Assembly (NCBI GenBank): GCA_905235065.1
Contig: CAJOJR010000006.1
Location: forward strand, 1-43,324
Reading direction: 5' to 3'
Source of the DNA: an uncultured Bacilli bacterium
GTDB lineage: Bacteria > Bacillota_I > Bacilli_A > RF39 > UBA660
DNA length: 43,324 bases
Part shown: positions 1-43,324 of the stretch, one piece after another
Position numbering within the stretch: the stretch's first letter is position 1
Layout of the letters: each line of letters starts with the position of its first letter
Translations under genes and position numbers: made by a program
The notes under the pieces: generated by a model
The model's input: only the letters and a program-made list of their open reading frames with translations
Databases searched by the model: none
What the model was told of the DNA's origin: nothing

Positions 1-21
1 ATATCATACCCTTTATATTAT

Positions 22-52
22 AATAGGACTCACTCAAAGAATGAGTCCTATT
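22..52 (-). terminator. Putative terminator / inverted repeat downstream of dnaK
   Basis: Perfect 11-bp inverted repeat aataggactca...tgagtcctatt just after the dnaK stop; weak U-tract. Confidence 0.5.
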
Positions 53-58
53 AGTTAA

Positions 59-2185
<2,127 letters not shown>

Positions 2186-2186
<1 letters not shown>

Positions 2187-2701
2187 TAATTATTTACCTT
2201 TACCATAGCAGGTCTAATAACTTTATCTTTATACATATATCCTTTAGTAAGAACTTCGACAACTACATTTGCGGGTTTATTTTCATCATGTTCAGTTAAA
2301 ACTGCATCCATATATGTTGGACTGAATTCTTTACCTAAAGCATCTATTTCTTTAATTTCATAACTGTCTAATAAACTTTTTAAATTTCCATAAATCATTT
2401 TAAATCCACTAAGAAATTTACTTACTTCATCAGATAAATCATTATTGTCATCCATAGTAATAGCTCTTTCAAAATTATCAACAGTAGTAAGGAGTTCTTT
2501 AATAAAAGTTTCTCCTTCATACTTTAATAAATTTGATACTTCTATAGATGTTCTATTTCTAAAATTAATGAATTCTGCTTGAAGTCTTAGATACTTATCT
2601 TCAGCTTCCTTCTTGCATTTGCAATTATCACCACATTTGCATTCTTCATTGCATTTAGAATCTTTATTGCATTTGCATTCTTTATCTTTATTTTTCTTCA
2701 T
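2186..2701 (-). CDS. grpE: Nucleotide exchange factor GrpE with Cys-rich N-terminal extension
   Basis: DKYLRLQAEFINFRNRT and C-terminal GYMYKDKVIRPAMVKV typical of GrpE; position between hrcA and dnaK. Confidence 0.95.
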
Positions 2702-3695
2702 TACTATTCTCCTCTATGTTTTTCTTAATATATTCTAAGAGTGTAACTACTCTCTCATATTCCATTCTTTTTGGACCAATAACCGCTATAGTACCTTCAT
2801 CAGATGGTGTTTTATATTTTGTTTTAACTATAGTCACATTATCATCAAATTCACTTTCTTTGCCAATATATACTTTAACCTCATTATCAGTTCCTTCAAT
2901 TTTATTCACAATGTCTTTGCTTTCAAATTTACTTATAATGTTTTTAACATCATCGACCTTATCAAATTCTGGTTGTTTTAACATATTGACTTTACCACTA
3001 AACTTAACACTTTTTTCTTCAGTAAAGTTACTTAAAGCTTCATAAAAAGCATTATATAAAACTTCATAATTCTTAACATAATTAGATATTATTGGTTTTA
3101 TATCATATTCAAGTTTACTTCCAACTTCAGTAAGAGGTGTTCCAACTAACATTTTATTAAGAAGTTCTGTAGCTTTCATAACTTCTTTTGAATCAACTCT
3201 TTCAGATAAAGTTATTTCTTTATTTTCAACATGTCCTTTATCTGTAATCACTATTGCGATTATTTTTGATTCACTAATTGGTACAACTTCTACTTTCTTT
3301 AAAGTATTATCTTTAGCAGATGAACCTAAAACCACAGATGTATAATTTGTCATATCAGCAATTATCTCTAAACTTTGACTTATTGCATCGTTAATATCCA
3401 ATTGCTTATTTGAAAATATAGTCTGAAGTTTTAACATATCAGAACCAGTTATATCTTTTGGCTCCATAAGATGATCAACATAATATCTATATCCTTCTTC
3501 TGATGGAATACGTCCAGAAGATATGTGAGTCTTTTCTAGATATCCAACATTTTCAAGCATAGCCATATCATTTCTGATTGTTGCTGAAGAACATTTAAAC
3601 TTTTTACATAAACTTTTAGAACTAACTGGTCTAGCAGTTTTAATATATTCTTCAATAATAGCTTTTAAAACATCATTCTGTCTAGTATTAATCAT
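2688..3695 (-). CDS. hrcA: Heat-inducible transcription repressor HrcA
   Basis: N-terminal wHTH (RQNDVLKAIIEEYIKTARPVSSKSL...SSATIRNDMAMLE), HISSGRIPSEEGYRYYVD; CIRCE upstream. Confidence 0.97.
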   Translation of the reverse strand: MINTRQNDVLKAIIEEYIKTARPVSSKSLCKKFKCSSATIRNDMAMLENVGYLEKTHISSGRIPSEEGYRYYVDHLMEPKDITGSDMLKLQTIFSNKQLDINDAISQSLEIIADMTNYTSVVLGSSAKDNTLKKVEVVPISESKIIAIVITDKGHVENKEITLSERVDSKEVMKATELLNKMLVGTPLTEVGSKLEYDIKPIISNYVKNYEVLYNAFYEALSNFTEEKSVKFSGKVNMLKQPEFDKVDDVKNIISKFESKDIVNKIEGTDNEVKVYIGKESEFDDNVTIVKTKYKTPSDEGTIAVIGPKRMEYERVVTLLEYIKKNIEENSNEEK

Positions 3696-3708
3696 CGCAC
3701 ACCTCCTA

Positions 3709-3735
3709 TTAGCACTTCCTTTCTTTAAGTGCTAA
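3709..3735 (-). promoter_or_regulatory. CIRCE operator (HrcA binding site)
   Basis: TTAGCACTT-N9-AAGTGCTAA inverted repeat between promoter and hrcA start. Confidence 0.95.
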
Positions 3736-3739
3736 CATT

Positions 3740-3768
3740 ATTATAGTATGCAAAATTAGCAATGTCAA
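3740..3768 (-). promoter_or_regulatory. Consensus sigma-A type promoter of the hrcA operon
   Basis: Minus strand TTGACA - 17 nt - TATAAT, immediately upstream of CIRCE. Confidence 0.9.
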
Positions 3769-3862
3769 TACCCGATTGCTAGAATCGTTTTTGTTTACAC
3801 TTTATTGCATTAAACGTTTAAAAATTGCTATAGAAATGTTAAAATGTTAATAGAGGTAAAAT

Positions 3863-4582
3863 ATGTCAAGTAATATTCTAATTTATGGATTGTCTATTCT
3901 CCCGATTATATTAATTCTTTTTTATGTTTATATAAATGATAGAATAGAAAAAGAACCAGTTTTACTATTAACATTGCTTTTTATTAGTGGAATTATAGCA
4001 TGCATTTCCTCTTATTATTTCCAAGTATTAATAAAAGGTTTTATACCATTCTTAAATAAATCTTACTATGAAATGAATATATTACAAATAGTGTTTAAAT
4101 CTTTAATTACAATAGCCTTTATAGAAGAAGGTTTAAAATGGACATTAAACTATATATTTATTAGAAAAAACAAAAACTTCAATCATATGTATGATCCAAT
4201 AGTATATTCAACCTTTGTGTCATTAGGATTTGCCGCGCTTGAAAATTTTATTTACATAAAATCCTATTTTTCTCAAGGCTTAAGAATTGTCATATTACGT
4301 GGTTTTATATCTATACCATGTCATGCCGTTTTTGGAATACTTATGGGTTATTTTATTGGAAAATCAAAAAAAGCTAAATTAGATAATAATTACAAGGATT
4401 CCAAAAAATATCTACTATTTAGCTCATTAATTCCAATTACAATGCACTTTATATATGATTTATGCCTTGTGAAATCTAATAATGCAACATTTATTATGTT
4501 CATAACATTTATTATAACCTGTTACGTTTCAGTTTTCAAAATAATTAAAAGTGTTTCAAATGTTAACAAAATGCTTGAATGA
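3863..4582 (+). CDS. PrsW family intramembrane metalloprotease
   Basis: Multi-TM protein with FIEEGLKW, YSTFVSLGFAALEN, IPCHAVFGILMGYF and MHFIYD, as in PrsW family. Confidence 0.85.
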   Translation: MSSNILIYGLSILPIILILFYVYINDRIEKEPVLLLTLLFISGIIACISSYYFQVLIKGFIPFLNKSYYEMNILQIVFKSLITIAFIEEGLKWTLNYIFIRKNKNFNHMYDPIVYSTFVSLGFAALENFIYIKSYFSQGLRIVILRGFISIPCHAVFGILMGYFIGKSKKAKLDNNYKDSKKYLLFSSLIPITMHFIYDLCLVKSNNATFIMFITFIITCYVSVFKIIKSVSNVNKMLE

Positions 4583-4819
4583 TTACTTTGTGTTTTCTTC
4601 AATAAGTTGCTCTATTCCCTTAATTGTTCTTAATTTATTTCTATCTATTCTAGTTGGCTGAATATTTATGCCATAATCCTCTAATCTTGAAAATAACTCA
4701 ATAAATGCATAAGAATCAAGTATTCCACTTTCAATTAAATCTATATCTTTTTCATATAGCAAATCATCTTCACAAATCTCATAAAGCAGTTTTAACACAT
4801 CAATTTTTGTATCTATCAT
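4583..4819 (-). CDS. dltC: D-alanyl carrier protein-like acyl carrier protein (DltC-like)
   Basis: 78 aa; LIESGILDSYAFIELFSRLEDYGI with phosphopantetheine Ser; overlaps dltA-like gene. Confidence 0.8.
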   Translation of the reverse strand: MIDTKIDVLKLLYEICEDDLLYEKDIDLIESGILDSYAFIELFSRLEDYGINIQPTRIDRNKLRTIKGIEQLIEENTK

Positions 4820-6234
4820 AATCTATTCAATGCCTTTCTATCAATTTTACCGTTATGATTTATAGGTAGTTTATCAACTATTTTTATCATCTTCGGCATC
4901 ATATATTTAGGAATTAGTTTTTCTAATTCTTTTTTTATATATCCAATATCAATTTTTTTATCCACCATAACAAATGCTTGAATAGTTTTAACGTTCACTT
5001 TCTTATCATCATATTTTGCCAATACTACCGATGAAGCAATTCCATCAATCAAATTAATATTAGACTCTATATCTGCTAATTCTATTCTATATCCCTTGTA
5101 TTTTATTTGATTATCTTTTCTACCCTTACAATAAAGTTTGCCATCTTTTATATATCCAACATCTCCTGTTTTATAGCAATTAATGTCATTTTCCCAATAA
5201 TGTCCCCCATCATAATTTAATAAATACCCATTAAAAACACTATCTCCTTTTAAAATTATTTCATCATTAACTATTTCTATTAACGTAGCAAAATTATTAA
5301 TTTCTCCTACTGGTAAAATTTCTTCTTTTTCTAACATATCTTTAGTAATATTTATGGCTGATACAGCAGATGTTGCCTCCGTCGGACCATAAGCGTTTAT
5401 TATTTGTAAATTTGGAAATGATGTAAAAATCTTTTGAACTAATTTTTTTTCTAATTGCTCACCGCAAAAATATACGCACTTAAATTTTGGAAATTTTCGT
5501 TCGTTAAAATCATCATTTAACAAACAAATCTTCATAAACGTAGGAGTCATAACAGCAAAATCAACTTCTAAAAATGCTTTAAAAATATCATCATAATTAT
5601 CTTGAACATCACCATCAAAAGCCACTAAAGTATGTCCGTTACATAAAGAATAATACAAATCAGCTACACTCAAATCAAAACTAAAACTTGCTTGATTTAA
5701 AACTTTTATATTTTTAAAATCACATAATGGTTTCAAGTTATTTATCCAATTAATAAAGTTATTAAGATTTTTTTTGGATATTGGCACTCCTTTAGGAATC
5801 CCGGTACTTCCTGAAGTAAAGATTATATATACAATATCATTTTCTTGATTTTTTATTTTATTATTTTTATATCTAATTAGTCCATCTAAATTACAATAGT
5901 CCACTTCAATATTTGATATATCATTATCAGATAAAATCAGTGTTGATTTTGTTATTTCAGCAATCTTTTTTAATCTATATATTGGAGTACACTCCCCAAT
6001 TGGAACGTATGTTCTATCAGCAATTAAGCAAGCTAAAATAGATATTATCACACTTACATTTTTGTGACCATAAATAATTACAGGAGAAGATCCTTGCTTT
6101 TTTAAAAACTGAGCATAATAAAAAGCACGCTTCCATAGTTGTCCATATGTTATGGATTCATCACTATTTTTATAAGCAACACTATTTGGATTTTTTTCGA
6201 CTGCTTCTTTTATTTTTTTTAACATTTTCATCAT
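4816..6234 (-). CDS. dltA: D-alanine--poly(phosphoribitol) ligase-like AMP-forming enzyme (DltA-like)
   Basis: YIIFTSGSTGIPKGVPIS, INAYGPTEAT, YKTGDVGYI, GRKDNQIKYKGYRIELADIE motifs; adjacent DltC-like carrier protein. Confidence 0.85.
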   Translation of the reverse strand: MMKMLKKIKEAVEKNPNSVAYKNSDESITYGQLWKRAFYYAQFLKKQGSSPVIIYGHKNVSVIISILACLIADRTYVPIGECTPIYRLKKIAEITKSTLILSDNDISNIEVDYCNLDGLIRYKNNKIKNQENDIVYIIFTSGSTGIPKGVPISKKNLNNFINWINNLKPLCDFKNIKVLNQASFSFDLSVADLYYSLCNGHTLVAFDGDVQDNYDDIFKAFLEVDFAVMTPTFMKICLLNDDFNERKFPKFKCVYFCGEQLEKKLVQKIFTSFPNLQIINAYGPTEATSAVSAINITKDMLEKEEILPVGEINNFATLIEIVNDEIILKGDSVFNGYLLNYDGGHYWENDINCYKTGDVGYIKDGKLYCKGRKDNQIKYKGYRIELADIESNINLIDGIASSVVLAKYDDKKVNVKTIQAFVMVDKKIDIGYIKKELEKLIPKYMMPKMIKIVDKLPINHNGKIDRKALNRL

Positions 6235-7066
6235 CTCTTATTTGATCTTTTGGTATAAGTGAATAATCATATAAAACTTCAGAATGATTATCTAATATAA
6301 GTTCTCTATATATTTCTTCATTTGTAAGTCTGTCAATCACGATTCTATAAACTTGTGAAATTCTGAAATACTTGTCTCCCTCTTTTCTAAAATGATGATT
6401 CTCTTCAATCAATTTATATCTACATGGAAATTCTCTTTCACTTCTTAATTCACCACACAGTTCACCATTTTCACACCATACAAGAATTTGTACATCTTGA
6501 TCAGTATTGTTTTTAAATCTATAATCAAGATTATTGTAGCAAACCGAAGTCCCAGTACCAAATGGTACAGTTCTTCTTTCATCTGGAAATAAAGCATCAG
6601 AATGATGATGCAATTCTGTTACATCCAATGGACTATTTAATACCAGCCAATGTATCATATTTGCCATTTGACATAATCCACCACCATATCCAGAAGTTAA
6701 ACCGACTTTTCTGCCTATAACGAGTCCTTCTTTATAGCCATACTTTTTTCCAGTAGGACCAACTGTGCTCCAATACGAGAAAATTTCACCAGGGTGAACA
6801 ATTATTCCATTTATTTTATTACAAGCAAGCATAATATTTGTAACTTTATTCTCTTGCAATTTTAAATCAACACCATGTAATTTTCTTATAAGAATTGAAC
6901 TATGACTTTTAACAATATTAGGTAACTCTTTTTTAGAATGAGTTTTAGCAATTTTTTCACTACTCAATATATTCTTAATGTGTCTAAGTAAAATTTCTTT
7001 CTTAACTGATATTTTATACGTTGTTGGACTTATGTCGCAAAAAAGCTTTCTTGTCATATTTATCAC
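6182..7066 (-). CDS. VanW-like family protein
   Basis: HPGEIFSYWSTVGPTGKKYGYKEGLVIGRKVGLTSGYGGGLCQMANMIHWLVLNSPLDVTELHHHSD typical of VanW-like proteins. Confidence 0.85.
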   Translation of the reverse strand: MINMTRKLFCDISPTTYKISVKKEILLRHIKNILSSEKIAKTHSKKELPNIVKSHSSILIRKLHGVDLKLQENKVTNIMLACNKINGIIVHPGEIFSYWSTVGPTGKKYGYKEGLVIGRKVGLTSGYGGGLCQMANMIHWLVLNSPLDVTELHHHSDALFPDERRTVPFGTGTSVCYNNLDYRFKNNTDQDVQILVWCENGELCGELRSEREFPCRYKLIEENHHFRKEGDKYFRISQVYRIVIDRLTNEEIYRELILDNHSEVLYDYSLIPKDQIRDDENVKKNKRSSRKKSK

Positions 7067-7171
7067 CTATTTAAGTATATCAAATATATTAAATCATGTC
7101 ATTAAAATAAGGTATTTTTACTTTTGTAAAAATTGGAATAATAATATATAATGTTTTTGAGGTGAACCATT

Positions 7172-7759
7172 TTGAAATATATATATATAAATATTCAAAA
7201 AATAAAAAATAAAACATTGAATACATTTTATGAAAATTTGAATATTGTTTACAAAACAAAAATCAATAAAATACTTACACCTCAAAAAAGAAAGCAATCT
7301 ATTGCCGGATTAATGCTGCTAAACATTTTGCTAAACAGTGAATACAACTTAAACTTGAATGATTTAAAAATAAATTATAATAAATGCGATAAGCCATATA
7401 TAAAAGACAAAAATATATTTTTTAATATTAGTCATTCATTTGATTATGTTATATGCGCAATTTCCGACAAAGAAATTGGAGTTGATATTGAAAAGATTAG
7501 AAATACAAACATAAAAAATATAAAGTGGTTTGCAACTCCAAAAGAACAGGAATTTATTATGAAATCAAAAAATATTAATTTAAATCTATTTAAATTATAT
7601 ACTTTAAAAGAAGCATATTTTAAAATGAAAGGCACAAATTTAAATAATTTACTGAATGTAGAATTTGATTTAAAAAACGATAAAAGTGATACCAAATCTT
7701 TCGTTCATCACACAAAGAAAATAAATGACTATATATTTTCTATAATAGAAAAAAAATAA
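7172..7759 (+). CDS. 4'-phosphopantetheinyl transferase superfamily protein (Sfp-like)
   Basis: FNISHSFDYVICAISDKEIGVDIEKI and YTLKEAYFKMKG motifs. Confidence 0.88.
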   Translation: MKYIYINIQKIKNKTLNTFYENLNIVYKTKINKILTPQKRKQSIAGLMLLNILLNSEYNLNLNDLKINYNKCDKPYIKDKNIFFNISHSFDYVICAISDKEIGVDIEKIRNTNIKNIKWFATPKEQEFIMKSKNINLNLFKLYTLKEAYFKMKGTNLNNLLNVEFDLKNDKSDTKSFVHHTKKINDYIFSIIEKK

Positions 7760-7784
7760 AGAGAATTTTATTTCTCTTTATTTT
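7754..7784. terminator. Bidirectional terminator between convergent genes
   Basis: aaataaagagaa-tttta-tttctctttattttt, T/A-rich tails on both strands. Confidence 0.6.
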
Positions 7785-9450
7785 TATTAAATATAACTTC
7801 TTTATTTTTTATAATTACTACAATTAATATAGAAACGACTACCACTAATAAACCACCCGCAATTAATAGCAGATTCACTTTTTTACTCTTTTGGAAAGCC
7901 ACAACTTTTTCTTCTTTTTCGGTAGTTAACAATGTGCTATCCAGCTTTTTATTAACAAGTATATATGATGAATTATGATCTATTACAAATTCATAATACC
8001 CATCTTTTCCTTTTGATATATTATATGCTATTGCAGTAAATTTATCTTCTTCTGCATTATAGTAATAAACATTTATTCCACTATTATTTAATTTTTGATT
8101 TAATTCATCATTTGGTTTTATTCTTACCTGTGCTTTTCCAGGTAAATTTCCGTTATTTGGAAAATCAACGATAATTCCTTCTTTAACTAGATTAAATATT
8201 TCTTCATTTTCTCCTATAGAACGAACTTCAATATTTACATCAATTGTTTTAGAAGTTATTATATCTTTTCCATTAAATATAATTTGATTATCATTATTAT
8301 TAATTTTTAAAACTTTATTTGTTCCTTTTATCGAATCAAATAAGCCACTATTAATTAATGTGCTTGAAATTGCGTTAATATTTATTTCTGAAGAATCAGG
8401 TAAACTATATATATTTGATATTAAATTATCATTCACATCCTCAATATTATAAACATATGTCTTAGCAACTTCCTTTGGAGTTTCTGTAGAGTTTACTTCC
8501 TCAGGAATTTCCAAATCAAATTTATAAGTTAATTTTTCCACACCAGAAGCATTACTATTTGAATAAATTTTTGTATTGGAATTTGAAATTAGCATAACAT
8601 CTGTTAATGAATATTTTCCGGGTTTAGAAGTTGAAGGAATTTCAAAATATGACTTTGATGTTAAATCTTTAACATAAACATCAAGTACTTGATTTGACGA
8701 AGTTTTAAATACTAATTTTAAACTTTTTAATGTCTCACTTGCTTTAAAACTCATACTAACTTTTTCACCAGGTTTAGCGGTTGTAGAATTAATTTTTAAA
8801 TCTGTTAGTTTTAAAACCGTTTGTGTTTCTAAAGCAGTTACTTTTATTACATCAAGAAGTTCCCAATAAGTTGCATCATTTTTTGGTACACTACTATATC
8901 GTTTAGTAAAGTTTGTATCATCATCATTTAAACCAATTAATAAAACATCTGTCACTTCATAAGAAGCTGTTGTTAAATTTGTTGGCAATACTATATATGG
9001 ATTATTCCAAATATCTTTAACTTGAAGAGAGTTTGTTATATTTGTTGTTTTATTTTTTAAAACTACTATCATATCCTCTAAATATGCGCCGCTAGTTGAA
9101 AAATCAACATAAACTTTTTCGCCGGCTTTCGCTGATTGTGTTTTAACATGAAAGTAATTTAAATATATAATATTATTAGGGTAATAGGCATTTCCGCTTG
9201 TTGCATTTGAATCAGTTGCATTTGCATCTGTTGCATTTGCATCCGTTGCATTTGAATCAGTTGCATTTGCATCTGTTGCATTTGCATCCGTTGCATTCGA
9301 ATCTGTTGCATCCCCTATTGAATTAAATAAATAACCTTGAATTGAAAAAATTGATTCAGTCTCAAGTTGGTGCCCAATAAATATTCCGAAAGCAAATATT
9401 GCTATTCCACCAATCAAAAACATTAAAATTTCTTTTTTAAACTTCTCCAT
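7768..9450 (-). CDS. Membrane-anchored extracellular protein with D-X-N-A-T repeats, N- and C-terminal TM segments
   Basis: 560 aa; FLIGGIAIFAFGIFIGHQL N-terminal TM, DATDSNATDANATDANAT... repeat, C-terminal LLLIAGGLLVVVVSILIVVIIKNK. Confidence 0.8.
   Translation of the reverse strand: MEKFKKEILMFLIGGIAIFAFGIFIGHQLETESIFSIQGYLFNSIGDATDSNATDANATDANATDSNATDANATDANATDSNATSGNAYYPNNIIYLNYFHVKTQSAKAGEKVYVDFSTSGAYLEDMIVVLKNKTTNITNSLQVKDIWNNPYIVLPTNLTTASYEVTDVLLIGLNDDDTNFTKRYSSVPKNDATYWELLDVIKVTALETQTVLKLTDLKINSTTAKPGEKVSMSFKASETLKSLKLVFKTSSNQVLDVYVKDLTSKSYFEIPSTSKPGKYSLTDVMLISNSNTKIYSNSNASGVEKLTYKFDLEIPEEVNSTETPKEVAKTYVYNIEDVNDNLISNIYSLPDSSEININAISSTLINSGLFDSIKGTNKVLKINNNDNQIIFNGKDIITSKTIDVNIEVRSIGENEEIFNLVKEGIIVDFPNNGNLPGKAQVRIKPNDELNQKLNNSGINVYYYNAEEDKFTAIAYNISKGKDGYYEFVIDHNSSYILVNKKLDSTLLTTEKEEKVVAFQKSKKVNLLLIAGGLLVVVVSILIVVIIKNKEVIFNKNKEK
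9200..9311 (-). repeat. Coding tandem repeat, 15-nt unit (7 copies) with an exact 45-nt higher-order duplication
   Basis: Units gttgcatttgaatca/gttgcatttgcatct/gttgcatttgcatcc; bases 9200-9244 identical to 9245-9289. Confidence 0.95.
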
Positions 9451-9501
9451 ATACTGCTCTCTCCTATACTTCTACTTTATTTTATAATATTTTTAATAAA
9501 A

Positions 9502-11028
9502 TTACAACTCATTTTTATTTTTCAAACTAATATAGTGTAGTGCCATTAATAACCAAAACATTGGTGTCACTATTACAAGCCACAAATTAAAGAAATCCTG
9601 TATTAAAAAGCATATAATAGCAATCAGTAATATTCTTGAATAACAATTCATTTCTTTAATTCCCTTTTTGATTTGTGCAAATATAAAAGTCAAATAAGAA
9701 ACCAATCCTAAAAAACCAATATTAATAATCATAGTTAAATATACATTTGCAGCAGTATCATTAATCGTTAAAGGTCCTATTTTTGCTACATCTTCAGTAT
9801 ATCTTCTCATAAACCTTATTGCAAAAGTATCCGGACCAGATCCTAATATCGGATATTCAGGAATTAATTTAATTGTTCTTTTCCACAAAAATATTCTATA
9901 TGAGCCAAAATTATCATCAAAATTGCCATGTAATATTTCATGGATTTCATATAAAAATCCTGATTTAAAATTATAAAAATATGTAAATATAATTGAGCAA
10001 AACACAATAAATATTATTGGAATATAAAACCACTTTATAACTCTTCTGTTTGAACTAAGATCATAATTATTTCTTCTTAAAATTTGTGAAACATAAATTA
10101 ATAGCGCTATAACTATAAAATAAAGTAAAACAATGTAATTAAACTGAAAAACAAATTTTAATTTGCCTATGCTATAATGATATTCCGGATTAATAATCAT
10201 ATTAATACAATATGAAAATAAAATTGCTGCTAAAGAGATTAAAAATTTAGATAATTTTTTGTTATTACTAATAATGAATGGCAAAATAATTACTAGCGTA
10301 ATCAAAAATGCAAGTTTACCGCTTTGAACATCAATTATGCCTATTATAAAAAATCCCATTGTAAGAGATAATAAGTGAATTATTTTTTCATATATTTTTA
10401 AATCTTCCAGAAATATATATGCTCCAAAAGAAACGGATAACAATATACAGTACATAGCGGAAATAAAGTCTATGTTACCTATTGTTGTCATAAAACTAAC
10501 ATTATGTGTACCAATACCCAATTGATACATATTAAATGGATTAAACCCAATATACTGAAGTATCGCTATTAAATTCAGCAGTATCGCTGAAATCGAAAAA
10601 TATAAAATATATTTTTTCTTAAATTTGCCAAAAAGTGAAACCAATAAAAATGTTATAACATAAAGCGATGTAACAATTAACCCCTCACCTCTTCCAATCC
10701 CCACAAACAAGTCATATTTTTTGAAAAAGGGTGAAATAAAACAAGAAATAATATTAATTAAAAGAAAAAGTATTGCAAACCAATGAATTATACTTAATTT
10801 TATCTTTTTAAAGATATTGTTTTTTTTAAAAACTAAATAGTATAGAATTGTTAAGATGGTTGTGCCAATATAAGATAATGATATAATCAAAAAACTATAC
10901 CATTTACACTCAAATATATGAAAGAAGCCACTAGAATCAACAATAAGTGGAAAGATTATAATTAACGTAAAAATATATATTTCTGATAATATTTCTAAAA
11001 TTGTCTTTTCTTTTTTTAAGTCTCCCAT
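9502..11028 (-). CDS. O-antigen ligase / Wzy-type polymerase family membrane protein
   Basis: 508-aa polytopic protein with WKRTIKLIPEYPILGSGPDTFAIRF typical of Wzy_C-type proteins. Confidence 0.8.
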   Translation of the reverse strand: MGDLKKEKTILEILSEIYIFTLIIIFPLIVDSSGFFHIFECKWYSFLIISLSYIGTTILTILYYLVFKKNNIFKKIKLSIIHWFAILFLLINIISCFISPFFKKYDLFVGIGRGEGLIVTSLYVITFLLVSLFGKFKKKYILYFSISAILLNLIAILQYIGFNPFNMYQLGIGTHNVSFMTTIGNIDFISAMYCILLSVSFGAYIFLEDLKIYEKIIHLLSLTMGFFIIGIIDVQSGKLAFLITLVIILPFIISNNKKLSKFLISLAAILFSYCINMIINPEYHYSIGKLKFVFQFNYIVLLYFIVIALLIYVSQILRRNNYDLSSNRRVIKWFYIPIIFIVFCSIIFTYFYNFKSGFLYEIHEILHGNFDDNFGSYRIFLWKRTIKLIPEYPILGSGPDTFAIRFMRRYTEDVAKIGPLTINDTAANVYLTMIINIGFLGLVSYLTFIFAQIKKGIKEMNCYSRILLIAIICFLIQDFFNLWLVIVTPMFWLLMALHYISLKNKNEL

Positions 11029-11099
11029 ATTTTACTCCATATTATATTTAAATTATACACAAATAAAAAGAATTTGAAAAGTATTAAAAAAAGCATATG

Positions 11100-11669
11100 T
11101 TAAACATACATATGCTCTCTTTCAAATACTTTTTCTTCCATATACTCATATTCATTAAGAAGAGATATTTCACCTGTTTCTAAAGTCTTTTGAACATCTA
11201 TTAATCTTTGATTTCTAGATCCCCTAAATAATAGGCTTAAATCTCTTTCCTCTAATATAAATTTTCCATCTACAAGTACATCTATATTTTTTAAAAACTC
11301 TAAATATATAGAATCACTCTTTGACATATCTATTAATTCTTCATATGTAAATCCAGTATATACCCAAATATTAAGCCCTTTTTTCTTAGCGTATTTAGCT
11401 ATTTTCTCACATGCATAAGGTTGATACATAGGGTCTCCACCACTAAAAGTTACTCCTGATTGATATTCAAGTTTATCAATTTCTTTTAAAACTTCTTTTA
11501 TTGGAACAAGTCCTCCGCCTTTAAAACTCCAAGTTTGAGGATTTTGACAACCTTTACAATGATGATTGCATCCTTGAGTCCATATTACTGTTCTAAGTCC
11601 TGGACCATCAACAATACTGTCTGATTGTAGGTCTGCTGCAAGTCTTATATATTCTTTATTTTGTTCCAT
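11100..11669 (-). CDS. nrdG: Anaerobic ribonucleoside-triphosphate reductase activating protein NrdG (radical SAM)
   Basis: SIVDGPGLRTVIWTQGCNHHCKGCQNPQTW (CxxxCxxC) and VTFSGGDPMYQP; likely start MEQNKEYIRLAADLQ at 11669 rather than the ORF-track start at 11720. Confidence 0.93.
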   Translation of the reverse strand: MEQNKEYIRLAADLQSDSIVDGPGLRTVIWTQGCNHHCKGCQNPQTWSFKGGGLVPIKEVLKEIDKLEYQSGVTFSGGDPMYQPYACEKIAKYAKKKGLNIWVYTGFTYEELIDMSKSDSIYLEFLKNIDVLVDGKFILEERDLSLLFRGSRNQRLIDVQKTLETGEISLLNEYEYMEEKVFEREHMYV

Positions 11670-11805
11670 GAGTGACTCTGTCATTAACTTCTTGTTTTTT
11701 AGCGTTGTTGAATCTATCAAGAGTTCCTACTAGGTAACCAGTTATTCTTCTGATTCTATCAAATTTAACTCCTTCACCAACAAGCTTTTTCTTTTTTTCT
11801 TCCAT
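11656..11805 (-). CDS. Separate glycyl-radical C-terminal segment of class III RNR (49 aa)
   Basis: MEEKKKKLVGEGVKFDRIRRITGYLVGTLDRFNNAKKQEVNDRVTHGTK; R-[x]-x-G-Y-L glycyl radical signature; SD GGAAAGGAG upstream of ATG at 11805; different frame from nrdD. Confidence 0.85.
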   Translation of the reverse strand: MEEKKKKLVGEGVKFDRIRRITGYLVGTLDRFNNAKKQEVNDRVTHGTK

Positions 11806-11828
11806 TTTTAATACTCCTTTCCTATTTA

Positions 11829-14102
11829 TTAACGACCACAACAGTCATAACAATTTATTTTTTCCATTTCTACACCTTCGCCCTCATGTCTTCCACATCT
11901 AGGACAAACGTCTTTTATAACACCAACATATCCACATACTGGATCTCTATCTACTGGATGGTTAATAGCTCCATATCCAATATCAGAGTCATGCATTATT
12001 CTAACAACAGATTCAAATGCATCAACATTATTTACTGTATCTCCATCAAGTTCAACATATGAAATATGTCCTGCATTTGTAAGTTTATGATAAGGTCCTT
12101 CAATTTCCATTTTATGTTTAACAGAAGTTTTGTAATAAACAGGTACATGGAATGAATTTGTATAATAATCTCTATCGGTTATTCCTTTAATTTTTCCATA
12201 TATTGATCTGTCAATTGCCACAAATCTTCCAGATAAACCTTCTGCAGGTGTTGCTAAACACGTAAAGTTTAGATTATATTCTTTTGTATATTCATCACAT
12301 TTTTCTCTCATATGTTTAATAATTTCAAGGCCTAGTTTTTGAGCTTTATCACTTTCTCCATGATGCTCACCTATTAATGATTTAAGTGTCTCAGCTAAGC
12401 CTATAAATCCAATTGATAATGTTCCGTGTTTTAATACAGTTCTAAGTTTAGTAGTACTATCCATCTTTTCGCTATTAATCCAAACACCTGAACCTAATAA
12501 GAATTTGAAATTAGCTCTTGTTTTTGAACATTGACATTCAAATCTTTGAAGTAATTGATTTTTAACTAAATCCATAGTTTCATCAAGCTCAGCATAAAAT
12601 GCCTTCATATCTGCTTTATCTCTTTCACCTAAAGCTATACCATGTTTTAAACCTATTCTTGGTAAGTTTATAGATGTAAAACTTAAATTACCTCTTCCTG
12701 GTGTAACTGAAGGGCCACAAACATTAGCAAGTACTCTTGTTCTACATCCCATATATCCAACTTCTGTAGTATAGTCTCCTTCAACTAAGAATGGTTTATT
12801 AAAACTTGAATCTAAGAACGAGAAGTTAGGGAATAATCTTTTAGCTGATACTCTACAAGCAAGTCTAAATAAATCATAACTTGGATCTTCTTTATAATAG
12901 TTAACTCCTTCTTTTACTTTAAATATTGATATTGGGAATATTGGAGTTTCTCCATGACCAAGTCCATCTTCGGTAGCAAGTAGATAATTTTTAATTACCA
13001 TTCTTCCTTCAGGAGAAACATCTGTTCCAAAGTTAACTGAACTAAATGGAACTTGTGCTCCAGCTCTTGAATGCATTGTATTTAAATTGTGAATAAAAGC
13101 TTCCATTGCTTGATAAGTACTTCTATCAGTCTTCTTCATAGCAAGTTTATACGAATCTTCAAAGATTTCCCTTAATCTATTACTTTTACTTGTTATATCA
13201 TCAAAAACATTTTGATCAAATTCAATGCTTTCTTGTTTATCTATTATTTCTTCTACCTTATTAAAATTAATAAATTCTTTGAATCCTTCAAATTCACATA
13301 AATTATATATTGCTTGTTTTAATTCTTTCTTAAATGTTTTTAAAACACCAGGAGCCATATAATAATCAAATGCTGGTATACTTTGTCCTCCATGTTGTTC
13401 ATTTTGATTAGCTTGAATTGCTATAGCCGCAAGTGCTGCATAAGATGCAATACTATTTGGTGTTCTTAAAAATCCATGACCAGTTGAAAATCCATTTTTA
13501 AATAATTTATTTAAATCAATTTGTGTACAAGTTGTAGTACCCATTGCCCAGAAATCCAAATCATGAATATGAATTGCACCCTCATCATGAGATCTAGCAT
13601 ATTTATTATCCATTAAATATGCCTTAGCAAATTCTTTTGATATTGTTGAACCAAAATGAAGCATAGTTCCCATTGGCCCATCACCATCAACGTTGGCGTT
13701 TTCTCTTTTTGCATTCTCTTCAGCTGCGCTTTTAAGTCCTAAAGATTCTATTGCCTTTACAAATTTATGTTGTTGTTTTTCAACAAAAGCTTCACGTGAA
13801 GCAGTTCTTCTTTCTCTATATCCTTTAAAAGATTCATATACTTCATCATATTTCATCTTTTTAAGCATTTCTTCAATCGCATCTTGTATATCTTCAACGC
13901 CAATTGTTTTTCTATCTTTGTAATTCTTTTCAATATATTCAAGAACTTTCTCTTTAACTTTATTAACTAGTTTTTCATCATAGTCTTCATAAACACTGTC
14001 AAAACCTTTTTTAATAGCTAATGCTACTTTAGTTTCATTGAAATCAACTCTTTGTCCACTTCTTTTGACAACAGTAATTTCATTAAGTAAATTTCCTTCC
14101 AT
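11829..14102 (-). CDS. nrdD: Anaerobic ribonucleoside-triphosphate reductase NrdD, large part (ATP-cone + catalytic domain + Zn site, lacking glycyl radical segment)
   Basis: ATP-cone ITVVKRSGQRVDFNETKVALAIKKGF; NQNEQHGGQSIPAFDYYMAPG; C-terminal CPRCGRHEG...CYDCCGR then stop. Confidence 0.95.
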   Translation of the reverse strand: MEGNLLNEITVVKRSGQRVDFNETKVALAIKKGFDSVYEDYDEKLVNKVKEKVLEYIEKNYKDRKTIGVEDIQDAIEEMLKKMKYDEVYESFKGYRERRTASREAFVEKQQHKFVKAIESLGLKSAAEENAKRENANVDGDGPMGTMLHFGSTISKEFAKAYLMDNKYARSHDEGAIHIHDLDFWAMGTTTCTQIDLNKLFKNGFSTGHGFLRTPNSIASYAALAAIAIQANQNEQHGGQSIPAFDYYMAPGVLKTFKKELKQAIYNLCEFEGFKEFINFNKVEEIIDKQESIEFDQNVFDDITSKSNRLREIFEDSYKLAMKKTDRSTYQAMEAFIHNLNTMHSRAGAQVPFSSVNFGTDVSPEGRMVIKNYLLATEDGLGHGETPIFPISIFKVKEGVNYYKEDPSYDLFRLACRVSAKRLFPNFSFLDSSFNKPFLVEGDYTTEVGYMGCRTRVLANVCGPSVTPGRGNLSFTSINLPRIGLKHGIALGERDKADMKAFYAELDETMDLVKNQLLQRFECQCSKTRANFKFLLGSGVWINSEKMDSTTKLRTVLKHGTLSIGFIGLAETLKSLIGEHHGESDKAQKLGLEIIKHMREKCDEYTKEYNLNFTCLATPAEGLSGRFVAIDRSIYGKIKGITDRDYYTNSFHVPVYYKTSVKHKMEIEGPYHKLTNAGHISYVELDGDTVNNVDAFESVVRIMHDSDIGYGAINHPVDRDPVCGYVGVIKDVCPRCGRHEGEGVEMEKINCYDCCGR

Positions 14103-14293
14103 TTTTTTATCCTCACCTTCCTATGATAATCATACTACGTCCATTTTAAATGTCAATGTTTTTTTATCTTATTTTTTTGATTTTACGTTTTTTTACTTTT
14201 CAAAATTTTTTAAAATTTTGTAATAAAAAAACATTCCTCTATTTTACTTATATTTTTAAGACTTTTATCATAAATTTTATTAGGTGATTAATT

Positions 14294-14983
14294 GTGTTCA
14301 AAAAAATAATTGAGTTTTTAAAAAAATGTATGTTTTTCACAGCAAGCTACTCTATCAATGTGTTTCCAGAGCCTCTTTCTAAAGAGGAAGAAGAGAAATA
14401 CATTATAAAAATGCTTTCTGGTGATAAAGAAGCAAGAAGTATTTTAATTGAGCACAATCTTAGATTGGTAGCTCATATTGTTAAAAAATATGATAATTTA
14501 AAGGAAGACTCAGATGATTTAATTAGCATGGGTACAATCGGGCTCATAAAAGGAATAGACTCTTATAGTCCAAATAAAAACGTTAAATTAACAACTTATG
14601 TTGCTAAATGTGCCGAAAACGAAATACTAATGTATTTTAGAAGCAACAAAAAAAATATAAACAATGTCAGTTTAAATGAACCTATTGGTTTAGATAAAGA
14701 TGGAAATGAAATAACATATGAGGATGTAATAAAAGAAAATAACACCGAAATAATTGATGATGTTTTCCTAAAAGAAAATATAAACTTATTAAAAAAGTAT
14801 ATTAATGTATTAAATCCAAGAGAGAAAAAAATTATTGTGTTAAGGTATGGTTTACTCAATGAAGAAGAACAAACACAAAAAGAAATTGCTAAAAATCTTC
14901 ATATAAGTAGAAGCTATGTATCAAGAATAGAAAAAAGAGCATTAATTAAAATGCTCCGAGAATTTTTAAAAAATAATGAATAG
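14294..14983 (+). CDS. sigK: RNA polymerase sporulation sigma factor SigK
   Basis: FPEPLSKEEEEKY, ARSILIEHNLRLVAHIVKKYDN, EDSDDLISMGTIGLIKGIDSY, LHISRSYVSRIEKRALIKM, closely resembling B. subtilis SigK as recalled; hydrophobic pro-sequence-like N-terminus. Confidence 0.92.
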   Translation: MFKKIIEFLKKCMFFTASYSINVFPEPLSKEEEEKYIIKMLSGDKEARSILIEHNLRLVAHIVKKYDNLKEDSDDLISMGTIGLIKGIDSYSPNKNVKLTTYVAKCAENEILMYFRSNKKNINNVSLNEPIGLDKDGNEITYEDVIKENNTEIIDDVFLKENINLLKKYINVLNPREKKIIVLRYGLLNEEEQTQKEIAKNLHISRSYVSRIEKRALIKMLREFLKNNE

Positions 14984-15592
14984 TTATTTATTAATTCTTT
15001 TACGTATTTTTTTAGGTTTAATTTTAATTTCATTATAATTACTTGATAATTTATCACATGAAACATCATATACACAAGATGAAACAAGTAATTTGTTTGC
15101 ACTTCCAACAAGGTATCCAATTATTTTATCATCTTGATATAAATCACAATAAGGATATTCCATTTCTAATGTGCAATCATTTAAAATAAGTTTCTCAGTT
15201 GATTTTCCAATTAAACCACCAAGATTATCATAACCGTATGTTGAACCAGAGAAATATGAATTATTTATAACGCCATTGAAAATTCCTCCTAAAAGTCCTA
15301 CATTTTCTCTTCCTTCAACAGAGCCGGATAACTCTAAGTCTTTTACAACCATCAATGATCCATCTAACGTATTAAATAAACCCACATTATCTTTAAAAGG
15401 AAATTCCATATTTAAATTAGTTATGCTATGCAAATTACCATCAAATATAACATTTGTATTTTTAAAATTAATTGGGCTTATGTAATTTCCTTTTAAATCT
15501 AAATCATTACATAATACTATTAAGTATTCGCCTTCTCTTAAATAATGCAATTTATTCAAGTCTTTGCAAGTTTTAATATATATTTTCTTCAT
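14984..15592 (-). CDS. GLUG-like/beta-helix repeat protein without obvious signal peptide
   Basis: 202 aa; repeats like NVGLLGGIFNGVINNSYFSGSTYGYDNLGGLIGKS; no hydrophobic leader. Confidence 0.6.
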   Translation of the reverse strand: MKKIYIKTCKDLNKLHYLREGEYLIVLCNDLDLKGNYISPINFKNTNVIFDGNLHSITNLNMEFPFKDNVGLFNTLDGSLMVVKDLELSGSVEGRENVGLLGGIFNGVINNSYFSGSTYGYDNLGGLIGKSTEKLILNDCTLEMEYPYCDLYQDDKIIGYLVGSANKLLVSSCVYDVSCDKLSSNYNEIKIKPKKIRKRINK

Positions 15593-15607
15593 ACAAAACC
15601 TCCTATT

Positions 15608-17623
15608 TTATTTACAGTTAGGGCAAACTATTCCTTTTTTAGTTTCAACCTTCAACGATCCACAATTAGGACATTTTTCACTTACTGGTTTATCCCAAAA
15701 GGCTATATTACATTTTGGATAATTAGAACATCCATAGAATATTTTACCTCTTTTTGTCTTTTTTTCAATTATATTACCATTACAATTAGGACAATCACAA
15801 ATTTCAACTATCTTTTTTTCTTCTTTTTTAATATATTTGCATTCTGGATATCCACTGCATGCAGTAAATTCACCATATTTACCTTTTCTAATAACTAATT
15901 CTTTTCCACATATTGGACAAATTTCACCTGTTGATTTAGGTGCTTCCTTTTCCATATTCTTCATAGCAATTTCAACAAGTGGTTCAAAATCATTATAAAA
16001 TTTCTCTAATAATTTATACCAAACTTCATTACCATCAGCAATTTTATCTAAATCGCTTTCCATGTTGGCAGTATACTCTGCATTTATAATGTTGCTAAAG
16101 AATTCTTGAAGTTTATCAGTTATAGTTATACCAGTCTCTGTTGGATGAAATTTCTTATCAATTATATTTATATAATCTCTCACTTTCAATATATCTATTA
16201 TTTTAGCATATGTACTAGGTCTACCAATTCCAAGACGCTCAAGTTCTTTAATTAAAGATGCCTCTGTAAATCTAGAAGGTGGTTCAGTAAAATGTTTTGA
16301 TTTTTCGATTCCAGTAGATACCAACACCTTAGATTTATAAGTACTAAAATCTGGTAATATTACATCTTCTTGATCTTCATATTTGTTATATAACTTTAAA
16401 TAACCATCAAATTTTAATACTGAACCTGTTGCTTTAAACTTATAATCATTATTATTTAAAATTATAGTAGTAGCATCCATCTTAGCATTAGCCATTAGTG
16501 AACATAACGCTCTTAGATATATCAAACTATATAATTTATATTCATCTGGTTTTAAATATTTCTTAACCATATCTGGTGTTCTATTAATACTTGTTGGTCT
16601 TATTGCTTCGTGAGCGTCTTGAACATTTTCATTCTTTTTAGGCTTTTTTACATAACCAACATATTCTTTACCATAATTTTTAGAAATATATGCATATGTT
16701 TCTTTAACAAAGTTATCTGAAAGTCTAGTTGAATCTGTTCTCATGTAAGAAATTAAACCGACTGGGCCATCACCTATATCGATACCCTCATATAATGTTT
16801 GGGCTATTTTCATAGTTTTAGATGCAGTAAATCCAAGCCTATTAGATGCCATTTGAGTTAAAGTACTTGTAGTAAAAGGATATCTACTAGCCTTATTTTT
16901 TTCTTTAGTTTCAGCACTTTCAATTTCAAACGCATTTGATAAACTAGAAATTATTTCATCTGCTTCTGATTCTCCAGTAACTTTTATTTCTTTGTTTTTA
17001 TAATTAAATAATTTAGCTTTAAAATCCTTAAATAAAGCCTCTATATTCCAATACTCTTCTGGGTTAAACGCATCAATTTCTCTTTCTCTGTCAACGATTA
17101 ATTTTAATGCAACACTTTGAACTCTACCGGCAGATTTACCACTTGTTTTTGCTTGCATTAATTTACTTAATCTAAATCCTATTATCCTATCTAATATTCT
17201 TCTTGATTCTTGAGAGTGAACTAAATCTTCATCTATCTTTCTTGGATGTTTAAAAGCTTCTTTAATCGCATCTTCAGTTATTTCATTAAATACTACTCTA
17301 CCATATTTATCATCTTTAATATTTAATGCATCTTTTAAATGCCAGCTTATAGCTTCTCCTTCTCTATCTGGGTCGGTTGCTAAAATAACAGAATCATAAT
17401 TTTTCATCTGTTTTTTCAAATCATTTACCAAACCATTTTTACCTTTTATTATTACATAATTTGGATTAAAATTATTTTCAATATCAACACCAAAACCAAA
17501 CTTACCAGTAGTCGATAAATCTCTAATATGTCCCTTACTTGATAATACTTTATAATCTTTCCCCAAATATTTCTCTATCGTTTTGCTTTTACTTGGAGAC
17601 TCAACTATTACTAAATAATTCAT
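15608..17623 (-). CDS. topA: Type I DNA topoisomerase
   Basis: MNYLVIVESPSKSKTIEKYLG, ATDPDREGEAISWHL, GLISYMRTDSTRLS; multiple C-terminal C4 zinc fingers. Confidence 0.97.
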   Translation of the reverse strand: MNYLVIVESPSKSKTIEKYLGKDYKVLSSKGHIRDLSTTGKFGFGVDIENNFNPNYVIIKGKNGLVNDLKKQMKNYDSVILATDPDREGEAISWHLKDALNIKDDKYGRVVFNEITEDAIKEAFKHPRKIDEDLVHSQESRRILDRIIGFRLSKLMQAKTSGKSAGRVQSVALKLIVDREREIDAFNPEEYWNIEALFKDFKAKLFNYKNKEIKVTGESEADEIISSLSNAFEIESAETKEKNKASRYPFTTSTLTQMASNRLGFTASKTMKIAQTLYEGIDIGDGPVGLISYMRTDSTRLSDNFVKETYAYISKNYGKEYVGYVKKPKKNENVQDAHEAIRPTSINRTPDMVKKYLKPDEYKLYSLIYLRALCSLMANAKMDATTIILNNNDYKFKATGSVLKFDGYLKLYNKYEDQEDVILPDFSTYKSKVLVSTGIEKSKHFTEPPSRFTEASLIKELERLGIGRPSTYAKIIDILKVRDYINIIDKKFHPTETGITITDKLQEFFSNIINAEYTANMESDLDKIADGNEVWYKLLEKFYNDFEPLVEIAMKNMEKEAPKSTGEICPICGKELVIRKGKYGEFTACSGYPECKYIKKEEKKIVEICDCPNCNGNIIEKKTKRGKIFYGCSNYPKCNIAFWDKPVSEKCPNCGSLKVETKKGIVCPNCK

Positions 17624-17678
17624 TAGTCCTCCCTTTCTTTATAATTATTATATTATTTATTTTAAATGTCAAGTTTTA

Positions 17679-17705
17679 AAAAACAAAAAGAAGCTACATA
17701 GCTTC
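17679..17705 (-). terminator. Rho-independent terminator of spoVS (overlaps stop codon)
   Basis: GAAGCTATGTAGCTTC hairpin followed by TTTTTGTTTTTT on minus strand. Confidence 0.85.
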
Positions 17706-17957
17706 CACGATTAACTTAATAGCTGTTTTTTCCTCTCCATTAATCATTATATCCGAAAACGCCGGTATACAAACGAGATTAAAACCAAGTGGAGCAACAT
17801 AGCCTCTTGATATCGCTATTGCCTTAATTGCTTGATTTAATGCTCCCGCACCTATAGCTTGTATCTCCAATTTGGTCTCACCACTTCTAAAAGCATTCGC
17901 AATAGACCCTGCTACTCTTTGTGATATGCTTTTACTAGATACCTTAATAATTTCCAT
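17694..17957 (-). CDS. spoVS: Stage V sporulation protein S
   Basis: MEIIKVSSKSISQRVAGSIANAFRSGETKLEIQAIGAGALNQAIKAIAISRGYVAP, characteristic SpoVS. Confidence 0.97.
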   Translation of the reverse strand: MEIIKVSSKSISQRVAGSIANAFRSGETKLEIQAIGAGALNQAIKAIAISRGYVAPLGFNLVCIPAFSDIMINGEEKTAIKLIVEAM

Positions 17958-18016
17958 ACTTTATTCACCCAATAAAATTATATGAAATTATAAAATTATG
18001 ATTACAAAAAAAATCA

Positions 18017-18694
18017 CTATTTATGTGATTTCTTCTTTTTTCTCTTTTTAACTATTTTATTTAATTCAGCTATTCCTGAATCCAAGCTATTAATACTTTT
18101 CATTTTATTATTAGAAAAATTACCTTCCACCATGTTTTTAAATGCTTTTGGATTAACTTTAGACATTAATAAGATTTCAAAAAAAGAAATAATTCCATAA
18201 CTAGTGAAATAATAACCTATTATTACGGTTTGAACTTCACTAAATACTCTATAAAAATTTTGAACTACTAAAGTGGAAATAAATAATAAGACAATAACTG
18301 AAATTGCTTTTAAAAGCCATAATTCATTATTATATTTTTTTAATTTAAATGCGTAATATGATTTGTTAACAGCATTTAAAATAGAAAACATTAAATAACC
18401 TGTTCCAAGAGCAAATGAAATATCAGAGGATTCAAATATAAATAGATATACACCACTTATAATACTAATCATAGAGAAAAACAATAATTCATATGTTTTT
18501 TTATTATCTTTAGTATAGAAATACCCTCCAAAGCTAAAGAATCCAAGTATAAAGAACAATACCGAAGAATATAACACTGGTTTTTCAAATCCTATTGATG
18601 GAAAAATTATAGTAATTATTCCAATTAAAGTCATAACAAAATATACTAACAAATCAGCTATTATTGCATTATTTTTCTTAAAAAAGTTTTTCAT
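18017..18694 (-). CDS. Multi-TM membrane protein, possibly DUF308/HdeD-like
   Basis: 225 aa, about six hydrophobic segments in a repeated pattern; Lys-rich tail. Confidence 0.6.
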   Translation of the reverse strand: MKNFFKKNNAIIADLLVYFVMTLIGIITIIFPSIGFEKPVLYSSVLFFILGFFSFGGYFYTKDNKKTYELLFFSMISIISGVYLFIFESSDISFALGTGYLMFSILNAVNKSYYAFKLKKYNNELWLLKAISVIVLLFISTLVVQNFYRVFSEVQTVIIGYYFTSYGIISFFEILLMSKVNPKAFKNMVEGNFSNNKMKSINSLDSGIAELNKIVKKRKKKKSHK

Positions 18695-18769
18695 CCCAAC
18701 TCTCCTTTATATTACAATATAATTTTACATATTTAATTAATTTTTGTCAATCAAGAAAAAAGAAGAAGA

Positions 18770-21296
18770 TTACACTTCTTCAAGTAGGGTTTTTAATTTA
18801 TTTTTTTCTTCTTCTAATTTCTTTCTGTCGATTTCAACTATTTTTTTAGGAGCTTTATTAACATAATTTTCATTAGATAATAATTTTTCTCTTCTATTAA
18901 TTGATTCGGTTAATATTTTTACTTGTGCTTCTTTAGCAAACTTTTCTGCCTCTGTTTCAACTTTCTCAAAGAATATTGTAGCTTTCACTTTATTCGAGAA
19001 TACTTTATATGATTTTATTCCCAATGGTTTCGTGATTAAACTATCTTTTATTTTTAACATTTTAATTATTAAATCATTATCATCATTCGTATCAAACATT
19101 ACTTTAATATCTTTTGTCATGCCATTCTCAGCTTTTATATTTCTAAATGATTTAATAAATTCAATTTCATCATCTACTACTTTTTCTTCCATTTCAAAAA
19201 TATATTTTTTGTCATATTTTGGATATTTAGAAATCATAATATCATCTACTTCTTTAATTGGAAGTTTAGAATAAATTTCATCAGTTACATGTGGCATAAA
19301 TGGTTGTAATAACTTTAAAACGCTTGTTAATACAAAGTACAAAGTTGATTTTGTAGAAGTTGTATCAATTGAATACTTAGCCATTTCTATATAATTATCG
19401 CAAAATGAATTCCATGTGAACTCATAAATAGATGCTCCTGCATTATTGAACTCATATTTATCCATGTATTTTTTAACTTCATGAACACATTTTTCATATT
19501 TTGTTAAAATCCATTTATCTTCAGGTTTTAATGCCTCAAAATTCAATTCTTTCAAATCTTGAATATTTGATAATACGAATCTTGAAGCATTCCATATTTT
19601 ATTTATATAATTCCATGCAGCTTTAATTTTTTCTTCATCAAATCTCATGTCTGTTCCAGGAGCAACATCGGTAGCAAGATAGTATCTTAATGCATCAGCT
19701 CCATATAATTCTATCATATCAAATGGATCAATCCCATTACCTAAAGATTTGCTAAATTTTCTTCCTTGTTTATCCCTAATTAATCCATGAATTAAACAAT
19801 CTTTAAATGGTCTTTTACCTAGAAGTTTTTCGCCTTGGAAAGTCATTCTATTAACCCAAAACGGAATAATATCATAACCTGTTACTAAAACATCATTAGG
19901 ATAATATCTTTTTAATAATTCAGTATCTTTTGGCCAACCTAATGTAGCGAATGGCCATAATGCTGAAGAGAACCATGTATCTAACACATCTTCATCTTGA
20001 ATCCATCCTTCACCCTCAGGAGGATTCATCCCAACAAATATTTCATCATCTTTATACCAAGCGGGAATTCTATGTCCCCACCATAATTGTCGAGATATAC
20101 ACCAATCATATGTTATTTCCATCCAATGGTTCATTGTTTTTTCATATCTTGAAGGAACAAAATGAACTTTTTCCTCTTTGCTTTTTTGAGTTCCTAAAAC
20201 ATTATCAGCAAGTGATCTCATTTTAACAAACCATTGCTTTTTTACCATTGGTTCAACCATAACACCAGTTCTTTCGGAATGTCCCACTTCATGAGTTAAA
20301 GGTTCAATATTTAAAAGTAAACCAAGTTCTTTTAAATCTTTTAATACTTCCTCTCTTGCAGCTTCGCGCGTTAACCCTTGATATTTCTTAGGAACATTTT
20401 CATTCATAGTTGCATCATCATTCATAATTATAATTCTCTCCAAATTATGTCTATTACCTACTTCAAAATCATTAGGATCATGAGCAGGAGTTATTTTCAC
20501 ACAGCCTGTTCCCTTGTCCATATCAGCATGTTCATCAGTTATTACTGGTATTAATTTATTAACAAGGGGTAATATTACTCTTTTACCCACAAAATCTTTA
20601 TATCTTTCATCATTTTCATTAACAGCTACAGCTGTATCACCAAATAAAGTTTCCGGTCTAGTAGTCGCAACATCTAAGTATTCTTCACTGTTTTCTAATT
20701 TGTACTTTATATGATAAAAAGCACTTTGCTCTTCAGAATATATAACTTCTTCATTGGATAAAGCTGTTTTAGCAACTTTTTTCTCCTCTATAAATTAATC
20801 CTTCATTATAATAATCAACAAAAACCTTTCTTACAGCTTCTGCCAATCCATCATCCAAAGTAAATCTTTCTTTTGAGTAATCTAGCGAGATACCTAACTT
20901 TGCCCATTGTTTCCTAATTATATTTGCATGTTCGTGGGTCCAATCCCAGCAAGCGTCCAAAAACTTTTCTCTACCATAATCATATTTGTTGATTCCTTTT
21001 TCTTTTAACCTTTCAACCACTTTGGCTTCAGTTGCAATAGCTGCATGATCCATTCCTGGAATCCACAAAGTATCATAGCCTTCCATCTTTTTATAACGAA
21101 TTATAATATCTTGTATTGTTACATCCCAAGCATGACCTAAATGTAAAACTCCCGTTACATTTGGAGGAGGTAAAACCATCATAAAAGGTTTCCTATCTGA
21201 TTTTTCATCACATTTAAAATAGTCTTTTTTTAACCATTTTTCATATTTTCCTTCTTCTGTTAACTTTGAATTATACTTTTTCTCAAGTTCTTCCAT
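18770..21296 (-). pseudogene. valS: Valine--tRNA ligase, interrupted by a frameshift/deletion near 20773-20780
   Basis: N-terminal ORF 20769-21326 (true start [10 protein letters not shown] at 21296; [11 protein letters not shown]) ends ...[13 protein letters not shown]; the other frame gives [71 protein letters not shown], continuous with ORF 18770-20590 (KFSKSLGN). Either pseudogene, assembly error or frameshifting. Confidence 0.85.
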
Positions 21297-21317
21297 AATT
21301 CCTCCTTTAAATAGAAA

Positions 21318-21346
21318 GAGAAACATTCAAAGGACGAATGTTTCTC
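21318..21346 (-). terminator. T-box leader terminator hairpin
   Basis: GAGAAACATTC-GTCCTTT-GAATGTTTCTC perfect 11-bp stem followed by U-rich stretch before valS. Confidence 0.9.
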
Positions 21347-21522
21347 GTGGTACCACCTTAATTTTTTCTCTAACCCCATAACGTGGGTATACGTAATATT
21401 CAACTAAGCTTAAATATTAAACTCCAAAGCTACCTTCAAATACAATATTTATTAGTTTACACCAGCCACTAACTCTCTATAAAATATTTATATTTTACTC
21501 CTCTTCTTCAACGTTTTTAACA
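21318..21522 (-). promoter_or_regulatory. T-box riboswitch leader of valS (Val specifier GTA)
   Basis: Conserved AAGGTGGTACCACG at about 21346-21360 (TGGT matches discriminator A), GAAGGTAGC with GTA specifier at 21431-21433, terminator hairpin downstream. Confidence 0.93.
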
Positions 21523-21528
21523 ATTGAA

Positions 21529-21557
21529 ATTATAATATATTAAACTTTGTTTGTCAA
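21529..21557 (-). promoter_or_regulatory. Consensus promoter of the valS T-box transcript
   Basis: Minus strand TTGACA - 17 nt - TATAAT. Confidence 0.9.
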
Positions 21558-21613
21558 ATTTATAATTCAAATTATATAATTAAATTTTGCAAATAAAAAA
21601 GGAATAATCTTTT

Positions 21614-21865
21614 TTAGAAAATTCCCAATACTGTTAATAAGATTAATACCACAACTCCTGGTAAACCAAATATACCGACAACTAATGCAGTTACAATATT
21701 AATTGGTATTGAAACAAGACCTGTGTAATTGACTAACCAAAGAATAGCAAATCCAATTAGCACATTGATAATTAACCCTATTAATTTGCTTCCTTCAACA
21801 TGAAATAAGAATTTAGAAAGCAATATAACAACTAGAGCTATTCCAAGAATCATTAAATAGTTCAT
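21614..21865 (-). CDS. bofA: Pro-sigmaK processing inhibitor BofA family protein
   Basis: 83-aa small TM protein, FHVEGSKLIGLIINVLIGFAILWLVN...IPINIVTALVVGIFGLPGVVVLILL, BofA pattern. Confidence 0.88.
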   Translation of the reverse strand: MNYLMILGIALVVILLSKFLFHVEGSKLIGLIINVLIGFAILWLVNYTGLVSIPINIVTALVVGIFGLPGVVVLILLTVLGIF

Positions 21866-21916
21866 ATAAAACTCCTTCCTATTATAATTTTACTACAAAT
21901 ATTATTTTTATTACAA

Positions 21917-22165
21917 TTATTTTTTGATTAATCTTTCAATTTTTTGGAGTTCAAATCTATATTTTTGTTTTACATTCGGATATTTATCATGATCAACTTC
22001 ACTAGCAAACATATCATATGGTCTAACATATAATTTATTATCCCCATATAAAGCTCTATAAATTACATATTTTTCATTTGTTTCAGAATGAATCGCAAAG
22101 TCTTCTACCAAATAGTTGTCTCCTTTAAAATGCTTATATACCCTATTAATCTTAATTTTTTGCAT
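21917..22165 (-). CDS. DUF1653-like small protein
   Basis: VYKHFKGDNYLVEDFAIHSETNEKYVIYRALYGDNKLYVRPYDMFASEVD. Confidence 0.75.
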   Translation of the reverse strand: MQKIKINRVYKHFKGDNYLVEDFAIHSETNEKYVIYRALYGDNKLYVRPYDMFASEVDHDKYPNVKQKYRFELQKIERLIKK

Positions 22166-22174
22166 ATGTACCTC

Positions 22175-22930
22175 CTATTTTAAATATTTATCTACTTTTT
22201 TAATATATTTAACCGCTCTATTAACACTTTCATCATATAACTCATCTAAACTTTTATTATCTTCTTTTCTAAGAAAATTTTTATAAGTAATTAGATTTTT
22301 ATCATTAAATAAATCAATGTTTTTATTTGCTTTCATAAATCTATTAAATCCAGAAAGTTTCTTCAATAAATCAATACCAAATATTTTATATAAATATTTT
22401 ATTTTTTTATACAACCATAGATTGAATTTATAATATCTTGAAACACTTAAAGTATCATATGTTTTTTCATAAACATAATCAATCATATTAGAAACTTTTT
22501 TATTAAGTTTACCTTTAAACAATAATCTATTATCATATTTATCTACTTTTATACCATATCTATTAGTTACTAAATAATTATCATAGTAGCCTTCAATTAA
22601 TGTATGATTCTTTTTATCTTTTACACAAGTTTTATCGATTTTTCTAACTAAAGGATGAATAACATCATCCATACAATAATGACATATATGAGCATATAAA
22701 ACTGCTAAACACTCTTTATCATTTATTAAATTATTCTCTTTTAAATAATCAGCCATATTATAAATAAATTCATCTTGTTTTATATTGTGGGAATCCCTTC
22801 TACACTTGGAATACTTGCATAAATCTCCACCAAGCGAAAAAGTAAGCATATAATCTATACTAAGATTCTTATTATTTAATTTATTGTATACATCTCTTGC
22901 CATAACAGTATGGCTTACATATCCTGGCAC
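22175..22930 (-). CDS. Zinc-dependent phospholipase C family protein
   Basis: MPGYVSHTVMARDVYNKL... LGGDLCKY ... HICHYCMDDVIHPLVRKID; His/Asp pattern of Zn-dependent PLC. Confidence 0.75.
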   Translation of the reverse strand: MPGYVSHTVMARDVYNKLNNKNLSIDYMLTFSLGGDLCKYSKCRRDSHNIKQDEFIYNMADYLKENNLINDKECLAVLYAHICHYCMDDVIHPLVRKIDKTCVKDKKNHTLIEGYYDNYLVTNRYGIKVDKYDNRLLFKGKLNKKVSNMIDYVYEKTYDTLSVSRYYKFNLWLYKKIKYLYKIFGIDLLKKLSGFNRFMKANKNIDLFNDKNLITYKNFLRKEDNKSLDELYDESVNRAVKYIKKVDKYLK

Positions 22931-22934
22931 TATC

Positions 22935-23672
22935 TCACTTCCTTTTTAAAATAATTGAACTTATATATGCAGTTATTGGAATGATTAAAATTGATCCTAT
23001 AAAAGCAATTAATAATTCAATCGCACTTTGAGCAAAGGATTTATAATTTATGATGTATTCTAGTGAATAACCTTTATGCCATAAAATAAATCCTATAAAA
23101 CTACTAACAAGAGCAAAAAACAATGTATTTATTGTCGTATTAAGTATATCATTTCCAACATTCATACCAGAATAATATAATTCTTTTTTGGTTATTTTTT
23201 TATTATTATCATTTATTTCTTTCATTGAAGAACTAATTGAAATAGAAGTATCAATAATTGTCCCTATGACACAAATTAAATACATTCCAATTATTACATC
23301 TTTCATTTTATAATTTATATTAAAGGAATAAGCGCCTATTGTTTCAACTGATTCAAATGAAAAACCTTGTATATTTGAATAATTGCTTATTAAACAAATA
23401 ATTATAAAAACAAATAATAACACAAATATTATGGAAATAAATGATGATAGTGTTTTTTTATTAAATCCATTTAATATAAATAGTGAAATGAAACTTGCTA
23501 ACACACAAGTTATAATCGATAATATAATCGCATTCATACCTAAGTTTATAAATGTTAAATAAAGCATTATTAAAAATAAATTTAAATAAAATGTTATAAA
23601 TGTTTTAATTCCTCTTTCCTTACCCACTATTATTAATAAGATGAAGAATACAAGTGAAAGAACACCAATCAT
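22935..23672 (-). CDS. YibE/F family protein
   Basis: Polytopic; GTIIDTSISISSSMKEI repeat shared with the neighbour ORF (GAIMDIAITISSSLNEL). Confidence 0.8.
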   Translation of the reverse strand: MIGVLSLVFFILLIIVGKERGIKTFITFYLNLFLIMLYLTFINLGMNAIILSIITCVLASFISLFILNGFNKKTLSSFISIIFVLLFVFIIICLISNYSNIQGFSFESVETIGAYSFNINYKMKDVIIGMYLICVIGTIIDTSISISSSMKEINDNNKKITKKELYYSGMNVGNDILNTTINTLFFALVSSFIGFILWHKGYSLEYIINYKSFAQSAIELLIAFIGSILIIPITAYISSIILKRK

Positions 23673-24754
23673 TTTACTCCCCCCTTACCTTTTAAAATAA
23701 GTACGGAAACATATAAAGAAATAGGTATAGATAAAACTATAGATATCGCACTACATAAAACAATTACTAAGTCAAGGATTCCATAAAGACTAAAAGCTCT
23801 AGATAAAATAACTCCGTTTCTCATTGCCAAGAATATAGTTGGTATTATTGGTGTAAAACAAGTATAGAGCATTACATTACTCATTGTTCCAATTATATCT
23901 TTTGAAATTTCTTTTCCTGATTTTAATAAAGATGATTTAGATATTCTAGGATTTTTTACAATAAGTTCATTTAATGAAGAAGATATTGTGATAGCTATAT
24001 CCATAATCGCACCAAGCCCACACAATAATATATTTACATAAAAGAAATTTTTATAATCATATACTATTTCCATATATTCCATATTCCATATTGATAAATC
24101 ACTACCAAATAGTTTTATTAGTATAACTGAGAATGAAAAAGATACAAATAAAGATATAATTGAAGATAAAATTGCTGCTAAAGTTTTCTTACTTTTGCCA
24201 TTAGGTATATATAATGATAAGATTATAAATATTAATGATACAAATATATAAAGCAAAAGCATATTCATATTTGTTCTATATTGATTGAATAATAAAACAG
24301 AAAAAATAGATATTAAAATATTAATAAATAAAGTAAACAAAGTTTTAAGTCCTTTAAATCTAGTAACAATTAAAAGTAAATTTATAAATAAAATTATTAA
24401 AACCACTAAATATTTATCTCTCTTAATTCCAACAAATCTAATAACTTCTTTACCAGTTGAATCAAGTTCTAATAACAATTCACTTTTATCATGTATTTGT
24501 TCATCATAAACACCAGAATATGAAGATTTGTTTTCATACGTAATTATGTTATCTTTATATTTACCATTTTTTATAACTCCAGTTATTTTTTGAGTATAAA
24601 ATTCACTATCTTCTTCATAAACGTTTTCAATATTATTGATTTTTAAAATTGAAGTTTTATATAAAAAATAATCATTATAAACAAACACAATACTAAATAT
24701 TGATAAAATTATTAAAATTACTAATTTATAATTAATATGTTTTCTTATTTTCAT
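23669..24754 (-). CDS. YibE/F family protein
   Basis: N-terminal extracytoplasmic domain then multi-TM YibE/F domain; GAIMDIAITISSSLNEL. Confidence 0.82.
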   Translation of the reverse strand: MKIRKHINYKLVILIILSIFSIVFVYNDYFLYKTSILKINNIENVYEEDSEFYTQKITGVIKNGKYKDNIITYENKSSYSGVYDEQIHDKSELLLELDSTGKEVIRFVGIKRDKYLVVLIILFINLLLIVTRFKGLKTLFTLFINILISIFSVLLFNQYRTNMNMLLLYIFVSLIFIILSLYIPNGKSKKTLAAILSSIISLFVSFSFSVILIKLFGSDLSIWNMEYMEIVYDYKNFFYVNILLCGLGAIMDIAITISSSLNELIVKNPRISKSSLLKSGKEISKDIIGTMSNVMLYTCFTPIIPTIFLAMRNGVILSRAFSLYGILDLVIVLCSAISIVLSIPISLYVSVLILKGKGGVK

Positions 24755-24831
24755 AACTCACCCAACTATTAAATTATAGCATAATTTAAATAATATGATA
24801 AAATATATTTGTTGATTAACAAGGAGTATAT

Positions 24832-25785
24832 ATGAAAATTTTAGTATCAGGTGGAGCTGGTTTTATAGGCACAAACTTTATAAAATTCATTAATAAAAAA
24901 TATGATAATTATAAAATTGTATGTGTTGATAATTTGAGTGTTAAAGAAAGCGCTTTGAATTTAGAATATTTAAATAAATTAAATAATTTTAAATTTATAA
25001 AAGGCGATATTACTGACAAAAGTTTTATTGATAAACTTTTTGAAAAAGAAAAATTTAATCTAGTAGTTAATTTTGCGGCTGAAGTGGCAGTTGATTATTC
25101 TATTAAAAACCCAAATGTTTTTATAAAAACTAATATACTTGGAACTTCTATTCTTATGAATGCGTGTTTAAAATATAATGTTACCAGATATCACCAAATT
25201 TCAACTGATGAAGTTTATGGAGATTTACCACTTAAATCAAGAAAAAGTTTTGATGAAAAGTCACATTTAAGCCCTTCTAACCCATATTCCGCTAGCAAAG
25301 CAAGTGCTGATATGTTAGTTTTATCTTATTATAGAACTTATGGATTAAAAGTAACTATTTCAAGATGTACAAATAATTATGGTCCTCATCAATCTTATAG
25401 AGCTTTAATCCCTTTGACAATAAAAAATGCAATTAATAATAAAAAAATACCTGTATTTGGCAAAGGAGATAATATTAGAGACTGGATTTATGTAAATGAT
25501 CATGTTATGGCACTTGATTTGATAATACATAAAGGTACACCAGGTCAAATTTATAATATCTCAGGGAATTCAAAAAAGAACAATTTGTATGTTATTAAAA
25601 CAATATTGAAAGAATTAAATAAAAATGAAAACTTAATATCATTTGTTTTAGATAGACCTGGTCATGATAGAATGTATTCTATTAATTCTAAAAAGATAGA
25701 AAAAGATTTAAAATGGAAAAGAACATATTCTTTTAATAAAGGCATTAAAAAAACAATTAATTGGTATAAAAAAACTCTAACATAA
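24832..25785 (+). CDS. dTDP-glucose 4,6-dehydratase-like SDR (RmlB/RfbB family)
   Basis: GGAGFIGTNFIKF Rossmann motif, STDEVYGD, YSASKASADMLVLSYYRTYGL, SRCTNNYGPHQ. Confidence 0.88.
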   Translation: MKILVSGGAGFIGTNFIKFINKKYDNYKIVCVDNLSVKESALNLEYLNKLNNFKFIKGDITDKSFIDKLFEKEKFNLVVNFAAEVAVDYSIKNPNVFIKTNILGTSILMNACLKYNVTRYHQISTDEVYGDLPLKSRKSFDEKSHLSPSNPYSASKASADMLVLSYYRTYGLKVTISRCTNNYGPHQSYRALIPLTIKNAINNKKIPVFGKGDNIRDWIYVNDHVMALDLIIHKGTPGQIYNISGNSKKNNLYVIKTILKELNKNENLISFVLDRPGHDRMYSINSKKIEKDLKWKRTYSFNKGIKKTINWYKKTLT

Positions 25786-25796
25786 TGTTAGAGTTT
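25771..25796. terminator. Bidirectional terminator after rmlB-like gene
   Basis: AAACTCTAACAT/ATGTTAGAGTTT hairpin overlapping the stop, with A- and T-rich flanks. Confidence 0.75.
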
Positions 25797-25864
25797 GTTT
25801 TCAATTGGTACATTAAGGATTGCGCTTTGTAACAAGGTATCACTTTTTAATATGACCGAATTCC
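25771..25864 (-). ncRNA. Candidate small RNA between pyrG and the rmlB-like gene
   Basis: Promoter-like TTGACT-16 nt-TATATT (25871-25898, minus) downstream of pyrG stop, about 95 nt noncoding, then hairpin plus T-run. Confidence 0.35.
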
Positions 25865-25922
25865 AAGTTTAATATAACGTATTTTTATAAAAAGTCAAAA
25901 TCGTAATATCTTAATATGACGA

Positions 25923-27530
25923 TTACTTTTTATTTGAAATACTTGCTTTAATAAATGATAAGAACAATGGATGAGCAGCTGTTGGTCTTGATTTAAATTC
26001 TGGATGAAATTGACTTGCAATAAAGTGCTTATGCTCTGGCAATTCAATTATTTCTACTAAATCAGCCGATTCATTTATTCCAGAAAATACCATACCATTT
26101 TTTTCTAATATTTGTCTATATTTATTATTAAATTCATATCTATGTCTATGTCTTTCCAATATTTTTGTTTGTTTGTAATCCTTATACGCTAATGTATTCC
26201 TTTCAATTGTACATTCATAATTACCAAGTCTTAATGTACCACCTTTGTTAATTATAGACTTTTGGTCCGCCATTAAATCAATTATAGGATTTTTTGTTGT
26301 AGGTTCAAATTCGGTAGAATTAGCATCTTCGATACCACATACATTTCTTGCAAACTCTATTACCGCTAATTGCATGCCCAAACAAATTCCTAAAAATGGT
26401 ATATCATTAACTCTGGCATAATTGATAGCTTTTATTTTACCTTCAATTCCTCTACTTCCAAATCCTCCAGGAACTAAAATTCCATTTAAATCTTTAAATA
26501 TTTCGTTTAAATCTACATTGTTTTTTTCTAATGATTCTGAGTCAATCCATTCTACTTTAACTTTTTTATTATAGACATAACCAGCATGAATTAATGCCTC
26601 ATGTACTGATAAATAGGCATCATGAAGTTCAATATATTTACCTACCAATGCTATTTTTACTTCACCTTTAAGATTATTAACCGTTCCAATTAAATCATAC
26701 CAATACTTTAGATTTGCATCCTTAACTGGCAAATTAAACTGCTTAAGAATAATCTCATCTATATGCTGTTCATAATAATTGATTGGAATTTGATAAATAT
26801 TATCAACATCTACTGAATCAATAATGTTTTCTATCGGTACTGAGCAAAATAAAGATAATTTACTCCTAAGTTTCTCATCAGTTGAGTAAGGCACTCTACA
26901 TACTAAGGCATTAGGTGTAATACCCATATTTCTTAAATCTTTTACACTATTTTGGGTTGGTTTTGTTTTTAATTCTCCTGAACCAAACAATAATGGTATT
27001 AGTGTACAATGAACAAAGAAAGTATTTTCTTTTCCTAGTTCATATTGGATCTGTCTTACCGACTCGATAAATGGCTGACTTTCAATATCTCCGACAGTTC
27101 CACCTATTTCGGTAATTACAATATCTGCTTTGCTTGAAAGTCCAGCTTCAAAGACTTTGTTTTTTATTTCATTTGTAATATGGGGAACCATTTGAACTGT
27201 TGATCCTAAATATTCTCCTCTTCTTTCTTTTTCAATTACACTGCTATAAATTTTACCACTAGTAACATTTGAACTATAATTTAACTCCTCATCAATAAAT
27301 CTTTCATAATGACCTAAATCCAAATCAGTTTCACACCCATCATAAGTCACATAGACTTCTCCGTGTTGTATCGGATTCATAGTTCCTGGATCGACATTGA
27401 AATAAGGATCAAATTTTTGCATAAATACTTTATAGCCTCTTGCTTTTAATAATAAGGCAAGGGATGATGCTGTAATACCTTTACCAAGCCCTGATACAAC
27501 ACCACCAGTTACAAATACATATTTTGCCAT
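25923..27530 (-). CDS. pyrG: CTP synthase
   Basis: MAKYVFVTGGVVSGLGKGITASSLALLLKARGY; GLn amidotransferase GICLGMQLAVIEFARNV. Confidence 0.98.
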   Translation of the reverse strand: MAKYVFVTGGVVSGLGKGITASSLALLLKARGYKVFMQKFDPYFNVDPGTMNPIQHGEVYVTYDGCETDLDLGHYERFIDEELNYSSNVTSGKIYSSVIEKERRGEYLGSTVQMVPHITNEIKNKVFEAGLSSKADIVITEIGGTVGDIESQPFIESVRQIQYELGKENTFFVHCTLIPLLFGSGELKTKPTQNSVKDLRNMGITPNALVCRVPYSTDEKLRSKLSLFCSVPIENIIDSVDVDNIYQIPINYYEQHIDEIILKQFNLPVKDANLKYWYDLIGTVNNLKGEVKIALVGKYIELHDAYLSVHEALIHAGYVYNKKVKVEWIDSESLEKNNVDLNEIFKDLNGILVPGGFGSRGIEGKIKAINYARVNDIPFLGICLGMQLAVIEFARNVCGIEDANSTEFEPTTKNPIIDLMADQKSIINKGGTLRLGNYECTIERNTLAYKDYKQTKILERHRHRYEFNNKYRQILEKNGMVFSGINESADLVEIIELPEHKHFIASQFHPEFKSRPTAAHPLFLSFIKASISNKK

Positions 27531-27550
27531 AATATTTACCTACCTCTCAA

Positions 27551-30171
<2,621 letters not shown>

Positions 30172-30390
30172 TTAACCTCCTACTTTAATAGTATATAAAG
30201 AATATGTAAAGAATAATAGACTATTATTTTTATATGTATTATAATATAATTGATTTTGTACCATTAGAGTAGATTTTTTAAAGTTAAAATAATTAGAAAT
30301 CACAAATTTTGTGATTTTTTTATATTTATTTGAGACTATAAACTTAAAAAGATATAAAGATGATAAGATGCTCCTATCTAAAAGTTTTTA

Positions 30391-30425
30391 ATTAATAAAA
30401 AACTCTAATAATAATTAGAATTTAT
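30391..30425 (-). terminator. Putative terminator downstream of recombinase gene
   Basis: Minus strand TTCTAATTATTATTAGAGTTTTTT. Confidence 0.45.
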
Positions 30426-30492
30426 TTTTAAATTGGTATTATCTATATTATAAGTTTTATATAACATAATCTTATAAAAAGTTAAAGTAATA

Positions 30493-31437
30493 CTATTTTC
30501 TAGTATATTTGCATTTAGGATAATTTGAACATCCTATAAAACTTCCATACTTTCCATTTCTTTCAACTAGATTTCCACCACATTTTGGACACTTAAGTTT
30601 TTGTAAAAAGAGGTATTCCTCTTTTCTTTTATAATTTCTTGAATTTTTTCTTGTTTGTAAATTACACCATTCCCAAGTTTCTTCATCTATAATAGCAGGG
30701 CAAACATTTTTATAATACTTTTCTTCTTTCTTACCTCTATTGGAAATATAATCACCTTTATAGACTGGATTATGTATTATTTTAGATATTGTATTATCTT
30801 TCCAATTAGTTTTTCTTAATACTTTTTCATTATTAAATTTGGTTGCTATTGTACTAAAAGAATCTCCTACTGAATATAAACTAAATATTCTTTTTACTAT
30901 TTCTGCCTCTAGTTCATTTATAACTAAACACCTATTAACTCTATTATATCCATATGGAGTTTGTCCTGGTATATGTCCAGCTTTTATAGCACCAGCTAAA
31001 CCAAATTTAGTTCTTTCACTTGTTCTTTTAATTTCATTTTGACTAGCACTCATCATTATTCTAGTTATCATTTTTCCATTTGCAGTTGTTGTATTAATAT
31101 CATCATTAGCACATACTATATCAAATGAGTACTTTTCAGATAGTTTCATGATGTTTTCCCAATCATATATACTTCTTGTTAGTCTATCTAGTTTTATTGC
31201 TAAAACAGTGTTTATTTTCTTCTTTTTAGCGTCTTCCATCATCCTATCAAACTCAGGTCTTGTATTACCAGTTTTAGCACTTATACCAGCATCTTCATAA
31301 TAGTCATATATTTCCCAACCTTTATAATCACATAGACCTTTTAAACATTTCCTCTGTTCTGGAAGACTAAAACCGACTTTAGCTTGATCTTCAGTTGATA
31401 CTCTTAAATAAAGACCACAAACTCTCTTTTCATCCAT
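30493..31437 (-). CDS. Serine recombinase (resolvase/recombinase family) with C-terminal topoisomerase-type C4 zinc finger
   Basis: GLYLRVSTEDQAKVGFSLPEQR; DRLTRSIYDWENIMKL; ERTKFGLAGAIKAGHIPGQTPYGY; C-terminal CPKCGGNLVERNGKYGSFIGCSNYPKCKY. Confidence 0.93.
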   Translation of the reverse strand: MDEKRVCGLYLRVSTEDQAKVGFSLPEQRKCLKGLCDYKGWEIYDYYEDAGISAKTGNTRPEFDRMMEDAKKKKINTVLAIKLDRLTRSIYDWENIMKLSEKYSFDIVCANDDINTTTANGKMITRIMMSASQNEIKRTSERTKFGLAGAIKAGHIPGQTPYGYNRVNRCLVINELEAEIVKRIFSLYSVGDSFSTIATKFNNEKVLRKTNWKDNTISKIIHNPVYKGDYISNRGKKEEKYYKNVCPAIIDEETWEWCNLQTRKNSRNYKRKEEYLFLQKLKCPKCGGNLVERNGKYGSFIGCSNYPKCKYTRK

Positions 31438-31477
31438 ATAACCCTCCTTAATTTGGCTACACTATAACATATTTTTC

Positions 31478-31774
31478 TTAAAAGTCAAAATCATTTTCAT
31501 ATTTTTTTAATTTAATATAATCATATAAGTCTTCCATATCAATTTTATAAAGTAAACTATTAATATAAACTTGATCTGAATAGTTAAAAAATAAAACCAT
31601 AAAATCTTTAAAAATTGCTTTATGTGGTTCAACATAAGTTAAATTAGTGGTAGATAGTTTAACTAAATTTCCACTAATTAATTTATATTTTTTACATGTC
31701 TTATCTAGATAAAATTCTATTCTTTTTTTAGTTTTAGGATTTATATCAATTTTAGTCTTTTTTACTTTTAACAT
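31478..31774 (-). CDS. Hypothetical protein upstream of serine recombinase
   Basis: 98-aa ORF with SD (AAAGGAG) upstream; no family recognised. Confidence 0.55.
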   Translation of the reverse strand: MLKVKKTKIDINPKTKKRIEFYLDKTCKKYKLISGNLVKLSTTNLTYVEPHKAIFKDFMVLFFNYSDQVYINSLLYKIDMEDLYDYIKLKKYENDFDF

Positions 31775-31813
31775 AAAAAAATGAGCTCCTTTCTGGAACT
31801 CGGTTTTTTCTTT

Positions 31814-31841
31814 AAAAAACGGACAAACTTGTCATTTGTCC
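31814..31841 (-). terminator. Terminator of tRNA-Met
   Basis: GGACAAA-TGACAAG-TTTGTCC followed by GTTTTTT on minus strand. Confidence 0.85.
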
Positions 31842-31857
31842 GCAGTAACTTCATATT

Positions 31858-31934
31858 TGGTAGCGACGGTGGGGATCGAACTCACGACCTCACGGGTATG
31901 AACCGTGCGCTCTAACCAGCTGAGCTACATCGCC
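31858..31934 (-). tRNA. tRNA-Met (CAT), elongator type
   Basis: GGCGATGTAGCTCAGCTGGTTAGAGCGCACGGTTCATACCCGTGAGGTCGTGAGTTCGATCCCCACCGTCGCTACCA; cloverleaf, CAT anticodon, encoded CCA. Confidence 0.95.
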
Positions 31935-31992
31935 ATTTCAAATTTGCAAATGTATTATATCAAATGCAAATTTAAATTTCTAGTACTTTTTA

Positions 31993-32886
31993 TTATTTTA
32001 TTTCAATTAGTTCATATTTTGTTGATCCTAGACCTAAAGATTCTGCATAAGGAAGTATTTCCCTACCAAGTTGCCTATCTATTCTTTCTTGAAGTAAATG
32101 TGCTCCGGGATCTTTTGAAGCCCAAACCATATCAATAAATGCTTGATCATTAGCTACTGGATCTAAAGATGCAACTATACCCAAATCTTCCATTACCGGA
32201 TCACCTTGATGAGCATCACAATCGCAATCAACAGATAATGCATTCATTACTGTTATGTAAATTATTTGCTTATTATTTTCTTTTAAATAATCAGATACAG
32301 CAGTAGCAGCTTCGGCCATTGACTCAATAAATTCAATTTGTTCATAAGGTTTATCCCAAGCAGTATTAGGGTTTTCATCTTGTCCACAACTATGAATATA
32401 TGCTTTTCCATTTCTTGAAGCAATACCTATTGATTGATTTTTAAGATTTGCCCCGAATCCTCCCATCATATGACCTTTACCATGAGCAAGATTTACAATT
32501 GAATCATAGTTTTTAAAATTATCACCAATAATATCATATTTAAGATGTTTGCCTTTATTAACAGGAATTTTAAATTCTCCATCTTTATCCATGATGTCTA
32601 CATCTGCAAAAGATGTGAAACCATGTTTTTCAGCAACTTTTATATGGTCTTCATAATTTGTTCTGGCGCCTGGATAAGCAGTATTACATTCTAATATTGT
32701 ACCATTAAGTTTCTTAACAAAAGGGCCAATTAAATCAGCTTTTAAATATCCTTTAGCTCCATCTTCTCCAGTAGAAACTTTAACTCCCACTTTTCCTTTC
32801 AATTTTACTCCTAAGGTCTCATAAATTTTTATTAAACTCTCTGGTGTTATTTCTTTTGTAAAATATACTCTTGACATATTAATCAT
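31993..32886 (-). CDS. DUF362 domain-containing protein
   Basis: VGVKVSTGEDGAKGYLKADLIGPFVKKLNGTILECNTAYPGARTNYEDHIKVAEKHGF; NLAHGKGHMMGGFGANLKNQSIG typical of DUF362. Confidence 0.82.
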   Translation of the reverse strand: MINMSRVYFTKEITPESLIKIYETLGVKLKGKVGVKVSTGEDGAKGYLKADLIGPFVKKLNGTILECNTAYPGARTNYEDHIKVAEKHGFTSFADVDIMDKDGEFKIPVNKGKHLKYDIIGDNFKNYDSIVNLAHGKGHMMGGFGANLKNQSIGIASRNGKAYIHSCGQDENPNTAWDKPYEQIEFIESMAEAATAVSDYLKENNKQIIYITVMNALSVDCDCDAHQGDPVMEDLGIVASLDPVANDQAFIDMVWASKDPGAHLLQERIDRQLGREILPYAESLGLGSTKYELIEIK

Positions 32887-33331
32887 TTCCTTTCTTTCTT
32901 ATTATTTTTATTTTTTCTTTCTTTATGATCAAAAACTTATTCTTATAATTACATTCAGGGCATTTGACTTTTTTAAATCCCCTTTTACTTGGTAATGGTA
33001 ACTTTAATATAGTTTTACATTTGTGACATTTCTTATAAACATTATTTTTATCTTTTAAATTTCTAATTATATTTTTAAATGGTTTTATCATTGATTTTTT
33101 AATTTTTAAAAATAAAATATTTTCTTTTTCTCTTCTATTTATATTTTTAGAAAAATATCTTAATAGTATTATAATCATTAATAATAATTCAATATAAAAT
33201 AGAATATTTAATCTAATAAATAAATTTATTAATACTAATAAAATATATATTGTAAATAAGAATTTTGAAAACTCATCACTACCATATCTATCATACATAA
33301 ATTTTTTTAACTTATAAATAAAATTCATCAT
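32879..33331 (-). CDS. Membrane protein with C-terminal zinc ribbon
   Basis: Two TM segments then CHKCKTILKLPLPSKRGFKKVKCPECNYKNKF. Confidence 0.6.
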   Translation of the reverse strand: MMNFIYKLKKFMYDRYGSDEFSKFLFTIYILLVLINLFIRLNILFYIELLLMIIILLRYFSKNINRREKENILFLKIKKSMIKPFKNIIRNLKDKNNVYKKCHKCKTILKLPLPSKRGFKKVKCPECNYKNKFLIIKKEKIKIIRKKGND

Positions 33332-33383
33332 TTTTGATTCTCCTTATTATTTAATTAAATTTCAATATTTACACAATATTTGT

Positions 33384-33872
33384 TTAATTTGGATAAACGA
33401 GGTTTTCTTGCATTAAATTTAAAAGCACTTCATTATAAAATTTATTTGCTTCATATTTAGCGAATGGTAAGTTTTGATCCAGATAGTTTCCACATGATTT
33501 AGCATCAGCTCCAGGAATATCTCCTTCATATTCTGAAATAAATTTAAACATCTCTTTAATGATTTCTATTATATCAGTAGAATCTAAATTTCCTTTGAAT
33601 ATTGCATAAAACCCTGTTCTACATCCCATTGGTCCAAAGTATATCGTTTCTTTTTTATAAACTTCATGATTTCTTAAAAAAGTTGCTCCTAAATGTTCAA
33701 TAGTGTGTAATTCTGCTGTATTCATTACGGGTTCTTTATTTGGTTCTTTCATTCTAATGTCAAACGTTGTTGCTATTACCTTATTTGTATCATTATCATA
33801 GTCTCTTCTAGATACATATATTCCCCTTTTTAATAACTCATGATTTACTTTAAAACTTTCTATTTTTTCCAT
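33384..33872 (-). CDS. luxS: S-ribosylhomocysteine lyase
   Basis: HTIEHLGATFLRNH metal-binding motif; GPMGCRTGFYAIF; AKSCGNYLDQNL. Confidence 0.97.
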   Translation of the reverse strand: MEKIESFKVNHELLKRGIYVSRRDYDNDTNKVIATTFDIRMKEPNKEPVMNTAELHTIEHLGATFLRNHEVYKKETIYFGPMGCRTGFYAIFKGNLDSTDIIEIIKEMFKFISEYEGDIPGADAKSCGNYLDQNLPFAKYEANKFYNEVLLNLMQENLVYPN

Positions 33873-33890
33873 AATATTCCTCCTATATAT

Positions 33891-34577
33891 TTATTTTTCT
33901 TTTATTTTTAAACTCTTTAAGTATTCTTTCTTCTCATCTGTAATACGATAACTTTCTATAGCTTTTTGAATTGCTTTATTATGTGTCCATATATCAAGTT
34001 TTTGATTTTCAATAAATGGTATTGTTAAATCATATTGCTTTACTAAGGCAGTTGCAAAATACCACGCTATCATCATATTTACATAGTATTCTTTTGATCT
34101 AACACTAGAAACCATTTCTAAGTATTCCATTTTAAAATTATCATCTAAGTAATACTGCATAAGCATACCTATGCCAAAACGAACAGTATATGTTTCTTTA
34201 GATTCAATCCATATTTTAATTTGCTCTAATAATTTATCATGATACTTTTTAAACACTTTAGGTGACATTTGATCACATGTTGCCCAATTATCTACATATG
34301 GTAAAAACTTATTTATATATGATATGCATTCATCGTAGCTTTTTAGTTCTGAAATAACGAATGCATGTAGTTGATTTTCATCAAAATACTCATGAGGTAA
34401 ATCTTCCAAAAAAGATACATAATTATCACTTTTAATTATTTCTTTTGCATACTTTCTTAATTCTGGAGTGCGAATGCCTATTATTGTTTCAGGGTTCACA
34501 TTTGGAATTAATTTGATTTGAAATTCCATATATTTTTTATCTTGTAATTTAAATAATTCTTCTCGTATATTATTCAT
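33891..34577 (-). CDS. DNA alkylation repair protein (AlkD-like HEAT-repeat)
   Basis: GIRTPELRKYAKEI, HEYFDENQLHAFVIS, WATCDQMSPKVF, VRFGIGMLMQYYLDD. Confidence 0.88.
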   Translation of the reverse strand: MNNIREELFKLQDKKYMEFQIKLIPNVNPETIIGIRTPELRKYAKEIIKSDNYVSFLEDLPHEYFDENQLHAFVISELKSYDECISYINKFLPYVDNWATCDQMSPKVFKKYHDKLLEQIKIWIESKETYTVRFGIGMLMQYYLDDNFKMEYLEMVSSVRSKEYYVNMMIAWYFATALVKQYDLTIPFIENQKLDIWTHNKAIQKAIESYRITDEKKEYLKSLKIKEK

Positions 34578-34581
34578 ATAA

Positions 34582-35763
34582 TTATTTCCTTTCTAAAAAC
34601 ATAAGGCTTTCTACATGATGTGTAAATGGAAACATGTCTAATAAATAATATTTTTCTATTTTATAATCAATTAATAATTTTTTTAAATCTCTAACTAATG
34701 TAAAAGGATCACATGATACATAAATTAATTTGTTAGGTTTATATTCAATTATATTTTTAAGTGTAAATTTATTTAAACCATTTCTAGGTGGATCTACAAT
34801 TATAACATCTATATTTTTATCAATATATTTAGGAAATACACTAGCATCTCCATAGATAAATTCTATATTTTTAATATTATTTAATTTTTTATTCTCATTC
34901 GCATCTTTTATATTGTTTTCAAAATTATCTATCCCTATTACTTTTTTAGCTTTTAAAGACGCATTAATTCCTAAAGTACCTACTCCACAATATAAATCTA
35001 ATAAATTATCATTTTTATTTATATGTTCATTTATTATATTAAATAATTTAGTATTAATTTCTTTATTAATTTGGAAAAATGAATTATAACTTATTTTAAA
35101 TTTTAAATCATTAACATTATCTATAAAATAATCTTGTCCATATATAATTTTATTATTTAATATAATTCCTTTTATTTTAGAATTAATTTCATTTAAAGTA
35201 ATATCTTTTTCTGTTTCAATTGAAATTAATATTTCATTTAAATAATTAACTCTCAATAAAACTTTACCATTTATAATATTTAATGACTTTATAAATTTTA
35301 TTGTATCATTTAAAGTAGCATTTATTATTTTACATTCATCTATATTAATAATATTACTATCATTTACAAATCCAATAGATTTATTTTTTATATGTAATAA
35401 TACTTTATTTCTATAATTATAATGATTATCACTTTTAATAATGCTAACATTTAAATTATAATTTAAATACTTTTTAAATATTTCTTTTATTTTATTTTCT
35501 TTATATATTAATGTATCCTCATAACTTAAATTTAATAAATTACATCCATTACACTTATCAAAGTATTTACAAGGACTATCTATTCTTTTTTTAGAAGGAA
35601 TTATTATTTTGTTAAGTTTACCTATATAATATTTTTTAGTTTCTTTTATTATATCAATATCAACTAATTCACCTTCTAAACATTTTGATATAAAAATAAT
35701 TTTATCATTAATATGTGATAAACCATTACCTTCATTATCAAGTTTTTCTATTAATATTTCCAT
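34582..35763 (-). CDS. 23S rRNA (uracil-5-)-methyltransferase, RlmD/RlmCD (TrmA-superfamily)
   Basis: CKYFDKCNGCNLLNLSYEDTL Fe-S cysteines; DLYCGVGTLGINAS; VDPPRNGL; IYVSCDPFTLVRDL. Confidence 0.92.
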   Translation of the reverse strand: MEILIEKLDNEGNGLSHINDKIIFISKCLEGELVDIDIIKETKKYYIGKLNKIIIPSKKRIDSPCKYFDKCNGCNLLNLSYEDTLIYKENKIKEIFKKYLNYNLNVSIIKSDNHYNYRNKVLLHIKNKSIGFVNDSNIINIDECKIINATLNDTIKFIKSLNIINGKVLLRVNYLNEILISIETEKDITLNEINSKIKGIILNNKIIYGQDYFIDNVNDLKFKISYNSFFQINKEINTKLFNIINEHINKNDNLLDLYCGVGTLGINASLKAKKVIGIDNFENNIKDANENKKLNNIKNIEFIYGDASVFPKYIDKNIDVIIVDPPRNGLNKFTLKNIIEYKPNKLIYVSCDPFTLVRDLKKLLIDYKIEKYYLLDMFPFTHHVESLMFLERK

Positions 35764-35773
35764 AAATTTATTA

Positions 35774-35806
35774 TAAAAAAAAATGATAACTTTTACAAGT
35801 TATCAT
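35774..35806 (-). terminator. Terminator after CofE-like gene
   Basis: Minus strand AATGATAACTTGTAAAAGTTATCATTTTTTTTT. Confidence 0.85.
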
Positions 35807-36990
35807 TCTCCATAATTAGTAAAGTATCTTTGAATTAATACAACTGGAGTTCCTTTATCTCCTGAGCCAGAAGTTAAATCACAAAGTGAACCAATTAAAT
35901 CTGTATATCTTCTTGGAGTTGTCCCCTGAGTTGCCATTTGACCTTTTAAATCTTTATCTTTTAATTTTATTTCTTCTCTAATTGCATTATTTAATTCTTC
36001 ACCTTTTAAGTCTTTAAATTTATTATCAGATAAATATTTAAGTTTTAATTCATTTGGGCTTCCTTCTAAACCGGGAGTGTATGCAGGAGATACAACTGGA
36101 TCAGCAAGTTCCCAAATCTTACCTATCGGATCTTTAAATGCCCCATCTCCATATACCATAACTTCAACAGTTGCTCCAGTTTTTTCTTTTATCATGCTTT
36201 GTACTTTTTCAACTAACACTTGTCCATTTTCAGGAAATAATTTTACTTTATCTTCAGTAGATCTATTAGTTCCAAGTAAACCATATTTAGAATTATACCC
36301 ACTTCCATCAATTGATGAAGTTAATATATCATCCATACCAAGCACTATGTTTGCTCCATTATTTTTAAGTGCTTCTTTTGTTTCAAATCTAGTATGAATA
36401 TCTGCACATAACACATTTTTAGTGTATCCTAATATTGTTAAAGGGTTATTGCTAAATACAAAATTAACTTCACAATTTTCTTTTTTTACCAATTCTCTAT
36501 AAAAATCTACCATATTTACACCGGTAAATATATGTTTGAAAGTTCCAAATTTATTTATGTATTCACTTTCACTTATAACATCACTATAAGGGTTTATATT
36601 ATATTCTTTTAATAGTTTTCTATCTAATATATCATTTCCAACTTCATCTGATGGATAAGATAGTAAAATAGTTATTTTATCCATTGCTCTTGCAAAAGCT
36701 TGTAAGCATACAGCAAATCTATTACGACTTAATATTGGAAATACTATTCCTATTTCATTTGTATTAAATTTGTTTTTAACATCTTTAGCAATTTGATCAA
36801 GAGTTGCATAATTTCCTTCGCTAATACCTACTACTGCTTCAGTAATTGCAATTATATCTCTATCTTCTAATTTAAAATTTTCTGATTCGCTTGCCTTTAA
36901 AACTGAATCAACAACCCTATCAGCTAAGTTATCTCCTTCTTTGATAACCCCAGTTCTAATACCTCTTACAATTGTACCCACATCTCTCAT
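35803..36990 (-). CDS. Coenzyme F420-0:L-glutamate ligase family protein (CofE-like)
   Basis: VRGIRTGVIKEGDNLADRVVDSVLKASESENFKLEDRDIIAITEAVV pattern of F420_ligase domain. Confidence 0.75.
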   Translation of the reverse strand: MRDVGTIVRGIRTGVIKEGDNLADRVVDSVLKASESENFKLEDRDIIAITEAVVGISEGNYATLDQIAKDVKNKFNTNEIGIVFPILSRNRFAVCLQAFARAMDKITILLSYPSDEVGNDILDRKLLKEYNINPYSDVISESEYINKFGTFKHIFTGVNMVDFYRELVKKENCEVNFVFSNNPLTILGYTKNVLCADIHTRFETKEALKNNGANIVLGMDDILTSSIDGSGYNSKYGLLGTNRSTEDKVKLFPENGQVLVEKVQSMIKEKTGATVEVMVYGDGAFKDPIGKIWELADPVVSPAYTPGLEGSPNELKLKYLSDNKFKDLKGEELNNAIREEIKLKDKDLKGQMATQGTTPRRYTDLIGSLCDLTSGSGDKGTPVVLIQRYFTNYGE

Positions 36991-37024
36991 ATATTCACCT
37001 CTATTTTAATTATAACATACATTA

Positions 37025-37055
37025 AAAAAAGTAGAATATTTTTATTCTACTTAAC
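37025..37055 (-). terminator. Terminator after lipoprotein gene
   Basis: Minus strand AAGTAGAATAAAAATATTCTACTTTTTTT. Confidence 0.85.
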
Positions 37056-38039
37056 AACTGCGACTGAAGCAGTGGATGATGCTATCTGTAAAAGTTCTTC
37101 ATTAGACAAGTTTTGACCTATTATGTAGTAATCCATTCCACCATTAGACCAACTTACTGAAGTATCTGTTAATGCACCCAATATTGTTTCATAAAATACT
37201 AAGTCGCCAGTTGCAGATGTTACTTCAAATTCTTTTGATGCATTAGATACTTCTTCAACTAATATAAATGGTTTTTCTCCTTCAAATGTAAGTATTACTC
37301 TTTCTGAATTATCAGATTTAACTACTTCTTGATTTTGAAATTTAGTTCCTACTGGTATATACATTGGATAAATTATATCTTCAATACTTCCAGTTTCTTT
37401 AGTTTCCTTGCAACAATCTTCTTTGATATTAGCATTTAGACTAAAGTAATCTTTTTCAAATTTTTTACTCCATTCAATTTTGGTAAAATTCATTGTTATA
37501 CCAGTAGTCCCATTATCACTTAGTATTTCTACTTTCTCTGGTTCCATTTTTTTATTAAATGTTACTTTTTGAGTTTTAAAATTACTATTATTAGGATAAT
37601 TAACACCACTAGTCATGATATACTTTCCATCTTTTTCTTCAAAAGCTCTATTACCATCTTTTTCAAAATCATTAAGTATTGTTTCTAAAATATAAGCCTG
37701 TGAACTATTATTTGGCCAATCACTTTGAAATTTAAAACTTTTGTTTAAATCAGGTGTTATTACATATACACCCTCATCATTTTTAAGAATTATTTGTTCA
37801 TGTGAATTATCGGTATTTAATAAATTAACTTTATAATAGCTTCCTTGCATATAAGAAACATTTACATCATATGAATAATTCTTGTCACCACTTACAATTT
37901 CCATATTCCCTTCCAAATAATAACTTTTGTTATTATCTACAAGATTCTTGAAATCTTTTAATGCTTTATCTTGATCATAAGAACCACATCCACACACTAA
38001 TAGACATACACCTACAAGTAATAAAAATATTTTTTTCAT
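37047..38039 (-). CDS. Lipoprotein, LolA/MucB-like fold with DUF4367-like C-terminus
   Basis: MKKIFLLLVGVCLLVCGCGS signal; DGVYVITPDLNKSFKFQSDWPNNSSQAYILETILNDF; C-terminal VSWSNGGMDYYIIGQNLSNEELLQIASS. Confidence 0.75.
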   Translation of the reverse strand: MKKIFLLLVGVCLLVCGCGSYDQDKALKDFKNLVDNNKSYYLEGNMEIVSGDKNYSYDVNVSYMQGSYYKVNLLNTDNSHEQIILKNDEGVYVITPDLNKSFKFQSDWPNNSSQAYILETILNDFEKDGNRAFEEKDGKYIMTSGVNYPNNSNFKTQKVTFNKKMEPEKVEILSDNGTTGITMNFTKIEWSKKFEKDYFSLNANIKEDCCKETKETGSIEDIIYPMYIPVGTKFQNQEVVKSDNSERVILTFEGEKPFILVEEVSNASKEFEVTSATGDLVFYETILGALTDTSVSWSNGGMDYYIIGQNLSNEELLQIASSTASVAVVK

Positions 38040-38148
38040 AACCCTCCCTTTGATTTACAATAAATTATATTTTTTTTATGTTGATTTATGAATATTTTCT
38101 ATAAAAAAGTTTAAACTATTAATAGTTATAAGGAAGGAGGATTATAAG

Positions 38149-38355
38149 TTGAAAATTCTTCAAAGAGTAGCACTTGCATTCACAATAATTGGTGCGATTA
38201 ACTGGGGACTAATTGGACTTCTTGATTTTAACTTAGTAAGTGCAATCTTCGGTGTTGATTCGATTCTATCAAGAATTATTTACACAATTGTTGGTGTTGC
38301 CGGAATAATTAATATTGGTTTATTAGTTGCTCCTTTACATGACCTACATGATTAA
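38149..38355 (+). CDS. DUF378 domain-containing membrane protein
   Basis: 68 aa; ALAFTIIGAINWGLIGLLDFNLVSAIFG...IYTIVGVAGI. Confidence 0.9.
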   Translation: MKILQRVALAFTIIGAINWGLIGLLDFNLVSAIFGVDSILSRIIYTIVGVAGIINIGLLVAPLHDLHD

Positions 38356-38361
38356 ATAAAA

Positions 38362-38392
38362 CAAAAAAAATCTCTTTATAGAGATTTTTTTG
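38362..38392. terminator. Bidirectional terminator
   Basis: aaaaaaaatctctttatagagattttttt between convergent genes. Confidence 0.85.
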
Positions 38393-38396
38393 TTTG

Positions 38397-39554
38397 TTAA
38401 TCTTTTGTATATTCAAAGAATTTATATTTTTGATCTAAGAAATTAAATAGTGTTTTTAATAATGCGGTTAAAGGCGTTGCGATTACCATACCTATAATTC
38501 CAAAGAAGTAACCAAATATTAATAATGAAATAAGTATTGTTACTGGATGTAAATTCATCTTTTTACTCATAAATAATGGGGTTAAAAAATTTCCTTCTAA
38601 AGTTTGAATTATTAATATAAATACTAAAGTTAAAATTCCTATTACATTTGATTGTGAAAATCCAACTAACCCAGCTACTGCTGCTCCCATATATGGTCCA
38701 ATATATGGAATAAGATTTGTTATTGCGCAAAACATTGCTATTAATAATGGTGCTTTTAAACCTATAATTGCAAACCCAATTAATGAAATTATCATAAGTA
38801 TTAATGAAATAATCAAAGTTCCTTTTACATATCCATAAGTAGTTGTACTAATTTGTGATAATAACATATCAGCATCTTTTCTCCATCTTTTTGGAAGAAG
38901 TTTTATAAATCCATTTGAAACTTCATTAAAGTTAAATAACATATAAAACCCAACTATAAAACTTAATAATATTATACCAACACCACTTACTAATGAAGAA
39001 ATTATGTTAAGGGCTGTTTGTGGTAAATTTGTTTGTAAATTTGTTCCTAGTTTTTCTATTGATTCAAAGAAATGAGTTTTTGTTGTATCCAAATTTTCTA
39101 AACTCATATCAGATATTTTATCAAATATTCCTTCAACCCATGCTTTTAAATCACTTAATATCGTAGGTATTGTTCCAACTATATCTTTTATTTGATTAGC
39201 AAGAGCAGGAACTGCTACTAATGTAAATAGATATAAGAATATTATTAATAATACATATATTAATATAACTGAAATAGTTCTATTTAATCCTCTATTTGTT
39301 AATTTAGTAACTAAAGGATTTAATAGCCAAGCTATTATAAATCCTATAAATAACGGACTTATAACTGAAAGAATTTTTAAAACTATAGAAAGTACATTAA
39401 ATTCTTTCAATAATATTATTCCAAGATACACAAGCAAAAGTATTAGAAGAACATATAAAATTTTTAATATATTATTTCCTACTCCTAATAGATTATTTAA
39501 CTTTGGTATATCTAGTTTTTTGATTTTTGAGATATTATCTTTTTCTTTTTTCAT
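38397..39554 (-). CDS. AI-2E family transporter (PerM/YtvI-like)
   Basis: 385 aa polytopic; PYIGPYMGAAVAGLVGFSQS and LEGNFLTPLFMSKKMNLHPVTILISLLIFGYFFGIIGMVIATPLTA. Confidence 0.9.
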   Translation of the reverse strand: MKKEKDNISKIKKLDIPKLNNLLGVGNNILKILYVLLILLLVYLGIILLKEFNVLSIVLKILSVISPLFIGFIIAWLLNPLVTKLTNRGLNRTISVILIYVLLIIFLYLFTLVAVPALANQIKDIVGTIPTILSDLKAWVEGIFDKISDMSLENLDTTKTHFFESIEKLGTNLQTNLPQTALNIISSLVSGVGIILLSFIVGFYMLFNFNEVSNGFIKLLPKRWRKDADMLLSQISTTTYGYVKGTLIISLILMIISLIGFAIIGLKAPLLIAMFCAITNLIPYIGPYMGAAVAGLVGFSQSNVIGILTLVFILIIQTLEGNFLTPLFMSKKMNLHPVTILISLLIFGYFFGIIGMVIATPLTALLKTLFNFLDQKYKFFEYTKD

Positions 39555-39613
39555 TATTATCTCTCCATTCTCATCATAATTATATCATGCTTTTAGTTTA
39601 AAAAAAAGTCCTA

Positions 39614-39736
39614 TTAAGAACTCTTTTTCATCATTTTATTTTTCATTTTATTATATGTTTTTGATATCTCTTTATCATATTTAGTACATACATATCCAAC
39701 TCCAACGCCTATTCCTAGATAAAGCATATTTTCCAT
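39614..39736 (-). CDS. Small protein (about 40-49 aa), not in the ORF track
   Basis: MENMLYLGIGVGVGYVCTKYDKEISKTYNKMKNKMMKKSS; in-frame upstream ATG at 39763 possible; terminator-like hairpin AGTTCTTAATAGGACTTTTTTTT overlaps stop. Confidence 0.5.
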   Translation of the reverse strand: MENMLYLGIGVGVGYVCTKYDKEISKTYNKMKNKMMKKSS

Positions 39737-39795
39737 CAATTTTATAACAATCACTCTCCTCATTATTATTGTTTACTAAGAATTTAATTTTTATA

Positions 39796-41943
39796 CTACT
39801 TAACAAATTCTTTTAAGTGAGTAATACGTTTCTCAGAATAACTTGAAGTTATAGAATAATTAAAATTATCTTTTTGACCAATTATAATTAAATTCTTTTT
39901 GGCTCTTGTACATGCTGTATAAATAAGTTTGTTATAAAACATTCTTTTATGAGAATTAGCAAGAACAATAACAACATTATCGTATTCACTACCTTGTGAT
40001 TTATGTATACTTACTGCATAAGCTAAATTAAATTTATCAAAATCCACTTGTTCATATTCAATTTTATGTCCAGAAAAGTTTATTAATATGCTCCTTTTAG
40101 GATAGCTATTTATTCTTTCAATGTATCCAATATCTCCATTAAACACATTGTTATCTACATCATTTACAAGTTGTATGACTTTATCATTTTCTCTATAAAT
40201 TATATTCCCTATTGTTATTTCTTCGATATCATTATTATTTGGATTAAAAATATCTTGCATAATTTTATTTAAGTTATCAATTCCATTAATACCTTTATAC
40301 ATTGGAACTAATACTTGAAATTCATCCAAAGATATTTTTTTGTTCTTAACACTTTCACATATTACTTTTAAATTATTAATAATATTATTATCACTTGATT
40401 CAATGAATCTAAAATCACTATAATTGTTTACTTCATTTATTATTTCTTTATTCTTTATTTTATTTGCTAAAACATTTATAAAAGATTTTTCATTAGTTCT
40501 ATATATGTATGTTAAGTATTTCTTATTAATGTTATCTGAACATAATAAATCATATAAAACATTTCCAGGACTAATACTAGGAAGCTGGTTAGCATCTCCA
40601 ACTAATATAATTTTAACGGTATCTTTTAAAGCTTTTAATAAAGATGAAAATAAAAATATATCTACCATACTAAATTCATCAATTATAACTATTTTAGCTT
40701 TACTTTGATTATATTCGTTTAATCCAAAGCTACTTGTTTCTTTATCCCACTTTAAAAATTTATGGATAGTTGAAGCTAAAGTACCAATGCAATAAGACAT
40801 TCTTTTAGCACTTCTTCCGGTTGGAGCAAGTAAAGCAATAGAATTCTTATCTTCATAGTAATCTACTATAGCTTTAATGATAGTGGTTTTACCTGTACCA
40901 GGTCCACCTGTTATAATAAATAAATTATTATTAATACTTCCGACTATAGCTTCTTTTTGATCCTTATTTAAAATAATATTATTCTTTTTTTCAAATTTAG
41001 AAAGATATTTCTTGATTTTTAAATTACTTTCATTTACTTTTATTCTATTATACATACCAATCCTTTGAGCAATATATTCTTCTGTATCATAAAAGTAATT
41101 AAGCATTAAATAATTATCAAAATCATAAATTTTATGTTGTTCAATTAAATTCTTCAAATATATTTTAAAACTTGATAATTTAAAATCATTATCAAAGTAT
41201 TTTAATACTTCTATATATACTTCTTCTGTGCTTGCTAAAGTATTACCTGTTTTATAACAAACATTTTTAATGGAATGTGTAATAACATTTTCTATTCTTA
41301 TATCACTATTTGGATCATTATATTTTTTATAAATTGAGTCAACTTTATCAAAATCTACTATATTAGTTAAAATATATAAATTATTTTTAATAATATCATT
41401 TAAATTTAAAGCACATGTTTTTACTATTTTAACACTTTCATTAACACTAAATCCCATTTTAGTTAAATTAGAAATTAATTCTTCTTCATAAGTAAGTGAA
41501 TTTAATTTTTCATGAACTTGTAAAGAAGTTTTAACGCTTATCCTATCTATTTTACTAAGTGCATATGGGTCTTTTTTTATTATTTCAATAGTTTTACTTC
41601 CATATTTATCAACTATTTTTTCAGCAGTTTTAATCCCTATTCCTTTAAATAATCCACTTCCAAGATAAGAGATTATTTCTTCATTATCAGTTGGGTTACA
41701 TATTTCATAACTATTTACACTAAATTGTTCGCCATATTTGGGGTGACTTACAATACAACCATAAAACTTATAAAAAACTTCATTACTTAAATTATTAAAA
41801 TTTCCAACAAAAGAAATAAAATGGCCAATGTACTCTTCTAAATTTTCACTAGAATCTTTAACTCTAAAAACTCCTACTTTGTAGGAGTTAGTATTATTTT
41901 CATATATAATTCTTGTTATTTTACCAACTATATAATCACTCAT
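39796..41943 (-). CDS. recD2: ATP-dependent RecD2-like DNA helicase
   Basis: ITGGPGTGKTTIIKAIVDYY Walker A, IIDEFSMVD, LVGDANQLPSISPGNVLYDLL, AVSIHKSQGSEYDNVVIV. Confidence 0.95.
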   Translation of the reverse strand: MSDYIVGKITRIIYENNTNSYKVGVFRVKDSSENLEEYIGHFISFVGNFNNLSNEVFYKFYGCIVSHPKYGEQFSVNSYEICNPTDNEEIISYLGSGLFKGIGIKTAEKIVDKYGSKTIEIIKKDPYALSKIDRISVKTSLQVHEKLNSLTYEEELISNLTKMGFSVNESVKIVKTCALNLNDIIKNNLYILTNIVDFDKVDSIYKKYNDPNSDIRIENVITHSIKNVCYKTGNTLASTEEVYIEVLKYFDNDFKLSSFKIYLKNLIEQHKIYDFDNYLMLNYFYDTEEYIAQRIGMYNRIKVNESNLKIKKYLSKFEKKNNIILNKDQKEAIVGSINNNLFIITGGPGTGKTTIIKAIVDYYEDKNSIALLAPTGRSAKRMSYCIGTLASTIHKFLKWDKETSSFGLNEYNQSKAKIVIIDEFSMVDIFLFSSLLKALKDTVKIILVGDANQLPSISPGNVLYDLLCSDNINKKYLTYIYRTNEKSFINVLANKIKNKEIINEVNNYSDFRFIESSDNNIINNLKVICESVKNKKISLDEFQVLVPMYKGINGIDNLNKIMQDIFNPNNNDIEEITIGNIIYRENDKVIQLVNDVDNNVFNGDIGYIERINSYPKRSILINFSGHKIEYEQVDFDKFNLAYAVSIHKSQGSEYDNVVIVLANSHKRMFYNKLIYTACTRAKKNLIIIGQKDNFNYSITSSYSEKRITHLKEFVK

Positions 41944-41952
41944 GAGAATATT

Positions 41953-43203
41953 TTAACATTTATATTTAACTTTATAAATATTATTTAGTTTATAAAAGCC
42001 TATTTTTTTAACTTCAATATAATTTGATGAATAACCGATATATGTTAGAAATTTTTTTCTCTCAAATAAAACATCTAATTTTTTATTATTGAATTTATTC
42101 TTATAATCTTTTTCTAAATTATCTGATAATTCTATTAATTTTTTAACTCTTTCTTTTTTAACCAAATCATTTACTTTATCTTTCATTGTAGCAGACTTAG
42201 TTCCATCTCTATCCGAATATGGAAATACATGTATTTTAGAAAACCCTATTTTCTTACAAAATTCATAAGTTTCATTAAAATCTTCTTCTGTTTCACCCGG
42301 AAAACCAACTATCACATCTGTTGTTATAGATATATTTGGATTTACACTTCTAATTAAATTAATCTTATCTTCATAATACTTAGTATTATATCTTCTATCC
42401 ATTAATTTCAACATTTTGTCACATCCACTTTGAAGAGGTAAATGCATATGATCAGCAATTTTAGGACTATTAAGAAGTGATGTGATTTTATTATCAACTT
42501 CAACTATCTCTATTGAACTTATTCTTATTCTTTCTAAGTTCTTTATTTCTAATAAATCTAATAATAAATTATATAATTTATAATTGTTTAAATCAGTACC
42601 ATATTTACCAGTATGAATACCTGTTAGTACAATTTCTTTATAACCATTGTTTACTAAAGATGTTGCCTCTTCCAATACTTTATCTTTATTCTTACTTTTA
42701 ACTTCTCCTCTAACATATGGTATAACACAATAAGAACAATAATTATCACAACCATCTTGTATTTTTATAAATGCTCTTGTATGACTTTCTAAATGATTTA
42801 TTTTCATATCTTCAAATTTAGTATATTTAACATCATAAAACTTAATTATTTTATCTTTATTTTTTAGATATTGATTTAAATATTCAATAATTCTACTTTT
42901 ATCTTTATTACCTAATATAATATCCGCATTTATTTCAATATTTTTATTAGTATTATATAAATTTTGAGTATAACACCCAATAGCAATCACTACCGAATTT
43001 GGATTGTGTTTTTTAATACTATTTATAGTTCTTCTACTTTTTTTATCAGCTTCATTAGTAACAGTACACGTATTTATTACATATACACTAGCATTATCAC
43101 TTACTATTTTATATCCTTCGCGCAAAAAAAGGCTCATGATGAATTCACACTCATAAGCATTTACTTTACAACCTAAATTTTTAATACATACTGTTTTATC
43201 CAT
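41953..43203 (-). CDS. mtaB: tRNA (N6-L-threonylcarbamoyladenosine(37)-C2)-methylthiotransferase MtaB
   Basis: LGCKVNAYECE, VINTCTVTNEADKKSRR, IQDGCDNYCSYCVIPYVRGEVKS, HLPLQSGCDKMLKLMDRRY. Confidence 0.93.
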   Translation of the reverse strand: MDKTVCIKNLGCKVNAYECEFIMSLFLREGYKIVSDNASVYVINTCTVTNEADKKSRRTINSIKKHNPNSVVIAIGCYTQNLYNTNKNIEINADIILGNKDKSRIIEYLNQYLKNKDKIIKFYDVKYTKFEDMKINHLESHTRAFIKIQDGCDNYCSYCVIPYVRGEVKSKNKDKVLEEATSLVNNGYKEIVLTGIHTGKYGTDLNNYKLYNLLLDLLEIKNLERIRISSIEIVEVDNKITSLLNSPKIADHMHLPLQSGCDKMLKLMDRRYNTKYYEDKINLIRSVNPNISITTDVIVGFPGETEEDFNETYEFCKKIGFSKIHVFPYSDRDGTKSATMKDKVNDLVKKERVKKLIELSDNLEKDYKNKFNNKKLDVLFERKKFLTYIGYSSNYIEVKKIGFYKLNNIYKVKYKC

Positions 43204-43324
43204 TTAAAGTCAAATTATTCCTTAATTCTTTTAATATTTTTAAATATTCTTCCTCTGCAGCATAAGCAACTCCTTTAAAAGATTGTTTTACTTCAACTTG
43301 CTTAACTATTGGAGCTGCTTCATT
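43196..43324 (-). CDS. Partial CDS (C-terminal end) of gene upstream of mtaB
   Basis: Open frame to window edge: NEAAPIVKQVEVKQSFKGVAYAAEEEYLKILKELRNNLTLNG*, overlapping mtaB start by 8 nt. Confidence 0.6.
   Translation of the reverse strand, partial: NEAAPIVKQVEVKQSFKGVAYAAEEEYLKILKELRNNLTLNG

Follow-up and report, generated by a model that had tools for sequence, protein, structure and literature searches.

A class III ribonucleotide reductase that very likely carries its radical glycine on a separate 49-residue protein

Introduction

When the catalytic chain of a class III ribonucleotide reductase (RNR) ends before its glycyl-radical loop, and the loop appears on an open reading frame (ORF) of its own, is the enzyme broken, is it joined during translation, or does it work in two pieces? 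RNRs are sorted into three classes by the way in which the radical is generated and the place where this happens, and in the fused class III NrdD enzymes the radical glycine belongs to the same chain as the catalytic barrel. Here we analyzed a 43,324-nucleotide stretch of DNA from an uncultured Bacilli bacterium (contig CAJOJR010000006.1; the whole stretch is called the window below), in which the RxTGYL glycyl-radical loop is absent from the C-terminus of the NrdD chain and is encoded on a separate 49-aa ORF. We compared this locus with relatives, viral contigs, and solved structures.

Results

The NrdD chain stops where a 49-residue ORF takes over

Three genes follow one another on the minus strand of the window in the order nrdD, 49-aa ORF, and nrdG. 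The first (11829..14102, minus strand) encodes a class III catalytic chain of 757 aa without a glycyl-radical loop, which ends in ...CGYVGVIKDVCPRCGRHEGEGVEMEKINCYDCCGR* with a TAA at 11831-11829. This core covers positions 1-532 of the 562 in PF13597 (E 5.1e-184) and breaks at the same place against NCBIfam NF005497 (E 3.9e-300); its closest solved structure is Prevotella copri (P. copri) NrdD, 8p23. An ATP-cone occupies residues 10-100 (13803..14075, minus strand; PF03477, E 2.1e-10). The PF13597 barrel with its finger-loop cysteine is present: Cys453 (MGC-RTRV; 12744..12746, minus strand), the expected thiyl radical site by sequence position and alignment, is invariant in a 24-row alignment of cores, and the NxN flap is retained alongside it. 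A Zn-ribbon motif, C723-x9-CPRC736 (11895..11936, minus strand), falls on invariant Cys columns and is the homologue of the Zn site of T. maritima and P. copri NrdD (PMC4493059, PMC11226230). After it comes a short tail, GEGVEMEKINCYDCCGR (11832..11882, minus strand), made up of a second copy of the GEGVxxE(K/R)(I/L) segment and a Cys-rich end (GEGVEMEKI-NCYDCCGR), and then the stop. Because the core stops before the RxTGYL loop, we treat the window's NrdD as a variant and not as an ordinary class III member. The neighboring nrdG (11100..11669, minus strand) encodes the radical-SAM activase (TIGR02491, 149.7 bits, where the cut-off is 126).

The small ORF (11656..11805, minus strand; MEEKKKKLVGEGVKFDRIRRITGYLVGTLDRFNNAKKQEVNDRVTHGTK) lies in another frame than nrdD, with 23 nt between the nrdD TAA and its ATG at 11805 and an SD-like AAAGGAG (11814..11820, minus strand) 8 nt upstream of that ATG. 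Its own TAA (11658-11656) lies within nrdG if nrdG begins at ATG 11669, which gives a 14-nt overlap; ATG 11684 is an alternative nrdG start. The ORF aligns with the final 31 positions of PF13597 (532-562, E 3.6e-8), so that core (1-532) and small ORF (532-562) sum to exactly one NrdD with nothing missing, and E values of this size (3.6e-8 for the small ORF and 5e-184 for NrdD) place both matches far above chance. The PFL-type Gly_radical family, PF01228, gave no match to it at E <= 1. Reading GEGVKFDRIRRITG23YLVGTLDRFNN, the protein can be aligned, residue for residue, with the glycyl-radical loop and tail of fused NrdD and is conserved across 13 aligned sequences from different genera, among which TGYL is invariant. 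Gly23 (codon 11737..11739, minus strand) is the predicted glycyl radical site; its RITGYL lines up with that of the P. copri NrdD loop, in which the radical glycine is residue 711 (PMC11226230).

A sequence-only reading of this DNA had described NrdD as ending after its Cys pairs, followed 23 nt later by a 49-aa ORF in a different frame with its own SD and ATG at 11805, and all of this is present in the sequence. Its placement of Gly23 in the radical-loop motif agrees with the alignment, and its 14-nt overlap holds for the nrdG start at 11669. The interval that it gave for the split, 11656-11900, does contain the small ORF but also takes in the last ~24 codons of nrdD. Elsewhere in the window, 7768-9450 (minus strand) encodes a predicted membrane-anchored protein with a NATDANATD repeat run near its N-terminus.

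The split is shared and purifying selection acts on the loop ORF

One explanation is an assembly or sequencing error, or the decay of a once-whole nrdD in this assembly or lineage. Small errors or lesions do occur in this MAG, as a broken valS on the same contig attests (18770-21326, minus strand). Its N-part is 185 aa long, its C-part resumes in another frame, and the usual segment between them is apparently absent; the break is a small deletion or frameshift, which may have arisen in assembly or may be a true lesion of an essential gene. Against an error or decay at nrdD, however, the same split occurs in > 100 genomes, and cores have an extra conserved tail while loops have an extra conserved head, which no single indel yields. 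The split enzyme is also the only RNR, and the loop ORF has a dN/dS of ~0.14 (pooled over six relatives). In a sister species (G001), the 49-aa protein is identical, with seven synonymous and no non-synonymous changes over 37 codons, and the intergenic length differs from that in the window. These substitution patterns point to purifying selection on the loop ORF. We therefore regard error or decay as extremely improbable, the shared split in relatives being enough to reject it. The sequence-only reading had itself argued against simple decay from the SD, the motif, and the coupling to nrdG, and the SD, the motif, and the gene order with nrdG do recur; it had also looked to relatives for a continuous nrdD frame, and they share the split instead.

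Programmed frameshifting or stop read-through would make the split only apparent by fusing both ORFs into a full-length NrdD. The ORFs are indeed close and in order, and those split relatives with both ORFs in one frame have one or more stops between them, in some cases just one or two. Yet the gap and the frame vary even among the window and its near relatives (gaps of 23, 20, 29, 27, 23, and 24 nt). Among fetched loci, we found the core/loop/nrdG order in 75 distinct loci, which bears out the synteny expected from the sequence alone; this collection was gathered with the stand-alone loop as query and is biased to split loci, and no prevalence was drawn from it. All three relative frames occur in its 75 unique split pairs (frames 0/1/2 in 21/35/19), gaps range from 1 to 216 nt, and the widest contain several stops. 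Almost all loops come with an SD and an ATG of their own: an SD-like site precedes 71 of the 75, compared with ~9% of random positions. Moreover, G059, G742, G735, and G736 have no loop adjacent to the core. Fusion by frameshifting or read-through is thus highly improbable.

Loops also occur apart from the core, in host genomes and in phages

The complete genome G059 encodes a loop-less NrdD and, ~1.4 Mb away, a loop protein of 92 aa; a fused NrdD is also present. On the core's own contig in G742, G735, and G736, which are fragmented assemblies, no loop was found beside the core. Nine genomes contain orphan loops, and all nine have a loop-less core; six of them also have an adjacent loop and carry one to four extra copies. 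Among the neighbors of orphan loops are genes for a phage-type helicase and for a conjugation coupling protein, as well as ordinary chromosomal genes. Among 50 larger viral contigs, 46 have a loop with no NrdD core on the contig, although such contigs may be incomplete; in two of them (L138, 49 kb, and L141, 48 kb) nrdG adjoins the loop gene and nrdD is absent from the contig. An exception to the host pattern is G010, which has an orphan loop in a phage-like region and in whose genome the NrdD found is fused.

The four genomes without a core-adjacent loop, together with phage loops that lack nrdD, strengthen the proposal, first made from the window alone, that the loop is supplied in trans. 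Those checks proposed with the sequence-only reading that could be made all agreed with it. Taken with the selection on the loop and the sole-RNR status of the split enzyme, the evidence makes it most likely that the small protein acts in trans, as a radical subunit. The three relative frames, the purifying selection, and the unlinked loops led us to reject an assembly frameshift, gene decay, and programmed frameshifting. About as likely as not is a further proposal, in which the radical subunit is both modular and mobile. Hosts whose cores lack a loop would draw on an interchangeable pool of loops (operon, unlinked chromosomal, and conjugative-element copies), and phages would bring a loop of their own, in some cases together with nrdG, so as to re-arm the host enzyme or to take it over along with the dNTP supply.

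Several other loop genes were observed. A second stand-alone type, 86-97 aa long, places a conserved N-terminal domain of ~55 aa (E..AY...P...G..V) ahead of RIRRITGYL; it occurs with unlinked loop-less cores and in phages (L124, L206, L221, L045, L186, L190, and L168), and in the one protein examined its N-domain had no Pfam match over the cut-off. Eggerthella phage EL753P1 (L216, OP172808.1) has an nrdD with an apparent intein-like insert and an end without a loop, and in the deposited record a loop ORF ~500 nt downstream of nrdD is interrupted where the frame changes. Plasmid matches in C. difficile, Monoglobus, and Paenibacillus, taken at first for stand-alone loops, are really C-termini of fused NrdD.

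The cut recurs across phyla and doubles a junction segment

A loop profile built from small ORFs matched 144 of 291 genomes of the window's family; by hand count, about 120 of these matches are stand-alone frames 52-81 aa long, and 23 belong to full-length NrdD. In Fibrobacterota, 86 of 168 genomes matched, about 80 of them stand-alone (hand count). Named split or stand-alone loci were also found in Clostridia, Mogibacterium, Lachnospiraceae, Desulfovibrio, and Succinivibrionaceae, with a stand-alone loop in Succinivibrio dextrinosolvens DSM 3072. On a tree of 101 cores, a sample that is biased to split loci and includes a duplicate of the window's own core, the split and fused states need at least nine changes, five of them forced by well-supported branches; splitting, fusing, or transfer has therefore occurred repeatedly.

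At the junction, fused relatives read CPGCGRTEADGVGFERIRRITGYL. Split-core tails read EGEGVxxEKL and then a new end in 60 of the 75 unique pairs, and every one of the 75 loops carries GEGVxFERIRRITGYL, with variation. The GEGVxxE segment is thus doubled in split pairs, with one copy on the core and one on the loop. The simplest origin of the split would be a partial duplication at the junction. YfiD likewise doubles a PFL strand that is still carried by PFL (PMC8683613).

The core tails have a further feature. In a survey of the split cores in L053-L132, a Cys pair past the Zn motif ends 41 of 75 split NrdD tails, as opposed to 1 of 16 fused enzymes, where it comes after the loop; the Cys-rich end of the window's tail is at 11832-11855. 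Counting either piece, a Cys pair occurs in 46 of 75 pairs, and where the core has none, the end of the loop sometimes has a CxC. A redox role for these tails was considered and dropped, the Cys pair being enriched and not universal.

The split enzyme is the sole RNR detected in several genomes

No other NrdD and no class I or class II RNR was detected in the window's genome, a MAG that is 91.7% complete; a missed second RNR is possible there alone, and less so in the isolate DSM 3072. The search thus gave neither the second full-length nrdD that the sequence-only reading had named as a counter-sign nor a hidden class I/II enzyme. Across the family, class I/II RNR exceeded the cut-off in just 1 of 291 genomes, and G000 and at least 10 of its family relatives have no NrdD other than the split one and no class I/II enzyme. 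S. dextrinosolvens DSM 3072 has one NrdD core, which is split, and no class I/II, and so the only RNR detected in this isolate is the split one. As dNTPs can be made de novo by RNR alone (PMC2795772), the split class III RNR is, on this genomic evidence, very probably active.

These data also bear on whether the small protein is a repair part only, in the strict manner of YfiD/GrcA, such that a loop-less core would be inactive or otherwise activated and dNTPs would come from another RNR or nucleoside salvage. Split or loop-less NrdD does occur together with fused NrdD in G002, G029, and G059 (the full-length enzyme is of a shorter type in G002 and G029), and many genomes have extra loop copies. 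But in G000, at least 10 family relatives, and DSM 3072, the split NrdD is the sole NrdD and class I/II is absent, and the core keeps the catalytic Cys453 and the NxN flap. A repair-only role is accordingly very improbable. The sequence-only reading had drawn an analogy to YfiD/GrcA, and this stands as far as the way of working goes; the loop here would be a required subunit of a loop-less core, not just a repair part.

Discussion

We consider it very likely, on comparative sequence evidence, that this locus encodes a class III RNR whose two pieces are translated separately, one being the catalytic NrdD core and the other a subunit of ~50 residues with the radical glycine and the C-terminal tail. 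Translation would be coupled across the nrdD-loop-nrdG operon. The small subunit would dock at the site that a tethered loop takes up in ordinary NrdD, between the barrel and the Zn ribbon, and NrdG would take a hydrogen from Gly23. The loop would then enter the barrel and pass the radical to Cys453, and NTP reduction would follow. Oxygen cleaves glycyl radical enzymes at the radical glycine. Because the cleavage falls there, only the 49-aa piece would be lost to oxygen, and it might be replaced without a new 85-kDa chain.

The glycyl-radical domain of fused P. copri NrdD can move: it is ordered in the presence of substrate and loses its order with dATP (PMC11226230), and this mobility makes a detached domain plausible. 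As a stand-in for a two-chain model, the split relative L054 was modeled with AlphaFold2 as one chain across its in-frame stops. The core took an NrdD fold, with P. copri NrdD as the best match; pLDDT at the loop tip was < 50, and the same dip appeared in a fused control (L003), so that the model speaks neither for nor against docking. One point counts against the two-piece reading: an undocked 49-aa peptide would somehow have to keep its radical.

The split enzyme shares its fold family, ATP-cone, finger-loop Cys, Zn motif, and NrdG partner with fused class III NrdD (P. copri 8p23, T4, and T. maritima), but in those enzymes the radical glycine is in the same chain, whereas here it is on a separate protein and the GEGVxxE segment is on both pieces. 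The known spare parts of PFL are YfiD/GrcA and Y06I, a phage T4 protein. They too are small autonomous copies of the enzyme's C-terminal glycyl-radical region plus a segment retained on the enzyme (PMC8683613). The small ORF is likewise a free-standing homologue of the radical C-terminus of a glycyl radical enzyme (PF13597 532-562), but YfiD/GrcA belongs to the PFL Gly_radical family PF01228. YfiD/GrcA repairs a cleaved chain, its target enzyme having a loop of its own; the window's core is loop-less, its genome has no other NrdD, and in split genomes the small ORF is the only source of the loop, as a required subunit would be. We therefore file the split enzyme, provisionally, as a variant of class III RNR that would work like the GrcA family without membership in it.

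Some other RNR catalytic chains are also encoded in two parts. The split class II RNR NrdJa/NrdJb (PMC9669993) is of another class. Phage nrdD/nrdA split by introns, inteins, or endonucleases (PMC3653736) are mostly interrupted genes; here the break point is another one, the detached piece is the radical-bearing loop, and no mobile element lies between core and loop (a 23-nt gap in the window and 1-216 nt in relatives). No description of a separately encoded NrdD radical loop was found in the openly searchable literature, a scope that leaves subscription papers and most preprints aside, so a prior description is possible.

A class III RNR with its radical on a detachable 50-residue protein would be a subunit composition that we have not found described, and it offers a natural experiment on the docking and activation of the glycyl loop. 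YfiD and Y06I are the only validated spare parts, and others may exist (PMC8683613); the question of spare parts for other glycyl radical enzymes, left by that work, is now testable in cultured strains. For annotation, a core is matched as NrdD despite its missing radical site, and the small ORF can stay unannotated, as in Eggerthella phage EL753P1. Finally, the loop copies on phages and mobile elements suggest a cheap viral means to control host dNTP synthesis.
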